DNA from: Collinsella bouchesdurhonensis
GTDB lineage: Bacteria; Actinomycetota; Coriobacteriia; Coriobacteriales; Coriobacteriaceae
DNA length: 64,000 nt
Assembly: GCF_900155365.1 (NCBI RefSeq)
Contig: NZ_LT699737.1
Span: forward strand, 1 to 64,000
Direction: 5' to 3'
Part shown: positions 1 to 64,000 of the stretch, piece after piece
How positions within the stretch are numbered: position 1 is the stretch's first letter
Layout of the letters: each line of letters starts with the position of its first letter
Made by a program: the position numbers and the translations under genes
Notes under the pieces: model-generated
The model's database searches: none
Told to the model about the DNA's origin: nothing
Seen by the model: the letters and a program-made list of their open reading frames with translations, nothing else

Positions 1-34
1 TCCGTCCGGCCAGCTTCTCGCTGATCGGATCCAT
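1..34 (-). CDS. Possible 5' end of a gene leaving the window
   Basis: On the minus strand an ATG at 34-32 opens a frame running off the window edge, reading MDPISEKLAGR. Only 11 residues are visible, so no function can be given. No convincing Shine-Dalgarno lies just upstream. The main support is position: it follows a roughly 240-base structured leader-like stretch that itself follows the rplT terminator. It could equally be chance. Confidence 0.3.
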   Translation of the reverse strand, partial: MDPISEKLAGR

Positions 35-129
35 TCGATTGAAAAAAGCTTGTTGGTTAGGAAATGATGGGGCCTGCCCGACGGGCAGACCTTATCAAGT
101 TATTCTTCCGTACACATTCGCTCATACTT

Positions 130-280
130 CGAATTGGTATGATTTAGTGCATCTGTCCCGGATGGAGCCGATATGCTATCGCTCCACCCGCGGTATCCGG
201 TTCTCAAGGTACCCGCCGAGAGTGTCGCGTCAACTGCGTTACTCCCTTCGGCGAGGAAATAATTTACCGGATGCCCCTAC
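130..280 (-). promoter_or_regulatory. Structured RNA-like leader, identity unknown
   Basis: Read on the minus strand, this stretch folds into nested helices. An outer helix pairs 272-266 (ATCCGGT) with 201-195 (ACCGGAT). An inner helix pairs 253-248 (CGCCGA) with 219-214 (TCGGCG). A following hairpin pairs 188-181 with 168-161 and continues as GATA/TATC around a 3-base loop. A further GC hairpin lies at 71-91. No coding frame is convincing here. The placement between the rplT terminator and a possible start codon at 34 suggests a riboswitch or leader of the next gene. T-box and yybP-ykoY classes were considered; neither consensus fits well. Confidence 0.35.
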
Positions 281-360
281 CCTCCGCAATACTCAGTTTT
301 AACATACACATCTCCTACACATTTAACTACCGCCTATATCCCCTTACATGCCGTTTAAAG

Positions 361-390
361 AAAAACGGGACGTCTGGCGACGTCCCGTTT
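361..390 (-). terminator. Rho-independent terminator of infC-rpmI-rplT
   Basis: A perfect 12-bp stem (363-374 with 379-390, core ACGGGACGTC) with a 4-base loop is followed on the minus strand by a T-run at 365-361. It lies 25 bases past the rplT stop. Confidence 0.9.
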
Positions 391-415
391 CTAAATACCC
401 TATATAGAGCAGGCT

Positions 416-775
416 TTAGGCCTCGAGGGCCTTCTTCGCAACAGCGGCAAGCTCGTTGAAGGACTCGATGTCCTCGTAAGCCATCTGCGAGAGGACCTTG
501 CGGTCGAGCTCAATGCCGGCAAGCTTCAGGCCGTGCATGAACTGGGAATAGGAGAGACCGTTCACACGAGCGGCTGCGTTGATGCGGGTGATCCAGAGGC
601 TGCGGATCTCGCGCTTCTTAGCGCGGCGATCGCGATACTGGTACTGCAGAGAGTGCTGGACCTGCTCTTTAGCAGCCTTGTACGTACGCGAAGAGGCACC
701 GTAGTAACCCTTCGCACGAGACATAACGGTACGGCGCTTCTTCTTGGCGCTCACTGCGCGCTTGATGCGTGCCAT
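416..775 (-). CDS. rplT: 50S ribosomal protein L20
   Basis: The protein has 119 residues, the normal length for bL20. It has the basic N-terminus MARIKRAVSAKKKRR and the family region SRAKGYYGASSRTYK at about residues 19-33. L20 binds 23S rRNA early in large-subunit assembly and in many bacteria represses its own operon through the infC leader. It is last in the infC-rpmI-rplT operon, 52 bases after rpmI, and is followed by a strong terminator. A leader attenuator upstream of infC at 1632-1669 fits L20-type autoregulation, but that link is inferred. Confidence 0.97.
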   Translation of the reverse strand: MARIKRAVSAKKKRRTVMSRAKGYYGASSRTYKAAKEQVQHSLQYQYRDRRAKKREIRSLWITRINAAARVNGLSYSQFMHGLKLAGIELDRKVLSQMAYEDIESFNELAAVAKKALEA

Positions 776-827
776 ATCAAATCAACTCCAAACGAGATAA
801 AGACGAAATAAAACGGACAGACGGATC

Positions 828-1025
828 TTAGCGGCCAGCGAGACGCGCGTTGACGACCTTAGCGTCAGCTGCGGCGATCTCGGTCTCCTGACGGAAACCA
901 CGCTTACGCTTGGTGGTCTTCTTGCTCAGGATGTGGCTCTTGAAAGCCTTGGCGCGCATGAGCTTACCGGTACCGCTGCGGCGGAAACGCTTCTTGGTGC
1001 CGCTGTGGGACTTCATCTTAGGCAT
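828..1025 (-). CDS. rpmI: 50S ribosomal protein L35
   Basis: This 65-residue, strongly basic protein starts [15 protein letters not shown], the bL35 signature, and has the usual family length. It is a structural component of the large ribosomal subunit. It sits between infC (27 bases upstream) and rplT, the arrangement found in most bacteria, so the three genes should be co-transcribed. Confidence 0.97.
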
Positions 1026-1052
1026 GAACTTCTCCTTAATCGGTTACAAAGA

Positions 1053-1610
1053 CTATTTCTCGGATGCTTCCTCGGTGGCCTCCGTATCGAAGGCGCCCTT
1101 GATGGGAGCGAGGAGCATGAGCATGTTACGGCCTTCGAGCTTAGGAGCCGACTCGACCGTAGCAAACGGTTTAAGATCCTCAGCAAGACGCTCGAGCACG
1201 TTAAGACCCTGCTCCGGATGGGCCATCTCACGGCCACGGAACATAATGGTGATCTTGACGCGTGCGCCCTTCTTGAGGAAACGCAGCACGTGGCCCTTCT
1301 TGGTCTCGTAATCGCCCACGTCGATTTTTGGACGGAATTTCATTTCCTTGACCTCGACCTTGGACTGGTTCTTACGAGCCTGCTTGGCCTTCATTGCCTG
1401 CTGGTACTTGAACTTGCCGTAATCCATGACCCTGCACACAGGCGGTTCCGCATTAGGTGCGATCTCCACCAGGTCAAGGCCCTGTTCATCGGCGACGCGC
1501 TGAGCATCGCGGATGCCGAACAGACCCAGCTGCGAGCCGTCCACACCGATCAGTCGGCAAGTGCTCGCGGTGATCTCCCCGTTGATGCGGGTGTCATCAG
1601 ACTTAGCTAT
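1053..1610 (-). CDS. infC: Translation initiation factor IF-3, apparent AUA start
   Basis: IF-3 binds the 30S subunit, keeps subunits apart and proofreads start codon and initiator tRNA pairing. The reading frame shows the N-domain (RINGEI, then CRLIG, then LVEIAPNAEPPVCR) and the C-domain (KEMKFRP through the C-terminal core). The only standard start in frame is a GTG at 1544, which would delete the conserved INGEI strand. Upstream the frame stays open to a stop at 1634. There an AUA at 1610-1608 lies 8 bases after the strong ribosome site AAGGAGG (1625-1619). I therefore place the start at AUA, giving 185 residues. Non-canonical AUU/AUA/AUC starts are a known autoregulatory feature of infC. 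Confidence 0.9.
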   Translation of the reverse strand: MAKSDDTRINGEITASTCRLIGVDGSQLGLFGIRDAQRVADEQGLDLVEIAPNAEPPVCRVMDYGKFKYQQAMKAKQARKNQSKVEVKEMKFRPKIDVGDYETKKGHVLRFLKKGARVKITIMFRGREMAHPEQGLNVLERLAEDLKPFATVESAPKLEGRNMLMLLAPIKGAFDTEATEEASEK

Positions 1611-1631
1611 TGTCCCAACCTCCTTCTTACA

Positions 1632-1669
1632 CTAAAACAAAACCCGGAACCGCAAAGCGATATCCGGGT
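1632..1669 (-). promoter_or_regulatory. infC leader attenuator (terminator hairpin)
   Basis: On the minus strand ACCCGGA (1669-1663) pairs with TCCGGGT (1649-1643), followed by TTTTGTTTTAG. This is a Rho-independent terminator ending about 7 bases before the infC ribosome binding site. A terminator directly ahead of infC resembles the L20-controlled transcription attenuation known in Bacillus. The rest of the leader (1670-1875) carries no gene I can support; it separates infC from tRNA-Leu and its terminator. Confidence 0.7.
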
Positions 1670-1874
1670 CTTCAAAACAAGGTTATGCGGCGTGACCGCA
1701 CGAATCTTCTTTTTTAGAACCAGACAGCTGCTCATTGGCGCCGAAAGGTGGGAACCCACAGGTTCCGCTTCGTTACTGCACAAACAGTGCGATGTGTATA
1801 GTAGCACAGTGTGGATTACTCCACGAAGAGCGCACATGAGAAATTTCATCAGCGCGCTCACGCGAGTTCGGTGT

Positions 1875-1905
1875 TTACAAGAAAGGACCCCATCGCTGGG
1901 GTCCT
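1875..1905 (-). terminator. Terminator after tRNA-Leu
   Basis: The 8-bp stem AGGACCCC/GGGGTCCT (1898-1905 with 1884-1891) is followed on the minus strand by TTCTTGT. It starts 12 bases past the tRNA 3' end. Confidence 0.85.
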
Positions 1906-1916
1906 TGCTGTTCGGA

Positions 1917-2003
1917 TGGTGCCCGAGGCGAGACTCGAACTCGCACGATGTCGCCACCGGTGGATTTTGAGTCCACTGCGTCTGCCAATTCCGCCACTCG
2001 GGC
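1917..2003 (-). tRNA. tRNA-Leu (anticodon CAA)
   Basis: The minus strand gives a complete class II tRNA. The acceptor is GCCCGAG/CTCGGGC and the anticodon stem GTGGA/TCCAC encloses loop CTCAAAA, hence anticodon CAA reading UUG. A long variable arm is present, as is the T-loop GTTCGAGTC, and an encoded CCA follows discriminator A. A -10-like TATAGT lies at 2030-2025, about 22 bases upstream of the 5' end. It is transcribed alone, with its own terminator at 1884-1905. Confidence 0.97.
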
Positions 2004-2094
2004 GCACGCTATGGTGCGTTAGCAACTATACCATATTAAAAGTAGCCCAAAGGGTTCGTGCAAACTTTTTTCCTTGCGCAGAACACTGAAACGC

Positions 2095-2143
2095 AAAAAG
2101 CCCCGGTTTCGCTTCTCCACATGTGGAAAAACGAAACCGGGGC
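2095..2143 (-). terminator. Terminator of fba
   Basis: The 12-bp stem GCCCCGGTTTCG/CGAAACCGGGGC (2143-2132 with 2111-2100) is followed on the minus strand by TTTTTGCG, 16 bases past the fba stop. Confidence 0.92.
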
Positions 2144-2159
2144 CATGTGAAAAGCGGCT

Positions 2160-3026
2160 TTAGGCCTTGTTCACGCTGCCAAACTGCTCCATGAGCTCCT
2201 TGGTGCGAACAACGATAGCCTCGCGAGCCGGCTTGATGAGCTTGCGCGGATCGTAACCCTTGCCCTGCTGATCCTTGCCAGCCTCGACATACTCGCGAAT
2301 GGCCTTGGCATAGACAACCTGAAGGTCGGTGTTGACGTTGACCTTAGAAACGCCAAGAGAGATGGCCTTTTTAATCTGGTCCTCGGGAATGCCAGTACCA
2401 CCGTGCAGAACCAGCGGGAGGTTACCGGTGAGAGCCTTGATCTCGCCCAGGCGCTCGAAGGAAAGGCCCTTCCAGTCTTTCGGATACAGACCGTGGATGT
2501 TACCAATACCGCAAGCGAGGAAATCGACGCCCAGGTCGGCAATCTGCTTGCACTGCTCGGGATCGGCGAGCTCACCGGAGGAAGTCACGCCATCCTCGGT
2601 ACCGCCGATACCGCCGACCTCTGCCTCAATGGACAGACCGCGAGAGTGAGCGAGGTCCACAAGCTCCTTGGTGCGGTCGAGATTGGTCTGGAAGTCGGCC
2701 TCGTGAGAACCGTCGTACATAATGGACGTAAAGCCTGCATCCATGGCCTTGAAGCAATCCTCATAGGAACCATGATCGAGGTGCAAAGCAACAGGAACCG
2801 TAATGTCGAGAGCCTCAACGCAAGCCTTGACCATGTCGGCACAAACCTTGTAGCTGCCCATCCACTTGGCAGCGCCGCCCGTGCACTGCATGATAAGCGG
2901 AGACTTGGCCTCCTCGGCAGCCTGGAGAATAGCGAGCGTCCATTCCAGGTTGTTGGTGTTGAAGGCGCCCAAAGCGTAATGGCCGGCCTCAGCATTCTTA
3001 AGCATGTCGCTTGCGTTAACGAGCAT
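2160..3026 (-). CDS. fba: Class II fructose-1,6-bisphosphate aldolase
   Basis: The protein has 288 residues. It catalyses reversible cleavage of fructose 1,6-bisphosphate to glyceraldehyde 3-phosphate and dihydroxyacetone phosphate, zinc dependent, in the cytosol. Visible class II features are LHLDHG (81-86, catalytic Asp84 and metal-binding His85), EAEVGGIGG (134-142), NIHGLY with metal His178, VLHGG with metal His208, and the phosphate-binding NVNTDLQ near 231-237. Close relatives include tagatose-bisphosphate aldolases, so sugar specificity is not certain. It is monocistronic, with AGGGGG ahead of the ATG and its own terminator. Confidence 0.93.
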   Translation of the reverse strand: MLVNASDMLKNAEAGHYALGAFNTNNLEWTLAILQAAEEAKSPLIMQCTGGAAKWMGSYKVCADMVKACVEALDITVPVALHLDHGSYEDCFKAMDAGFTSIMYDGSHEADFQTNLDRTKELVDLAHSRGLSIEAEVGGIGGTEDGVTSSGELADPEQCKQIADLGVDFLACGIGNIHGLYPKDWKGLSFERLGEIKALTGNLPLVLHGGTGIPEDQIKKAISLGVSKVNVNTDLQVVYAKAIREYVEAGKDQQGKGYDPRKLIKPAREAIVVRTKELMEQFGSVNKA

Positions 3027-3155
3027 ACGAACCCCCTAGTTCGAAGTGCCGAAATGACATAGCAAAGCATACCATGCGCCATAGCCTCGATACGCCATCT
3101 GTCATACTTTCACATAAGCAAAACGAAAGCTTCGATATTCTTCGAAACGAAAGGG

Positions 3156-3872
3156 TTAATGCTCGTGACGAAGCGCGTAGGCCATGAAGGGGTTCGAATC
3201 AAGTTCGCGAGAGACAGTCGTGGTGCCGTTATGGCCCACATAGCACAAGGTATCTGAGGGCAAAGAGGTGCCGATGCGCGCAAGCGAACGCATGATCAGC
3301 CCCTCGTCACCGCCGGGAAGATCGACGCGTCCATGCCCTCCCGGGAAAAGGGTATCGCCTACAAATGCGATGTTTGCATCCGAAGTGGCAGCAAACAGCA
3401 CGATACCTCCCGGCGTATGGCCGGGAGTCGACAGCACCTGGAGACACACGTCTCCCACCTCGACCGTATCGCCCTCCTCAAGCAAACGGTCGGGTGCAGG
3501 CGGCATCTCGGTATCGATACCCCATGTCGTCTTCATGCTGCGCACTGCCTCGGCTAGATACGGTGCATCAAGCGCGGAAATCATAAAGGGGATGTCCTCG
3601 CCCAAGACGCGGCGAACGCCCGCTACGCCGCCAACGTGATCGGCATGCCCGTGCGTGCAGACAACGGCATCGAGATGCGCAGTGGGAAACAGGGCCAAGG
3701 CGCGCTCGGCCAGCTTCTCCCCTTCCCATGCGGGATCGATCATCACAGCGTAATCTTGGGAGACCACAATGTAGGTATTGGTCTGAATCGGGCCGTTAAC
3801 AATAGTTGCGACGCGAAGCGAACCACGGCCCTCGAGCTCCAAATTCGCCTTCAACGGCAATTTGCCATCCAT
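3156..3872 (-). CDS. MBL-fold metallo-hydrolase (glyoxalase II-like)
   Basis: This 238-residue protein carries the metallo-beta-lactamase signature THGHADHVGG (73-82), further metal ligands His152 (STPGHT) and Asp173 (VGDTLF), and the C-terminal His214 (YVGHN). That is a full binuclear metal site of the hydroxyacylglutathione hydrolase-like group. The substrate is unknown. It lies 18 bases after rel, with a GAGAGGTG ribosome site, so it is the last gene of a recJ-rel-mbl operon. An MBL hydrolase following relA is a common arrangement. Confidence 0.85.
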   Translation of the reverse strand: MDGKLPLKANLELEGRGSLRVATIVNGPIQTNTYIVVSQDYAVMIDPAWEGEKLAERALALFPTAHLDAVVCTHGHADHVGGVAGVRRVLGEDIPFMISALDAPYLAEAVRSMKTTWGIDTEMPPAPDRLLEEGDTVEVGDVCLQVLSTPGHTPGGIVLFAATSDANIAFVGDTLFPGGHGRVDLPGGDEGLIMRSLARIGTSLPSDTLCYVGHNGTTTVSRELDSNPFMAYALRHEH

Positions 3873-3890
3873 AAAACACCTCTCACGTTA

Positions 3891-6290
3891 TTAGTGACGA
3901 TGCGCCATCTGCGCACCGCCGCCCTCGCCGGGCATGAGACGGCGAGCATCGAAGACGCTTTCCACGCGACTAATGGCGGCAAGCAGCGCGTCCAAGCCGC
4001 TGGCATCGGAGATCTCGACCAAAAAGCGCAGGGTAGCGACTCCCTCGCGGTCGGTCGATGTTGCAGCCGAGAGAATGTTGGCCCCCGCATCGCCGATGGC
4101 GATAGTGACGTCTTTGAGCAATCCCATGCGATCGAGACATTCGACCACAATCTCAACCTGGAAAAGAGCATCGGCGCCATCGTCCCATGACACCTCGATC
4201 ATGCGCTCGGGGTGCTCCATAAGGCCCTTGACATTAGGGCAGTCGGCACGATGGACCGACACGCCGCGTCCGCGCGTGATGAAACCAACGATATCGTCGC
4301 CAACCACGGGGTTGCAGCAGTGGGCCAGGCGAACCAGCAGGCCATCGCCGCCCTTGACCACAACACCCGAACTTGCGGGCTTGCGCTTGCGCTTGGGCGG
4401 ACGGCGGCTACCGCGCGTCTGCTTGATCGTCTCGGCAACGATCTCTTCGGGCTCCTTGGCGGCGGCTTCGGTCGGCTTGGGGTCGAGCAGCGCTTCCACC
4501 TTGTTGCACACCATGCGCGGCGCGACCTTGCCGGCGCCCACGGCGGCGAACAAATCCTCAAGTTGCTTGAAGTTCAAGTCGTGCGCGACTTCGGTAAGGG
4601 CGCGCGTAGAGCGGGGCGTGGATATGCCAAAACCTCGTTTGCGCAGGTCCTTTGCAAGTGTGTCGCGACCAGAAACGGCATCGTCGTCTTTGGTTGCCGC
4701 CGCAAAATAGCGACGAATCTTAGAGCGGGCGGAGGGCGTACGCACGATGTTGAACCAATCGCGCGAGGGCTTTGCGGCCTTATTGGTCAAGATTTCGACA
4801 CGGTCGCCCATAGCGAGCTCGTGCGAGAGTGGGGCAACCACGCCATTAACCATAGCGCCGACGCAGTGGTTGCCGACCTCGGTGTGGACGGCATACGCGA
4901 AGTCAAGCGGCGTCGACCCCGCGCGCAAGCTCATGACCTCGCCCTTGGGTGTAAACACGAAAATTTCCTGGTCAAAAAGATCGACCTTCAATGAGTGAAG
5001 GAACTCTTTTGGATCGTCGATCTCGTCGGAAACGGTCCAGTCGAGCGAGCGACGCAACCAGTTGATCTGGTCGTCCAGGCGCTGAGCGTCGTTGGATTTG
5101 GAAGCGGTAGACCCGCCCGAACGCTTGTAGAGCCAGTGGGCGGCAATGCCGTATTCCGCCTGCTCGTGCATCTCGTACGTACGAATCTGAATCTCGAGCG
5201 GACGAGCCGTGGGACCGATAACCGTTGTGTGCAGCGACTGGTAGTTGTTGAATTTGGGCATGGCGATATAGTCTTTGAATCGCCCGGGCATGGGATGCCA
5301 CAGAGAGTGGACCGCGCCGAGTGCAGAGTAGCAATCGCCCACAGTATTGGTGATGACGCGCAGGGCCACAAGGTCGTAGATCTCGGAAAACTCTTTTCCC
5401 TTGCGGCGCATCTTCTGGTAGATAGACCAGTAATGCTTGGAGCGTCCTTTGATCTGGAATCCCTCAAGGCCCGCGTGCTTGAGCTCGTCGGTCAGCGTCT
5501 TGATAGTCTCTGCCAAGAAGCGCTCGCGCACCTCACGACTCTCGGCAACCATGCGCGCAATGCGCTGATAGGCTTCCGGCTCAAGATAGAAGAAGGAAAG
5601 GTCCTCCAGCTCCCACTTGATAGAGCTCATGCCCAAGCGGTCGGCCAAAGGCGCGTACACGTCCATTGTCTCGCGCGCCTTGAACAGACGCCGATCCTCA
5701 CGAAGAGCAGCGAGCGTTCGCATGTTATGCAGGCGGTCGGCAAGCTTGACGATAATCACGCGAATGTCGCGCGACATGGCGAGAAACATCTTGCGCAGGT
5801 TGAGCGCCTGTTTCTCATCCATGCTGTCGACCTCGATGTTCGTGAGTTTGGTCACGCCGTCGACGAGCTCGGAAACAGTCGAGCCAAAGATGCTTGCCAC
5901 ATCATCGAGGGATGTCTCGGTATCTTCCACCGTATCGTGAAGGAGCGCGGCGCACACCACATCGCAGTCCATATTGAGCTCGGCCAAGATAATGGCCACC
6001 TCAACAGGATGGTTGATATACATCTCGCCCGAGCGGCGCTTTTGCTTCGCATGCTTCTCGGCGGCAAAACAGTAGGCACGCTCGACTTTGGCGCGATCTT
6101 CCTCGTTCATGTTCTTGCGGCACAGGCTCGCGAGCTTGTCGTAGCTGTCTGCAGTAATCTGATACGGCAGATCATCGGCACATGTAATGTGTAGCAGCTC
6201 CGAGGTAGGGCGCAGGCTGCCCTCCTGGTTTGTATGAACAACTGCACCGGAATGCGGCGCAGCATTTGCATGAGAAGCAGCGCTGCCCAT
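3891..6290 (-). CDS. rel: Bifunctional (p)ppGpp synthetase/hydrolase
   Basis: A 799-residue RelA/SpoT homologue that controls the stringent response by making and degrading (p)ppGpp. The hydrolase HD domain looks intact: His94 in INHPVEVA, HDTVEDT at 118-124, and RLHNMRT at about 186-192. The synthetase domain has RSKHYWSIYQKM, IYDLVALRVI and the KFNNYQSLHTTV segment. A TGS domain (EIFVFTPKGEVMSLRAGST) and a C-terminal ACT domain (about 720-795) follow. The first 40 residues are variable. The ribosome site is AAAGGGGAGGGG. It sits 15 bases after recJ and ahead of the MBL gene. Confidence 0.96.
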   Translation of the reverse strand: MGSAASHANAAPHSGAVVHTNQEGSLRPTSELLHITCADDLPYQITADSYDKLASLCRKNMNEEDRAKVERAYCFAAEKHAKQKRRSGEMYINHPVEVAIILAELNMDCDVVCAALLHDTVEDTETSLDDVASIFGSTVSELVDGVTKLTNIEVDSMDEKQALNLRKMFLAMSRDIRVIIVKLADRLHNMRTLAALREDRRLFKARETMDVYAPLADRLGMSSIKWELEDLSFFYLEPEAYQRIARMVAESREVRERFLAETIKTLTDELKHAGLEGFQIKGRSKHYWSIYQKMRRKGKEFSEIYDLVALRVITNTVGDCYSALGAVHSLWHPMPGRFKDYIAMPKFNNYQSLHTTVIGPTARPLEIQIRTYEMHEQAEYGIAAHWLYKRSGGSTASKSNDAQRLDDQINWLRRSLDWTVSDEIDDPKEFLHSLKVDLFDQEIFVFTPKGEVMSLRAGSTPLDFAYAVHTEVGNHCVGAMVNGVVAPLSHELAMGDRVEILTNKAAKPSRDWFNIVRTPSARSKIRRYFAAATKDDDAVSGRDTLAKDLRKRGFGISTPRSTRALTEVAHDLNFKQLEDLFAAVGAGKVAPRMVCNKVEALLDPKPTEAAAKEPEEIVAETIKQTRGSRRPPKRKRKPASSGVVVKGGDGLLVRLAHCCNPVVGDDIVGFITRGRGVSVHRADCPNVKGLMEHPERMIEVSWDDGADALFQVEIVVECLDRMGLLKDVTIAIGDAGANILSAATSTDREGVATLRFLVEISDASGLDALLAAISRVESVFDARRLMPGEGGGAQMAHRH

Positions 6291-6305
6291 GGTGACCCCT
6301 CCCCT

Positions 6306-9300
6306 TTATTCAGCCCGTGGCGTGATGGGCCTGTTCACTCGTGCAAGCATATCATGAGCAGATGTATCTAAAGCCCAGCTCTTGAATGCCGAGAACTCCA
6401 TGCGCGTGCGCATGCCCTCGAGGTAGCGAATAGAACGCGAAAGCTCAACCTTGCCCGGGTTCTCGGTCATGGCGATACGGCGATTTGCATCCGAACCCTT
6501 CACGCACGCAAACCCGAGCTCCTCGAACACGCCGAGGCCACACGAAACCGAGCGCTCATCCACATGTGTGCGCGCATCGATAGCAAGGCACATCTGCGCG
6601 ATGTCAAGATCGCTCGCCGCAAACGAGTCCTCCCCCGTCTTGGTTCGCGCCGCACGCCACATGGTCTGCAGCGCACGGTAGAGAACAACAAGCTCGTCGC
6701 GCGTGGGCGCCAAAGCATCGAGCAAATGCTCGTTAATGCGGGCATCGCGAGCAGAATAGAGTAGATGGATGCGAGCGGCGGCGCCATCGCGACCCGCACG
6801 GCCGCTCATTTGGTTGAACTCGATAGCGCCAAACGGCATGTGATACAAGACAACATGGCGAATATCAGGCAAGTTGACGCCTTCGCCAAAGGCGGAAGTG
6901 GAGACGATGCAGGAAAGCTCACCGCTTCTAAAGGCATTCTCGACACGCATGCGGTCGCTTCGTGAAAGGCCCGCGTGATAGAACGCAATGGCGGGAGCGA
7001 GCTCGGGGATGCGACGACGAAGCGTGCGGGCAAGCGCAACGGCAGCGTCGCGCGCATTGACGTACACCACACACTTATCCCCCGTGGCGACGATGGAGAC
7101 AAGGCAGTTCTCGCGCGCTTGCAAGTTGCGCTCGTCCTCCAGGTTCAGATTGGCACGCACCGTGTCGTCGACCACCACCTCGTTGATGGGAAGAAGGTGG
7201 CGTATCTCCTTGGCAACAGGACGAGAAGCGGTAGCTGTCGCAGCAAGAACCTGGGGCGAGCCCAACAGCTGCAAAACCTCCGGCATGTCGAGATAGGCAC
7301 TACGATTTCCGCCCTTTGCCGCGGCCATGTGATGCGCCTCATCGAAAACGATAAAGCCGATACGCGCCGGCGCGAAACGCGAGCGATGAATATCGAGGAA
7401 CTCGGGCGTGGTGAGAATCACATCGAGCGCGCCGGAGCGCAGGCGCGAGAAAATCGCGTCACGGGCGGCAGGAAGCGTCTCGCCCGTAAGGACCGCTGCG
7501 CGCAGTCCCAGCTGAGAAAAGCGCTCGACGAGATGAAACGACTGATCGGCCACGAGGGCGCGCAGAGGATAGACAAAGATGCTTGCGCGTTCATGGGAGA
7601 GTGCCTCGCGCGCTGCATGAACTTGGAAGATCAGGGATTTTCCACGTCCGGTGCCCATCACCGCAAGGACACTTTTGCCCTGGCCCAGAGCGTCAAGCGC
7701 ATCGCGCTGCGCGGGATGCGGATCTGCGCATCCAATAAACGAATGGATGAGCGTACGCGTCAGCTCATCATAGGGAAGACGGGCGAGCATGGCGCGACGC
7801 GAAGCATCGGGAGCTTCGCCAAAGGCTTCATCGGCGACGGCCGCGGAGGCCATGATGGGGGCGTTGTCGTTCATATCGTCTTTAGAGCCCGCGGCGTCAT
7901 GGCGAAGAATGTCTTTAACCATGAGTTTGGGCTTCACGCGGCCCTGCCAGCGCTCCGCCACGGCTTCGAACACGAGGTCGACAACTGCATCGCATGCCAC
8001 GCATCGATCGATATCGGGCACGCGAAACATAATGGCGGGAACGCTCGAGATGCCGTCGGTGGCGACAAAACGCATGTGATCGCCCGTTTTTCCCACCGCA
8101 GCACGATCGGTCATGGTCACGCCGGTAGCTGCAAGCAGCGGAACCCTGTTGCCCTGCCCAAACGGTTCGAGCACCGAAATCTGCTCGATAGTATTGATAT
8201 CGAGCTCGTTGAGCTTAACAACGGCAGCGACCTCGTCGGTGTCCTCGAAGTCCTCGGCGGGAAGCTGGGCTAGAGTCTCGCCCATCCGGCGGCGAAACTC
8301 ATCGAGCTTATCGGCCTCGATGGTCACGCCAACGGCACCGGCATGACCTCCAAAACGAATCACGAGATCGGAGCATCGCTCAACCGCATCAAACAGGTTG
8401 ACGGAGCCAACCGAGCGGCCCGACCCTCGCGCGATGCCATCCTGCACGGAAAACAGAAGCGCGGGAACATGGAAGCGATTGGTAAGACGACTCGCCACGA
8501 TACCTTTCACGCCCTCGTGCCAGCCCTCGCCGGCCACGACGATCACGCGACCGCCGTCATAGCTTGCCTCGGCAAGAGCCATGGCTTCATCGGCAAGCTT
8601 GCCCTCGATATCTCGACGATCCTGGTTGATCTCTTCGAGCTGGGCAGCGAGTTGCGCCGCCTCCATGGGATCGGTCGCCATTAGCAAGTCGAGCGCCAAG
8701 GCAGGATCTGCCATACGGCCCGCAGCGTTGAGGCGCGGGATGAGCGAGAAGGAAAGGGCATCGGCTGTGATGGTGCGCAAGTCGGCACGGGCAACAGAGG
8801 CGAGCGCCACGTAGCCAGGACGCGTCGAGGCGCGCATATGGGCAATACCATCTGCCACAAGCGCACGGTTCTCGGGAGTGAGAAGCATCATGTCCGACAC
8901 GGTTCCAAGCGCTGCGACCTCGGTATAGGAGCGCCACAGGTCGGGTTCGCCCAGACGCTCGCCCAGCAGCTGCACGAGCTTGAGCGCCACGCCGGCACCG
9001 GCGAGCTCGCGTGAGGGACTCTTGTCGGCAATCTTGGGATCGGCGACGGGAACGCCCTGGGGAACAAGGTCGGAAGGCTCATGATGGTCGGTCACCACGA
9101 TGTCGATGCCGCGCTCAACGATCTGCTGTACCTCGTTTTTTGCCGCGATGCCGTTATCGACCGTGATGATGAGCGTTGGCGAGCACGCTTCGACCACTCG
9201 GTCGAGCGCGCTGGCGGTAAGACCGTAGCCCTCGTCAAATCGGTGCGGAATAAACGGGTGGACGGTGCCGCCAAGGTGGCGCAATGCCTCGGTGAGCAGA

Positions 9301-9602
9301 CAGGTTGACGTGATGCCGTCAACATCAAAGTCGCCAAAGACGGCGATGACCTCGCCTGCAGCAAGTGCCGCCTGCACGCGATCGGCCACATCGCTCAAGC
9401 CAGGAATAATCGAGGGGTTCGCCCAGTCGCGCTCGAGAGACGGAGTGAGGAAAAGATGGCCTTCTTCGACCGATTCGATACCATGGGCAACCATGATGCG
9501 AGCCACCAGCGGGGCCACGCCAAGGGCGTGAGAGAGTTCTCGTTCAAGATTGATATCGTTATGGGCAACGACCCAGCGGTGAGATGTCTTAAGCGAAGGC
9601 AT
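6306..9602 (-). CDS. recJ: RecJ exonuclease fused to a RecQ-like helicase
   Basis: I place the start at 9602, where GGGGAGGTG precedes an ATG by 8 bases. An in-frame upstream extension of 36 hydrophobic residues looks spurious. The protein has 1098 residues, about twice a normal RecJ. Residues 1-560 are a DHH-family 5'-3' single-strand DNA exonuclease: DFDVDG 91-96, DNG 149-151, DHH 172-174, RLNAAGRM near 316, and the DHHA1 segment GGHAGAVG. From about 620 a superfamily 2 helicase of RecQ type begins: GTGRGKS 650-656, DEAH 754-757, ATATA, then QMSGRAGRDG. No obvious RQC zinc domain is seen. It heads the recJ-rel-mbl operon. The fusion suggests coupled unwinding and resection. Confidence 0.9.
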   Translation of the reverse strand: MPSLKTSHRWVVAHNDINLERELSHALGVAPLVARIMVAHGIESVEEGHLFLTPSLERDWANPSIIPGLSDVADRVQAALAAGEVIAVFGDFDVDGITSTCLLTEALRHLGGTVHPFIPHRFDEGYGLTASALDRVVEACSPTLIITVDNGIAAKNEVQQIVERGIDIVVTDHHEPSDLVPQGVPVADPKIADKSPSRELAGAGVALKLVQLLGERLGEPDLWRSYTEVAALGTVSDMMLLTPENRALVADGIAHMRASTRPGYVALASVARADLRTITADALSFSLIPRLNAAGRMADPALALDLLMATDPMEAAQLAAQLEEINQDRRDIEGKLADEAMALAEASYDGGRVIVVAGEGWHEGVKGIVASRLTNRFHVPALLFSVQDGIARGSGRSVGSVNLFDAVERCSDLVIRFGGHAGAVGVTIEADKLDEFRRRMGETLAQLPAEDFEDTDEVAAVVKLNELDINTIEQISVLEPFGQGNRVPLLAATGVTMTDRAAVGKTGDHMRFVATDGISSVPAIMFRVPDIDRCVACDAVVDLVFEAVAERWQGRVKPKLMVKDILRHDAAGSKDDMNDNAPIMASAAVADEAFGEAPDASRRAMLARLPYDELTRTLIHSFIGCADPHPAQRDALDALGQGKSVLAVMGTGRGKSLIFQVHAAREALSHERASIFVYPLRALVADQSFHLVERFSQLGLRAAVLTGETLPAARDAIFSRLRSGALDVILTTPEFLDIHRSRFAPARIGFIVFDEAHHMAAAKGGNRSAYLDMPEVLQLLGSPQVLAATATASRPVAKEIRHLLPINEVVVDDTVRANLNLEDERNLQARENCLVSIVATGDKCVVYVNARDAAVALARTLRRRIPELAPAIAFYHAGLSRSDRMRVENAFRSGELSCIVSTSAFGEGVNLPDIRHVVLYHMPFGAIEFNQMSGRAGRDGAAARIHLLYSARDARINEHLLDALAPTRDELVVLYRALQTMWRAARTKTGEDSFAASDLDIAQMCLAIDARTHVDERSVSCGLGVFEELGFACVKGSDANRRIAMTENPGKVELSRSIRYLEGMRTRMEFSAFKSWALDTSAHDMLARVNRPITPRAE

Positions 9603-9969
9603 AGGCAACGCACCTCCCCGCAAGGCAATTGCGAGGAACGCGATCGTAAGAAGCATGATGGCGGCGATGGCAGCAATCATGCGCGAAACCAAATGGGCGC
9701 ATGAGGGCACTTCCTTGATGTGTGGGCCCGCTTCGGCGGGCCGAGCTGTTGAACGCCTTTATTATACGCATCAAGTGGACACAATGTGCAGCTAAGCCAC
9801 CGAACGTATCCATCGTATTTCAGCCGCTGGTAGAACGGCCATGCACAAATTGCGGCCATGTTCATAGCATGCGACGGCGTTATACTCGCCCTTGATTCAA
9901 CGTTTGACCGCACGATTTTGCGATATCTGATCGCAAGCGTGATAAACAATGCGAAAGAGGACCTTACCG
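9603..9969. promoter_or_regulatory. Divergent spacer with recJ promoter element and UUCG hairpin
   Basis: No gene is supported here. On the minus strand a perfect -10 TATAAT lies at 9766-9761, without a good -35, so the recJ operon probably starts near 9754. Its roughly 150-base leader contains a very stable hairpin GGCCCGC-TTCG-GCGGGCC (9725-9742). Towards the transporter gene, TTGACC (9911) is a weak -35 candidate. Confidence 0.5.
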
Positions 9970-10989
9970 ATGTTCGTGGATCGCTGGCATGCATTTGGAA
10001 ACCTGATCGGCTCCAAGATGCCCTTTATCGTTCCCTGCTGTGTGGCGGCAGGCGTGCTCTTTCCCCAAGTCTTCTCGCCCATTCGCGCTGTCGTACCCGT
10101 CATGTTCGCCTTCATGACGTTTCAAGGCTCTCTCAACAACACCGTCCATCAGCTTCTTGGCGTATTTAAGCACCCCAAAGACCTCATCGTCATCTTGCTC
10201 ATAAGCCAGGTCTTTATGCCAACGCTCGCCTATTTCCTGGGAAACCTGCTATTTGCCGGCAACGTCAACCTCGTCACCGGCATTCTTCTTGAATATAGCG
10301 TGCCCGTAGCAGTGGTCAGCTTCATGTGGGTGGGCATGTTCCACGGCGACGGCCCCCTCGGACTCGCCGTCATCCTGGTTTCCACCGTGCTCGCACCCTT
10401 TAGCATCCCGTCTACGCTTCAGATTCTGATGGGGCATTCGATTCAGATCGACGCCGCCAAGATGATCTTTGACATGGTGCTGATGATCGCGCTTCCCGCG
10501 CTTGCAGGCATGATGGTTAACGAGCTGACCCACGAGTGGGGACATGAACGTCTCTCCCCCGCTATTTCCCCCGCTTGCCGCGCGTTGCTGGTGATCATCA
10601 TTACAGCGAATTCGACCGCGATGTCCTCCTACGTGCTCCATATGACCTGGGAGCGCATCGCCGTGGCGCTCTTCATTTTTTTCTACGCCTGCAGCGGGTA
10701 CATCTGGGGCCTGTTGGTCGCACGCCTTCTGCATCAGCCGCAACCGACGCTTGTCACCATGAGCTTCGCCTGTGGCCTGCGCAATATCTCGTCGGGCGCA
10801 GTCATCGCCAGCCAGTATTTTCCAGGCGAAGTGGTGTTCCCTGTCATGTGCGGCACCCTGTTCCAGCAGATGCTCGCTGCATTTTTTGGCGCGCTCATTC
10901 ATCGTCTATACGATGAGGACACCTCGACGACAGATGCCGGCATAGCAAACAAAAACGATACCGCTGCATCAAGCTCGCTCGTCAAGTAA
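9970..10989 (+). CDS. Bile acid:sodium symporter (BASS)-like membrane transporter
   Basis: The start is ATG 9970, preceded by AAAGAGGA at 8 bases; an ATG 21 bases earlier lacks a ribosome site. The 339-residue product has about nine hydrophobic segments and no soluble domain. The pattern FMTFQGSLNNT early, then LLEYSVPVAVVSFMW and SFACGLRNISSGAVIAS late, resembles the SBF/BASS family of secondary transporters. The substrate cannot be read from sequence: bile acids, pantoate, pyruvate-like organic anions and arsenite are known for relatives. The C-terminus overlaps the convergent downstream gene by 21 bases. Confidence 0.7.
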   Translation: MFVDRWHAFGNLIGSKMPFIVPCCVAAGVLFPQVFSPIRAVVPVMFAFMTFQGSLNNTVHQLLGVFKHPKDLIVILLISQVFMPTLAYFLGNLLFAGNVNLVTGILLEYSVPVAVVSFMWVGMFHGDGPLGLAVILVSTVLAPFSIPSTLQILMGHSIQIDAAKMIFDMVLMIALPALAGMMVNELTHEWGHERLSPAISPACRALLVIIITANSTAMSSYVLHMTWERIAVALFIFFYACSGYIWGLLVARLLHQPQPTLVTMSFACGLRNISSGAVIASQYFPGEVVFPVMCGTLFQQMLAAFFGALIHRLYDEDTSTTDAGIANKNDTAASSSLVK

Positions 10990-11766
10990 CTCCCGCAGAC
11001 ACTCGGCATCGTGTGCAAGCGTTGTCTCGGCATTGCATTGCGCCAAGCGATAGCCTACAAAATAGGGCGAGACCACCCAGCGCGGAAGCGCTTTGACGAT
11101 CGTCATCCCCTCCATGTGGTAAAAGAAAAGGTTATATGACGAGGCGCGCCCGCCGTGATGCTCGTTAAGAACATAGCGAACCACCGTCTGAAGCGCATCG
11201 GCAAATCGATTCGTGTCCTCAATGTCTTCTGGAGCATTGCCGTGGGCAAGCCCCTGTGGGCAGATGACGTTTACCTCAAAAAAGCCCATAACGGGATCGG
11301 TGGAAATGGTCGCGCGCACGCGCCCGCGCTGCCACACATCGATTCCCTCGAAGTGCTTCATAGAGATCTCTGCATACCCGTCTTCCTTCTCGAGCCCGAC
11401 GATTTGCATATGAGGATGCGTGAGGCTTCCGCCCGAAAGCGGACCCATGTTCTTGTACATAAGGACGCTGCGATAATCGCCCGAATCAATCATCTGCTCC
11501 CAGCAGGACAGCGCAAAGCGAATCACGCCATGGAGCTCCTCGGGTTCATATGTAGTGATATCCGCATCATGATCGGCCGACTCGATGAGCACGGTCTGCA
11601 TGGTATGGCGCAGCGTGCGAAACTTGTTCTGCAACCAAATGCGGTCCCCGTCACGGCGGATGATGTTCTCGAGCCCGTCGATGTCGCAAAACGGGCACGA
11701 CGTGCCCGGTCGACGGTTATCGTCCGGCTTACCCTTTGCCTTTACTACGTCAAACACCAGCGCCAT
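10969..11766 (-). CDS. GalT/HIT-superfamily protein (DUF4931-like)
   Basis: 265 residues. Features are a CPFC pair (24-27), typical of the structural zinc site of galactose-1-phosphate uridylyltransferases, and SLTHPHMQIVG with His117 and His119, a histidine-triad-like nucleotidyl transfer motif. It is shorter than GalT and lacks a second GalT domain, so it more likely represents the uncharacterised DUF4931-type family. No sugar-metabolism gene is nearby. Its start lies downstream of two large hairpin elements. Confidence 0.7.
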   Translation of the reverse strand: MALVFDVVKAKGKPDDNRRPGTSCPFCDIDGLENIIRRDGDRIWLQNKFRTLRHTMQTVLIESADHDADITTYEPEELHGVIRFALSCWEQMIDSGDYRSVLMYKNMGPLSGGSLTHPHMQIVGLEKEDGYAEISMKHFEGIDVWQRGRVRATISTDPVMGFFEVNVICPQGLAHGNAPEDIEDTNRFADALQTVVRYVLNEHHGGRASSYNLFFYHMEGMTIVKALPRWVVSPYFVGYRLAQCNAETTLAHDAECLRELLDERA

Positions 11767-11877
11767 GTCTGCCCCCTTGGTCTCATGTAGATAGAAGTAT
11801 CGCGCACCCTTGCGGAAGCAGGCAAGCCTGGGATAAACCCTGCCTAAAGCATCACACAGGCGAGCGTCCCCACCTAC

Positions 11878-11976
11878 GCCGGAAGGGGGCTGCCGTTGCC
11901 TCCATGCTCAGACATACTCGCGCTCTGCGAGCGCTGCGTAACTGCGCGTGGAGGCAACGGGCAGCCCCCTTCCGGC
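11878..11976. repeat. Large hairpin element, copy A
   Basis: A left arm of 26 bases (11878-11903) and right arm of 27 bases (11950-11976) are complementary apart from one extra C. They enclose a 46-base core (11904-11949) beginning ATGCTCAGACATACTC and ending TGCGTAACTGCGCGT. The core centre is itself a hairpin, GCGCTC-TGC-GAGCGC. The core recurs almost exactly, inverted, in copy B, while the arms differ in sequence. No coding frame or transposase is associated. It lies in the 432-base spacer between livF and the DUF4931 gene. Confidence 0.85.
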
Positions 11977-12016
11977 AAGGTACCGTACCGGTGGCGTAAA
12001 TCAAGCAGTTACCCCA

Positions 12017-12113
12017 GGAGCCGGGGCCTCCCTGTCTCCTCACGCGCAGTTACGCAGCGCTCGCAAGAGCGCGAGTATGTCTGAGCATGAGGAGACAGGG
12101 AGGCCCCGGCTCC
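12017..12113. repeat. Large hairpin element, copy B (inverted)
   Basis: Perfect 25-base arms (12017-12041 and 12089-12113) enclose a 47-base core (12042-12088) that is the reverse complement of the copy A core, with one extra base in the central loop (GCGCTC-GCAA-GAGCGC). The arms are unlike copy A base for base yet keep a G-rich start and pyrimidine end, which looks like compensatory change preserving pairing. The two copies are 40 bases apart. The remainder of the spacer to livF (12114-12198) shows nothing further. Confidence 0.85.
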
Positions 12114-12198
12114 GAACAGGTCGATGTCCCTTAAAGCAAAGGCGACACCGCCTGTTGATGCGATGCCGCCCTTGGATGGAACAATATGGTACGAAGCG

Positions 12199-12912
12199 TC
12201 AGCCGCCCAGGTAGGCACGGCGAACGTCATCGTTATGCAGGAGTTCTTGGCCCGTGCCGCTCAAGGTGATGTTGCCCGTCTCCATCACGTAGCCGCGCGT
12301 GGCGATGGAAAGCGCCATCTGCGCGTTTTGCTCGACCAGCAAGATCGTGGTGCCTGCCTTGTGCAGGTCCTCGATAATCTGGAAGATTTGCTCGATCAAA
12401 ATAGGAGCAAGGCCCATAGAGGGCTCGTCGAGCATGAGAAGCTTGGGGTTGCTCATAAGAGCGCGACCCATGGCGAGCATCTGCTGCTCACCGCCCGAAA
12501 GCGTGCCCGCAACCTGGCGACGGCGCTCTTTCAGGCGCGGGAATTGCTCGTAGACGCGCTCAAGACCGGGGGCGATGGTGCTCTTGGGCTGCGTATAGGC
12601 GCCCATCTCGAGGTTTTCCTCCACCGACATCTCAAGAAAGACGCGACGTCCCTCGGGTACCTGAGCCAGGCCCTTGGCAACGAGCTTGTCGGCGGGCGTA
12701 TGGGCGATGTCCTCGCCCTGGAATTTGATGGACCCCGTCTTGGAACGCAGCAAGCCCGAAATGGTCTTAAGAGTCGTGGACTTACCTGCACCGTTAGCGC
12801 CAATCAGAGCCACAATCTCGTCTTCGTTGACCTCAAAGGAAACGTTCTTGATGGCGTGGATTGCGCCGTACCAGACGTTGGCGTTGTATACGGAAAGCAT
12901 CGGTTCTGCCAT
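12199..12912 (-). CDS. livF: Branched-chain amino acid ABC transporter ATPase LivF
   Basis: The start at 12912 has AAGGAGG upstream; a longer frame to 13008 overlaps livG and is rejected. The 237-residue ABC ATPase shows Walker A GANGAGKST (38-46), signature LSGGEQQ (138-144), and Walker B LLMLDEPSMGLAP (158-170), the last strongly LivF-like. It energises uptake of leucine, isoleucine, valine or related amino acids with LivG at the inner face of the membrane. It begins 4 bases after the livG stop and is last of livHMGF. Confidence 0.93.
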   Translation of the reverse strand: MAEPMLSVYNANVWYGAIHAIKNVSFEVNEDEIVALIGANGAGKSTTLKTISGLLRSKTGSIKFQGEDIAHTPADKLVAKGLAQVPEGRRVFLEMSVEENLEMGAYTQPKSTIAPGLERVYEQFPRLKERRRQVAGTLSGGEQQMLAMGRALMSNPKLLMLDEPSMGLAPILIEQIFQIIEDLHKAGTTILLVEQNAQMALSIATRGYVMETGNITLSGTGQELLHNDDVRRAYLGG

Positions 12913-12916
12913 GGCG

Positions 12917-13768
12917 CTACGCCTCCTTCTTCTTGCCCAAATAGGCCTCGATGACGGTTTCGTTATTCTGAATCTCCTCGGCCGTGCCCTTAGCGATAAC
13001 CTTGCCAAAGGAAAGCACGCAGATGCCTTCGCAGATATTCATGACCAGGCTCATATCGTGCTCGATCAGCATAATGGCAATGCCAAAGGTGTCGCGGATC
13101 TTAACGATATTCTCCATGAGCTCCGCCGTCTCGGACGGATTCATGCCTGCCGCGGGCTCGTCCAGCAATAGCAGCGAGGGATTGGTCGCAAGCGCGCGCA
13201 CGATCTCCAAACGGCGCTGGGCACCGTAAGGAAGGCTTCCGGCCTGATCGTTCGCATGCTTTTCCATGTCAAAGATGGAGAGCAGCTCCATAGCGCGCTC
13301 GTGCGCCTGCTTCTCGTGCTTCCAGTAGCTGGGCAGGCGCAAAACGCCCTCGAGGCCCGTGTACTTTTCCTGGTTGTGCAGACCAACCTTGACGTTGTCC
13401 TCGACCGTCATGGACGAGAACAGGCGGATGTTTTGGAACGTACGGGCAATACCCATACGATTGACCTGGCTTACGGTCTTGCCGCTCGTATCTTGGCCGT
13501 TGAGCAGAATAGTTCCGTTTGTGGGCTGATAGACCTTGGTAAGCAGGTTGAATACCGTGGTCTTGCCAGCACCGTTGGGACCAATGAGACCGGCGATCTC
13601 GGTCTTGCCGATGGTGAGGTTAAAGTCATCGACCGCCTTCAGGCCGCCAAACTCGATACCCAGGTGGATGCACTCGAGCGCCGGCGTCTCGTTGACGTCG
13701 CGATCGGGAACGATGGCACGGCTGGGATAGGGCACCATCTTGCCCTTTTCGAACTCAAACTTAGACAT
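12917..13768 (-). CDS. livG: Branched-chain amino acid ABC transporter ATPase LivG
   Basis: 283 residues with Walker A GPNGAGKTT (63-71) and the long LivG-type insert around GIARTFQNIRLFSSMTVEDN. The C-terminus has LLLLDEPAAGMNPSET and LIEHDMSLVMNICEGICVL, typical of LivG. The roughly 30 residues before the ABC domain are longer than usual. The gene overlaps livM by 8 bases (ATGTCTAA), implying translational coupling. It pairs with LivF as the ATPase heterodimer. Confidence 0.93.
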   Translation of the reverse strand: MSKFEFEKGKMVPYPSRAIVPDRDVNETPALECIHLGIEFGGLKAVDDFNLTIGKTEIAGLIGPNGAGKTTVFNLLTKVYQPTNGTILLNGQDTSGKTVSQVNRMGIARTFQNIRLFSSMTVEDNVKVGLHNQEKYTGLEGVLRLPSYWKHEKQAHERAMELLSIFDMEKHANDQAGSLPYGAQRRLEIVRALATNPSLLLLDEPAAGMNPSETAELMENIVKIRDTFGIAIMLIEHDMSLVMNICEGICVLSFGKVIAKGTAEEIQNNETVIEAYLGKKKEA

Positions 13769-14831
13769 TGGCTTCGGCCTCCCCCTTCTTCTTTGGCTTA
13801 AAGCGGGCGATAAAGCCTTGGATCTGAGGGCTATTGGTGCAGATCATCACAAGGATGAGGACGATGGCGTAAACGAGCATACGGTAATCGGAGAACTCGC
13901 GCAGCGCCTCGGGAAGAATCGTCAGCACCGCGGCGGCGATAACGGAACCGCGCATGTTGCCCAGACCGCCCAGGACCACAAAGACCAGAATGAGAATCGA
14001 GGTATTGAAGTCAAACTTAGTGGCGGAAAGCTGCGAGAAATTACCGCCAAAGAGCGCTCCGGCAGCACCGGCAAGGGCAGCGGAGACAACAAAGGCGATC
14101 ATGCGGTACTTGGTGACCGAGATACCTACGCTCTCGGCAGCGATACGATTGTCACGCACCGCCTCGATTGCACGACCGGTGCGGCTGCGTACCAAGTTGA
14201 GCACGACGACGAGTGCGATCATGATGAGCACAAAACCGGCCACGAACGTGGAATAGGTAGAAACACCCGAGGCGCCCTGAGCGCCTTTGATGATGGCAAT
14301 GCCGTTGTCCATAAGGTGCAAGTCGTTGACCGTGGCATTACCCCTAAGGTTGAACACGACATGCAGGCCATGAGCGTCGACACCCACGATCAGGCAGGTC
14401 ACAACCTCCTTGATGATCTCGCCAAAAGCAAGGGTGACGATAGCCAGGTAGTCGCCGCGCAGGCGAAGCACAGGAATGCCGATGATAAATCCGGCGATGG
14501 CTGCAAAGACGGCGCCAACGACGATGCTCACAACGAGCGCGAGCGTCTGAGGGGCGCCCGCTGCCTGCATGGATACGGCGGTAACGATGCCCGTGTAGGC
14601 GCCGATGCTCATGAAGCCGGCATGGCCAAGCGAAAGGTCGCCCGCGACACCGACCACGAGGTTCAGGGAAATGGCCATCACGATATAAGCGGTGATGGGC
14701 ACCAGCTGGCCGGCGAACATGCGCGGAATCATGTGATTGGCCTGCATGAAGAAGACCACCAAGAACGCAACGATAACAAGGCCATAGGTAATGAAATCGG
14801 AGCGCGTCTGCTTATTCTTGAGGAAGTTCAT
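13761..14831 (-). CDS. livM: Branched-chain amino acid ABC transporter permease LivM
   Basis: A polytopic membrane protein of about 356 residues with the family segments ISLNLVVGVAGDLSLGHAGF and GDYLAIVTLAFGEI and the cytoplasmic EAA-like loop AIEAVRDNRIAAESVGI. The start is taken as ATG 14831, with AGGTGG close upstream. A GTG three codons earlier at 14840, adjacent to the livH stop, is possible. It forms the membrane channel with LivH. Confidence 0.92.
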   Translation of the reverse strand: MNFLKNKQTRSDFITYGLVIVAFLVVFFMQANHMIPRMFAGQLVPITAYIVMAISLNLVVGVAGDLSLGHAGFMSIGAYTGIVTAVSMQAAGAPQTLALVVSIVVGAVFAAIAGFIIGIPVLRLRGDYLAIVTLAFGEIIKEVVTCLIVGVDAHGLHVVFNLRGNATVNDLHLMDNGIAIIKGAQGASGVSTYSTFVAGFVLIMIALVVVLNLVRSRTGRAIEAVRDNRIAAESVGISVTKYRMIAFVVSAALAGAAGALFGGNFSQLSATKFDFNTSILILVFVVLGGLGNMRGSVIAAAVLTILPEALREFSDYRMLVYAIVLILVMICTNSPQIQGFIARFKPKKKGEAEANV

Positions 14832-14840
14832 GATGCCCAC

Positions 14841-15722
14841 CTACACTTTCTCCGGAACGTACTTGCCCAGAAGGCCTGCAGGCTTGACCAGAAGCACCAC
14901 GATAAGAACGGCAAACACAATAGAGTTGGCAAGCGACGTGGAAATGTACGCCTGCGCCATGGCCTCAATGATGCCAAGCAGGACGCCTCCCACAAAAGCA
15001 CCGGGAATGGAGCCGATGCCGCCGAAAACGGCAGCGGTAAAGGCCTTGATGCCGGGCATGGCTCCGGTCGTAGGCTGCAGCACCGGAGAATACGAGCACA
15101 GCAGCACGCCGGCGATGGCCGCCAGGGCAGAACCGATGGCAAACGTCATCGAAATGGTGCGGTTGACGTTGATGCCCATGAGCTGAGCGGCCGCCTTATC
15201 TTCGGAGCAGGCGCGCATGGCCTTACCCATCTTGGACTTGGAGGTGAACCACATGAGCACCACCATGATCAAGATACAGGCGAGGATGGTGACGAGCGAC
15301 ACGGCAGAAACGTTGAACTGCGCCAAAAATGGCGGAACCGGGAACCTGACCAGAGAGGTGAAGTTCTTGGGCGTGGCACCCCACAGCAGCTGGGCGGCAT
15401 TTTGCAGGAAATACGAAACGCCGATAGCCGTGATAAGGACCGCAAGCGGACCTGCGGCTCGCAGCGGTCGATACGCCAGGCCCTCGACGAGCACGCCCAG
15501 CACGGTGCATACGACGACGGAGAGGACCACCGAAAGCCAGCCGGGCAGTCCCAGATACGATGTGGCGCAAAACGAAACGTATGCACCGACCATGATCACG
15601 TCACCATGGGCGAAGTTGAGCATCTTGGCGATACCGTAGACCATGGTGTAGCCCAGCGCGATGATCGCGTAGACGCTGCCCATGGACAGGCCGTTCACCA
15701 GATACTGGATGAATACCGTCAT
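14841..15722 (-). CDS. livH: Branched-chain amino acid ABC transporter permease LivH
   Basis: A 293-residue integral membrane protein. The N-terminus MTVFIQYLVNGLSMGSVYAI, the segment GIAKMLNFAHGDVIMVGAY, and the loop MRACSEDKAAAQLMGINVN are diagnostic of LivH. It is first of the overlapping livHMGF set. A terminator between livK and livH implies that the binding protein is made in excess of the membrane components. Confidence 0.93.
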   Translation of the reverse strand: MTVFIQYLVNGLSMGSVYAIIALGYTMVYGIAKMLNFAHGDVIMVGAYVSFCATSYLGLPGWLSVVLSVVVCTVLGVLVEGLAYRPLRAAGPLAVLITAIGVSYFLQNAAQLLWGATPKNFTSLVRFPVPPFLAQFNVSAVSLVTILACILIMVVLMWFTSKSKMGKAMRACSEDKAAAQLMGINVNRTISMTFAIGSALAAIAGVLLCSYSPVLQPTTGAMPGIKAFTAAVFGGIGSIPGAFVGGVLLGIIEAMAQAYISTSLANSIVFAVLIVVLLVKPAGLLGKYVPEKV

Positions 15723-15847
15723 GTTTCACACCCTCCTTTCGTTATGTGACTCGATTAGGATAGGCCGCCCCCAACGCGACATACAAGGGGCGAAACCCTC
15801 CCGTAAAACAGGGGTAACGGTCAAGAAATACACCTTGTCCCAATAGG

Positions 15848-15882
15848 GAAAAAGCAGGGGTGGAATAGTTCCGCCCCTGCTT
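15848..15882 (-). terminator. Terminator between livK and livHMGF
   Basis: Stem AAGCAGGGG/CCCCTGCTT with an inner GGAA/TTCC extension (15874-15882 with 15852-15860) is followed on the minus strand by TTTTTCCC. It lies about 38 bases past the livK stop, likely giving partial termination. Confidence 0.85.
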
Positions 15883-15919
15883 ATGTTACGTGCACGTATG
15901 TGCAGGCACTCCGCGGCGC

Positions 15920-17116
15920 TTAGGCCTGGACGTACTTACCGTCCTTAATGACGTACGCGGTCGGATCCTTTTGGACCTCGCCCTTGTCGTTCCACGTCAG
16001 AGTGCCGGTCAGACCCTTGACCGTAATCTTGGTCATGGCCTCAGCAAGCTTGGAAGAAGCCTCTGTAGGATCGACGTCGGCCGGAAGGCCAGCCTCCTTC
16101 AAAGCCTCGGCAACTGCATGGACACCGTCGTAGGCGTCTGCGGCAAACTGATCGGGAGTCTTGCCGTAAGCGTCCTTATAGGCCTTCACGAAGTCGGCGT
16201 TGCTCTCGTCGTCGGCGGAGAACGGGGTCATGAGCAGCAGACCCTCGGCAAGGGAGGTGTCGAAGCCCTCGACGCCCAGGATGCCGTCCATGCCGTCGCA
16301 ACCCATCATCTTGACCTCGTAGCCCATATCGGAGGCGTTCTTGAGGAGCACAGAGGCCGGAGTGTAGTAGATCGGGGCGAAAATCATCGTCGCGCCCTTT
16401 TCCTTGGCCTTGGTGAGCTGGTTGGTGAAGGAGGTCTGAGAATCGTCCTTGAAGGTCTCCTCGTCGACGATCTCGAGCTTGGACTCGGCAGCTTGCTCCT
16501 TGAACGCATCGGCGATGCCGGAAGAATAGGAATCGCCGGAGTTGTAGAACAGAACGAACTTCTCGTCGCCGTAGTTGGCAGCGAGGAACTTAGCAGCGTT
16601 AACGCCCTGGTTGGGGTCGGTGAAGCACACCTGGAAGACATTGGTCTTGCCCTTGGTGACGTCCGTGGAAGAAGCGGACGGGGTGATCATGAAGATCTGG
16701 GGATCTTGCGCTGCGACCTCGGCCACGGCAACGGAAGCGCCGGTGGTGGTGGGGCCGACGAGCGCCTGCATGCCCCAGTCGGCAAGGGTATTGAACGCGG
16801 TGACGGACTTCTCGCCGTCGGCGACGTCATCTTCGCTCTTGCTCACGAAGTTATAGGTGTCGTTGGAGAAATCCTTGCAGCCGAGCTCGACGCCGTTGCA
16901 CACGGAGAGGCCGTAAGAAGCGGCGGCACCGGTCTTGGGACCGATGGCACCGATCTTGAACTCGCCGCCGTTGGAGTTGGCCGATGCGGAGCCGCTGTCG
17001 CCACCCTCAGAGGAGCAACCGGCTAGAATACCCGCGACCCCCAGACCAGCTGCGCTCGCGATAACGCTCCTGCGATTCATAACAGGGTTGAATGACTTAC
17101 CGTTGAGGCTCGACAT
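15920..17116 (-). CDS. livK: Branched-chain amino acid ABC transporter binding protein (lipoprotein)
   Basis: The start at 17116 has AAAGGAG at the right distance; 52 in-frame upstream codons are rejected. The 398-residue protein begins with a twin-arginine-like signal (NRRSVIASAAGLGVAG) and lipobox LAGC with Cys34, so it should be lipid-anchored outside the membrane. The mature part is a periplasmic-binding type I fold (FKIGAIGPKTGAAASYG start; ALVGPTTTGASVAVA) as in LivK family proteins. It captures branched-chain or related amino acids for LivHMGF. Part of a second, decayed copy lies upstream at 17360-17473. Confidence 0.93.
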   Translation of the reverse strand: MSSLNGKSFNPVMNRRSVIASAAGLGVAGILAGCSSEGGDSGSASANSNGGEFKIGAIGPKTGAAASYGLSVCNGVELGCKDFSNDTYNFVSKSEDDVADGEKSVTAFNTLADWGMQALVGPTTTGASVAVAEVAAQDPQIFMITPSASSTDVTKGKTNVFQVCFTDPNQGVNAAKFLAANYGDEKFVLFYNSGDSYSSGIADAFKEQAAESKLEIVDEETFKDDSQTSFTNQLTKAKEKGATMIFAPIYYTPASVLLKNASDMGYEVKMMGCDGMDGILGVEGFDTSLAEGLLLMTPFSADDESNADFVKAYKDAYGKTPDQFAADAYDGVHAVAEALKEAGLPADVDPTEASSKLAEAMTKITVKGLTGTLTWNDKGEVQKDPTAYVIKDGKYVQA

Positions 17117-17359
17117 GCGGCTCTCCTTTCGATGACAGTCGGATTCCAACAGATACCGACAACTGCGAACACGCCCACATTTGTGGGTGTTCAGAAGAAT
17201 AATCGCTTTATCATCCAAAAGTAAGCGGTATTTATGGGATTTCTTCCTCCAGCGAGAAGCCCGCGCGCGCACGACCCTCTGAGCTGCGGGAAACGTCGTT
17301 TTCGCAGCTCAGATTTAATGTTTCAAAACGATTTCGACGCGCGAGGACAGCGGCAACGG
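17117..17359. promoter_or_regulatory. livK leader region with two palindromes
   Basis: This spacer has no supported gene. Two inverted repeats are visible. CCCACA-TT-TGTGGG (17174-17187) is a compact perfect palindrome suitable as an operator or small hairpin, about 58 bases upstream of livK. A longer hairpin with 10-bp outer arms CTGAGCTGCG/CGCAGCTCAG lies at 17279-17312, with an inner GAAACG/CGTTTTC extension and no clear T-run. No convincing -35/-10 pair for livK was found. Confidence 0.45.
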
Positions 17360-17473
17360 TTACGCCTGGACGTACTTGCCATCCTTGATGACGTAGGCGG
17401 TTGCGGGCTTTTCGACCTGACCCTCATCGTTCCATGTCAGAGTTCCGGTCAAGCCCTCGACGACGATCTTGCA
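17360..17473 (-). pseudogene. Remnant of a second livK (C-terminal 38 codons)
   Basis: On the minus strand this stretch reads CKIVVEGLTGTLTWNDEG, then QVEKPATAYVIKDGKYVQA and stop. It matches the last 38 residues of the intact livK (KITVKGLTGTLTWNDKG ... YVIKDGKYVQA) in sequence, frame and stop. Similarity ends abruptly at about 17473, with no start or upstream body. It therefore looks like the tail left when a tandem or paralogous livK was deleted. The substitutions are mostly conservative, suggesting a diverged paralogue rather than a very recent copy. Confidence 0.85.
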
Positions 17474-17642
17474 CTTTTGCCATCCCGTTCCAAGCGCTGG
17501 ATCCGTGTCGCCCGAACGTTGAGGAGAGACCACTCGCTTTTTCGGCGCCGTTTTTTACAGGCTTGTTTTGTGTGTCTCGCCTGTTTCCAATATGTCCAAA
17601 CGGTTTCCGTCGACGCCAGGCGAGGGCCGCCGGCGCGATACC

Positions 17643-17671
17643 GTGACAGGCATCGGTCGAGCCGCTAGAAT
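17643..17671 (+). promoter_or_regulatory. Promoter of hom
   Basis: A -35 GTGACA (17643-17648) and -10 TAGAAT (17666-17671) are separated by exactly 17 bases, each matching consensus at five of six positions. Transcription would start near 17678, giving a leader of about 45 bases with AAGGAG before the hom ATG. Confidence 0.65.
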
Positions 17672-17722
17672 GCCATTACGCAAATTCGCATCCACCCTCA
17701 GATACCGCGTAAGGAGCCATCT

Positions 17723-19063
17723 ATGCAGGACAATCTCCGCACCGTCAACGTGGGCCTCATCGGCTTGGGCACGGTGGGCGGCGGCGTCGCCCGCACCATC
17801 CTTTCCCATCACGATCGCTATCTGGACGCCTACAACATCGACCTCAAGATCGCGCGCGCCTGCGGCCTGGTCTGGGAGCAGGCCGAAGCTGCCGGCATCA
17901 CACCCGAGCAATTCACGAGCGACTGGCATGACGTCGTGTCCGACGAGAACGTCGACATCGTGGTCGAACTCATCGGCGGCGAGCATCCTGCGACCGAAAT
18001 CTACGAGGCCGCCTTCGCTGCCGGCAAGCACGTGGTCACTGCCAACAAGGCGCTGCTGGGACGTCATGTCGAGGCCTTCGCCCGCGCCGCGCGCGAGCAC
18101 GGCGTGCAGCTTAAGTGCGAGGCGAGCTGCGGCGGCGGCATCCCCATCGTGAGCACCCTCGAGCGCGACCTCGTGGGCAACGGGATCCTCACCATCGCAG
18201 GCATCCTAAACGGCACCACCAACTACATTCTCTCCCGCATGGAGGCAGAGGGTGCCGATTACGCCGACGTGCTCGCCGACGCACAAGCCAAGGGCTACGC
18301 CGAGGCCGACCCCTCCGCCGATGTCGACGGCTTTGACGCCGCCAGCAAAACGGCCATTCTCGCCTCTATTGGCTTTAGCTCGCGTGTGACTACCGACGAT
18401 GTGTACCAGCAGGGCATTCGCACCATCAGCGCCGAGGACATCTCCGTGGCGCACGACCTGGGCTACACCATCAAGCTTTTGGGCATCGCCCGCAACACCG
18501 CCGAGGGTGTGGACGTGCGCGTGCACCCCACGATGATTCCGCTCGACCACCAGCTGGCAAAGGTCTCGGGCGCCATGAACGCCGTCTACGTGGTGGGCGA
18601 CGCCGTGGGCGAGACCATGTTCTACGGCGCGGGCGCGGGCTCCTTCCCCACCGCGAGCGCCGTGGTGGGCGACATCTTGACGCTCTCCGAACAGATCAGC
18701 CGCGGTGTGGCGCCGCTGCCCGAAAGCGAGCCGTTCAGCCGCAATAAGCCCATCCGTTCCATGGACGAGCTTGAGACCAAGTACTACATCCGCCTGCGCG
18801 TCGCCGACCGCGTGGGCGCGCTCGCCGAAGCCGTGAACGTGTTTGCCAAGCACGACATTTCCATCTCGCTCATCAACCAGCTCGAAGACGGCAACAGCGA
18901 CAGCGACGCATGCTCCGTCATCTTCCTTACGCACAAGGCATTGGAGAAGAACGTCCAAGATGCAGCCGCGGCCCTCGCCGCGTCTGATTGCGTAAGCGAG
19001 GTCGCGAACGTCCTGCGCATCGAGGACGTCGACGCCTGGACCGACGGCGTGATGGCCAACTAG
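17723..19063 (+). CDS. hom: Homoserine dehydrogenase
   Basis: 446 residues. It reduces aspartate-4-semialdehyde to homoserine with NAD(P)H, the branch to threonine and methionine. The dinucleotide-binding GLIGLGTVGGG is at 11-21, TANKALL holds Lys109, and the conserved catalytic segment ADPSADVDGFDAASK ends at Lys209. ILNGTTNYIL at 161-170 is a family signature. A C-terminal ACT domain (YYIRLRVADRVGALAEAVNV onward) suggests feedback control by threonine, as in other long homologues. It stands alone with its own promoter and terminator. Confidence 0.96.
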   Translation: MQDNLRTVNVGLIGLGTVGGGVARTILSHHDRYLDAYNIDLKIARACGLVWEQAEAAGITPEQFTSDWHDVVSDENVDIVVELIGGEHPATEIYEAAFAAGKHVVTANKALLGRHVEAFARAAREHGVQLKCEASCGGGIPIVSTLERDLVGNGILTIAGILNGTTNYILSRMEAEGADYADVLADAQAKGYAEADPSADVDGFDAASKTAILASIGFSSRVTTDDVYQQGIRTISAEDISVAHDLGYTIKLLGIARNTAEGVDVRVHPTMIPLDHQLAKVSGAMNAVYVVGDAVGETMFYGAGAGSFPTASAVVGDILTLSEQISRGVAPLPESEPFSRNKPIRSMDELETKYYIRLRVADRVGALAEAVNVFAKHDISISLINQLEDGNSDSDACSVIFLTHKALEKNVQDAAAALAASDCVSEVANVLRIEDVDAWTDGVMAN

Positions 19064-19098
19064 AGCCGGCGACTTGCGTCCAAACAATCGCTAAGACA

Positions 19099-19133
19099 AA
19101 GGGCTGCCCGAGTTAATTCGAGCAGCCCTTTTT
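19099..19133 (+). terminator. Terminator between hom and pepC (likely bidirectional)
   Basis: Stem AAGGGCTGC/GCAGCCCTT (19099-19107 with 19122-19130), extended by CGAGTT/AATTCG, is followed by a T-run on the plus strand. On the minus strand a shorter TTTGTCTT follows, so it may also serve the convergent pepC. Confidence 0.85.
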
Positions 19134-19173
19134 GCTGTTTGGAAACGAATTGAGAGGCCTGCCCAAGCAGCGT

Positions 19174-20679
19174 CTACTTCACTTGCACCGCAGATGCAAC
19201 GGCATCCCACGGATTGCACATCTCGACGGGCAGGGTATCCCACAGCTTGAGCGTTTGCTCGTCCAGAAACTCGCGGCGCACCACGACCTCGCCGCCATAG
19301 AGACGGAACCACTCGCCGCTCATAATCAGGTAGCCATCCTTGCAGGCGTCCTTGCCCCAGCTGTTCTCGACGCGCCAAGCGCGCGGCGTGCCATCGTCTG
19401 CCAGCTCGACGCCTTGGAACGTCATGGCATGCGTCATGCAGCTCTCGCGCATGTCATGCATCGTGGCTTTGTCCATATCCAGATCGATATCGAACAGGCC
19501 CTCGGCGTCAATGGTGTCGAGGGCAAGCACGCCAGGGAAGTCCTCGATGTGTCGCGCGAACTGCTGGGATACGTCGCATGCCATATAGCAAGCATGGCCC
19601 GCTTTAAGCGAAGCCACCGCGGCGCGCTCGAGGACCTCGGGCGGCATATTCAGCATGCGCATAACGGGAGCGCCCACCACGGTATCCATCCAGCGCACGC
19701 CCACCACGCGCTCGAAGGGGCGCGTTGCGCCCGGGCAGGAAACAAGATCGACGTAGTCATTGGCATCAAAGCGCACATAACGGCGCTGGAACTCCTGGGG
19801 AGTGATGCCCTCCTCGCGCAGGATGCGGACGAGCTTTGCATCCTCGGTGCCCATCGCCTTGCCCGTCATCGCCGCGCCCTCCTGCACGCTGACTTTGGAC
19901 GGGTCGACTTCTGCATGCTCGCCCACCGCAAGCTCAAAATCGAAGGTCAGCGGGGGCTCGCCCAGGCAGATGCAAAGCACGCGGTGTACGTCCTCCATCA
20001 TCTGGCGACGACGCTCCTGCAGTTCCTCATCAGACTTGCCCTGCTCAACCGCAGCGCGCAAAATCGCGGCATCGCGGCGCAACAGGCGATTGAGATAGCG
20101 ATTCATCTGAGAGGAATCTTTGGTGCACGCGGTCTCGGGCATGACCTCCTTGGGCACCACACCCCACTTCCCAATGAGGTTGGCGGCAAAGCGCCACTCT
20201 CCTCCATCGGGCGCGGGGTTTTCCAACAGCAAGGTCACGGCGCGGTCGTCAAAGGGAAGATGGGCCGTGGCGATGATGTTTCCCAAAAAAGCGTTGGCCT
20301 TCTCGAGCTTGTCGTAGAACATGCCATATGCCTGAGAGAACTCGAAGTCGTCCACATCGAGCAGGCGGCAAATCTCCACGCGCTGCGTATTGAGCGTCGA
20401 GAACATCCAGCAACGGCCGGACTGGCGCTGATTGGTCACGGTCTTGGGCGCTTTAACGGCAACGCGGTAGGTATCGGAATATGTGCGCATGGTAACCGGG
20501 TTGCGGGCGGCTGCCATCACGTCCATCGAGGTGACGGCGTTGCGCGCAATGCGATTGCCACGGCTCTTTGCGAACTGCTTTACGAGTTCGGCATTGGCAT
20601 TAGGGTCGAGTGCCGCAGCCGAGGTACCAAACAAGGCATCGCTCGGCACGCACTCTGTTTTATTCTCACGGCTATCCAT
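19174..20679 (-). CDS. pepC: Aminopeptidase C (bleomycin hydrolase family)
   Basis: A 501-residue cytosolic cysteine peptidase of family C1B that releases N-terminal amino acids from peptides, usually as a hexameric barrel. The triad is complete: Cys90 in NQRQSGRCWMFSTLN, His417 in SCMTHAMTF, and Asn439 in RVENSWGKD. Length is slightly above the usual 440-450 residues, with extra sequence in the middle (about 220-300). No signal peptide is present. Together with the liv transporter it fits a peptide and amino-acid consuming metabolism. Confidence 0.93.
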   Translation of the reverse strand: MDSRENKTECVPSDALFGTSAAALDPNANAELVKQFAKSRGNRIARNAVTSMDVMAAARNPVTMRTYSDTYRVAVKAPKTVTNQRQSGRCWMFSTLNTQRVEICRLLDVDDFEFSQAYGMFYDKLEKANAFLGNIIATAHLPFDDRAVTLLLENPAPDGGEWRFAANLIGKWGVVPKEVMPETACTKDSSQMNRYLNRLLRRDAAILRAAVEQGKSDEELQERRRQMMEDVHRVLCICLGEPPLTFDFELAVGEHAEVDPSKVSVQEGAAMTGKAMGTEDAKLVRILREEGITPQEFQRRYVRFDANDYVDLVSCPGATRPFERVVGVRWMDTVVGAPVMRMLNMPPEVLERAAVASLKAGHACYMACDVSQQFARHIEDFPGVLALDTIDAEGLFDIDLDMDKATMHDMRESCMTHAMTFQGVELADDGTPRAWRVENSWGKDACKDGYLIMSGEWFRLYGGEVVVRREFLDEQTLKLWDTLPVEMCNPWDAVASAVQVK

Positions 20680-20763
20680 AGGTCCTCCTTAGGCTTGCGT
20701 TCGATTTCAAACGCTTCGAGGGTAGTCTTTTTTGCGGCAACGCGCAGCCCTCGCTTCTGCATC

Positions 20764-22314
20764 TCACTCGGCATCGTCCTCGTGACGAAGCTCAAGCATG
20801 CGACGTCGGTATTCCTGCACCGCAAGTTTCGCACGCTCAAGGCGGCGACGCTCACGCGGCGAGAGAGACGAAGGATCGACCTCGTTTTCATAGACGTCCT
20901 CGGCAAGCAGGTGCGCCGCCATGGCAATGCGATCGTCGATCGAACGATGATGCAACGGGTCTGCAGCGATGTGCTCCGCGATGTTTCCCCAGGTGGGAGC
21001 CTCGTCTGTCGCATCACCATGCCCGTGCGAGGTAAGGACCTTGTGCTCGCGCGCAAGCAGTTTTGCCAAGTCATGATGCTCGCGAATGATCTGCGCCGCA
21101 TCGCGAGGATGCTCGACAACCTGGCTGGCAGCCTCAAGCGGACGGGCATCGACCATGCGATACGTGGCCTGGGCCAGCAAGGGCATGAGAAACACCGTGC
21201 ACGCGCCCGCGGCAACAAGCACCGATGCCATATCTTGGCCCATGGCGCCCGCAGAAACTGCAACGCTTGTAACGGCGACGATGATAGGCAGCGCCGTGGT
21301 GCAGTAGAGCGCCACCGTGGTACGGCCATGCGGGGTAACATCGCGCGTAAGCGGACAGAGCCTCATGGCGATGGCGATGGGCACGGCACGGATCACGAGC
21401 AGCGCCACGATAAAGCCTGCGAGCATCAGCGGATTGGCGGCAACGGCGGAGAGGTCGATCTTGGCACCCGACACGCAAAAGAAGACCGGAATCAAAAAGC
21501 CGTACGCCAAGCCCTCGAGCTTGCTTTCGAGCGTATGGTCGCCCTCGGGGATAATAAAGCGCAGGACAAAGCCCGCGGCAAAGGCGCCAAGTACGATGTC
21601 GAGGTCGAAGATCGCTGTAAAGGCAACAAGCACGATAAGGATGAAGACCGTGAGACGTACAAACGTCTGCGACGTGGTATCGGCACGGTTCTGGATAAAA
21701 CGGAAGAAGCGGTTGCCCAACCTGCGCGAGCGGGCAGGCACGGCGGCAAGCACCACGCAAACGACAAGAAACGCAGCGAGGATCATGAGCGTCTGAACGC
21801 TGCTGCGCGCGGAAAGCAGCACCGACATAGCAAGGACCGGGCCAAGCTCTCCCCAGGTGCCGTATGCCAAGATCGAATCGCCCAGGCGCGTGCCCATAAG
21901 CGAGCGCTCATGCAAGATGGGCATAAGCGTGCCCAGTGCCGTCGAGGTGAGCGCTAGCGTGACCGCGAGGCCGTCGATGCTGCCCGTCGAAAACGTCGGC
22001 GCCATGCGGACGGCAAGCCAGGCAAGCAGGAACGACACGACCCAAGCCCCCAGGCCCCAGCGTCCCTCGCCCCCAACAACATGTTTGGGATTGATCTCGT
22101 AGCCCGCAAGCAAAAACAAAAACGCGAGGCCAAGCTCAGACACGATGGATACCGCCTCATCGATATGGATGAAGCCGAGCATATGGGGCCCAAGTACGGC
22201 GCCCGCCAGCAGCAAAAACACGGTCTCGGGAATCGCGCGACCCGGAACGAGGGCGGCGAGGACCGGGCAGACGAAGGCCGCGCCCGCAATAACAGCCAAA
22301 GAGACAAAAGCCAT
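20764..22314 (-). CDS. CPA2-family cation:proton antiporter
   Basis: 516 residues, of which the first 380 or so hold about 11-12 hydrophobic segments; the remainder is a charged cytoplasmic tail rich in Arg, Glu and His. FLFLAGYEINP-like text at about 65-75 and FAAGFVLRFIIP at about 250-260 match Na+/H+ or K+/H+ exchangers of the CPA2 type (KefB/NapA-like). No TrkA-N domain is attached. It would exchange monovalent cations for protons. The ribosome site AAAAGGAG can pair with a 10-base complement 59 bases upstream (see 22319-22397). Confidence 0.85.
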   Translation of the reverse strand: MAFVSLAVIAGAAFVCPVLAALVPGRAIPETVFLLLAGAVLGPHMLGFIHIDEAVSIVSELGLAFLFLLAGYEINPKHVVGGEGRWGLGAWVVSFLLAWLAVRMAPTFSTGSIDGLAVTLALTSTALGTLMPILHERSLMGTRLGDSILAYGTWGELGPVLAMSVLLSARSSVQTLMILAAFLVVCVVLAAVPARSRRLGNRFFRFIQNRADTTSQTFVRLTVFILIVLVAFTAIFDLDIVLGAFAAGFVLRFIIPEGDHTLESKLEGLAYGFLIPVFFCVSGAKIDLSAVAANPLMLAGFIVALLVIRAVPIAIAMRLCPLTRDVTPHGRTTVALYCTTALPIIVAVTSVAVSAGAMGQDMASVLVAAGACTVFLMPLLAQATYRMVDARPLEAASQVVEHPRDAAQIIREHHDLAKLLAREHKVLTSHGHGDATDEAPTWGNIAEHIAADPLHHRSIDDRIAMAAHLLAEDVYENEVDPSSLSPRERRRLERAKLAVQEYRRRMLELRHEDDAE

Positions 22315-22318
22315 GAAA

Positions 22319-22397
22319 AGGGCTCCTTTTCTAACTTTTCCACTGTACCCATTTTGATGGGCGGAAATCTGCGAGAGGAAAAGCCGGAAGGAGCCCT
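22319..22397 (-). promoter_or_regulatory. Possible ribosome-site sequestering hairpin
   Basis: In the antiporter mRNA the sequence AGGGCTCCTT (22397-22388) is a perfect complement of AAGGAGCCCT (22328-22319), which contains the Shine-Dalgarno. The loop is about 59 bases. Pairing would hide the ribosome site, so this could be a translational control element. The pairing is seen; the function is inferred. Confidence 0.35.
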
Positions 22398-22402
22398 GAA
22401 AA

Positions 22403-22435
22403 ATATGACAAAAACAAACCCGTGGACTTTTGTCA
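22403..22435 (-). terminator. Possible terminator after the M81 peptidase gene
   Basis: An AT-rich inverted repeat TGACAAAA/TTTTGTCA (22435-22428 with 22413-22406) is followed by TATTTTTC on the minus strand, just past the stop at 22444. Confidence 0.45.
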
Positions 22436-22443
22436 CATGGGGG

Positions 22444-23970
22444 TTAGGCGCGCTCGAGAAGGTCGACCGTCAGATGCGGATCGAACGGCAGCTCATCGAA
22501 GGGATAGAGCGGGCGCATGATCTTGTGATGCCCCAGGCGCGGGAGGTCCTGGTCTACAGCGCCCGGCGTGAGCGCCATGACCCAGCCCTTGGCGGCAGCG
22601 GAAAGATCGGGCTCAAGATAGCCCATCTTGACCACGACGATATCCTCGGCATCAAACGGCGTGCCGGCGGCCTCGTACTGCTCGGAGCAGCCAAACTGCG
22701 TACGCGCCGTGGTGACGATGACCTTGAAGTTGCGCTCGGCGATAACGGCGCTCTTGCCGCCGCTGCGATACTCGTCAAACAGACGATCTACCACGCCATC
22801 CATCATCACGGGCTCACCGGACACGCCGCCGTTCATGGCACCCACAGCCAGTCGAACGGGAGCACCCACACCCGCTTGCTCGCACGCCTCGACGGCGGCG
22901 GGGTCGTTGAGGGACGCAAAAACGACGCGCTTCGTACTGCCCTGAGCACGGTAGGCATCGAGAATCTCGCGCAAAAAGACGGTGCTGTCGTCCGTGCCAC
23001 CGGCACCGGGATTGTCTCCCGTGTCGGAAACAAAGAACGGGCTTACCTCGGCAGAGAGTGCCTGGGCAACGGAACCCTCGGCGGTATCGGTGGGGCCCAC
23101 GAACTCAAAGACGCCCGCGTTGTCCCAAAAGTCCTGGGCAGCAGCCATGGCAGCGTCGCACACGGCCTGCTCGTCGTAGCCGTAGGACACGACGGCGCCG
23201 TGGCAGCGCTCCATGTCGGCCCAGGGGAAGCCCATCCAGATGGATGTATCGAACACATCGTCTTGCAGCTGATAGACACCCAGCTTGGCATACATGCTCG
23301 CGCCGGGCTCCACCTCGGTCGAAGTCTTCTCGCCTGGAAGCAGCACGGGCACGTTCACGCGGGCGCGGTAGAGCGTGCGCCCGGGATTGTCGAGCACCTT
23401 GATAAGGGCGCGGGCGGCGCGTTCGTGCGTCCAGGGAACATCGATGTGCGGAGCGGTGCGGTAGCAGGTAAGCAGGTCGCAGGACTCAAACAGCAGATCC
23501 GATATGCAGCCGTGCAGGTCCATGGAGGCAGCGATGGGAACGTCTTTGCCCACGATCTGGCGCACGCGGGAGGCGATCACGCCCTCGCCGTCCTCCAGGT
23601 CCACCACGCTCGCGGCGCCATGAATGGTGAGTAGTACGGCATCGAGAGGCTCCTCGTTATGGGCTTGCTCAAGCAGCGTGCAGAACTCATCGAGCCACGC
23701 GTTGAAAAACTCGTTAGTCACCGGACCACCGGGGAGGGCGCCCGCATAGGTAAGGGGCACCCACTCGACGCCTTCGATGCGCTCGATGGCGCCAAAGCGC
23801 TCGAGGCGCGCGGCATCGATCGCAGAGGTGTCGCCCGTGATCCACGGATGGCTGTCGAGCAGCTCCTGGCCGCGGCGCACGCGAAATGCGGCCTCGCCTG
23901 AGCGGTACGGCGTGAACTCGGAGCACTCGATATGGAAGCCTCCAACGGCGATGCGATAGGGTTTGGACAT
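22444..23970 (-). CDS. M81 family metallopeptidase (MlrC-like)
   Basis: The start MSKPYRIAVGG at 23970 fits the family N-terminus; 68 upstream in-frame codons have no ribosome site and are rejected. 508 residues. Segments typical of the M81/MlrC fold are GGFHIECSEF (8-17), DAVLLTIHGA, ASMDLHG and the C-terminal-domain motif DTGDNPGAGGTDDS. The named relative MlrC degrades linearised microcystin, but most members have unknown peptide or amide substrates. It is probably a cytosolic zinc hydrolase. The antiporter follows downstream on the same strand. Confidence 0.85.
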   Translation of the reverse strand: MSKPYRIAVGGFHIECSEFTPYRSGEAAFRVRRGQELLDSHPWITGDTSAIDAARLERFGAIERIEGVEWVPLTYAGALPGGPVTNEFFNAWLDEFCTLLEQAHNEEPLDAVLLTIHGAASVVDLEDGEGVIASRVRQIVGKDVPIAASMDLHGCISDLLFESCDLLTCYRTAPHIDVPWTHERAARALIKVLDNPGRTLYRARVNVPVLLPGEKTSTEVEPGASMYAKLGVYQLQDDVFDTSIWMGFPWADMERCHGAVVSYGYDEQAVCDAAMAAAQDFWDNAGVFEFVGPTDTAEGSVAQALSAEVSPFFVSDTGDNPGAGGTDDSTVFLREILDAYRAQGSTKRVVFASLNDPAAVEACEQAGVGAPVRLAVGAMNGGVSGEPVMMDGVVDRLFDEYRSGGKSAVIAERNFKVIVTTARTQFGCSEQYEAAGTPFDAEDIVVVKMGYLEPDLSAAAKGWVMALTPGAVDQDLPRLGHHKIMRPLYPFDELPFDPHLTVDLLERA

Positions 23971-24327
23971 GATAATCACGCTCCAAAGGACCGGGGATAT
24001 CAAACGGGTCCCATTATGGCGCATGCCAGGGCGGTCGCCACAAACGTTCGCGCACTCGCAACATAACGGCCCGCCAGCGGCGATGGGCGACCTTGGGACC
24101 GAGCGGTCTCCCCTGCCTCGCCGACGCTTCCCAAGATCGCGCGCACGGCTCCGCGCTCCGAAATCCGTTTGCAAGACAGTGACCTCTCCCGCCGTTATTC
24201 ACCGGGAATACCGACCGCTCGAGCTGCCGTTTCTTGTCTTTATGCAGCCTGATTATTAGCATATTTAGAGCATCTCCCCGGGCAGCAAGGTTCGCCCGGG
24301 CGCTCCCATCTCATGAGGTGAAATCCT
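23971..24327. other. Divergent intergenic spacer
   Basis: No gene is supported. A GC-rich half (23990-24200) precedes an AT-richer segment around 24230-24270 that could hold the promoter for the FAD dehydrogenase (TTGTCT near 24233, TTAGCA-like -10). A hairpin CCCGGGC/GCCCGGG (24279-24300) lies in that leader, followed by GAGGTGA before the ATG. Confidence 0.4.
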
Positions 24328-25722
24328 ATGAACGCAGATATCGTTATCGTCGGTGCCGGCCCCGCGGGCATCTTCACGGCTCTCAAGCTCATCGAAGAAC
24401 GGCCCGAGACCCATATCGTCTTGCTGGAAAAGGGCCTCCCAGTAGAAAAGAGGCATTGTCCCAAAGATAAAACCGGGCGCTGCGCAAACTGCCGGCCTTG
24501 CAATATCACCACGGGCTTTTCGGGCGCAGGCGCGTTCTCGGACGGGAAGCTCTCCTTATCCTACGAGGTTGGCGGCGACCTCCCCGAGCTGATCGGAGCC
24601 GGGAAGGCCCAGGAGACCATCGACAAGGTGGACAAGATTTACCTCGCCTTTGGCGCAGACGAGCACGTCGAGGGCGCGGGACACAACGCGCAGATCCGCG
24701 ACATTCGCCGTCGCGCCATCCAGGCAGGCCTCAAAATGGTCGATTGCCCGATCCGCCACCTGGGCACCGAGAAAGCCCAGGAGCTCTATCTCGCAATCGA
24801 GAACCATCTTCGCGATTCCGGCGTCGAGATGCGTTTTCGCACCGAGTGCCGCGACGTGATTATCGAGAACGATATTTGCCGCGGCGTCATTGCCGCAGGA
24901 CCCGATGGTGAGGAGCGTATCGACGCCAAGCGCGTCATCGTGGCCACCGGACGTCGCGGCGCCGATTGGCTTGAGCACCTGTGCTCCGAACATGGGATCC
25001 TTCATACGCCGGGGCCTGTCGATGTGGGCGTGCGCGTTGAGATGCGAAACGAAGTTATCGAAGACGTGAACGAGGTTCTCTACGAGGGAAAACTCATTGG
25101 CTATCCCAATCCCTTCCGCAACAAGGTGCGCACGTTTTGTCAAAACCCCGGCGGCTTTGTGGCGCAGGAGAACTACGACGGCGGCCTTGCGGTGGTAAAC
25201 GGCCACTCCTTCAAGGAGCGGAAATCCGAGAACACCAACCTCGCCATCCTGTGTTCGCATAACTTCCGCGAACCGTTCAACCAGCCGATCGCCTATGCGC
25301 AAAACATCGGCAGGCTCTGTAACATGCTGGGTAACGGCCATATCCTCGTGCAGCGCTTTGGCGATATCCTCAACGGCAAACGCACCTGGCAAAAGGAACT
25401 CGACCAATCAAACGTGCGCCCCACGCTGCCGGATGCCGTCGCGGGCGACATCACGAGCGCGCTCCCCTATCGCACGATGACCTCGATCGTCGCGTTCATG
25501 CTCGCCGTGGACAAGGCCATCCCCGGCTTTGCCTCTGCAGAGACGCTCCTCTATGCGCCCGAGCTCAAGTTCTACAGCAACCGCGTGACCATGGACAAGG
25601 AGTTCACCACAAGCGTCGCCAACCTCCATTGCCTGGGAGATTCCAGCGGCTGGACGCGCGGCCTCATGATGGCCTCGGTCATGGGATACCTCATGGGCGA
25701 GCGCCTAGCAGCAGAGTTGTAG
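24328..25722 (+). CDS. FAD-dependent dehydrogenase, uncharacterised (COG2509-like)
   Basis: 464 residues. The N-terminal Rossmann motif is VIVGAGPAG (6-14). A cysteine cluster follows, HCPKDKTGRCANCRPCN (about 43-59), then SGAGAFSDGKLSLS, a combination typical of a conserved group of flavoproteins of unknown function. The C-terminal LHCLGDSSGWTRGLMMAS is the second FAD-contacting segment. The substrate is not known; relatives are sometimes annotated NAD(FAD)-utilising dehydrogenases. The cysteines suggest a metal or iron-sulfur site. It is monocistronic upstream of purL. Confidence 0.8.
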   Translation: MNADIVIVGAGPAGIFTALKLIEERPETHIVLLEKGLPVEKRHCPKDKTGRCANCRPCNITTGFSGAGAFSDGKLSLSYEVGGDLPELIGAGKAQETIDKVDKIYLAFGADEHVEGAGHNAQIRDIRRRAIQAGLKMVDCPIRHLGTEKAQELYLAIENHLRDSGVEMRFRTECRDVIIENDICRGVIAAGPDGEERIDAKRVIVATGRRGADWLEHLCSEHGILHTPGPVDVGVRVEMRNEVIEDVNEVLYEGKLIGYPNPFRNKVRTFCQNPGGFVAQENYDGGLAVVNGHSFKERKSENTNLAILCSHNFREPFNQPIAYAQNIGRLCNMLGNGHILVQRFGDILNGKRTWQKELDQSNVRPTLPDAVAGDITSALPYRTMTSIVAFMLAVDKAIPGFASAETLLYAPELKFYSNRVTMDKEFTTSVANLHCLGDSSGWTRGLMMASVMGYLMGERLAAEL

Positions 25723-26067
25723 CGACAAAGACAGCGCGCCCGGCCGTCGCCGCCCCGCACAGCACACGTATGCACCCGTGTGACATACGGTCATGCAGGC
25801 GCGGTGCGGCCGCCCAGGTACGCTACCCGGTATGCGCCACCAGCCGGCCCATCCGGATCTTGCCGCAACAAAACAGAGGGCCCGCGCTCCTTTGCGATTT
25901 GAAAATCTGTCAAGCCGGAGAAAAGCCGCACCAGCACCCATGCAGCGCGACCCATGTCGTATGATAATGAGGTTTATGTTATGCATGGTTCAAGGCACAG
26001 GCTGCATGCCCGCGACCGCCGCCATGCACCGGCACGAGTAGCCACTACCAACAGGAAGGCAGCAGCA
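25723..26067 (+). other. Spacer upstream of purL
   Basis: No gene is supported. A -10-like TATGAT/GATAAT lies near 25959-25966 without a clear -35. The purL ribosome site is AGGAAGG near 26055. No purine riboswitch consensus is visible. GC-rich text GGCCGTCGCCGCC at about 25743 resembles tracts at 35575-35640 and 53165-53205. Confidence 0.4.
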
Positions 26068-29000
26068 ATGGTCTCTCGCATCTACGTGGAGAAAAAGCCA
26101 GGGTTTGACGTGGAGGCGCAGCAGCTCAAGGCAGAGCTCACCGAGATTCTCGGCGTGAGCGGCCTGACGGGCGTTCGCGTTATCAACCGCTACGACGTTG
26201 AGGGCATCAGCCAGGAGCTTTTCGATTCCTGCGTTCCCACCGTGTTCTCCGAGCCCCAGGTGGACGTGACCTACACCGAGCTGCCCGACTGCGGCGACGC
26301 GCCCGTGTTCGCCGTGGAGTTCCTGCCCGGCCAGTTCGACCAGCGCGCAGACTCTGCAAGCGAGTGCGTGCAGCTCATCTCCCAGGGCGAGCGCCCCGAT
26401 GTGCGCTCCGCCAAGGTCTATGTGCTTGAAGGCAGCCTTGCGCAGGCAGACGTCGAAGCCATCCAGCACTACGTGGTGAACCCTGTCGAGGCGCGCCTCG
26501 CGAGCCTCGAGCTTCCCGCGACCCTCAAGGTCGACGTGCCCGAGCCCGCTCCCGTCGAGGTGCTCGACGGCTTCCGCGAGCTTGACGAAGCGGGTCTCGC
26601 CTCGGTCATCGCCGAGCGCGGCCTTGCCATGGACGAGGCGGACATCGCCTTTTGCCAGCAGTACTTCCGCGAGGAGGACCGCGACCCCACCATCACCGAG
26701 ATTCGCGTGATCGACACCTACTGGTCCGACCACTGCCGCCACACTACTTTCGGCACCGTGCTCGATACCGTCGCCATCGACGACGTCGTCGTGCAGGCCG
26801 CCTTCGACCGCTACATGGAGATCCGCCACGAGCTGGGCCGCGACGCCAAACCCGTCTGCCTCATGGACATGGGCACTATCGGTGCCAAGTACCTCAAGAA
26901 GACCGGCCAGCTCACGAACCTTGACGAGTCCGAAGAGATCAACGCTTGCACCGTCAAGGTGACGGTCGATGTCGACGGCGAGGACCAGGACTGGCTCTTC
27001 CTCTTCAAGAACGAGACGCACAACCATCCCACCGAGATCGAGCCCTTCGGCGGTGCCGCCACCTGCGTGGGCGGCGCCATCCGCGACCCGCTCTCCGGCC
27101 GCAGCTACGTGTACCAGGCCATGCGCGTCACCGGCGCATCCGACCCCACGGTCCCCGTGTCCGAGACGCTTGCCGGCAAGCTTCCGCAGCGCAAGCTCGT
27201 GACCACCGCTGCCGCCGGCTACTCCAGCTACGGCAACCAGATCGGTCTTGCCACCGGTCAGGTCAATGAGCTGTATCACCCCGGTTACACCGCCAAGCGC
27301 ATGGAGGTCGGCGCTGTCGTGGGCGCCACTCCGGCTTCCCATGTGCGCCGCGAGTGCCCCGCACCCACCGACAAGATCATCCTGCTCGGCGGTCGCACCG
27401 GCCGTGACGGCATCGGCGGCGCCACCGGTTCTTCCAAGACGCAAAACACCGACTCCATCGAGACTTCCGGCGCCGAGGTGCAGAAGGGCAACGCCCCTGT
27501 CGAGCGCAAACTCCAGCGCCTGTTCCGCCGTGGTGACGCATGCCGCTTGATCAAGCGCTGCAATGACTTTGGCGCAGGCGGCGTCTCCGTCGCCGTAGGC
27601 GAGCTTGCCGACGGCCTGCACGTCGACCTCGACATGGTGACCAAGAAGTACGAGGGCCTCGATGGCACCGAGCTCGCCATCTCCGAGTCCCAGGAGCGCA
27701 TGGCATGTGCTGTAGCCGACGAGGACGTCGAGGAGTTCATGGGCTATGCCGCCGAGGAAAACCTCGAGGCCACTGTCATCGCCGAAGTCACCCAAGAGCC
27801 GCGCATGCGCATGGCTTGGAACGGCGTGGCCATCGTCGACCTCTCCCGCGAGTTCCTCAACTCCAACGGCGCGCCCAAGCATCAGGAGGCCCATGTGGTC
27901 GCCCGGAGCGTATGGCAGCCCAGCTGGGCCGGCACGACGCTCGCCGAGCGCATGACCTCGCTCGTCACCGACCTCAACGTCGCCTCCAACAAGGGCCTCG
28001 CCGAGCGCTTTGACTCCACCATCGGTGCCGCCACCGTGCTCATGCCCTTCGGCGGCAAGACGCAGCTCACGCCTTCCGAGGCTATGGTCGCCAAGTTCCC
28101 CGTGGACGGCGAAACCACCACGGCATCCGCCATGTCCTGGGGCTTCAACCCCTTCCTCATGGAGGCAGACCAGTTTGCCGGCGCTTATCTCTCCGTCGTA
28201 GAGAGCGTGGCCAAGCTCGTTGCCGCAGGTTTCGAGCATGAGAAGGCGTATCTCTCTTTCCAGGAGTACTTCGAGCGTCTGCGCACCCAGCCCGAGCGCT
28301 GGGGCAAGCCTGTCGCCGCAGTCCTTGGCGCCCTGATGGCCCAGATCGACCTCGGTGCCGGCGCCATCGGTGGCAAGGACTCCATGAGCGGCAGCTTTGA
28401 GCAGGACGGCCAGGAGCTCAACGTTCCGCCGACGCTCATCAGCTTCGCCGTGGCCGTGGGCCGCGCTGCGCGCGCCGTCTCCCCCGAGTTCAAGACCGCC
28501 GGCAACCGCGTGGTGCGCATCGCGCCGGCTGTCTACGGCGAGGATTATCGTCCCGACGCAGCCCAGCTCATCGACGTGTTTAAGCTTGTCGAGAGCCTGA
28601 CCGCCGCGGGCACCGCGCTCGCCATCTCCACGCCCGGCTATGGCTGCGGCGCAGAGAGCCTCTTCAAGATGTGCGTGGGCAACCAGCTTGGCCTCGAGCT
28701 TGCCGACGACGTGGATGTCGAGAGCCTCTTCACCCCGATGTACGGCAGCTTTATCGTTGAGCTTTCCGAGGACGCCGAGCTTGGCGATGTCGCCGAGGGC
28801 GTTGTCGTGGAGCCGCTTGGCACTACCGTTGAGGGCTATGTGCTCGAGACCGCCAATGAGCAAATCGACCTCGCGCAGCTGCAGGAAGCTTGGGAGGGCG
28901 GCATCGAGAGCGTATTTAGCTATCGTCACGCCGCAGCCGACCTTGAGGCCCAGCCGGTCGAAAAGATCGACTTTACCGCCAAGGACATCCACGTGTTCAG

Positions 29001-29814
29001 CGGCGCCAAGATCGCCCGTCCGCGTGTTATCATCCCTGTGTTCCCCGGCAACAACTGCGAATATGACACCGCCCGCGCCTTCCGCACCGCCGGCGCCGAG
29101 GCCGATACCTTTGTGATCAACAACCTCTCGCCCGAGGCTGTTGCCGAGAGCACCCACGAGCTCGCACGTCGCATCCGCGAGAGCCAGATCGTTATGATCC
29201 CCGGTGGCTTCTCCGGTGGCGACGAGCCCGACGGCTCCGCCAAGTTCATCACCGCGTTCTTCCGCGCCCCCGAGGTCACCGAGGCCGTTCGCGACCTGCT
29301 GCAGGCTCGCGATGGCCTGATGCTCGGCATCTGCAACGGTTTCCAGGCGCTCATCAAACTGGGTCTTGTGCCCTATGGCGATATCGTCGACGCCACGCCC
29401 GACGCGCCCACGCTGACGTTCAACACCATCGGCCGCCATCAGAGCCGCCTGGTTCGCACGCGCATCGCGTCCAACCTCTCGCCCTGGCTCTCCCAGTGCC
29501 AGATGGACGATCCCTATACCGTGGCTATCAGCCACGGCGAGGGTCGCTTCGTCGCCAACGACGAGGTGCTCCGCACGCTCGTGGCCAACGGCCAGGTCGC
29601 TACGCAGTATGTAGATGAGGCGGGCGTGCCCAGCATGAGCCTCGACGTGAACCCCAATGGCTCCGTTGCCGCTATCGAGGGCATCACCAGCCCCGACGGC
29701 CGCGTGTTTGGCAAGATGGGTCACGTGGAGCGCCGCGGTGACAACCTCTACAGCAACGTTCCGGGCAACGCATGGATGCCCGTCTTCGAGAGCGGCGTGG
29801 CATACTTCGCGTAA
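26068..29814 (+). CDS. purL: Phosphoribosylformylglycinamidine synthase, single-chain
   Basis: It converts FGAR, glutamine and ATP to FGAM in purine synthesis. The start MVSRIYVEKKPG is chosen by the ribosome site; 38 upstream codons are dropped. 1248 residues: an N-terminal PurS-like region, two PurM-like ATPase halves (TYWSDHCRHTTF at about 215, ETHNHPTEIEPFGGAATCVG at about 318, then the second repeat around GAIGGKDSMSGSF), and a C-terminal glutamine amidotransferase with nucleophile Cys1089 in LGICNGFQALI and the closing HVERRGDN segment. It corresponds to the roughly 1240-residue form of anaerobic Firmicutes and Coriobacteriia rather than separate PurS/PurL/PurQ. Confidence 0.96.
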   Translation: MVSRIYVEKKPGFDVEAQQLKAELTEILGVSGLTGVRVINRYDVEGISQELFDSCVPTVFSEPQVDVTYTELPDCGDAPVFAVEFLPGQFDQRADSASECVQLISQGERPDVRSAKVYVLEGSLAQADVEAIQHYVVNPVEARLASLELPATLKVDVPEPAPVEVLDGFRELDEAGLASVIAERGLAMDEADIAFCQQYFREEDRDPTITEIRVIDTYWSDHCRHTTFGTVLDTVAIDDVVVQAAFDRYMEIRHELGRDAKPVCLMDMGTIGAKYLKKTGQLTNLDESEEINACTVKVTVDVDGEDQDWLFLFKNETHNHPTEIEPFGGAATCVGGAIRDPLSGRSYVYQAMRVTGASDPTVPVSETLAGKLPQRKLVTTAAAGYSSYGNQIGLATGQVNELYHPGYTAKRMEVGAVVGATPASHVRRECPAPTDKIILLGGRTGRDGIGGATGSSKTQNTDSIETSGAEVQKGNAPVERKLQRLFRRGDACRLIKRCNDFGAGGVSVAVGELADGLHVDLDMVTKKYEGLDGTELAISESQERMACAVADEDVEEFMGYAAEENLEATVIAEVTQEPRMRMAWNGVAIVDLSREFLNSNGAPKHQEAHVVARSVWQPSWAGTTLAERMTSLVTDLNVASNKGLAERFDSTIGAATVLMPFGGKTQLTPSEAMVAKFPVDGETTTASAMSWGFNPFLMEADQFAGAYLSVVESVAKLVAAGFEHEKAYLSFQEYFERLRTQPERWGKPVAAVLGALMAQIDLGAGAIGGKDSMSGSFEQDGQELNVPPTLISFAVAVGRAARAVSPEFKTAGNRVVRIAPAVYGEDYRPDAAQLIDVFKLVESLTAAGTALAISTPGYGCGAESLFKMCVGNQLGLELADDVDVESLFTPMYGSFIVELSEDAELGDVAEGVVVEPLGTTVEGYVLETANEQIDLAQLQEAWEGGIESVFSYRHAAADLEAQPVEKIDFTAKDIHVFSGAKIARPRVIIPVFPGNNCEYDTARAFRTAGAEADTFVINNLSPEAVAESTHELARRIRESQIVMIPGGFSGGDEPDGSAKFITAFFRAPEVTEAVRDLLQARDGLMLGICNGFQALIKLGLVPYGDIVDATPDAPTLTFNTIGRHQSRLVRTRIASNLSPWLSQCQMDDPYTVAISHGEGRFVANDEVLRTLVANGQVATQYVDEAGVPSMSLDVNPNGSVAAIEGITSPDGRVFGKMGHVERRGDNLYSNVPGNAWMPVFESGVAYFA

Positions 29815-29845
29815 GCGCTTCGCGGCACATCGATTGCAGTGTTAG

Positions 29846-29874
29846 GCGTCGGCCCTTTGGGTCGACGCTTTTTT
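29846..29874 (+). terminator. Terminator of purL
   Basis: Stem GCGTCG/CGACGC (29846-29851 with 29863-29868), with further GCCC/GGGT pairing, is followed by TTTTTTCG. Confidence 0.85.
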
Positions 29875-29876
29875 CG

Positions 29877-30654
29877 TCGCGCTGGCAAACTTGTTTCTAG
29901 CAGCCCCCGCTCTGCAGATGCGCCCGCCCTCGAGCTGGATGCGCTGCACCCCGCAGCCGTACTCCTCGTGAGATCGGCGACACTCGCCCACCACGCTCGC
30001 GATGCGCCGAGCAGTGCGTTCCGTCCTCGCTCGCCGCGTTCCGTCCTCGCCATATCCCTCAACGAGTGGCGGTAAATCACTCATTTTGAAACGAGTGGCG
30101 GATAATCGTGCACCCTACAGCAGATTTCGCTTCCAGGACGTTTCAAAAACCGCCACTCATTCGGAAATGTTCGAAAAGCCGCCACTCATTTGAAGCCAAT
30201 CCGCTCTCGAGCGGTGACTATCGACGCAAGGCTCGTCCCTCTCAAGCCGTTACATTTCAAAAACCGCCACTCATCAGCGGGTATCAGCTAAACAGGAGAT
30301 CTTTCGAGCAGCGTTCGCATTTTAGGCGGCTCTCACCCTCATTTTTCAAAACTCATCGAAATGTGTACCCTAAAGCCAAACATGCCAAGTAGGCGTTTTA
30401 TTACCCCCTCAAAATCCTGGGGTTTTGTCCATTGGCTAAAGCGGCTACTCGTCTAATCTCAAAACAGGATACGCATATCGAATTGTTTTGTATAAGTAGC
30501 ATTTTTCGAACGGCAATTCTTGTTCAAAACGATTCCAGATATCGCTCGCGAAGCAACACTTGCCTTCCGAAAGCGCGTAAAAGCACGGTAACATGCCGCG
30601 GTGCGCTGTGAATAAAATCAGGTACATCGGCCTGGTCGTGTATCATGGGGACCT
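29877..30654. repeat. Gene-poor spacer with GAGTGGCGG repeat cluster 1
   Basis: No convincing gene lies between the purL terminator and the EamA gene. GAGTGGCGG occurs at 30064 and 30093, and its complement CCGCCACTC at 30150, 30179 and 30265, mostly flanked by TTTCAAAA or TTCGAAAA. Within each of the first two pairs the spacing is exactly 29 bases. The 30062-30111 pair is related over about 48 bases to 37996-38044 in the other cluster. A weak terminator-like ACCCC/GGGGTTTT hairpin lies near 30403-30427. The rest is AT-richer than the neighbourhood. Confidence 0.75.
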
Positions 30655-31602
30655 ATGACACGCGAGCGTACCGACAAATCGTTTTTGGGGACCTTGCCCG
30701 GCTTGATACTGGGCTGTCTTATTAGCTGCGGCCTTTGGGGCTCAGCATATCCTTGCGTCAAAATCGGCTATGAGCTGTTTGGCATCACCGGCTCAGACGT
30801 CGCTTCGCGGCTCGTCTTTGCCGGCACGCGCTTCACCATTGCCGGCATTATGGTTGTCGTCGGCGTTAGCATCGCACAGCGTCGGGCGCTTTTACCCGCC
30901 AAGCGCGACCTGGGCGCCATCGGCATCCTTGCGCTATTCCAGACCGTGCTGCAGTACTTCTTCTTCTACGGAGGACTTAGCCATGCCGCTGGCGTTACCA
31001 GCTCGATCATCGGAGCGGCCGCCTACTTCTTTGCCATCCTCTTTGCAGCCCTTATCTTCAAGACCGAGAACCTCACCCGCAAGGCGGTCATTGGCTGCAC
31101 CATCGGCTTTGCCGGCGTCGTCCTCGTGAACCTTGGCGGCAGTGGCGACGCCGCGTTCTCATTCGCGCTCGACGGAGAGGGCTTCATCCTGCTCAGCAGC
31201 GTTGCAGGCGCAATCTCCACCTGCTTCATCGCCGTCCTCGGCCGCACGCATGACTCCGTTTTGCTCTCGGGCTGGCAATTTGTCACCGGAGGCGTCGTAC
31301 TGCTTGGCTGCGGCCTTGCCATGGGAGGAAGCCTTTGCCCCGTATCCCCCGGGCCCGCATTCACCCTCATCCTCTATATGGGCTTTATATCGGCCATGGC
31401 ATATACCCTCTGGTCAAGGCTTCTCGCCGCAAATCCTGTGAGCCGCGTGAGCATCTTTGGGTTCATGACGCCTGTCTTTGGCGCGGCGATGTCTGCGGTG
31501 CTCCTGGGAGAGACCGACGCCGTGAACCCCTGGTTTGCCCTGATCGCGCTCGCGCTCGTAAGCGCGGGCATCGTTATCGTCAACAGCCCGAATAGCCAAT
31601 AG
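30655..31602 (+). CDS. EamA/DMT-family transporter
   Basis: A 315-residue membrane protein with ten hydrophobic segments arranged as two EamA repeats (LISCGLWGSAYPCVKIGYEL opens the first; SSVAGAISTCFIAVLG opens the second). FMTPVFGAAMSAVLLGE near the C-terminus is characteristic of drug/metabolite transporters. Members export amino acids, nucleobases or other metabolites; the substrate cannot be told here. It has a GGGGAC ribosome site and its own terminator. Confidence 0.88.
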   Translation: MTRERTDKSFLGTLPGLILGCLISCGLWGSAYPCVKIGYELFGITGSDVASRLVFAGTRFTIAGIMVVVGVSIAQRRALLPAKRDLGAIGILALFQTVLQYFFFYGGLSHAAGVTSSIIGAAAYFFAILFAALIFKTENLTRKAVIGCTIGFAGVVLVNLGGSGDAAFSFALDGEGFILLSSVAGAISTCFIAVLGRTHDSVLLSGWQFVTGGVVLLGCGLAMGGSLCPVSPGPAFTLILYMGFISAMAYTLWSRLLAANPVSRVSIFGFMTPVFGAAMSAVLLGETDAVNPWFALIALALVSAGIVIVNSPNSQ

Positions 31603-31645
31603 GTGTAAGCGCTCCCACCCCTCGTGCTTGCCATATGCATGCAGC

Positions 31646-31690
31646 AAGGCCCCGAGTCTTTCCCTCATCGGCTCGGGGGTCTTGATTTGT
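31646..31690 (+). terminator. Terminator of the EamA gene
   Basis: Stem CCCCGAG/CTCGGGG (31650-31656 with 31672-31678) is followed by GTCTTGATTTGT. Confidence 0.75.
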
Positions 31691-31964
31691 ACTGCGCGAA
31701 AGCAAAAAAGAATTGAAGCCAAAAAGCAGGGTCAACAGGCTGCGGGAACGCGCATGACAAGCCGAGCAAGGCATCCCCAAGTCAAAACCATCGCAGCCCG
31801 AAATGCTCACGTAACACAAGGCAACTAGGATGCTAAGTCAACAGGTGGCAGGGAGGCGCCGCCGTAACGGCTGCATATGCGTGGCGCACGCCGCATCGCA
31901 AGTCACCGTTTGAACCGGCGCCCCATCGGCCAAGCCGCTTATCGAGGTAAAGGGGCAAATCCAT
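31691..31964 (+). other. Leader of the dehydrogenase-etf operon
   Basis: No gene is supported. The segment 31840-31940 is rich in short inverted repeats (for example GGCGCCGCCGTAACGGC and TGCGTGGCGCACGCC), so a structured leader is possible, but no known riboswitch consensus was recognised. GAGGTAAAGGGG precedes the ATG. Confidence 0.3.
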
Positions 31965-33560
31965 ATGACCCAAATCAAACCGCTTGGCGCGGAATTCGAA
32001 GAATACCTGCGCGACGAATCGCGCAGCGTCGGATCAGCACAGACCATCTCGTTCCCCACGTGCGAGGACGAGATTCGCTCCGTGTTACGCAAGCTGTACC
32101 CCGCCGGCACGCCCATCACCGTGCAAGGCAGCCGCACCGGTCTTGCCGGTGGCGCCGTACCTGCCGGCGGACACGTTATGAACCTCTCGCGCGCATGCTC
32201 CTACCTGGGCCTTCGTCGTGACGATGCAGGCGTGTTCTATCTGCGCGTGCAGCCCGGCGTGGTCCTCTCCGAACTGCGCAAACATCTTACAAACAAATCC
32301 ATCCCCACGCACGGATGGGACACCGCAAGCCTTTTGGCACTCGACGAGCTCTATGCCGGCCCCGAGCAGTTCTTCCCCACCGATCCAACCGAGGCTTCAG
32401 CCTGCTTGGGCGGCATGGCGGCATGCAATGCATCGGGCGCACGCAGCTACGCTTACGGCCCCATGCGCGGCCATGTCTCGGCTTTGCGCGTAGCACTTGC
32501 CAACGGTGACGTCCTGTCGCTGCGCCGCGGCGAGGTACGCAGCCACGGCCGCCGCCTCTCACTTAAAACCGAGTCGGGCGCGTTGCTCGAACTCGACCTC
32601 CCCACCTACCAGATGCCCCATACAAAAAATGCCTCCGGCTACTATGTCGAAAACGATATGGACGCTATCGATCTGTTCATTGGCAGCGACGGCACTTTGG
32701 GCGTCATCTGCGAACTGGAACTCGCCCTCATGCCGGTACCCGCCGTGACTTGGGGAGTCAACTGTTTCTTTGGGACCGAAGATGCCGCAATAGCCTTTGT
32801 CGATGCTGCGCGTCCTGTCCTTGAGCGCGCCGCGGCAATGGAATATTTTGACGCCGAGGCCCTCGACATCCTGCGCCAGCAGCGCGAAGCGAGCACCGCT
32901 TTCTCCGCCCTGCCCAAACTCGATGCACACTATGCCTACTGCGTCTACGTGGAGCTTGAGGCAGACTCGCAAAAAGAAGCCACATCCGAGCTCGCCCGCC
33001 TGGGAGAGCTTCTCGAAGCACATGACGGCAGCCGGTACGACACATGGGTCGCCCGCACGGATGTCGACCGCGAGAGCCAGCGCTTCTTCCGTCATGCGAT
33101 TCCCGAAAGCGTCAACATGCTCATCGACGAGCGCCGCCGCACCTTCCCCACCATCACCAAGCTGGGAAGCGACATGTCCGTGCCCGACGACCGCCTGGCA
33201 GACGTCATTGCCCTCTATCGCAGCTCTCTCGCCGAGGCCGGCCTCGAATCTGCCGCATGGGGACACATAGGCAACAACCACCTGCACGTCAACATCCTGC
33301 CGCGCAACGACGCGGATTACGCCGCCGGCAAAAAGCTGTTCTTGAAATGGGCCGCAAAAGTCACCGAAATGGGAGGAGCCGTCTCGGCGGAGCACGGTGT
33401 GGGCAAGATCAAGCGCGATTTCCTCACAGTCATGTACGGCAAGGAGCACATTGCCCAAATGGCCTCCCTTAAAGCCCAGCTCGACCCCAGGGCGCAGTTG
33501 GGCCGTGGCAACCTGTTTGCACCCGAAACAGCAGACGCTGCCCGTAAGGAGGCTGAGTAG
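31965..33560 (+). CDS. FAD-binding 2-hydroxyacid (D-lactate/glycolate-type) dehydrogenase
   Basis: 531 residues of the GlcD/LDH family. The FAD-binding PCMH domain shows PITVQGSRTGLAGGAVP (about 49-65), DPTEASACLGGMAACNASGARSY and GSDGTLGVICELEL. The C-terminal domain ends WGHIGNNHLHVNILP and AVSAEHGVGKIKR, with the conserved metal and substrate histidines. It oxidises a 2-hydroxyacid to the keto acid. Its position directly before etfB and a ferredoxin-bearing etfA matches electron-confurcating lactate dehydrogenase complexes such as LctBCD of Acetobacterium, in which lactate oxidation is driven by reduced ferredoxin. The exact substrate is inferred. Confidence 0.88.
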   Translation: MTQIKPLGAEFEEYLRDESRSVGSAQTISFPTCEDEIRSVLRKLYPAGTPITVQGSRTGLAGGAVPAGGHVMNLSRACSYLGLRRDDAGVFYLRVQPGVVLSELRKHLTNKSIPTHGWDTASLLALDELYAGPEQFFPTDPTEASACLGGMAACNASGARSYAYGPMRGHVSALRVALANGDVLSLRRGEVRSHGRRLSLKTESGALLELDLPTYQMPHTKNASGYYVENDMDAIDLFIGSDGTLGVICELELALMPVPAVTWGVNCFFGTEDAAIAFVDAARPVLERAAAMEYFDAEALDILRQQREASTAFSALPKLDAHYAYCVYVELEADSQKEATSELARLGELLEAHDGSRYDTWVARTDVDRESQRFFRHAIPESVNMLIDERRRTFPTITKLGSDMSVPDDRLADVIALYRSSLAEAGLESAAWGHIGNNHLHVNILPRNDADYAAGKKLFLKWAAKVTEMGGAVSAEHGVGKIKRDFLTVMYGKEHIAQMASLKAQLDPRAQLGRGNLFAPETADAARKEAE

Positions 33561-33561
33561 C

Positions 33562-34356
33562 ATGCGCATCATAGCCTGCGTCAAGGCGGTGCCCAGCAGC
33601 ACCGAGGTAAAAATGGACCCCAAGACCAACACCATCGTGCGCGATGGCAAACAAGCGGTTATCAACCCCTTCGATGCCACCGCCCTGGAATGTGCCCTGC
33701 AGGCATGTGAAGCCCTGGCAAACCAAGGCGCAGACGTCACCGTAACGGCACTCTCTATGGGAATCCCCGCCACGGCAGACCTCCTGCGCGACTGCGTGGC
33801 ACGCGGGGCAGATTCCGGCGTGCTGCTCTCGGACCGCGCTTTTGCCGGCGCCGACACTCTTGCCACCTGCTACGCGCTTACGCTTGGCATCGAACATATT
33901 GGAAACCCCGACCTCATCGTTTGCGGAAAGATGGCCGTCGACGGCGATACCGCGCAGATCGGCCCCGAGCTTGCGGGCGCGTTTAATATCCCCTGCGTCA
34001 CCGATGTTTCCGAAATTCGCGAGGTCGCAAGCGACCACATCGTCGTGACGCATGTTACCGATGAGGGCCATGACGTCGTAGAGATCCCCCTGCCAGCCGT
34101 CATCACCGTGGGAAAAGACGTGGCACAGCTACGCATGCCCAGCATCGCCGGCGTGCTCGCCGCAGAGGATGCCTCGATCGAGGTCCTCACCGCGGCAGAT
34201 GCAGGAGCGGACCCCGCCCGCTGCGGCCTTGCGGGATCGCCCACACAGGTCGTGCGTTCATTTGTTCCCGAGCGCACCCATGACTGCACATATATCGGTG
34301 GCGATATCGACACCCAGGTGCATGCCCTCGCCAATCTGCTTAAGGAGATGAACTAG
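33562..34356 (+). CDS. etfB: Electron transfer flavoprotein, beta subunit
   Basis: The start MRIIACVKAVPSS at 33562 follows AAGGAGG and lies immediately after the dehydrogenase stop. The 264-residue protein has VNPFDATALECAL, DLIVCGKMAVDGDTAQIGPELA and LPAVITVGKD, standard EtfB motifs that bind the AMP or FAD moiety. With EtfA it transfers electrons between the dehydrogenase flavin and NAD or ferredoxin. It sits mid-operon. Confidence 0.93.
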   Translation: MRIIACVKAVPSSTEVKMDPKTNTIVRDGKQAVINPFDATALECALQACEALANQGADVTVTALSMGIPATADLLRDCVARGADSGVLLSDRAFAGADTLATCYALTLGIEHIGNPDLIVCGKMAVDGDTAQIGPELAGAFNIPCVTDVSEIREVASDHIVVTHVTDEGHDVVEIPLPAVITVGKDVAQLRMPSIAGVLAAEDASIEVLTAADAGADPARCGLAGSPTQVVRSFVPERTHDCTYIGGDIDTQVHALANLLKEMN

Positions 34357-35562
34357 ATGAGCGGACTTCTTATTGACGCCGAGGCTTGCGTCGGCTGCGG
34401 CCGCTGCGTGCGTGCCTGCGCCTCGGGCGGCATCGTCGTGGAAGGAGAGCGCCCCAACCGCTGCGCGCACGTCACCGACTCGTGTATCCTGTGCGGATCG
34501 TGCGTCGACGCCTGCCCGGTAGGCGCCCTTTCGATTGAGCGCGACGAGGCCCGGACTGACATTGACCCCTCCGCCTATCACGACATCTGGGTCTTTGCTC
34601 AAACGGATGCGGCAGGAGCCGTACTGCCAGTGGCGTTCGAGTTGCTGGGACGCGCACGCGAACTTGCCGCCCAGCGCGAATGCCGCGTAATCGCCGTTTT
34701 AGGGGAAGCCTCGAATGCCGACGATGCTGCAGCGAATGCTTTGGTCGCCCACGGCGCCGACGAGGTGCTGCGCTGCCAGGACGACCGCCTGGCCACAAAC
34801 GACTCGGGCGTCTTCGCTCACTGGATCTGCGCCCTCGCGCGCGAGTATCGCCCCGAGGTAATTCTTTACGGCGCCACCGATTTTGGCCGCGAGCTCGCAC
34901 CGGGCATCGCCGTGCGTCTGCAAACAGGCCTCACCGCCGACTGCACCGTGCTCGAAATCGACGAGAAAACAGGCCTGCTGCATCAAACGCGCCCCGCCTT
35001 TGGCGGCAACCTCATGGCAACCATCATGTGTCCCGCGCATCGTCCCCAAATGGCAACGGTTCGCCCCGGCATTTTCTGCGCGCCGGAAGCCGACGCCAAT
35101 CGTACGGGCAAAGTGACCGATGTCGAGCTTGACGCAGCTGTTGCCTCACGCGTGCGCGTGGTTGAGCATATCCCCGCCGATAGCCAGGCGTCGATTGCCG
35201 AAGCCAAACGCCTGCTTGTGTTGGGCCGCGGCATCGGCTCGAAGAAGAACCTACCGGTGATGCGCCGTCTGGCAGAGCTGTTGGGGGCAGAAATCGGCTG
35301 CACGCGCCCCTTGGTCGAAGCCGGTTGGCTCGAGTACCGCCATCAGGTTGGCCAAACAGGCGTCTCCGTTGCGCCCGAGCTGCTCATCAGCCTGGGCGTC
35401 TCCGGCGCCATTCAGCACCTGGCAGGTATCAGCGGTGCCCAAACCGTCGTCGCCGTCAACGAAGACGCCGATGCCCCCATCTTCAACGCCGCGCAATATG
35501 CCGTCGTCGGCGACTGCGTGGAGGTGGCCCAGCGCCTTATCGCCCAGCTCGAAGCCCGATAG
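34357..35562 (+). CDS. etfA: Electron transfer flavoprotein alpha subunit with N-terminal 2[4Fe-4S] domain
   Basis: 401 residues, longer than plain EtfA (about 320) because the first 60 carry two complete CxxCxxCxxxC motifs: Cys11/14/17/21 and Cys43/46/49/53. The remainder is EtfA: an N-domain with VILYGATDFGRELAPGIAVRL and a C-terminal FAD domain with GLLHQTRPAFGGN, ELLISLGVSGAIQHLAGI and VAVNEDADAPIF. The ATG abuts the etfB stop. The ferredoxin domain is what allows direct electron exchange with ferredoxin in bifurcating and confurcating complexes. Confidence 0.93.
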   Translation: MSGLLIDAEACVGCGRCVRACASGGIVVEGERPNRCAHVTDSCILCGSCVDACPVGALSIERDEARTDIDPSAYHDIWVFAQTDAAGAVLPVAFELLGRARELAAQRECRVIAVLGEASNADDAAANALVAHGADEVLRCQDDRLATNDSGVFAHWICALAREYRPEVILYGATDFGRELAPGIAVRLQTGLTADCTVLEIDEKTGLLHQTRPAFGGNLMATIMCPAHRPQMATVRPGIFCAPEADANRTGKVTDVELDAAVASRVRVVEHIPADSQASIAEAKRLLVLGRGIGSKKNLPVMRRLAELLGAEIGCTRPLVEAGWLEYRHQVGQTGVSVAPELLISLGVSGAIQHLAGISGAQTVVAVNEDADAPIFNAAQYAVVGDCVEVAQRLIAQLEAR

Positions 35563-35646
35563 ACCATCCGCGTCGCGGGGGCGCCGTCGCTGGCCGCGTC
35601 CCCGCCGTCGCTGCCCCGCCGTCGTCATTGCAGCCTGCCGCCACGC
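35563..35646. other. GC-rich tract with CGCCGTCG repeats
   Basis: Short direct repeats of CGCCGTCGCTG-like units (about 35581, 35602, 35619) follow the etfA stop. Similar CCGTCGCCGCC text occurs near 25743 and 53175. Confidence 0.4.
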
Positions 35647-35713
35647 AAATGAAGCAGAAAATCCCTTTTAGACCGTGAGACACCTGAGCTAAAAGGGATT
35701 TTCTGCTTCATTT
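35647..35713. repeat. Palindromic intergenic element, 25-bp perfect arms
   Basis: The left arm 35647-35671 (starting AAATGAAGCAGAAAATCCC) and right arm 35689-35713 are perfectly complementary over 25 bases with a 17-base loop. A diverged copy is at 53281-53347. It separates the convergent etfA and def-like genes, so it may act as a terminator on both strands, though no long T-run follows. Confidence 0.85.
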
Positions 35714-35781
35714 AAAAAGACGCCGCGTGCGTCCGGCACCAGCCAGAGCGCACGCGGCGTCCCGCATTGCGAAAGCGACAA

Positions 35782-36201
35782 CTAGACGAGCTTGCCGGCG
35801 CAGTGATCGGCCATGTGCTGAATCATCTGAGCCTCCCAGCCCACGAACTCGCCCTTGCGATGACGGAGCTCGCCATCGACAAACTCGTCGTAGGACAGTT
35901 TGATCTTGATGTAGCGCGTCACTCGGGAGATACCCTCGTGCGTAAGGCAGGACTCCTCCACCTTATCGGCGCCCAGACCAAAGAGCACCTTGGGGTTGGC
36001 CATCACGCGCACCGTGCCCGACTCGTCCTCGAAGGCGAACAGCGCGCGGGTGACGCCAATCTGGTTCGCGGCCAGGCAGCCAGCGTTCTCCAGGCTTGCA
36101 AGCGTGTCCGTAAGGTCGGTGGCGACAGCAATGTCCTCAACGGTCGCAGGCTCGCAGGGGGTGCTCAGCAGCGCCTCGTCGGTCACCAATTCCTTGATCA
36201 T
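35782..36201 (-). CDS. Peptide deformylase-like protein lacking the catalytic Glu
   Basis: 139 residues, shorter than housekeeping deformylase (about 150-190). Motif 1 is AGCLAANQIG (40-49) instead of GxGxAAPQ. Motif 2 is EESCLTHEG with metal Cys85. Motif 3 is QHMADH, with His129 and His133 kept but the catalytic Glu of HExxH replaced by Met130. The metal triad Cys-His-His is therefore present but the general base is missing, so deformylase activity is doubtful. It resembles the small second Def-like proteins of many anaerobes. It is a single gene. Confidence 0.82.
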   Translation of the reverse strand: MIKELVTDEALLSTPCEPATVEDIAVATDLTDTLASLENAGCLAANQIGVTRALFAFEDESGTVRVMANPKVLFGLGADKVEESCLTHEGISRVTRYIKIKLSYDEFVDGELRHRKGEFVGWEAQMIQHMADHCAGKLV

Positions 36202-36433
36202 GGGTCAACTCCTCATCTATCGACAAAACTGCATCTAGAGTAACAGAGCGAACGGCACTCGCCCGCAGCGGATATAAGCCGTTGCGAAACCGTCATCTTG
36301 CCTTATCTTGACTCAAAAGAGCAACCGGTTGGAAATATTGCCCACATGCTGTGGATTTATCCAAGCACCATACGGTAGAGTGTAGGACGTTGTAAATCTG
36401 CGGAAGCGATCCGCAACAGCGAAAAGGGGATTC

Positions 36434-37747
36434 ATGGAATCGTTCTTTAAGTACGGTGAGCGAGGCTCGTCCTTCGGCACCGAGGTCCGCGCGGGCCTGA
36501 CCACGTTCCTTGCGATGGCCTACATCATCGCCGTCAACCCGGCGATACTCTCCGGCGCCGGCATCGACGGCGGCGCGCTCGCCTGCGCCACCTGTCTGGG
36601 CGCCGGCATCATGACCATCTGCATGGGCATCTTTGCCAACCGCCCGCTCGCCTGCGCCTCGGGCCTGGGCATCAACGCCATGGTCGCCGGCATTACCGCC
36701 ACCATGTGCGGCGGCGACTGGCACGTCGCCATGGGCGTCATCTTCCTTGAGGGCATCGTCATCTTGCTGCTCGTTTTGTGCGGCCTGCGCGAGGCCATCA
36801 TGGATGCTATCCCGGTAACCCTGCGCCATGCCATCTCCGTTGGCCTGGGTCTCTTCATCGCCCTCATCGGCCTGGCCGACGCCGGCATCATCGTCGCCGG
36901 CAACGGCACCCTCGTGGGCCTGGGCGACGTCACCTCCCCCGCCTTCATCGTCGGTATCGTCTCGATTGTCGTGACCGTGGCGCTTGCCTCCCGCAACGTC
37001 CCCGGCTCGCTGCTCATCGGCATCATCGTCGCCGTGCTCGCCGGCATTCCGCTGGGCGTCACGCAGGCACCGACGGGCATCGTGGCACCGCTCAATCTCT
37101 CGACTTTTGGCGCCCCGTTTGCCGCCACCGCCGACGGCACCCTCGCCATCGTGAAGGTCCTCACCGACCCGATGCTGCTCATTGTCGCATTCTCCCTGCT
37201 CATGAGCGACTTCTTTGACACCATGGGCACCGCTATGGCCGTAGCCAAGCAGGGCGAGTTCCTCACCGAGGACGGCAATGTCGAGGACATCCGCCCCATT
37301 CTGATTGTCGACTCCGTGGCGGCTGCAGCTGGCGGCTTTATGGGCGTTTCGTCCATCACCACCTTTGTCGAGTCCACTTCGGGTGCCGCGGACGGCGGCC
37401 GCTCCGGCCTCACCTCCGTCACCACCGGTGTGCTGTTCATCCTCGCCGCGTTCTTCTCGCCGATCGTCACCGTTGTCTCCAGCGCTGCCACCTGCGGCGC
37501 TCTGGTCTACGTTGGCTACCTCATGATGACCGAGGTCACCGAGATCGATTGGACCGACGTGTCCCAGGGCTTCCCGGCGTTCATGATCGCTGCCGGCGTG
37601 TCCTTCACCTACTCCATCTCCGCTGGCATCGGCCTGGGCTTCATCGCCTATGTCATCGTCGCCGTCTTCACCGGCAAGGCCCGCGAGATCAAGCCGCTCA
37701 TGTGGATCGCTGCCCTTGCGTTCCTCGTCTACTTCTTCGTAGCGTAA
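36434..37747 (+). CDS. NCS2 purine permease (AzgA/PbuG-like)
   Basis: A 437-residue, strongly hydrophobic protein with about 12-14 membrane segments. The N-terminus FGTEVRAGLTTFLAMAYIIAVNP, LACASGLGINAMVA and LLMSDFFDTMGTAMAVAKQGEF are hallmarks of adenine/guanine/hypoxanthine permeases. It imports purine bases by proton symport. AAAAGGGG precedes the ATG. The 230-base upstream region shows no purine-riboswitch consensus. A strong terminator follows. Confidence 0.92.
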   Translation: MESFFKYGERGSSFGTEVRAGLTTFLAMAYIIAVNPAILSGAGIDGGALACATCLGAGIMTICMGIFANRPLACASGLGINAMVAGITATMCGGDWHVAMGVIFLEGIVILLLVLCGLREAIMDAIPVTLRHAISVGLGLFIALIGLADAGIIVAGNGTLVGLGDVTSPAFIVGIVSIVVTVALASRNVPGSLLIGIIVAVLAGIPLGVTQAPTGIVAPLNLSTFGAPFAATADGTLAIVKVLTDPMLLIVAFSLLMSDFFDTMGTAMAVAKQGEFLTEDGNVEDIRPILIVDSVAAAAGGFMGVSSITTFVESTSGAADGGRSGLTSVTTGVLFILAAFFSPIVTVVSSAATCGALVYVGYLMMTEVTEIDWTDVSQGFPAFMIAAGVSFTYSISAGIGLGFIAYVIVAVFTGKAREIKPLMWIAALAFLVYFFVA

Positions 37748-37774
37748 GCGCACAAGCCATATCAAACCAGCAGA

Positions 37775-37808
37775 GCGCGGGGCCGCATAAACGGCTCCGC
37801 GCTTTTTT
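37775..37808 (+). terminator. Terminator of the purine permease
   Basis: An 11-bp stem GCGCGGGGCCG/CGGCTCCGCGC (37775-37785 with 37792-37802, one mismatch) is followed by TTTTTTG. Confidence 0.92.
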
Positions 37809-37810
37809 GA

Positions 37811-38125
37811 TTGTTGAGCGGCAGCTCTGTTCGTTCCTTAACCATGGCCGCTGTTGAGCGGCAGGTTTTCTCTTGTTCTCGGTTATCGGATGGCGGGTTT
37901 TCTCTCGCTCTCAGTTATTGAGTGGCGGGTTTTCATTCATTTCCAATTGAGTGGCGGTTTCTCGCTCTTTTTTCGTCAAGAAACAGCGCTCATTCGCATG
38001 ATTATCCGCCACTTATCTCAAAATGTACGATTTGCCGCCATTCATCCCCGCGACAAAGGGCCCATCCCCTGGACATGGCACAATCGATATGCCCAGCATC
38101 ACCCTTTGTCGCAAAGGAGCCACAC
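37811..38125. repeat. GAGTGGCGG repeat cluster 2
   Basis: GAGTGGCGG and close variants (GAGCGGCAG, GGATGGCGG) recur at 37816, 37856, 37888, 37920 and 37949, then in reverse as CCGCCACTT (38006) and CCGCCATTC (38035). Spacings are 40, 32, 32, 29 and 29 bases. Most are followed by a T-rich GTTTTCTC-type tract. The last pair resembles, over about 48 bases, the pair at 30062-30111. No gene is supported before the esterase ATG at 38126. Confidence 0.75.
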
Positions 38126-38791
38126 ATGGCAGCATGCGAAAAACAGGTCGCCATATACCCCGCACCCAACGCGGGGGCGCCCATCGTGTACCTGCCCGTT
38201 GTCGCGGGAATGGGAGACGACGTTCTCCAGTGCTGTTGTGACCTGGGCTGTCTTCCGTTCACACTTGTGGCTATCGGCGGGCTCGATTGGAACCGCGAGC
38301 TCTCCCCTTGGCCCTGCGACGCCATCACGGCGGCCAGCGAGCCATTTGCTGGAGAAGCCGCGGCCTTCCTACATGAACTTACGCGCAAGATCATTCCCTC
38401 GATCGAAGCACCCCTCGCCGTTCCCCCACGCCTCCGCGCTATCGCCGGTTACTCGCTCGCCGGGCTCTTTGCCCTGTGGGCATGCTGCAAAACCGATCTG
38501 TTTAGCCGAGCGGCAAGCATCTCGGGCTCGCTGTGGTTTCCCGGTTTTGCCGAGTACCTCGACGAGAATCTTCCTCAAGGTGCCCTCGACGTCGCCTACC
38601 TCTCCTTGGGCAAAAAGGAGCACAAGACCCCCAACCGAATGATGCGCAAGGTGCTCGCCGACACCAAACGCTGCGAGCAGACCCTGCAAGACCGCGGCGC
38701 CAAAACGCTCTTTGAGTGCAATCCCGGCAACCACTTTAGCGAGCCGGCCCTACGAAGTGCGAGGGGCATCGCTTGGATGCTCGCACAATAA
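38126..38791 (+). CDS. Alpha/beta-hydrolase (esterase D-like)
   Basis: The start at 38126 has AAAGGAG upstream; a longer frame from 37922 runs through the repeat cluster and is rejected. 221 residues. The nucleophile elbow is AGYSLAGLFALW (GxSxG), and the C-terminal GNHFSEP gives the likely catalytic His. The arrangement resembles the small esterase D / IroE-like group. No signal peptide, so cytosolic; substrate unknown. Confidence 0.8.
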   Translation: MAACEKQVAIYPAPNAGAPIVYLPVVAGMGDDVLQCCCDLGCLPFTLVAIGGLDWNRELSPWPCDAITAASEPFAGEAAAFLHELTRKIIPSIEAPLAVPPRLRAIAGYSLAGLFALWACCKTDLFSRAASISGSLWFPGFAEYLDENLPQGALDVAYLSLGKKEHKTPNRMMRKVLADTKRCEQTLQDRGAKTLFECNPGNHFSEPALRSARGIAWMLAQ

Positions 38792-38935
38792 GGGTCGTGC
38801 GGTTTTCTTTGGACTTCAAGCGCCTGAGCTTGCATAAAATTGGCCATATTCGTTCCCAAATGGCACTATCGGCCGCACCCGTTGGCGCGTACGCTCAAAG
38901 CAGCGGTGCACACCATATGAGAGATGGGAACAGCC

Positions 38936-40693
38936 ATGACCACGTTCACGACCCCCACCAAGCATGACCGTCCTGCAGGAGCGCACTTTGCCGATCTCCG
39001 CCCGCGCCACCGTGCCGTGCTCGCACGCGGGAGCTGGCGCCGCGTGACCCGCCGTATCGTCTGCAGCTTGGCCTGTGCGCTCACGGTGAGCTCGTTGCTC
39101 ATGCCGAGCATCTCGCTTGCCGCCGAATGGATCGACGTCGGCGGCACCCAGTACAACGCCGGCACCGCGGCAGGCGACGACGCCGGCACCTGGTCATGGG
39201 ATGGCGCCGACGATATGAAGCTCAACGGCTATGACGGCGTTGCGATCCAGGCCGAGGGCAAGCTCAACGTAAGCTACTCGGGCAATAACACCGTCACCAA
39301 CGAGAACGGCCGCGGCATCTTGGTTATGGATGGTAATGCCGAGAACGCCGAGCTCAACATTCAAGGTGATGCATCTAGCACGCTCAACGTGACATCTTCT
39401 GGCGACGCCATCATGTCCGATGGCGACATCAACATCGACGGTGCTGGCACCGTCAACGCCACGAGTACCGAGCACGACGCTATCGATGCCAAGGGTGATC
39501 TCACCATCAAGGGTTCGGGCAACGTCAACGCCACGGGTGATTCGGATGGCATCAGGGCCGACGGCGACATCACGATCGACAATAGCGGAACCGTCACCGC
39601 CAAGGCTACCGAGGATCAAGGAATCGATGCCAAGGAAAACCTCACCATCAAGGGCGGCGGCACGGTAGAGGCAAGCTCTGTCGAGGACGTAGCGATTTGG
39701 GCTGGCGGCAACATCGAGATTTCGGGCGGCAGCCAGGTCAAGGCAAGCTCCGAGGAAGACTATGCCGTTAAGGCCATAGGCGGCCTCACGGTCACAAATG
39801 CCTCCCTTAACGCGCATGGTGTTGGATATGGCATCTATGCCTATAAGGGCATCACGCTCGACCACGCGACCGTGACGGTCCGCGCGGCCGCAGAACGCGA
39901 CGGTGTCAGCGCCCTCTTCACCGATGAGGACGACATCGTCATCAAGAACGGCTCGATCGTGGATGCGTTCGCAGAGGGCGAATTCTCGACTGCGATTTCC
40001 ACCAGAAACTACAACCCCAACGAAGCGGGTGGTCACATCTACATTAGCGACTCCGTTGTCAAGGCTATAGCCCGCTATATCGAGACCGGCGGCGATGGCC
40101 CCGACTGCTACAGTGGAAACCAGGATGGCGAGATCACCCCTGAGCGCAGGGGCGTGAACATCGGCATCTTTGCTCAGACCAGCGAGGGCATCACGCCCGC
40201 GACCATCTCGATCGTCCGCAGCAAGGTCACGGCCGAGGGAGACACGGCGGCAATCTTCGCCCTTGCCATGAGCGCGGACGGCAAGGCGATCGGCACCATC
40301 GAGATCGAAGGCGCCGGCATCCTGACGCCTGAAGGCGGCAAAGTCATTGACTATCGCCACAAAGAAGAGCTCAGTGACGGCACCGTCTACGAGGCAGGCC
40401 AAGCCATTGGCACAGGCGACGCCGTGGTTGATTCCCCCTACGACGATGCCATCGCCAAGAGAGCCGTCATCGCACCGTCTACGAGGCAGGCCAAGCCCGA
40501 GGATTCCAAGCCTGATTCCAAGCCTGAGGGCACAAAGACGACCAAGACCGTTGCGACCGCAACCGTGGGAGCCAAGACCGTCGGCAAGCTCGCAGCAACC
40601 GGCGACACCTCGGGCGCAACCATCGTAGCGACCGCCCTTGCGGGAGCAGCCGCTATCGCCGCGGGTGCCGTGGCGAGCCGTAAGCGCTCGTAG
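38936..40693 (+). CDS. Wall-anchored beta-helix surface protein with LAATG sorting signal
   Basis: About 585 residues (start 38936; 38924 possible). An N-terminal signal sequence with a long basic lead (RRVTRRIVCSLACALTVSSLL) is followed by repeats of about 23-24 residues such as GDINIDGAGTVNATSTEHDA and GDLTIKGSGNVNATGDSD. These form a parallel beta-helix like the carbohydrate-binding (Cthe_2159) type. A Lys/Pro/Thr-rich spacer leads to KLAATGDTSG, a hydrophobic stretch and RKRS. LAxTG is the motif of class E sortases of high-GC Gram-positives. It is probably exposed on the wall, binding glycans or calcium. Confidence 0.85.
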   Translation: MTTFTTPTKHDRPAGAHFADLRPRHRAVLARGSWRRVTRRIVCSLACALTVSSLLMPSISLAAEWIDVGGTQYNAGTAAGDDAGTWSWDGADDMKLNGYDGVAIQAEGKLNVSYSGNNTVTNENGRGILVMDGNAENAELNIQGDASSTLNVTSSGDAIMSDGDINIDGAGTVNATSTEHDAIDAKGDLTIKGSGNVNATGDSDGIRADGDITIDNSGTVTAKATEDQGIDAKENLTIKGGGTVEASSVEDVAIWAGGNIEISGGSQVKASSEEDYAVKAIGGLTVTNASLNAHGVGYGIYAYKGITLDHATVTVRAAAERDGVSALFTDEDDIVIKNGSIVDAFAEGEFSTAISTRNYNPNEAGGHIYISDSVVKAIARYIETGGDGPDCYSGNQDGEITPERRGVNIGIFAQTSEGITPATISIVRSKVTAEGDTAAIFALAMSADGKAIGTIEIEGAGILTPEGGKVIDYRHKEELSDGTVYEAGQAIGTGDAVVDSPYDDAIAKRAVIAPSTRQAKPEDSKPDSKPEGTKTTKTVATATVGAKTVGKLAATGDTSGATIVATALAGAAAIAAGAVASRKRS

Positions 40694-40750
40694 CGCACAA
40701 CGGGGCGTACGCCCGAAAGGTGCCAAGCATCGCTCCCTCTCCATGTGGAA

Positions 40751-40788
40751 GCGGCCGCCGGAGCTCCCCCTCCGGCGGCCGCGCTTTC
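40751..40788. terminator. Terminator between surface protein and LysR gene
   Basis: A perfect 13-bp GC stem GCGGCCGCCGGAG/CTCCGGCGGCCGC (40751-40763 with 40770-40782) is followed by GCTTTCT on the plus strand. It separates two convergent genes. Confidence 0.8.
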
Positions 40789-40806
40789 TATCCCGGCCAA
40801 CGCCAT

Positions 40807-41703
40807 CTAGATGTGACGCCGCAGCGCCTCGACATACGCCTCGCCATAGCGCGTGAGCTGTGAGTTCTTTCGCGTGATAACGCCTATCTCCATATACTCG
40901 TCCACATCGAGCGGCACAGCGACAATACCCTCGCCGTTGAGCTCGGCCGAGATGACGCCCGAGCAAACGGTATAGCCGTCCAAACCGATTACCAGGTTGA
41001 ACAGTGTGGCACGGTCGCGCACGCGAATGTTCTTGGCGCGATCCAAGGTGGAGAGAATCTCCTCGGAGAAGTAAAACGAGTTGTAATCCCCCTGCTCGTA
41101 GGAGAGATAGGGGTAGTCCTGCAAGTCGTCGAGGGTGACGCTGCTGCGTCCCGCCAGCGGATGCGATGACGAAAGGAACACGTGCGGCTCGGCACGGAAA
41201 AGCGGCGCGAACTCCAGCTCGTTTTGACGCAGCATCTTCTCGATCACCTCGCGATTGCGCGAGCTCAAATACAAGATGCCCAACTCGCTTTTCATATGCG
41301 AGACGTCCTCGATAATCTCGTGCGTCTGTTCCTCGCGCAGGGTAAAGTCGTAGCGCGCAGCATCAAACTGACGAATCACGTCGACAAACGCATTGACCGC
41401 AAACGAGTAGTGCTGACACGAGACAGAGAAATGCGGCACTTGGCGCGCCTCGCCGCAGTAGCGTTCCTCGAGCAGATCGACCTGCTCGAGCACCTGGCGC
41501 GCATACCCTAAAAAGGTCTCGCCCTCCTCGGTCACCACCACGCCCTTGTTAGAGCGCTCAAAGATGGTAACCCCCATCTCGGCCTCGAGCTCACGGATTG
41601 AGGCGGTGATGGACGGCTGCGAGACAAACAGGCGGCGCGAGGCCTCGGTGATGTTGCCGCACTCGGCAACCTTGACGGCATAGATGAGCTGCTGCAGTTT
41701 CAT
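40807..41703 (-). CDS. LysR-family transcriptional regulator
   Basis: The start MKLQQLIYAVKVAE at 41703 is the standard LysR N-terminus; 19 upstream codons are dropped. 298 residues. Winged helix-turn-helix 1-60 (CGNITEASRRLFVSQPSITASIRELE), then the type 2 periplasmic-binding effector domain. The pattern resembles CysL/CysB-like activators, but the ligand is unknown. It is divergent from the thiamine operon, whose riboswitch begins about 100 bases away. LysR regulators often control the divergent gene, but here the TPP riboswitch is sufficient, so the target is open. Confidence 0.9.
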   Translation of the reverse strand: MKLQQLIYAVKVAECGNITEASRRLFVSQPSITASIRELEAEMGVTIFERSNKGVVVTEEGETFLGYARQVLEQVDLLEERYCGEARQVPHFSVSCQHYSFAVNAFVDVIRQFDAARYDFTLREEQTHEIIEDVSHMKSELGILYLSSRNREVIEKMLRQNELEFAPLFRAEPHVFLSSSHPLAGRSSVTLDDLQDYPYLSYEQGDYNSFYFSEEILSTLDRAKNIRVRDRATLFNLVIGLDGYTVCSGVISAELNGEGIVAVPLDVDEYMEIGVITRKNSQLTRYGEAYVEALRRHI

Positions 41704-41804
41704 GGGCGCGCCCTTCGTGAGGTTTCTTATGCATATTGGTTTCCTTATCGTACAACGCAACGGCGCAAACCCGCCTCATGGAGTACCATGTATGCCACAG
41801 ATTC

Positions 41805-41898
41805 GATGCAGGGGTGCCGCCGCGTGCGCGCGAGCAGGCTGAGAGGGCATGTGCCCAACCCTTTGAACCTGTCAGTTAGCGCTGGCGTAGGGAGCATG
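41805..41898 (+). promoter_or_regulatory. TPP riboswitch (THI element)
   Basis: Consensus blocks are all present in order: GGGGTGCC (41811-41818), GGCTGAGA (41838-41845), CCCTTTGAACCTGT (41860-41873), then GCGCTGGCGTAGGGA (41879-41893). It binds thiamine pyrophosphate and should switch off thiM-tbp-thiE. Downstream, GTTTTGGGAC and ATCCCCAAAAG can pair ahead of the thiM ribosome site AGGGAGG, suggesting control at initiation or by attenuation. Confidence 0.95.
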
Positions 41899-41962
41899 TC
41901 CTCATGGTTTTGGGACACTGTAGCTTTACGTGCAGCATCCCCAAAAGCCTAGGGAGGCATGC

Positions 41963-42802
41963 ATGATCGAAAAGAACCAGATCGAAGCCGCCGTTGCGGC
42001 CGCCGCACGCAAGGTGCGCGAGACCAACCCCATGGCGGGTTCCATCACCAACACCGTAACCATCGACTTTGTGGCAAACGCCCAGCTCGCCGTTGGCGGC
42101 TCGGCAGCCATGGTCTATCTGCCCGACGAGGGCGAGGCCCTCGTGGCAGCCGGCAACGCCGTGTATCTCAACATGGGAACGCTCTTCCCCATTTATGAAC
42201 AAACTATCCCCGCAACGGCCAAGGCCGCACACGACGCCGGCAAGGCATGGGTGCTCGACCCGGTAGGCCTGGGCATTGGCGGCCTGCGCACCAAGCTGCT
42301 CGAAGAGCTCAAACCCTACAAGCCCACCATCGTTCGCGGCAACGCCTCCGAGATCATCGCTCTCGCAAGTCTGTGGGAGCTCCTTGGCGCCGAAGACGCC
42401 CTCGACCGTCCTCGCGGCGTGGACACCACCGACGGCGTTGACGCCGCACGCGAGGCCGCAGTCGCGCTCGCCCGCTACACGGGTGGTGCCGTGGTAGTCT
42501 CCGGCGAGGTCGACCTTGTGACCGATGGCACCACCGTCGTGCGCTCGCACGGAGGCAGCGAGCTCATGTCCAAGATCACGGGCTGCGGCTGCTCCCAGGG
42601 CGGCGTGCTTGCCGTCTACGCCACCTGCGCCGACGCCTTTACCGCGGCGGTCGCCGGCACGGCCCACTACAACCTCGCCGGCACGCGCGCCGCAGCCGTG
42701 GCCACCGCGCCCGCAAGCTTCAAGGTCGCTTTTATCGATGAGCTCTACCGCGCCACGGGCGAAGAGATCGCCGCAAACCCGATGTGCGTCGAGGAGGCCT
42801 AG
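41963..42802 (+). CDS. thiM: Hydroxyethylthiazole kinase
   Basis: The start MIEKNQIEA at 41963 follows AGGGAGG. The 279-residue protein phosphorylates 4-methyl-5-(2-hydroxyethyl)thiazole in thiamine salvage. Family features: SITNTVTIDFVANAQLAVGGSAAM, KAWVLDPVGLGIGGLR, IVRGNASEIIAL, and ITGCGCSQGGVLA with the conserved Cys and anion hole. It is first gene under the TPP riboswitch; the next gene starts immediately after the stop. Confidence 0.95.
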   Translation: MIEKNQIEAAVAAAARKVRETNPMAGSITNTVTIDFVANAQLAVGGSAAMVYLPDEGEALVAAGNAVYLNMGTLFPIYEQTIPATAKAAHDAGKAWVLDPVGLGIGGLRTKLLEELKPYKPTIVRGNASEIIALASLWELLGAEDALDRPRGVDTTDGVDAAREAAVALARYTGGAVVVSGEVDLVTDGTTVVRSHGGSELMSKITGCGCSQGGVLAVYATCADAFTAAVAGTAHYNLAGTRAAAVATAPASFKVAFIDELYRATGEEIAANPMCVEEA

Positions 42803-43111
42803 ATGAACACGCTTATCGCTGTCGCCATCGCACCCTGCGGCACGGGCGACGAGCTATCTGCCGAGGTGGCAGAAGTCGTACGCGTCATCCGTGAGTCCGG
42901 CCTTCCCAGCCGCACGACCTCGATGTTCACCGAGATTGAAGGCGAATGGGACGAAGTCATGCAGGTGGTCAAGGATGCCACCTTTGTCTTGGCAGAAAAG
43001 GGCGTTCGCACCGAGGTCGTGCTCAAGGCAGATGTGCGACCGGGCTTCGATCACATGATGGACGGCAAACTGGAGCGTCTGGACGCCCAGCTCAAAGCAC
43101 AGGAGGCATAG
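42803..43111 (+). CDS. Thiamine-binding protein (MTH1187/YkoF-like)
   Basis: 102 residues, PF01910-type: MNTLIAVAIAPCGTG at the start, then a ferredoxin-like fold ending KADVRPGFDHMMDGKLERLD. Members form tetramers that bind thiamine or its pyrimidine moiety and may deliver them to kinases or transporters. It abuts the thiM stop and precedes thiE by 3 bases, so a role in thiamine precursor handling is well supported by context. Its biochemical activity is unproven. Confidence 0.88.
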   Translation: MNTLIAVAIAPCGTGDELSAEVAEVVRVIRESGLPSRTTSMFTEIEGEWDEVMQVVKDATFVLAEKGVRTEVVLKADVRPGFDHMMDGKLERLDAQLKAQEA

Positions 43112-43114
43112 ACC

Positions 43115-43810
43115 ATGACCATGCGCGACAATCTGGATATCTCGGCATACCTGGTACTGGGACCCGAAAACACCCTGGGACGTCCCGTTGCAGACGTGGT
43201 GGAGCAGGCCCTCGATGCCGGTTTTACCTGCATGCAGATTCGTTCCAAGGTCTGCTCCGTGCGCGACCTCATCGAATACACGGCACAAGCGGCAGATGTC
43301 ATCGCCCGCGCAGGCAAGAGCGACCAGGTGGCGCTGCTCATCGACGATCGCCTCGATGCAGTGCTTGCCGCCCGCGAGCGCGGCATCAAGTGCGATGGCG
43401 TGCATGTGGGCCAATCCGACATCCCCGTGGACGTGTGCCGCAAGCTTCTGGGACCCGACGCCATCGTGGGCCTCTCCGCCCGCTGCGAGGAGATGCTCGA
43501 GTACGTGAAGACAGCGGACATGAGCCTTGTCGACTACCTGGGCGTCGGTCCCCTGCATGAGACGGCGACCAAAAAAGACGCCGGACTCACCTCCGATGGC
43601 AGCATCGTCACGCAGGATTTCGACGACCTGCGTGCCCTGCACGAGGTCAGCCCGCGGCCCATCGTGGTTGGCGGCGGCGTGAAGGCAGCAGATCTGCCCG
43701 CCCTCAAGGCCACGGGCGTCGAGGGGTTCTTCGTCGTCTCCGCAGTCTGTAGCGCGCCCGATCCGCACGCCGCAGCGGCAGGGCTCGTTGAGACTTGGCG
43801 TCAAGCATAG
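43115..43810 (+). CDS. thiE: Thiamine-phosphate synthase
   Basis: A 231-residue TIM-barrel enzyme coupling HMP pyrophosphate with thiazole phosphate to thiamine monophosphate. CMQIRSKVCSVRDL near 39-52 corresponds to the QLR-K substrate segment. DDRLDAVLAARERGIKCDGVHVG, LGVGPLHETATKKDA and the phosphate-binding VVGGGVKAADLPALKATG follow in order. Last gene of the riboswitch operon; a terminator follows. No thiC, thiG or thiD is in this window. Confidence 0.94.
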   Translation: MTMRDNLDISAYLVLGPENTLGRPVADVVEQALDAGFTCMQIRSKVCSVRDLIEYTAQAADVIARAGKSDQVALLIDDRLDAVLAARERGIKCDGVHVGQSDIPVDVCRKLLGPDAIVGLSARCEEMLEYVKTADMSLVDYLGVGPLHETATKKDAGLTSDGSIVTQDFDDLRALHEVSPRPIVVGGGVKAADLPALKATGVEGFFVVSAVCSAPDPHAAAAGLVETWRQA

Positions 43811-43843
43811 AAAACGCAGGACAGGCAGCCCATACACATCATT

Positions 43844-43876
43844 GGGGTCATCGGCACAGCTCGATGGCCCCTTTTT
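43844..43876 (+). terminator. Terminator of the thi operon
   Basis: Stem GGGGTCATCG/CGATGGCCCC (43844-43853 with 43862-43871) is followed by TTTTTG. Confidence 0.9.
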
Positions 43877-43927
43877 GTTCATGTAAGCCTGCCGGGACGC
43901 TCTCGCCGGCGATACCGAGCGTGCCTC

Positions 43928-44947
43928 TTACAGCAGCATAAACTGCCTTAATGCAGCACGGCTCGAAATGCCCAATTTGGCATAGGCGCTCGACAGGCGG
44001 TTCTTTACCGTCCCACGCGATATCTGCAGATGGGCAGCGATTTCGTCGTTTGTCCACCCGCGACAGGCCAACATGGAGATAGCGAATTCCGTCGTCGTCA
44101 GATTGTCCGCAACGCTTGCCCCCGCTGTGGGGTTATGGACGCTGCGCCAACCGCGGCTAAAGCGGTCGGTAATCTTGATGATGCGCGCAAGGTCCTGCGG
44201 GAAGTCTTTTTTGAGACACGATTCGAGCACGCCTTGCAAAAGCCCATGGTGTTCACCGAGCATCTCAATCAAATCGTCGGGCTGCGCTATATGCCAGGCA
44301 CGTATGAAATGCGCCTTGGCACGATCGGTATCATGCTGGTTGATCCACCCCACAGCAGTCATCACGTGCAAAAAGATCTCCGCCACAGGATAGCTCCCCT
44401 GCTTCATCGACAAGGCGTTTTCGGCCATGCCCACGCAGCGCCCGTAATCGCCCTCAAGGTAGGAGCGATGCGCCAGCGCATACGTCGCAAACAGGCGCAA
44501 GCCCTCGGGAAGCAGCGCGGCATATGAGTTGAATTCCTCCCGCGATACCGGAGAGGGAAAATGCAGTAGCACGCAGGCACTCGCCGCAAAGAGCATATAC
44601 GAGGCACGAGCACGCGGATTCTCGGTAACGCGCGGGTCTTTCCCCGTCTCCTCAAGGTATTTCAAACAACGGCGCGCCGCCATGGAGCGATTAAGCGACA
44701 GGTTCGCATAGGAGCAAATCAGGCACGCCGAAAGCCGAAGCGACAGATCCTCCGAGGTCAGATAGGGTTCTGCCAGGCGACAAGCATCATCGGGAAGACC
44801 CCGATAATAGAACGCCTCGGCATGTGCAATGGCCCCAAAACCGTCCTTGGGCATCTGGGCAAGCGTGTAATCGAGCATCCCCGATTCAAACGCCGAGCAC
44901 ATAAGCGGCATGGGGAATCGCCAAGAGTCGTCTTGTATCTGGCTCAC
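43928..44947 (-). CDS. LuxR-type transcriptional regulator
   Basis: 339 residues. The C-terminal 65 or so form a LuxR helix-turn-helix: LTTTEFAISMLACRGWTNDEIAAHLQISRGTVKNRLSSAYAKLG in pattern, with the GT(V)KN recognition helix. The preceding 270 residues are alpha-helical with repeated Ala/Leu patterns resembling TPR-like helices and no response-regulator receiver. This N-helical plus LuxR layout is common and expanded in Coriobacteriia; ligand and targets are unknown. It is a single gene, convergent with thiE. Confidence 0.85.
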   Translation of the reverse strand: MSQIQDDSWRFPMPLMCSAFESGMLDYTLAQMPKDGFGAIAHAEAFYYRGLPDDACRLAEPYLTSEDLSLRLSACLICSYANLSLNRSMAARRCLKYLEETGKDPRVTENPRARASYMLFAASACVLLHFPSPVSREEFNSYAALLPEGLRLFATYALAHRSYLEGDYGRCVGMAENALSMKQGSYPVAEIFLHVMTAVGWINQHDTDRAKAHFIRAWHIAQPDDLIEMLGEHHGLLQGVLESCLKKDFPQDLARIIKITDRFSRGWRSVHNPTAGASVADNLTTTEFAISMLACRGWTNDEIAAHLQISRGTVKNRLSSAYAKLGISSRAALRQFMLL

Positions 44948-45059
44948 GGCAACCTCCCCTCGCGTTCATCGCGTACCCAAATGATAAACCGCGAAGAATC
45001 ACGCCGGCTGGACGTCCGGCTCGAAATCAAAGTTTATTCTATGCCGCAGGCATCGAATA

Positions 45060-45938
45060 TTACGCAAAGAATGTCTGCAAACCATCGAGCGTGCGCAGCG
45101 CGTCGGCACGCCCCACTTCGTATATCTCCTCGAGCTTTTGCGGGTCTTTACATATGGCGGGTACGCTTACGTCCCGACTGGGGCGGATCACAAATAATGT
45201 CCCCTCGCGCTCAAGACGCTCGATCATATCCAGGCATGCGTTGTACTGCGCGTGACGGTGCGCAAGCAACTCAACCAAGTGCGGATATCGGTGTAGCCAA
45301 AGTCGCAGGAGGGGCATCATGCGGTTGGGCTTTTTGCGATACCCTCGCGGCTGAGTAAGTACGACGGCGATCTTTTGATAGCCCTGCCCGCGCATCCATG
45401 CCACAGGAATGGAATCGGCAGCACCGCCATCTAAAAGCGCGCGGCCGTCGAGCTTCACGGGACGCGACAGCACGGGAATCGATGCCGATGCGCGAATCCA
45501 CTCGATGTCGCTCGCATCACCGTGTTCGAGGTCGTGATAGACCGCCTCGCCCGTGTTGATATCGGTCGCCACCGCCGTAAAGCGCATGGGCCAGGAGCAA
45601 AATGTCTCGGTATCCACCGGGTCGAGCACGAGCGGTACTTCGCCATAGGCAAAATCGCGACTGTACAGGTCGCCTGTGCGTAGCCAGTTGCGCAAACTCG
45701 CATAGCGCGGATCGGCAGCATAGGCCGTGTTGTAGCGCAACACACGTCCGACCTGGCGGGACTTGAAATTGTATCCAAAGGCAGCACCTGCCGAGACTCC
45801 CACCGTTCCATCGGCAGTAACACCGTGCTCCATCCACACATCAAGCACGCCGGCGGTGTAGAGGCCTCGAAAGCCGCCGCCCTCGAGCACCACACCGGTA
45901 CGGCGCGGCAGATCCGCAGTAGAAATCGTCTGTTGCAT
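45060..45938 (-). CDS. Patatin-like phospholipase
   Basis: 292 residues. The catalytic dyad is intact: oxyanion-hole GGGFRG (20-25), nucleophile Ser49 in GVSAG, and Asp170 in LLDGGAAD. It belongs to the bacterial YjjU/RssA-like group, predicted to hydrolyse acyl esters of lipids. No signal peptide or membrane segment. AGAGGA precedes the ATG. It is divergent from the flavoprotein gene. Confidence 0.9.
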   Translation of the reverse strand: MQQTISTADLPRRTGVVLEGGGFRGLYTAGVLDVWMEHGVTADGTVGVSAGAAFGYNFKSRQVGRVLRYNTAYAADPRYASLRNWLRTGDLYSRDFAYGEVPLVLDPVDTETFCSWPMRFTAVATDINTGEAVYHDLEHGDASDIEWIRASASIPVLSRPVKLDGRALLDGGAADSIPVAWMRGQGYQKIAVVLTQPRGYRKKPNRMMPLLRLWLHRYPHLVELLAHRHAQYNACLDMIERLEREGTLFVIRPSRDVSVPAICKDPQKLEEIYEVGRADALRTLDGLQTFFA

Positions 45939-46044
45939 TCGTCCTCTTTCTCGATGCGCGACAGTATACGCCTGAGTCGCGAGCGCATACGCCTAGCAAC
46001 GTGCGATAATCCAGGACATGTACACGAAATACCGGGGAGGGCCC

Positions 46045-46668
46045 ATGAAGGTTCTATTGGTTAACGGCAGCGCCAGGGTGCATGGAAACACAGCGACAGC
46101 GCTACAGCAGATAGCGCAGACACTCGAGACCGAAGGCATCGATACCCAAATCTTCCAACTCGGTGCCGGCGCGTATCGTGATTGCATTGCCTGTAATCGA
46201 TGCTCCGACCTCGATGGTCACTGCGTCTTTGACGACGATCCCGTTAACAAGTTTCTAAACCTCGCCGCCCAGGCCGACGGCTTTGTCTTTGGCACACCGG
46301 TCTATTACGCGCATCCTTCGGGACGCATCCTCTCCTTCCTTGATCGTGCTTTCTACGCCGGCGGCGCCGCCTTTGCCCACAAGCCCGGAGCATCCATCGC
46401 CGTCGCTCGCCGCGCAGGAACGTGCGCCAGCGTCGACGTGCTCAACAAGTACTTCACCATCAACCAAATGCCCGTCGTCTCCTCCACCTACTGGAACGTC
46501 GCCTTTGGAGGCGCGCCCGAAGAAGCCCTTCAAGATGCCGAGGGCATGGCAACCATGCGCAACCTGGGCCGCAACATGGCATGGATGCTCAAATGCATCG
46601 AAGCAGGGCGCGCCGCGGGCATCACCGTGCCCGAGCCGGAGCGCGCCAGGACGAACTTCATTCGTTAG
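46045..46668 (+). CDS. NADPH-dependent FMN reductase / flavodoxin-fold protein
   Basis: The start MKVLLVNGSARVHGNT at 46045 follows GGGGAGG. 207 residues. The phosphate-binding loop GSARVHGNT (8-16), the iron-sulfur-like CIACNRC (CxxCxxC) at about 47-53, and GTPVYYAHPSGRILSFLDR match the IsrC/ISF-like flavin reductase family. It probably reduces quinones, nitro compounds or disulfides with FMN. Reverse electron donor and substrate are not evident from context. Confidence 0.88.
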   Translation: MKVLLVNGSARVHGNTATALQQIAQTLETEGIDTQIFQLGAGAYRDCIACNRCSDLDGHCVFDDDPVNKFLNLAAQADGFVFGTPVYYAHPSGRILSFLDRAFYAGGAAFAHKPGASIAVARRAGTCASVDVLNKYFTINQMPVVSSTYWNVAFGGAPEEALQDAEGMATMRNLGRNMAWMLKCIEAGRAAGITVPEPERARTNFIR

Positions 46669-46737
46669 CGTCCTTTCACGCTCGCCGTGCGATACCATGT
46701 CGCAAGGCAGACGCACTCCAACGAAGAGGCAGACATC

Positions 46738-47079
46738 GTGAACATTCAGATCTTTGGCACCAAGAAGAGCTTCGACACCAAGAAGGCGCAGCGTTATTTC
46801 AAGGAGCGCCGTATCAAGGTCCAATTCATCGACCTGCGCGAAAAGGAGATGAGCAAGGGCGAGCTACAAAGCGTGATGCGCGCCGTGGGCGGCATCGATG
46901 CGCTGCTGGACCCCAAGGCCAAAGACCAGGACGCACTGGCACTCGTGCAGCATCTAGCCGAGAGCCAGCGCTTCGACAAGCTGCTCGAAAACCAGCAGGT
47001 GCTCGCGGAGCCCATCGTGCGCAACGGACGTGCCGCCACCGTCGGCTACGCCCCCGACGTTTGGAAGACCTGGGAGTAG
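46738..47079 (+). CDS. ArsC/Spx-family protein without the catalytic cysteine
   Basis: The start is GTG 46738, with GAAGAGG upstream; the longer frame from 46687 begins inside the spacer. 113 residues with a thioredoxin-like ArsC fold: IFGTKKSFDTKKAQRYFKER at the N-terminus and LAEPIVRNGRAATVGY at the C-terminus. Where ArsC has a catalytic Cys and Spx has CxxC, this has Ser and Thr (KSFDT). Arsenate reductase activity is therefore unlikely. No ars genes are nearby. It may be a regulator or a structural relic of the family. Confidence 0.85.
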   Translation: MNIQIFGTKKSFDTKKAQRYFKERRIKVQFIDLREKEMSKGELQSVMRAVGGIDALLDPKAKDQDALALVQHLAESQRFDKLLENQQVLAEPIVRNGRAATVGYAPDVWKTWE

Positions 47080-47111
47080 ACACACCGTCCACGCGCAAAC
47101 GCTCGTTATCG

Positions 47112-47157
47112 CAGCCGCAGGCAAGCCCAACCCACAGGCAGCCCGCGGCTGTTTTTT
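47112..47157 (+). terminator. Terminator after the ArsC-like gene
   Basis: A 7-bp stem CAGCCGC/GCGGCTG (47112-47118 with 47145-47151), or a compact CAGCC-CGC-GGCTG, is followed by TTTTTT. Confidence 0.75.
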
Positions 47158-47262
47158 CGGCACGCACAAACCCTCTCTGTGATTTTTATCCCGCGGGCGG
47201 GTACATAAGGCGCGGTCTGTTCTAAGATTCACCTGTCAGCTGCGACTAACAAAGGAGGGCCC

Positions 47263-48393
47263 ATGCCCAACAAGCCTGTCAAGATCGTGATGCTCACCGG
47301 CTACCTCGGTGCCGGCAAGACCACCTTACTCAACCATATCCTCGAAAACGATGGCGGTATCCGTGCCGCCGTGATCGTCAACGACATCGGCGAGATCAAC
47401 GTCGATGCCGATCTTATCGCCGACGGCGGCCTTTCCGAGGCAGACGACCTCATCCCCCTCACCAACGGCTGCATCTGCTGCACGCTGTCCGAAGACCTCG
47501 CCAACCAGCTGCAGGGCATCGCCGAATCCGGCGACTTCGACTACATCATCATCGAGGCCTCCGGCATCTGCGAGCCCATCCCCATCGCCTACACCATCTC
47601 TTCCTTCTGCGACGACGCCAAGACGGACGGCGAGCCCCTGCTCGCGCTCGACAACATCGTTGCCGTGGTGGACTGCGCGCGCATGTACGACGAGTTCAAC
47701 GGCGGCCGCGACCTGCTGGCCGAGAATATCGACGAGGACGACATCGAGAGCCTGCTGATCCAGCAGATCGAGTTTTGCACCACGCTCGTGCTCAACAAGA
47801 CCGACACCGTGACGCCCGAGCAAATCGCCGAGCTCAAGGCCATCGTGCGTGGCCTGCAAAAGGACGCCGTGATCGTCGAGGCTGAGCAGGGCAATGTCCC
47901 CATGGACGAGCTGCTGGATACCGACCGCTTTGACTTTAGCCGCGCTTATAAGTCCGCCGCTTGGGTCGAGGCCATGGAGCATCCCGAGGAGCACGACGAC
48001 CCCGAGGTTTTGGAATACGACATCGAGACCTTTGTCTACGCTCGTCGTAAGCCCTTTGACCTGGAGAAATTCACCGACTTTGTGGAGCAGGACTGGCCCG
48101 ACGAAGTCATTCGCGCCAAGGGTCCGCTGTGGCAAAACGCCAATCCCGACATGTGCTACATCTTTGAGCAGGCAGGCCACCAGATGCGCCTGATGGAGAA
48201 CGGCCTGTTTGTGGATTCCGCGCCCGAGGACGAAAAGCAGCAGATCATTGCCGACAATCCCGAGCTTCGTGACTATTGGGACGACGAGGTGGGCGACCGC
48301 GAGACGCGCCTGTGCATCATCGGCCGCCATATGGATAAAGATGCCGTCATCGCCGGCCTCGATGCCTGCCTGACCGATTGGCACCGCGCATAA
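47263..48393 (+). CDS. CobW/G3E-family GTPase (metallochaperone)
   Basis: 376 residues. P-loop GYLGAGKTT (13-21), the metal-binding CICC motif at 70-73 (NGCICCTLSEDL), NKTD for guanine recognition near 178, and a C-terminal CobW domain with acidic stretches. G3E proteins insert or traffic metals such as zinc, cobalt or nickel. No cobalamin, urease or nickel genes are adjacent, so a zinc-type COG0523 role is the more likely guess. AAAGGAGGG precedes the ATG. Confidence 0.92.
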   Translation: MPNKPVKIVMLTGYLGAGKTTLLNHILENDGGIRAAVIVNDIGEINVDADLIADGGLSEADDLIPLTNGCICCTLSEDLANQLQGIAESGDFDYIIIEASGICEPIPIAYTISSFCDDAKTDGEPLLALDNIVAVVDCARMYDEFNGGRDLLAENIDEDDIESLLIQQIEFCTTLVLNKTDTVTPEQIAELKAIVRGLQKDAVIVEAEQGNVPMDELLDTDRFDFSRAYKSAAWVEAMEHPEEHDDPEVLEYDIETFVYARRKPFDLEKFTDFVEQDWPDEVIRAKGPLWQNANPDMCYIFEQAGHQMRLMENGLFVDSAPEDEKQQIIADNPELRDYWDDEVGDRETRLCIIGRHMDKDAVIAGLDACLTDWHRA

Positions 48394-48427
48394 AAGACCA
48401 AGCACCACCCATCCTTTGCGCACAGCG

Positions 48428-48464
48428 AGCCGCTGCGAGGAATCGCCCTCGCAGCGGCTTTTTT
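48428..48464 (+). terminator. Terminator of the CobW gene
   Basis: A 13-bp stem AGCCGCTGCGAGG/CCTCGCAGCGGCT (48428-48440 with 48447-48459) is followed by TTTTTTG. Confidence 0.95.
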
Positions 48465-48488
48465 GCATGCAAGAATGTGTTGGAGGAA

Positions 48489-50981
48489 CTACAGGTAGCG
48501 ACCGGTAACGCTCTTGGGAAACGCTGCAACCGCAGTGGGCGTCCCCGCACAAACGATTCTGCCCCCGGCATCACCGCCGCCGGGCCCCATATCGATCACG
48601 TAGTCGGCATTGCGGATAAGGTCGAGGTCATGCTCGATCACCACAACGGTTGCGCCCTTGGAAACCAGACCGTCAAAAACGCCCAGCAGAACCTCGACAT
48701 CAAGCGGATGCAAGCCAATCGTAGGCTCGTCGAACACAAAGACGGCATCGTCTTGCACGCGGCCCATCTCGCTTGCAAGCTTAAGGCGCTGAGCTTCGCC
48801 TCCCGAAAGCGCCGGCGTGGGCTCGCCGAGCGTCAAGTACCCGAGCCCCAAGTCGTGCAAGGTTTGCAAACGCGCCTGAACCTTCTTGAGACCCAGCGTC
48901 GCATCGAGCGCCTCGTCCACGCTCATGTCCATGAGCTGCGGCAGCGTAAGGAGGCTGCCATCTGCGCTCTCGCGATGAATATGCGAGGCCGCCTCGGCAT
49001 AGCGCGAACCGCGGCACGCGGGACAAACGATCTCGACATCGGGCAAGAACTGCACGTCAAGCGATATCGAGCCTGTGCCATCGCACGTAGGGCAACGCAG
49101 GGACCCGGTATTGTAGCTAAAGGCGCCCGCCTTGTAACCCGCTTCTTTTGCCTCGGGCGTGCGCGCGTAGGCACGGCGAAGCTCGTCGTGGATATCGGCA
49201 TAGGTCGCGACCGTCGAGCGCACGTTAGCGCCAATGGGCGTCGCATCGATAAGGTTCGCGCGAGCAATCCCCTCGGCATCGATCCAGCGTACATGGCTCG
49301 GCATGCGCTCGCCTGCTGCTTGAGCTTTGAGGGCAGGAATGAGCGTCTCGAGCACAAGTGTGGTCTTACCCGAGCCAGAAACACCCGTGACCGCCGTCAA
49401 ACGGCCGCGGGGGATATCAACTTCCAGGGGCTTCACCGTATGGACCGCACCCGTCGCCATGCGAATGTGCCCATGGTCAAACAGCTCGTCTTCGGCGATT
49501 GATGGGCGCAAACGCCGAGGCAACATGTGCAAAAACGGAGCGATGCGGCTCTTGGGGGAAGCGGCCACCTCGTCGACCGTGCCCGCCGCGAGCACATTGC
49601 CACCGGCGACTCCAGCAGCAGGGCCCATCTCGACGAGATAATCGGCCTGCGTAAGCACACGCGTGTCGTGATCGACAACCACCACCGTGTTGCCGTCTGC
49701 AACCAAATCGCGCATGACGCCCACCAGGCCGTCGACATTGGCCGGGTGCAGGCCAATCGAAGGCTCGTCCAGCACATAGAGCACACCCGTGGAGCGATTG
49801 CGCACCACGCGGGCAAGCTGTACGCGCTGTCGCTCACCCGTGGAAAGCGTGGAGCCGGCACGGTCGAGCGCGAGGTAGTCCAGGCCCAGATCGACCAGGC
49901 GACGCGCCGTCGACAAAAACGAATCGCAGATATCCGTTGCCATGGGCTGCATCTCGGCGGGCAGGGACGCGGGCACGCCGCGCACCCACTCGATTGCCTC
50001 GCCCAGCGTCATGGCGGCAGCCTGTGCCAGGTCGATGCCCCGCACCTGGGGACGTCGCGCCGCGGCCGAAAGCCTCGTGCCGCCGCAATCACGGCACAGC
50101 CCCTCGCGCAGGAAACGCGCCACGCGCTTGAGCCCTTTGTCGTCCTTAACTTTGGCGAGCGCGTTTTCGACGGTATAGACCGCGTTGTAATAGGTGAAGT
50201 CAAGCGGCGTGGCACCCTCGCCGTTCTTGGGAACGTAGAGAATGTGCTTCTTCTCGGCCGGCCCGTGAAAGACGATGTCGCGCTCGGCAGGAGTCAGCTG
50301 GTTGAATGGCACATCGGTACGCACGCCCATCTCACCAGCAACCTGCTTCATGAGATCCCACATGAGCGAGCCCCAGGGAAGCACCGCGCCCTCATCGATG
50401 GTCTTGGTCTCATCGGGAACCAAACTCGCCTCGTCCACCTCGCGCGTGATACCGGTGCCGCCACAAGTCGGGCACGCGCCGCCGCTGTTGAACGCCAGGT
50501 CCTCGGCACCCGGTGCGTAGAACTCGCAACTGCACGACGGACAGACAAGAGGTAAACCCGCCGCCACGTTGAGGCTCGGCTCCACACGCGTGCCACAGTG
50601 AGGACACACGTGATGTGTGCAGCGGCTAAAGAGCAGGCGCAGACTGTTGTTGAGCTCGGTCATGGTACCAAAGGTCGAACGCACGCCCGGCACGCTGGGG
50701 CGCTGGTGCAGCGCCAAGGCTGCCGGCACGTGCAGCACCTCGTCCACCTGCGCATGTTCGGCCTGCGTAAGGCGACGGCGTGTGTAGGTGCTGAGCGCTT
50801 CCAGATAGCGGCGCGATCCTTCGGCATAGAGCACGCCCAGCGCCAACGAGCTCTTGCCCGAACCCGAGACACCGGCAATGCCCACAAGCTTGCCCAGCGG
50901 AATGTCGATATCGATATCTTTCAGGTTATGGACGTGTGCACCGCGCACCTCGATTGCATCTGGAGTCGGTTGTTCGGACAT
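48489..50981 (-). CDS. UvrA-like ABC ATPase (UvrA2 type)
   Basis: 830 residues, about 110 shorter than housekeeping UvrA. The start MSEQPTPDAIEVRGA at 50981 follows GGGAG. Both ABC halves are complete: GVSGSGKSS with STLSTGERQRVQLARV and VLDEPSIGLHPANV, then GVSGSGKTT with ALSGGEAQRLKLASE and VFDEPTIGLHPLDV. Zinc-binding pairs are CPHCG/CPSCSC, CPTCGGTG and CPTCDGTG/CPACRG. The shortened region between the first Walker A and signature suggests loss of the UvrB-interacting domain, as in UvrA2 paralogues linked to DNA-binding drug tolerance. It is downstream of the TetM-like gene on the same strand. Confidence 0.9.
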   Translation of the reverse strand: MSEQPTPDAIEVRGAHVHNLKDIDIDIPLGKLVGIAGVSGSGKSSLALGVLYAEGSRRYLEALSTYTRRRLTQAEHAQVDEVLHVPAALALHQRPSVPGVRSTFGTMTELNNSLRLLFSRCTHHVCPHCGTRVEPSLNVAAGLPLVCPSCSCEFYAPGAEDLAFNSGGACPTCGGTGITREVDEASLVPDETKTIDEGAVLPWGSLMWDLMKQVAGEMGVRTDVPFNQLTPAERDIVFHGPAEKKHILYVPKNGEGATPLDFTYYNAVYTVENALAKVKDDKGLKRVARFLREGLCRDCGGTRLSAAARRPQVRGIDLAQAAAMTLGEAIEWVRGVPASLPAEMQPMATDICDSFLSTARRLVDLGLDYLALDRAGSTLSTGERQRVQLARVVRNRSTGVLYVLDEPSIGLHPANVDGLVGVMRDLVADGNTVVVVDHDTRVLTQADYLVEMGPAAGVAGGNVLAAGTVDEVAASPKSRIAPFLHMLPRRLRPSIAEDELFDHGHIRMATGAVHTVKPLEVDIPRGRLTAVTGVSGSGKTTLVLETLIPALKAQAAGERMPSHVRWIDAEGIARANLIDATPIGANVRSTVATYADIHDELRRAYARTPEAKEAGYKAGAFSYNTGSLRCPTCDGTGSISLDVQFLPDVEIVCPACRGSRYAEAASHIHRESADGSLLTLPQLMDMSVDEALDATLGLKKVQARLQTLHDLGLGYLTLGEPTPALSGGEAQRLKLASEMGRVQDDAVFVFDEPTIGLHPLDVEVLLGVFDGLVSKGATVVVIEHDLDLIRNADYVIDMGPGGGDAGGRIVCAGTPTAVAAFPKSVTGRYL

Positions 50982-51064
50982 CGGACGCTCCCTCATCATT
51001 CTCATTCTCAATCATTCCCGCACGACACGCTTAACGTCGGGCCGGCCACTCCACATAGCCAGTT

Positions 51065-53062
51065 TTAGCGGCCAAAGAACTCGGCGTCTGCCGGGCGCCA
51101 GGGGCGGAAGGTACCAGGGTCGATACGCACGTGAGCCGTGGCTGGAACATCGTTCCATTTGACAGTGTAGCCAGCACCATGGGAGCAAAAGACCGAGTCG
51201 GGCGTGTTGGGCAGGTCGGCCTCAGGCTCGTAGGCGGCCTGCTCAATCACACGCTCGGCGTCATGGCATGGCGCGTAGCCGGAAAGCTCCAGATAAAAGC
51301 GACCGAGGCCGCTTGTATAGGCAGCAACGTCAAGCGCGTAATCCTGCACCTCAGACGCCGGAACGCGCCCACTGAGGGTCGCGCGCTCCCCTGCCATCAC
51401 AGGAGGTTCGTATTCGGCGCCCATGCGCGTAAGATCGGCAAGCGCACGGCCCACGCACTCGCCTGGCACGTCGAGCTCAAAGCGATACCACGGCTCCAGC
51501 AGCACGGCGGCGCCCATCGTCTGTGCTTCCATAAGTCCCTGGCGAATGGCACGGTATGTAGCCTGGCGAAAGTCCCCGCCCTCGGTATGCTTGGCATGCG
51601 CGCGGCCACCCGTGAGCGTGATGCGCATATCGGTTATGGGCGAGCCCGTGAGCACGCCCAAATGCTCGCGCTCCATGGCATTGGTGAGTGCCAAGCGCTG
51701 CCAGTTAAGGTCGAGCTCGTCGGTCGAAGTCACGGTGCCAAACTCCACACCCGAGCCTGCCGGCAACGGTTCCAGACGCAGGTGCACCTCGGCATAATGA
51801 CGCAGTGGCTCAAAGTGTCCCACGCCCTCAACCGGATGGTTAATCGTCTCTTTATAGAGAATGCCGCCCGGTGCAAAGCTGACCGCAAGGCCAAAGCGGT
51901 CGGCAAGCAAACGCTCGACCACCTCCAGCTGCACCGCTCCCATAAGCTGCAGATGGATTTGCTCCAGATGGGTATTCCAGTTCACGCCGAGCATGGGGTC
52001 CTCGTCCGCTAACTCGGAAAGCGCGGTATAGACGGCATGGACGTCTTGCTCGCCGGGAAGCACGGTATAGGTGAGAACCGGCGCGATCATCGGCGAGATT
52101 CCCGTAGGCTCCGCGCCCAAAGCATCGCCTGGCCGCACATGGGAAAGACCGGTGACGGCGCAGATGGCGCCCGCGGGAACTTCCTGCGCAAGCTCGAACC
52201 TCGAACCGTTGTAGATGCGCACCTGATCTATCTTGTCGCGCCATGCCTCGCTCGCGGCAATCCCCTCCACCAGCTGTTTTGCACGGAGAACGCCGCCGGT
52301 TACCTTGAGCCAGGCAAGGCGCTCCCCATGGTCGCCATGGCTCACTCGATACACGCGCGCGGCAAAATCGCCAGGCCAGACGCGTTCCTCGATAAGCCTG
52401 CCCATACCATCCAACAGCTCGGCCACGCCCTGGTCCTTGAGGGCCGATCCGTAAAAGCACGGAAAGAAGGCGCGCCCGCGCACCAGTCGGCAAAGCGTCG
52501 GCAGCGAGAGCGATCCCTCGCCCAGATATTCTTCGAGCGCCCGCTCATCAAGCGCGGCGGCGTCCTCTTGCGCGGGACCTTCGGACAAAAGCTCCTCGGC
52601 ATCCAAACAGCCCTCACCCAAACGACGTTGCAGCTCGGCAGCGATCGCCTCACGCCCGGGGTTCTCCAAATCCATCTTGTTGACGAAGATGAACGAAGGG
52701 ATGTTGTAACGGTCGAGCAGGCGCCACAGCGTCTCGGTGTGTCCTTGGACACCGTCGTTGGCGCCAACGACCAGAATCGCATAATCGAGCGCCTGGAGTG
52801 TTCGTTCCGCCTCGGCAGAAAAATCGACATGCCCCGGGGCGTCGACGAGCATGAAGCGCGTATCCCCGCGCTCGATCACTGCCTGCGAAGAGAAGATGGT
52901 GATGCCGCGCTCGCGCTCGATTGCATCGGTATCCAGGTGCGAGTCGCCGTTATCGACGCGTCCGCGGATGCGGATTTGCCCCGCGTCGAAGAGCATTGCC
53001 TCGGCAAGCGTGGTCTTACCTGCATCCACATGCGCCAAGATGCCGATAACTGCCTGCTTCAT
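51065..53062 (-). CDS. TetM-like ribosome-associated translational GTPase
   Basis: The start MKQAVIGILAHVDAGKTT at 53062 follows GAGGGGA. 665 residues with EF-G-type G motifs: AHVDAGKTT (10-18), RGITIFSSQ, VDAPGHVDF, NKMD. The C-terminal domains follow the layout of tetracycline ribosomal protection proteins (about 640 residues). However, the C-terminal loop that contacts the drug site differs, and the protein ends with an unusual extension (about 620-665). It is probably a chromosomal TetM/BipA-like relative; tetracycline resistance should not be assumed. The downstream neighbour is the UvrA-like gene, 83 bases away. Confidence 0.82.
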   Translation of the reverse strand: MKQAVIGILAHVDAGKTTLAEAMLFDAGQIRIRGRVDNGDSHLDTDAIERERGITIFSSQAVIERGDTRFMLVDAPGHVDFSAEAERTLQALDYAILVVGANDGVQGHTETLWRLLDRYNIPSFIFVNKMDLENPGREAIAAELQRRLGEGCLDAEELLSEGPAQEDAAALDERALEEYLGEGSLSLPTLCRLVRGRAFFPCFYGSALKDQGVAELLDGMGRLIEERVWPGDFAARVYRVSHGDHGERLAWLKVTGGVLRAKQLVEGIAASEAWRDKIDQVRIYNGSRFELAQEVPAGAICAVTGLSHVRPGDALGAEPTGISPMIAPVLTYTVLPGEQDVHAVYTALSELADEDPMLGVNWNTHLEQIHLQLMGAVQLEVVERLLADRFGLAVSFAPGGILYKETINHPVEGVGHFEPLRHYAEVHLRLEPLPAGSGVEFGTVTSTDELDLNWQRLALTNAMEREHLGVLTGSPITDMRITLTGGRAHAKHTEGGDFRQATYRAIRQGLMEAQTMGAAVLLEPWYRFELDVPGECVGRALADLTRMGAEYEPPVMAGERATLSGRVPASEVQDYALDVAAYTSGLGRFYLELSGYAPCHDAERVIEQAAYEPEADLPNTPDSVFCSHGAGYTVKWNDVPATAHVRIDPGTFRPWRPADAEFFGR

Positions 53063-53280
53063 ACATTTCCCCTCGCAATCCAGATTCCGTTGCGGCCATG
53101 TTGCCGCGAAGGCCGCGCGTCGAGGCCGATGCCGAGTGCCCGCGGCCATCGCCACGTCCATCGCCCACGGTAGTCGCCCGCGGCCGTCGCCGCCGTTTCA
53201 CATGCCGCCCATTGTCGCACACCGCAGTGTAAACACGGGCGTTGACGCATGGCAGAACGTATCGTCAGCGTGCGGTTTCC
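53063..53280. other. GC-rich spacer upstream of the TetM-like gene
   Basis: Repeated CCCGCGGCC(A/G)TCGCC units occur at about 53137 and 53178, with no supported gene. It would contain the promoter of the TetM-like gene, which I could not define. Confidence 0.35.
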
Positions 53281-53347
53281 AAATGAAGCAGAAAGTCCCG
53301 TTTAGTCGGTACCATCGACGCCCTAAATGGGATTTTTTGCTCCATTT
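53281..53347. repeat. Palindromic intergenic element, diverged copy
   Basis: The left arm 53281-53305 begins AAATGAAGCAGAAAGTCCC and the right arm 53323-53347 pairs with it over 25 bases with four departures, three of which are G-U pairs in plus-strand RNA. Arm sequence, arm length and loop size (17) match the element at 35647-35713. A 20-base tandem repeat (CAGCCCCGCCGCG twice) follows at about 53385-53420. Confidence 0.85.
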
Positions 53348-53496
53348 GGCAGCGTGAAAACGTCGATAGAGCCGCAGCGGCACGCACCAGCCCCGCCGCG
53401 TGTGCATCAGCCCCGCCGCGCGCACCATACCGCCGACACGCCTTTTATGTGACAATAAACTCCAACGTATTACTGCGCGTAATCGGAGATGCGCAT

Positions 53497-54240
53497 ATGG
53501 ATGACAAGCTGAGCATGAACCAAACCGGGCGAGTTTGCGCCGGCGCGGGCCATAACTGCGCCTTCTCGCGCGCAGGGTCATCGTGCATGGAAAACATCCG
53601 CCTGTTTGCCGACCTTCCCGCCGATGCCAAGCGCGAGCTGCTTGCCTGTTCGCGCCACTCGACACATGAAAGCGGGTCCATCATCGTGCATGAAGGCGAC
53701 CCCATCGAGTCGATCATCGTCGTGCGCTCGGGGCGCATCAAGACCTACCGCACCACCCCCGGCGGCAAGGAATATGTTCTCGACGTGCTGCATGACGGCC
53801 AGGCTCTCTGGTATGGCATGTTCCTCAAAGACCATATCTACCACTATTCCGTTGAATGCCTCACGCGCGTGCAGCTGTGCCGCATTCATCGCGCCGACTT
53901 CGAAACTATGCTCGCCAATCATCCCAGCGTGGCACTCGGCTTGATCCGCATGGTATGCACCGAGCTCGATCGCGCGGAAGAGAAGACCATGATGCTGGGT
54001 ATCCGCAACCCGCGTCGCCGTCTTGCCGAGTACCTGCTGCTGCGCGACCACAGCTGCGTAGGCCCCGAAATCAACATGCGCCTCGAAGATATTGCCAACT
54101 CCGTAGGCCTGCGCCCCGAGACCGTCTCGCGCCACGTGGCGCAGTTTGTCCGCGAAGGCCTTGTCAAGCGCGTGGGACGAGGCAAGCTGCTCGTGCTCGA
54201 TCGCGACGGACTCGCAGATGTCGCGCACCACGAGGACTAG
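53497..54240 (+). CDS. Crp/Fnr-family regulator, FNR-like with N-terminal cysteines
   Basis: The start is ATG 53497, with CGGAGA at 8 bases; a GTG 48 bases earlier lacks a site. 247 residues. N-terminal Cys14, Cys21 and Cys30 resemble the iron-sulfur ligands of FNR, though spacing (X6, X8) is not that of E. coli. A cyclic-nucleotide-like beta-roll (about 35-150) and a C-terminal winged helix with MRLEDIANSVGLRPETVSRH follow; the E-SR recognition residues are those of FNR. It sits directly before pflA-pflB, whose upstream region holds an FNR-type box, so anaerobic activation of pfl is likely. Confidence 0.88.
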   Translation: MDDKLSMNQTGRVCAGAGHNCAFSRAGSSCMENIRLFADLPADAKRELLACSRHSTHESGSIIVHEGDPIESIIVVRSGRIKTYRTTPGGKEYVLDVLHDGQALWYGMFLKDHIYHYSVECLTRVQLCRIHRADFETMLANHPSVALGLIRMVCTELDRAEEKTMMLGIRNPRRRLAEYLLLRDHSCVGPEINMRLEDIANSVGLRPETVSRHVAQFVREGLVKRVGRGKLLVLDRDGLADVAHHED

Positions 54241-54390
54241 CGAGTTCCCGGACGCGCACTGCCCGTGGGCAAATGCGAAAGCCACCTCCCCGCCACGTAT
54301 TCATCTGGAAGCGCGCTTTCGCCCGTTTCATCACTGCACCATCCCGGTGGCGTCGCCCAAAAGCACCCGCCAAAATCCGCTATCTACCTG

Positions 54391-54403
54391 TGAACATTGT
54401 TCA
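54391..54403 (+). promoter_or_regulatory. Palindrome upstream of pfl (possible second Crp/Fnr site)
   Basis: TGAAC-ATT-GTTCA is a perfect 5-bp inverted repeat with flanking GTG/CAT. Its centre is about 128 bases upstream of the proposed pfl start. It could be a distal regulator site. Confidence 0.4.
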
Positions 54404-54476
54404 TATGGTCATTTCTCTAACGAATCTCCACGCCGCCTTTCCAACGCTTTAAAATTTCCTGATTTTTTCTCGTTAC

Positions 54477-54518
54477 TTGACTCTAATCAAGGAACGCCCC
54501 TACGGGACACAGTACATT
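54477..54518 (+). promoter_or_regulatory. FNR-type box and -10 of pflA
   Basis: TTGAC-TCTA-ATCAA (54477-54490) differs from the FNR consensus TTGATnnnnATCAA at one base. A -10 candidate TACATT lies at 54513-54518, predicting a start at 54525. The box is then centred exactly at -41.5, the class II activator position. The leader also has a hairpin CGGGTT/AACCCG at 54547-54567. The rest of 54241-54596 holds no gene. Confidence 0.65.
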
Positions 54519-54596
54519 GCACTTGTACTGACGCATGCTTTGCACGGGTTCAAAAACGAAACCCGCTGCGGCACCGACGTGACGAGAGGAGCGACG

Positions 54597-55328
54597 ATGC
54601 AGGGACGTGTTCATTCCACGGAATCATTTGGCTCGGCCGACGGCCCCGGCGTGCGCTTTATCATTTTCCTCAAGGGCTGCCCTATGCGTTGCAGCTATTG
54701 CCACAACCCCGACACTTGGGCGGCAGAAGGCGCTGAGATGATCGAAGCCGACGAGCTTCTCGATCGAGCCGAGCGCTACCGTAGCTACTGGGGTCCTGAG
54801 GGCGGCATTACCGTCTCGGGCGGCGAAGCTCTGCTTCAAACCGAGTTCGTGCTCGATCTTTTCACCAAAGCAAAAGCCCGCGGCATCAATACCTGCCTCG
54901 ACACCTCGCTTGCACCATTCGCGCGCAACGAGCCGTACTTTGGCACGTTTACCAAGCTGATGGACGTGTGCGACCTGGTGATGGCAGACATCAAGCATAT
55001 CGACCCCGAGGAGCACAAAAAGCTCACCGGGCGCGACAACGCCAACATCCTCGACTGCCTGCGCTACTTGAGCCAGATCGGTCAGCCGCTCTGGATTCGC
55101 CACGTGCTCGTTCCCGGCATCACCGATGTCGACGAGTACCTGTATCGCACACGCGACTTTATCGCCGAGCTGGGCGATTGCGTCAAACGCGTCGAGATTC
55201 TGCCCTACCACACGCTGGGCATCTTCAAGTGGGATGAGCTAAACATCCCTTACAAACTTCGTGACGTCGACCCCCCGACGCCCGAGCGCACCGAGCGTGC
55301 GCAAAGGATTCTACGGGGCGAGATGTAG
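54597..55328 (+). CDS. pflA: Pyruvate formate-lyase activating enzyme
   Basis: The start [18 protein letters not shown] at 54597 follows GAGAGGAG. The 243-residue radical-SAM enzyme has Cys28, Cys32 and Cys35 in [12 protein letters not shown] holding the [4Fe-4S] cluster, then [13 protein letters not shown]. It abstracts hydrogen from the glycine of PflB using S-adenosylmethionine. It precedes pflB by 50 bases. The usual E. coli order is pflB-pflA; here the activase is first. Confidence 0.95.
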
Positions 55329-55378
55329 GTAATCAACGTGCCGAACAGGGATCGGCACGAGAATGCAAGGAGGCATAC

Positions 55379-57649
55379 ATGGCACTACGCGACGAGTGGA
55401 ATGGCTTTACCGGAGGTCACTGGGTGGACGACATCAACGTCCGCGACTTCATCCAGCGCAACTACACCGCCTATGATGGCGATGACTCCTTCCTGGCCGG
55501 TCCGACCGACGCGACCGACAAGCTCTGGGGCAAGGTCCAGGAGCTTCAGGCAGCCGAGCGCGCCAACAACGGCGTCCTCGAGTGTGAGACCGAGATCGTC
55601 TCTGGCCTGACCGCCTATGGCGCTGGCTACATCGATCCCGAGATGAAGGATCTGGAGCAGGTTGTGGGTCTGCAGACCGACAAGCCGCTCAAGCGCGCCT
55701 TCATGCCCTATGGCGGCATCAAGATGGCCCAGCAGGCTGCCGAGAACTACGGCTTCCATGTCAACGACAAGTACAATCAGATCTTCAACGAGTATCGCAA
55801 GACCCACAACCAGGGCGTCTTCGATGCGTACACCCCCGAGATGCGCGCCGCTCGTCACTCCCACGTCATCACCGGTCTGCCTGACACCTATGGCCGTGGC
55901 CGCATCGTCGGCGACTACCGTCGTGTCGCTCTCTACGGTATCGATCGCCTGATCGCCGGCAAGCAGGAGGACCTGCTCAACTGCGGCGGCCGCACCATGA
56001 CCGACGACGTCGTGCGTGCCCGCGAGGAGATCGCCGAGCAGATCCGTGCCCTCAAGGGCATGAAGGAGATGGCCGCTGCTTACGGTTACGACATCTCTCA
56101 GCCGGCTACCAACGCCAAGGAAGCCGTCCAGTGGTTGTACTTTGGCTACCTGGCCGCCATCAAGACCCAGAATGGCGCTGCCATGTCCGTGGGCCGCGTT
56201 TCCACCTTCCTGGACATCTACATCCAGCGCGACCTTGCCGCCGGTAAGATCACCGAGGCCGAGGCTCAGGAGCTCATCGACCACCTGGTGCTCAAGCTGC
56301 GCATTGTCAAGTTCGCTCGTATTCCGTCCTATCAGGCTCTCTTCTCCGGCGACCCCGTCTGGGCCACGCTTGAGGTCGCTGGCCTTGGCCAGGACGGTCG
56401 TCACATGGTGACCAAGAACGACTACCGCTTCCTGCACACCCTGGAGAACATGGGTCCGGCTCCCGAGCCCAACCTGACGGTTCTCTACAGCAAGCGTCTG
56501 CCCGAGAACTTCCGCAAGTACGCTGCCAAGATCTCCGTCACCACCTCTTCCATCCAGTACGAGAACGACGACGTCATGCGTCCGGTCTGGGGCGACGACT
56601 ACAGCATCTGCTGCTGCGTGTCTGCTACCGAGACCGGCAAGGAGATGCAGTTCTTTGGCGCTCGTGCCAACCTCGCCAAGGCTCTCAACTACGCCATCAA
56701 CGGTGGTAAGGACGAGAAGTTCATGGACAAGAAGGGCAACCACATGCAGGTTGGCCCCGAGTACGCTCCTATCACGAGCGAGTACCTCGAGTACGACGAG
56801 GTCATGCACAAGTTCGATCTGATGATGGACTGGCTGGCCGACCTGTACGTCAACATCCTGAACCTCATCCAGTACATGCACGACAAGTACTACTATGAGG
56901 CCGCCGAGATGGCTCTCATCGACACCAACGTGCGTCGTACCTTCGCCACTGGCATCGCCGGCTTCTCTCACGTGGTCGACTCCATCAGCGCTATCAAGTA
57001 CGCCAAGGTCAAGACCGTCCGTGACGAGCAGGGCATTGTTGTTGACTACGAGGTCGAGGGCGACTTCCCCAAGTACGGCAACGACGACGAGCGCGCCGAC
57101 GACATCGCCGTGTGGCTGCTGAAGACCTTCATGAAGAAGATCGCCAAGCATCACACCTATCGCAACTCCGAGCCCACCACCTCCATCCTTACCATCACCT
57201 CCAACGTGGTGTACGGCAAGGCTACCGGTGGCACCCCCGACGGCCGCAAGGCATTCACCCCGTTTGCCCCGGGCGCTAACCCCGCTTACGGTGCTGAGCA
57301 GAACGGCCTGCTTGCCTCCCTCAACTCCGTGGCCAAGCTCCCCTACGAGTACGCTCTGGACGGCATCTCCAACACGCAGACCATCAACCCGTCTGCTCTT
57401 GGCAACGATGACGAGCAGCGCGTGACCAACCTTGTGAACGTCATGGACGGTTACTTCGCCAACGGTGCTCACCACCTCAACGTCAACGTCTTTGGCGTCG
57501 AGAAGCTCAAGGACGCTATGGAGCATCCCGAGAAGCCCGAGTACGCCAACTTCACCATCCGCGTCTCCGGCTACGCTGTTAAGTTCATCGACCTTACCCG
57601 TGAGCAGCAGCTCGACGTTATCGCTCGTACCTGCCACGACCACATGTAA
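55379..57649 (+). CDS. pflB: Pyruvate formate-lyase
   Basis: A 756-residue glycyl radical enzyme that converts pyruvate and CoA to acetyl-CoA and formate under anaerobiosis. The catalytic cysteines lie in [10 protein letters not shown] (411-413) and the radical Gly731 in RVSGYAVKF. Length and features match housekeeping PflB rather than diol dehydratase or choline lyase relatives. Codon usage is strikingly biased toward a small set (GAC, AAG, CTC, ATC), typical of a highly expressed gene. AAGGAGG precedes the ATG and a strong terminator follows. Confidence 0.97.
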
Positions 57650-57681
57650 GATTCGCTGCCTATACCAGCACGTCTTCATGC

Positions 57682-57717
57682 AAAAGGCTCCTGTGCATAA
57701 GCGCGGGAGCCTTTTTT
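57682..57717 (+). terminator. Terminator of pflB
   Basis: Stem AAAAGGCTCC/GGAGCCTTTT (57682-57691 with 57706-57715) runs into TTTTTTC. Confidence 0.93.
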
Positions 57718-57741
57718 CGGTTCGATATCAGATATAGAAAG

Positions 57742-57774
57742 GCGTCCCCGACACCACGAGGACATCGGGGACGC
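57742..57774 (-). terminator. Terminator of the hydrogenase gene
   Basis: A perfect 10-bp stem GCGTCCCCGA/TCGGGGACGC (57742-57751 with 57765-57774) is followed on the minus strand by CTTTCT, 48 bases after the hydrogenase stop. Confidence 0.75.
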
Positions 57775-57822
57775 AACATCATCTATAAGGCAAAACGCGG
57801 CACAGAAGCGCGCACCAGGGCG

Positions 57823-59472
57823 CTACTCCTGGGGCTTTTGCGCCTCAAAGGTCTCCTGAACGGCGATTGCCTCAGCTTCATCAGCATGGATGTGAATACC
57901 GTCGCCTGGGCGCTCGAGCTCGGGAATATAGCCGATGTACTCGTTATCCGTAGCATTTTTATTGGGGCTCTTTTTTGCGTACATCTTCACGGCGCCGGTC
58001 GTCTTGTTGATGGCCTGGAGCGTGCCTGCACCTGCGACGCATCCGCCCGGGCATGCCATACCCTCAAGCAGATAGCCGTCGTACTTGCCCTTTACCGCCA
58101 TCTTCATCATCTTGCGGCACTCGGAAAGGCCCTCGGCATTCGCAACCTTCACCTCGCGGTCGGGATGCACGCGATGAATTGCGTTGGCAACCGCCGTAGC
58201 CACACCGCCCGAGACGGCAAAGCCGCGACCATCGGCGCTCGCCACGTCAAAGTCGCTCGACCCCTCGCCTGCGAGCTTGGTGTAATCGATGCCCTTCGCA
58301 TCCATCATGCCCGCCATCTCCTCGAATGTGAGCACGAAGTCGACCTCGCTCTTTACGCTGCGGCGCATGGCCTCGAGCTTCTTGGCGGCACACGGCCCCA
58401 CAAATACAATCTTGGCGTTGGGATGCTGCTTGCGAATCAGACGTGCTGTCAACGTCATGGGGGTCAGTGCCATCGAGACGCAGTCGGCGTGCTCCGGGAA
58501 CTCCTTTTTTGCCATGACCGACCATGCGGGGCAGCAACTCGTGCCCATAAACGGAATCTTCTCGGGAACCTCGTCCAAAAAGTCACGTGCCTCCTGCACG
58601 GCGCACAGGTCCGCACCCAAGGCGACCTCTTCCATACCCGAGAATCCCAAGTCGCGGAAGGCCTCTCGCAGCTTATCGACATTGCCTTTGCCGCCAAACT
58701 GACCCACAAAGGCAGGCGCGACCTCGGCGATAACCTCTTCGCCGGCGCGTACGGCCTGAATCACCTGGAAAATCTGGCTCTTATCGGCAATGGCTCCAAA
58801 GGGGCAGTTGACCAGGCACTGCCCGCAGCTCACGCACTTGTCGTAATCGATCTGGGCGCGGCCGTGTTCATCGGAACCGATCGCGTTCATGCCACAAGCC
58901 TCCGCACAAGGGCGCACATGGTGATGGATGGCCTGATACGGGCACACCTGCGCACAGCGTCCGCATTTGATGCACTTGCTGTGATCGATAAAGGCTTTCT
59001 TGTCCTTAAAGGTAATGGCGCCCTTGGGGCAAATCTCGCGGCACGGATGGGCTAAGCATCCCTGGCAAGCGCTCGGCATCACGCGATAGACGTTATCCTC
59101 GCAGGCATTGCAGGCAAACTTGATAACGTTGATGAGCGGTGGCTGATAGTACGTCTCTGGTTTTGCCGCCTCGGCCACGCCATCGGAGAGCTTGGCGGGC
59201 TTGTCTACACCCTGCAGCGGTAAACCCATAGCCAAGCGGATGCGCTCGCCCACGACGGCGCGCTCCAAAAAGACGCTCTCGCGGTAGGCCGCCACGTCAC
59301 CCGGAATGATTTTGTACGGCAGCTCATCGACCCAACTGTAGTCGCTGGCATCGCCCTCGCCGCTGCCCTCGGCATCCGCTCCTCCCTGGTACGCCAGGCG
59401 TGCGACCTCGGAAAAAACAGTACGGCGAATCTTTGCGAGGCCTGTGTATACCCCGCGCATCGTGTTGCTCAT
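57823..59472 (-). CDS. Monomeric [FeFe] hydrogenase (group B-like)
   Basis: The start MSNTMRGVYTG at 59472 follows GAGGGGG. The 549-residue protein has an N-terminal cysteine-rich region with two ferredoxin-type sets (CIKCGRCAQVCP and CVSCGQCLVNCP) plus further clusters (CQGCLAHPCREICP). The H-cluster domain follows: TSCCPAW at 311-317, GPCAAKK with Cys361, and GMACPGGCVAG with Cys474 and Cys478. PCAAKK and TSCCPAW are features of group B enzymes. It couples ferredoxin oxidation to hydrogen evolution, or the reverse. No HydE/F/G maturases are in the window. It is convergent with pflB. Confidence 0.92.
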   Translation of the reverse strand: MSNTMRGVYTGLAKIRRTVFSEVARLAYQGGADAEGSGEGDASDYSWVDELPYKIIPGDVAAYRESVFLERAVVGERIRLAMGLPLQGVDKPAKLSDGVAEAAKPETYYQPPLINVIKFACNACEDNVYRVMPSACQGCLAHPCREICPKGAITFKDKKAFIDHSKCIKCGRCAQVCPYQAIHHHVRPCAEACGMNAIGSDEHGRAQIDYDKCVSCGQCLVNCPFGAIADKSQIFQVIQAVRAGEEVIAEVAPAFVGQFGGKGNVDKLREAFRDLGFSGMEEVALGADLCAVQEARDFLDEVPEKIPFMGTSCCPAWSVMAKKEFPEHADCVSMALTPMTLTARLIRKQHPNAKIVFVGPCAAKKLEAMRRSVKSEVDFVLTFEEMAGMMDAKGIDYTKLAGEGSSDFDVASADGRGFAVSGGVATAVANAIHRVHPDREVKVANAEGLSECRKMMKMAVKGKYDGYLLEGMACPGGCVAGAGTLQAINKTTGAVKMYAKKSPNKNATDNEYIGYIPELERPGDGIHIHADEAEAIAVQETFEAQKPQE

Positions 59473-59587
59473 AATCGTCCCCCTCTTGAACGATAAGCAA
59501 TTGTATATCATTGTAGAGTCATATCTTGAACATGGGGCACTGCAAGCAAAAATGCCCACCTTGCATCAAATCTTGAAAGGGCTCGAA

Positions 59588-60655
59588 ATGAAATCTAACG
59601 CATTTGACAGCAACATGATGATTAGCAGGCGCGGCTTTTTGTCCACAGCGGGGCTCGGCATCATGAGCATCGCGCTCACCGGTTGCGGAGCCAAGGGCAC
59701 TGCCGCCGGTACCAAAGGCTCCACAGCAGGATCGGCTGCGAGCAACTCGTCCACCAGCGTACGCGTCGCCTCGCTCAAGGGTCCCACCACCATCGGTCTC
59801 GTACACTTTATGGACCAGGCCGCATCCAAGGACAGCGGTCTTGCCAACAGCTATTCGTTCACCCTCTCCACAGCTGCAGACGAAGTGCTCCCCTCCCTTA
59901 TCAAGGGCGATACCGACATCGCGCTCATTCCCGCAAACGCGGCATCGGTTGTGTACAACAAGACCAAAGGCGGTATCACCTGCCTGAACGTCAATACGCT
60001 CGGCGTTCTTAGCGTGGTCACGGCAGACACGTCCATCGCCTCGCTCAAAGACCTTGCAGGCAAGACCGTCTACCTCACCGGCAAGGGAACCACGCCGGAA
60101 TACGTGATGAATTACCTGCTTGACGCCGCGGGCATCGCCGGCAGTGTCACACTCGAGTTCAAAAGCGAGGCCGCCGAGGTCGTAAGCGTTCTTGCCTCGG
60201 ACCCTACGGCTATCGGCGTGCTGCCGCAGCCCTTTGCCACCGCAGCTCTCGCCAAAAATCAGGCCCTCGCCGCCCCCATCGACCTCACGGATGCCTGGAA
60301 TGAGGCTGCCGATGCCGCCGGCGATGATAGCCAGCTGGTCACCGGCGTCACCGTCGTGCGCAATGAGTTTCTAGAAGAGCACCCCCGTGCGGTCGAGGAA
60401 TTTCTCAAGGGCCAATCGGCAAGCGTGGAGTACGTCAACAAGCATCCCGAGAAGGCTGCAAAACTCGTTGTAGAGCAGGGCATCCTTGAGTCCGAGGCAG
60501 TGGCACAGAAAGCCATTCCCGCTTGCCACCTGGTGTGCCTTACCGACAAGAAGCTCAAGCAGGCGCTCGCCGGCTACCTCGAGGTACTCTATCAAGCCGA
60601 TGCCTCGTCCGTAGGTGGCTCTCTTCCTGCTGACGATTTCTACTATCAGGCATAA
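59588..60655 (+). CDS. ABC transporter substrate-binding lipoprotein (SsuA/NMT1-like)
   Basis: The start MKSNAFDSNMMISRRGF at 59588 follows AAAGGG. 355 residues. A twin-arginine motif SRRGFL (13-18) and lipobox LTGC with Cys33 predict a Tat-exported lipoprotein. The mature part is a type 2 periplasmic-binding fold (IGLVHFMDQAASKD; DIALIPANAASVVYN; LAGKTVYLTGKGTTPEYVMN) typical of the sulfonate, nitrate or thiamine-pyrimidine group. Its permease-ATPase follows 38 bases later. Ligand unknown. Confidence 0.88.
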   Translation: MKSNAFDSNMMISRRGFLSTAGLGIMSIALTGCGAKGTAAGTKGSTAGSAASNSSTSVRVASLKGPTTIGLVHFMDQAASKDSGLANSYSFTLSTAADEVLPSLIKGDTDIALIPANAASVVYNKTKGGITCLNVNTLGVLSVVTADTSIASLKDLAGKTVYLTGKGTTPEYVMNYLLDAAGIAGSVTLEFKSEAAEVVSVLASDPTAIGVLPQPFATAALAKNQALAAPIDLTDAWNEAADAAGDDSQLVTGVTVVRNEFLEEHPRAVEEFLKGQSASVEYVNKHPEKAAKLVVEQGILESEAVAQKAIPACHLVCLTDKKLKQALAGYLEVLYQADASSVGGSLPADDFYYQA

Positions 60656-60693
60656 GACGCACCCCGCCCCCCTTAGACGCAGCGAGCTGTCCC

Positions 60694-62094
60694 ATGGATA
60701 CAAACCCACCGATCGATAAAAAGACGTTGAGCGTGCGCGCCCTCACCCGTTGCGCGCCTGTCGCCTTTTGGCTTGTCGTGTGGCAGGTGGCAAGCATGCT
60801 GGACAGCAGCAGCATTTTGCTCTGCGGACCGCTCGACGCCCTGTTTGCCCTTTATCGCCTGTCAAGCACGCAAACGTTTTGGAGCAGCATCTGGTTTTCC
60901 ACACTGCGCATCGTGGCGGGCGTTTTGCTTGGATACATCATTGCCGGCGCCCTTGCCGCCGCATCTTGGCATACGAGTACGGTGCGCATCCTGCTGCAGC
61001 CGGCACTTTTGGCCATCAAGAGCACGCCGGTCGCTTGCGTCGTCGTCATCTTGCTTATCTGGACCGGCGCGGCAAACGTCAGCGTCATCACGGTGCTGCT
61101 CCTGGTTGTGCCCGCCATCTACTTTGCTTTGTGCGCAGGGTTCGACAACATGGATGCAGGTCAACGCGACCTCTTTGAAATCTTTGGCGCGCGCGGGCGA
61201 AGGCGCTTCTTCGCGCTCATATGGCCTGCAATCCTCCCCTACCTGGAGGCTGCCAGCAGCACCGTCTTGGGCATGAGCTGGAAAGCGGGAATCGCCGCCG
61301 AGCTTATCGGTGTTCCCGCGGGTTCCCTTGGCGAGAGAATCTACCAGGCAAAACTACTGCTCGAAACGCCCGACCTTTTTGCCTGGACGTTTTGCGTGAT
61401 CTGCCTGTCTTGGTTATTTGAGCATGGCGCGATGGCGCTTCTTCGCGGTACTTGGCCCCGTGCGGCGAAGCTTGCCCTAAGGGCTCCGCGCGACCTTAGG
61501 GCAAGTGGACACGGAAGCTCCGACGCCTCCCTGCGCGCTCAAGGACTCTTGATTGGATATGCCAACGTGCCTTTGAGCAAGCCCCTCGACTTCGCACTCG
61601 GCATGTCTTCCCGTCTTTGCCTTCAAGCCCCCTCGGGCACAGGCAAGACAACCCTCTTGCGCACTATGGCGCGCCTGCAAAAGCCGCTCGACGGTGCTCT
61701 TGAGAACGCCGCCCAGGGACGTTCGATGATGTTCCAAGATACGCGCCTTGTCGAAGACCTTGATGCCATCGACAATATTCTGCTCTTTGCGCGCCCGGGC
61801 TTTACCCGCAAAGACGCGCGCGACCTCGCATGCGAGCTACTGCCAAAAGATGCGCTCTCCCGCCCCGTGCGCGAACTTTCGGGCGGGCAGCGACGTCGCG
61901 TTGAGCTGGCACGCGCCTTTGCCGCCCCAGGCGAGCTCGTGCTGTTAGACGAGCCGTTTGCCGGACTCGACGCGCAGGTGCATTCTTGTGCGCTCGCGTT
62001 TGTGAAACGGCATGGTGCCGGGCGTATCGTCGTTTTCGCCACGCATGATGCAGACGACGCCCAAGCGCTTGGGGCGCAGATACTCGAGCTGTAG
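60694..62094 (+). CDS. ABC permease fused to its ATPase
   Basis: One 466-residue chain. Residues about 20-260 are an SsuC-like permease with six membrane segments and an EAA-type loop (FEIFGARGRRRFFALIWPAILPYL). Residues about 270-466 are a compact ABC ATPase: PSGTGKTT 313-320, LSGGQRRRVELARA from 395, LLDEPFAGLD from 417, and THDADDA at the end. The ATPase is short (about 195 residues) and lacks the C-terminal extension of SsuB. Normally these are separate genes. With the preceding Tat lipoprotein it makes a complete importer of unknown substrate. No gap or frameshift is seen between the domains. Confidence 0.88.
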   Translation: MDTNPPIDKKTLSVRALTRCAPVAFWLVVWQVASMLDSSSILLCGPLDALFALYRLSSTQTFWSSIWFSTLRIVAGVLLGYIIAGALAAASWHTSTVRILLQPALLAIKSTPVACVVVILLIWTGAANVSVITVLLLVVPAIYFALCAGFDNMDAGQRDLFEIFGARGRRRFFALIWPAILPYLEAASSTVLGMSWKAGIAAELIGVPAGSLGERIYQAKLLLETPDLFAWTFCVICLSWLFEHGAMALLRGTWPRAAKLALRAPRDLRASGHGSSDASLRAQGLLIGYANVPLSKPLDFALGMSSRLCLQAPSGTGKTTLLRTMARLQKPLDGALENAAQGRSMMFQDTRLVEDLDAIDNILLFARPGFTRKDARDLACELLPKDALSRPVRELSGGQRRRVELARAFAAPGELVLLDEPFAGLDAQVHSCALAFVKRHGAGRIVVFATHDADDAQALGAQILEL

Positions 62095-62223
62095 CGGCAT
62101 CGCAGCACAAGGTGGCTCTTGGGTCAAAGTCTGGCCGCAACCGGCGCGGCGCGCAGAGAGAGGGGGGCTCAGCTCGTTGACGCACTGGGCTGCGATGACA
62201 CAGTCAGCCTCCCGGCGGCCCAG

Positions 62224-62694
62224 CTACTTGTGGTACGGCTCGCCACGACTGATCTTGATGGCGCGGTAGACTTGCTCTAGCAGCACCACGCGCGCCAAGT
62301 TATGCGGCATGGTGATGCGGCCAAAGGAGAGCGTCTCGTTCGCGCGGGCTCGCACGGCATCCGACACACCGTCGGAGCCACCGATGATAAAGACGATGTC
62401 GCTGTTGCCGCCCAACGCAAGCTGATCGAGGCGTTGGGAGAACTCCTCGCTCGAGCGCTCCTTACCCTCGATGGCGAGAAGGATCACATGCGCGCGATCG
62501 GGAATCGAAGAGAGAATCGACACCCCCTCGCGATTGCACGAAGCATCGACGCCGCCGGCACGCGCAGGGTCGATATCGGCAACCTCGCGCACCTCGACCT
62601 TGGCATAGCCGCCCAAACGCTTGAGATACTCGGCACAAGCATCCTTCCAAAAACGCTCTTTAAGTTTACCTACAGCGATAACGGTGTATTTCAT
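62224..62694 (-). CDS. rlmH: 23S rRNA pseudouridine(1915)-N3-methyltransferase RlmH
   Basis: The start MKYTVIAVGKLKERFW at 62694 follows GGGGGAGAA. The 156-residue SPOUT methyltransferase is of normal length. It shows FIIGGSDGVSDAVR (SAM-binding) and the diagnostic C-terminal MPHNLARVVLLEQVYRAI-KISRGEPYHK. It modifies helix 69 of the ribosome. Confidence 0.96.
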   Translation of the reverse strand: MKYTVIAVGKLKERFWKDACAEYLKRLGGYAKVEVREVADIDPARAGGVDASCNREGVSILSSIPDRAHVILLAIEGKERSSEEFSQRLDQLALGGNSDIVFIIGGSDGVSDAVRARANETLSFGRITMPHNLARVVLLEQVYRAIKISRGEPYHK

Positions 62695-62739
62695 CGGTTC
62701 TCCCCCGTAACGACAGTCTGCCAAGGCACGCCGTCAACC

Positions 62740-62940
62740 CTATTGGCGATTGCAATAATCTTCATCGGCGATAAAGTGGCTGCGGTTGTATCCCCATTGC
62801 GAGACGACCGCAAGCTCGCCCGCCATTTTGAGGACATCGACGTCGTCTCCATCCTCTGCCCGCACTTTATGCGAGGCGCTGAGATTGAAGATAACGGCAT
62901 TGGCACCCGCCCGGTAGTTATCTGCAGAATCATACCGCAT
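62740..62940 (-). CDS. Small protein, unknown
   Basis: A 66-residue frame starting MRYDSADNYRAG at 62940 and ending DEDYCNRQ. Composition looks protein-like (balanced, with internal WGYNRSHFIADE), it is on the rlmH strand, and the codon choice fits neighbours. A weak AAAGGG lies upstream. No family is recognised. It could be a real small gene or chance. Confidence 0.45.
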   Translation of the reverse strand: MRYDSADNYRAGANAVIFNLSASHKVRAEDGDDVDVLKMAGELAVVSQWGYNRSHFIADEDYCNRQ

Positions 62941-63035
62941 GGGAGATGATCCCTTTGCGCGCAGCGCCTTTTGCAAGCTGCGTCCAAAGCCGTATGATGG
63001 TTTTCGCTCATATGGCCCGCATGCAAAGGAGACTC

Positions 63036-63635
63036 ATGTTCAACGTGGTTTTGTACCAACCGGAAATTCCGGCGAATACCGGCAACATCGGACGAACCTG
63101 CGTTGTCACCGGAGCACGCCTCCATTTAATTGGCCCCTTAGGATTCTCGCTCGACCATAAGACTGTGCACCGCGCGGGCCTTGGCTATTGGGAAAACCTC
63201 GACGTGCGCACCTATGAGAGCTGGGAGGACTTCTTGCGTCAAAACGAGCTCGCTCGCGATGATGAGCGCCTGCACCTCTTGACCAAAAAGGCGCGCCGCA
63301 CGTATGCCCAAAGCAGCTACCGCGACGGCGATTACTTGGTATTTGGTAGCGAAAGCAACGGCATTCCCGAGGAACTGCTGGCTTGTTCGCCCGAACGCTG
63401 CGAGCGCATCCCCATGCTCCCCGACGAAGCGTCGCTTGCCAATGCCGAAGCCTGGGAGGCACACGAGCAAGCGCTTGGACACAGCGAACCCGATCATGAG
63501 GCGATTTTGCAGCAGGACATCTGCGGCAATTTTATCGATCCCACAAGCTATCGCATCAGCGCGCTCAATCTCTCCAATTCCGCTGCCATCGTCCTCTATG
63601 AGGCACTACGCCAGACAGACTTCCCCGGAATGTAG
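63036..63635 (+). CDS. trmL: tRNA (cytidine(34)-2'-O)-methyltransferase
   Basis: The start MFNVVLYQPEIPANTGNIGR at 63036 follows AAAGGAGA. 199 residues, about 40 longer than E. coli TrmL. The SPOUT signatures are present: PEIPANTGNIGRTC at the N-terminus, FGSESNGIPEELL, and the knot NLSNSAAIVLYEAL. The added length is an insert of about 35 residues around DEASLANAEAWEAHEQALG. It methylates the wobble base of tRNA-Leu isoacceptors; tRNA-Leu(CAA), encoded at 1917-2003, is the classical substrate type. Confidence 0.92.
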   Translation: MFNVVLYQPEIPANTGNIGRTCVVTGARLHLIGPLGFSLDHKTVHRAGLGYWENLDVRTYESWEDFLRQNELARDDERLHLLTKKARRTYAQSSYRDGDYLVFGSESNGIPEELLACSPERCERIPMLPDEASLANAEAWEAHEQALGHSEPDHEAILQQDICGNFIDPTSYRISALNLSNSAAIVLYEALRQTDFPGM

Positions 63636-63644
63636 CGCTGCGGC

Positions 63645-64000
63645 TTAGTGCTCTTTTTGCCAATCAAATGCGATACGCGGCGTTCCGTCGGAGACGTAAA
63701 TAACCCCCGCTCTCGCAAAGCCATACTTGCGAATCGCATTTTGCATGGGGATATTATCTTCATGCGTATCGATACGCAGGGCATCGGCGTGCTGCTGGCA
63801 AAACTCAAAGCAGGCCTTGGCAACACCATGCGTCTTGCCGTTTGAGGCCACGCGATGGATCACATGATACGGTGCGTCGAAGTTCCATGCGCCGTCTTCG
63901 ATATGAGCATAGGTGGCATCGGGTCCGGCTATAAAGGCAAACGTTCCCACCACGGCATTATCTTCCACGCATACGTAGCTGTTGCCGCGTGCGATATCAG
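63645..64000 (-). CDS. GNAT-family acetyltransferase (5' end beyond window)
   Basis: The frame remains open to the window edge; the visible 118 residues read IARGNSYVCVEDNAVVGTFAF and continue to IAFDWQKEH. VIHRVASNGKTHGVAKACFEFC corresponds to the acetyl-CoA-binding motif A (R/Q-x-x-G-x-G/A), and NIPMQNAIRKYGFARAG to motif B. The N-terminal portion lies outside the window. Substrate unknown. Confidence 0.85.
   Translation of the reverse strand, partial: DIARGNSYVCVEDNAVVGTFAFIAGPDATYAHIEDGAWNFDAPYHVIHRVASNGKTHGVAKACFEFCQQHADALRIDTHEDNIPMQNAIRKYGFARAGVIYVSDGTPRIAFDWQKEH

Follow-up and report, generated by a model that had tools for sequence, protein, structure and literature searches.

Palindromic hairpins with a constant internal loop and covarying stems in Coriobacteriia, a candidate family of mobile palindromes

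What kind of element forms a pair of large hairpins, set in opposite orientation, between two genes of Collinsella bouchesdurhonensis? The pair lies in a window of 64,000 nucleotides, which is the whole stretch of DNA analysed (positions 1 to 64,000 of contig NZ_LT699737.1; genome G000). The first hairpin, H1, occupies positions 11878-11976 with its core on the plus strand, and the second, H2, occupies 12017-12113 with its core on the minus strand; a 40-nt spacer (11977-12016) separates the inverted hairpins. The initial annotation described two inverted elements of about 98 bases lying 40 bases apart. Both were confirmed, and H2 is corrected to 97 nt with its end at 12017. The neighbours, both on the minus strand, are the ABC transporter gene livF (12199-13008, ORF as listed) and a gene for a DUF4931 (HIT/GalT-like) protein (10969-11766).

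H1 begins with an X-side basal arm (11878-11904), which pairs with the Y-side basal arm (11948-11976, with one bulged G). Between the arms lie core strand X (TGCTCAGACATACTCG, 11905-11920), the variable apical stem-loop (11921-11934), which is replaced by unrelated stems in other copies, and core strand Y (TGCGTAACTGCGC, 11935-11947), the partner of X. Both core strands are near-invariant among the copies of the family. On the minus strand, H2 has the same order: X-side basal arm (12088-12113), 85 nt downstream of the livF stop codon on the same strand, core strand X (12072-12087), apical stem-loop (12057-12071), core strand Y (12044-12056) and Y-side basal arm (12017-12043). The near-identity of the cores that had been noted holds, as one T inserted in the apical loop of H2 is the sole difference between the two (TGCTCAGACATACTCG-CGCTC(T)TGCGAGCGC-TGCGTAACTGCGC). 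The arms differ in sequence between H1 and H2, yet each hairpin is self-complementary, as had also been claimed (z about -13). Folded as RNA, both strands of the hairpins reach -82 to -88 kcal/mol (z -12 to -14), which none of 200 shuffles matched; as DNA, the value is about -48 kcal/mol (z -10 to -12). A covariance model that includes both copies scores H1 and H2 at E about 1e-18 and has no further match in the 64 kb window. Both hairpins have their X side outward. In congeners, cutC is found between livF and the DUF4931 gene; it is absent there in G000, where the corresponding interval (11767-12198) is occupied by the hairpin pair. The X side of H1 is turned towards the 5′ end of the gene that follows. 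This arrangement is unusual and may be left over from the lost gene.

Each element consists of a basal stem of ~24 bp, an asymmetric internal loop and a free apical stem, which lies between the loop strands X (TGCTCARACATWCTCG) and Y (TGCGWAACT(G)CGC). A core of 46-47 bases, including an inner GCGCTC/GAGCGC hairpin, had been proposed as the conserved unit. The strands of the internal loop are indeed constant, but the proposed width is too large and the apical hairpin varies. Another copy of G000 (L003) has a wholly different apical stem (AAAGGCCTTGG...CCAAGGCCTTT), so that GCGCTC/GAGCGC does not belong to the conserved core. Additional subtypes (CTCARACAGTCCTCG...GCGGAACT; CTCAAACAGCTTCG...CAGAACT; CTCAAACAGCGCGC...GCGAACT) shrink the part that is invariant across subtypes to GCTCARACA on one strand and AACT(G)CGC on the other. 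The basal stem stops abruptly at about 24 bp. Watson-Crick pairing amounts to 83.5% over arm positions 12-24 and drops over positions 24-30 to 26.8%, a value also reached by shuffling. In most copies the sequence of the outer arms is unique. Most copies also have a conserved A.C or C.A mismatch in the basal stem, about 6 pairs from the core (arm positions 5-6; 23/42 at one position).

The claim that pairing rather than sequence is kept in the arms, while the sequence itself is kept in the core, extends to the whole class Coriobacteriia. In an alignment of 92 distinct copies, standard pairs fill 92.8% of the pair cells, compared with 71.5% after shuffling, and two-sided changes occur in 467 cells against 130.9 ± 10.5 in shuffled alignments, a count reached in none of 500 shuffles. 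The covariation score of 0.507 (0.124 shuffled) is lost when the partners are slid against each other. This alignment was fitted to a model, which favours the pairing of cells and hardly the two-sided changes; the same covariation is visible by eye when copies are extracted ungapped. The core itself contains a pair, X-W with Y-W, that is U-A in 45 copies, A-U in 12 and C-G in 32, and is never broken. Within a single genome, 51 copies gave 167 two-sided changes against 52.5 ± 7.1 shuffled.

The distribution of the family was determined with two covariance models. R1, built from 12 copies, detected members in 180 of 398 Coriobacteriia genomes, belonging to 53 of 153 genera, and many of these genomes gave at least 12 matches. 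These further copies have complementary arms, and since the family and its conserved arm pairing span the whole class, the pair in the window is not an accident of local duplication. A second model, R2, was run over the phylum and found the family in 22 of 37 Coriobacteriia, compared with 1 of ~359 other Actinomycetota, that one match being weak. G000 has four copies, H1 and H2 plus two on contig C15. In the first search, 24 of 45 congeneric genomes had an identical core, mostly in inverted pairs 240-290 bp apart in the region from a glycosyltransferase gene to dut. Copies with X, Y and paired arms number about 50 in Olsenella RUG161, and several are present in termite-gut Coriobacteriia; the same form occurs in a Sandaracinaceae MAG (21 copies) and an Eisenbacteria MAG (5 copies). 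A permuted order, arm-Y-loop-X-arm, is seen in Aminicenantes and Acidobacteriota MAGs and in one viral contig (L375 9030-9085), within longer dispersed repeats (L053, L054, L049-L051, L375). These permuted copies are probable relatives of the hairpin family; R2 did not detect those of the Aminicenantes and Acidobacteriota MAGs. Exact and BLAST searches of phage, plasmid and viral collections returned no full element except in a chromosome-sized Collinsella record among the plasmids. Matches of 16-mers in viral contigs lacked the partner strand and were dismissed as chance, L375 with its permuted form being the exception.

Neither the window nor the related loci matched Rfam at the gathering score; sub-threshold hits for the window were mostly to eukaryotic microRNA models, with one weak sX15. 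The literature searched, which includes the REP and RPE papers and is incomplete in coverage, held no description of the hairpin family, and the sole mention of Collinsella in the main text of a human-microbiome structured-RNA screen concerns a leader that precedes L7/L12 (PMC8040213). The family is thus apparently uncatalogued.

Copies inside genes reveal how the element behaves at a single site. In an Olsenella-like genus, iorA (indolepyruvate ferredoxin oxidoreductase, identified from its TPP and ferredoxin domains and its sequence) carries an in-frame hairpin in 19 genomes, and the site is empty in 8. In a DEAD/Helicase_C gene of that genus, each of the 29 orthologues examined has an in-frame hairpin, always at one position. 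The helicase-gene copies fall into at least four apical types, and 10 of the 29 are inverted, one of these being degenerate; the whole centre is likewise inverted in 1 of the 19 iorA copies. Reading frames are open in all in-gene copies. At such a site both arms change jointly from copy to copy, and at one site the apical type is swapped while the arms are retained (L307, L309, L310). Inversion gives an entirely different mRNA strand and peptide, so the core at the flipped sites is not kept for the sake of the RNA or the protein. The right outer arm at iorA resembles the empty site. Outer arms as copies of the target flank were considered and set aside, the likeness at this one locus being insufficient for such a claim.

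Insertion and exchange are also seen between genes. In the C. aerofaciens group, a hairpin about 8-16 nt after def separates def from fmt, in X to Y orientation in 21 copies and flipped in one (L437). Three genomes have an entirely different hairpin at the same spot (L421, L424, L430), and three others have chimeric arms (L418, L434, L439). Six other Collinsella, G000 included, have no hairpin between def and fmt, which identifies the element as an insertion and not an inherited terminator. At the dut locus some half hairpins are orphaned, some arms are chimeric and a middle piece is reversed. The orphan outer halves (L012 1600-1660, L020 1600-1660, L022 1101-1200, L024, L025) stand in tandem outside the pair and each ends ...CTCAAACATTCTCGC, which gives the impression that one hairpin after another was cut or replaced at its tip.

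The element shows a marked preference for gene 3′ ends. In Olsenella RUG161, 41 copies have the 3′ end of a gene on their X side, and in 39 of these the stem begins 6-34 nt past the stop codon and reads X to Y on the mRNA; gaps on the Y side are scattered from 14 to 726 nt without tight spacing. In a class-wide sample the core lies 29-75 nt behind a same-strand stop codon in 27 of 45 copies. Genes in these analyses were called with a simple codon model, which leaves a few calls uncertain. Where a hairpin pair lies between convergent genes, X is on the outside, which gives each gene one hairpin. No RNA gene was found beside the copies that lack an upstream stop codon, which precede nrdG or sit in genes. 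Several Coriobacteriia genera have a copy between nrdD and nrdG (L255, L257, L249, L272), immediately ahead of the start codon of nrdG and oriented either way.

We consider H1 and H2 to be members of a small interspersed family of palindromes that act at the DNA level and are mobile in the manner of REP and Rickettsia palindromic elements (RPE), a reading to which we assign a probability of roughly 0.55. It draws on features observed directly: the architecture, the covariation, the insertion polymorphism between species, the in-frame copies, the exchange and the flips. The unit would act as DNA, with the element folding when single-stranded and a putative enzyme recognising the internal loop and moving or exchanging the element. 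Fold-back templated correction is a known property of palindromes, and we propose that the arms drift in concert because such repair keeps them complementary. The same process would also remove the mismatches of the loop, so that a separate reason is needed for the loop to stay constant, recognition being the simplest. The zone right behind stop codons would be favoured through tolerance or targeting, and the transcript there probably forms a strong 3′ hairpin that may secondarily affect mRNA ends. Some findings weigh against mobility: neither a mobilising enzyme nor a target-site duplication was identified, the mostly unique outer arms are unlike those of a freshly spread repeat, and the helicase locus, occupied throughout the genus, looks long-term. 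It is possible, and we suggest it tentatively, that the family is a DNA-level hairpin module, in which the loop sits in arbitrary stems and is read by a putative dedicated enzyme of Coriobacteriia and a few other phyla. Such an enzyme might insert, exchange and invert hairpins at gene 3′ ends and inside genes, without conservation of the stem sequence.

The placement invites an explanation in terms of RNA. The hairpins could be cis-acting elements of the 3′ UTR whose loop is read by a dedicated protein or nuclease, the mRNA being ended, protected or processed as a result, and an inverted pair would then supply one hairpin for each of two convergent genes. The spacing and orientation past stop codons in Olsenella, with the loose Y side, and the class-wide distances agree with this, as does a slight excess of G.T over A.C pairs on the mRNA strand of the outer stems in one Olsenella genome (42 vs 17). 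That bias is absent class-wide (37 vs 33), however, and copies are found within ORFs and ahead of nrdG. The def hairpin comes between def and fmt, which sister species keep as a tight operon, and the Acidobacteriota motif stands on the opposite strand relative to the gene. The structured RNA suggested in the initial annotation thus finds room in the fixed orientation past stop codons, but is weakened by the in-place flips at def, iorA and the helicase gene; we judge the 3′ UTR explanation rather unlikely. Simple tolerance nevertheless predicts looser spacing than that in Olsenella, where the strict distance and fixed orientation argue for an orientation-specific role; we see a real, though small, chance that the transcript has such a role at 3′ ends or has acquired one at stop-codon sites. 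Position behind stop codons in many genomes would also suit ordinary intrinsic terminators, and a local duplication accident could be added for the pair in the window. No real U tract follows the stem, though, as T makes up 59% of the first base and 24-37% thereafter, and a mismatched core is conserved in hundreds of copies across a class. As a complete explanation this is refuted, and we give it hardly any weight. Insertion into the loops of pre-existing terminators was likewise ruled out by the missing U tracts, the constant 24-bp stem and the copies in ORFs.

If DNA is the acting form, known systems offer candidates for the machinery. REP elements and their BIME assemblies are linked with RAYT transposases (PMC2817692, PMC3733652), and REPs often stand a few nucleotides behind stop codons (PMC12306157). 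The present hairpins resemble them as extragenic palindromes that form inverted pairs and lie shortly past stop codons, and would be true REPs if moved by a RAYT (Y1) transposase. Y1_Tnp occurs in 123 of 180 hairpin genomes compared with 75 of 218 hairpin-free ones, an odds ratio of 4.1 that is confounded by kinship. Against this, no hairpin lies within about 2.5 kb of 16 Y1/RAYT-type genes, nor did any model match reveal the REP-typical arrangement of a rayt gene flanked by inverted repeats, and 57 hairpin genomes have no Y1_Tnp, including 10 of the 37 with seven or more copies. REPs measure 20-40 nt, have a GT(A/G)G head and occur in tens to hundreds of near-identical copies; the hairpins measure about 100 nt, number 4 in G000 and about 50 in one Olsenella, and have outer arms that all differ. 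Neither this head nor any other constant bases or tetranucleotide marks the stem foot, as judged from 51 copies of a single genome and from 91 in the class set. Movement by RAYT is largely refuted, and we regard it as improbable. The hairpins might instead be folded-DNA recombination sites, with H1 and H2 bounding an invertible or exchangeable segment. Integron attC sites are hairpins that are recognised through their structure; some of their bases are unpaired in an asymmetric pattern, and their terminal structure varies. The hairpin family shares both of these features, and its asymmetric mismatches could mark a strand; the reversed middle, chimeric arms, replacement of whole hairpins and orphan halves at dut and def also fit exchange. 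However, most copies are single and without a cassette, no recombinase lies beside the copies inspected, and ordinary recombination between strains also gives chimeric arms. The likeness to attC drawn in the initial annotation fails in the layout, since attC has its conserved boxes at the hairpin base, a part that varies in the present family, whose constant part lies mid-hairpin. The R-box consensus (RYYYAAC / GTTRRRY) is unmatched, as GCGWAAC of the Y strand does not fit RYYYAAC. We therefore think a recombination site of this kind quite doubtful, and for the retron-like fold also proposed no evidence was found.

Among described elements, the nearest kinds in the literature are RPE, REP and NEMIS. 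RPE (Ogata et al. 2000; reviewed in PMC2229807) are long-stemmed palindromes of ~100 nt that occur both in intergenic positions and, in frame, within conserved protein genes; the hairpins are alike in all of these respects. In-frame palindromes with empty orthologues, as described for RPE, are present in iorA, and the helicase gene was counted as a second case. The hairpins differ in lineage and sequence, in stems that covary without conserved sequence around a constant asymmetric loop, in their strong preference for positions just past stop codons and in their in-place orientation flips. The likeness is one of behaviour, and membership of the Rickettsia families is not claimed. The NEMIS or Correia elements of Neisseria are also palindromic mobile repeats beside genes, sometimes fused to ORFs; they measure about 100-155 bp and their transcripts are cut by RNase III (PMC2229807). 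NEMIS have conserved terminal inverted repeats and a target duplication, whereas the ends of the hairpin family are variable.

The family adds a widespread palindromic element, of a kind not found described, to common human gut bacteria (Collinsella, Olsenella and relatives). It provides unusually clean natural data on palindrome evolution, with paired stem changes, core swaps and flips, the filling and emptying of sites and a fixed mismatched loop. This loop is a defined bait for an enzyme or binding protein, and thus the old question of what moves RPE-like elements becomes testable here. The hairpins also have practical relevance, as they lie behind many genes and inside some proteins.

Other repeats were seen alongside the family. 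At several dut loci (L004 1410-1470, L016 1390-1440 and others), a third, unrelated palindrome (AGTAAGCCGATGCGA..AAAGGAGG..TCGCATCGGCTTACT) stands midway between the two hairpins, and both of its arms change together between genomes. In G000, contig C11 contains four repeats of 37-55 nt, GTGACAAAAAGTCGACAGGTTTATTTCGTCACATT (L207 828-882, 2402-2456, 3435-3480, 4619-4664), which surround the sole Y1_Tnp gene of this genome and are possibly regulator sites or that gene's own repeats.
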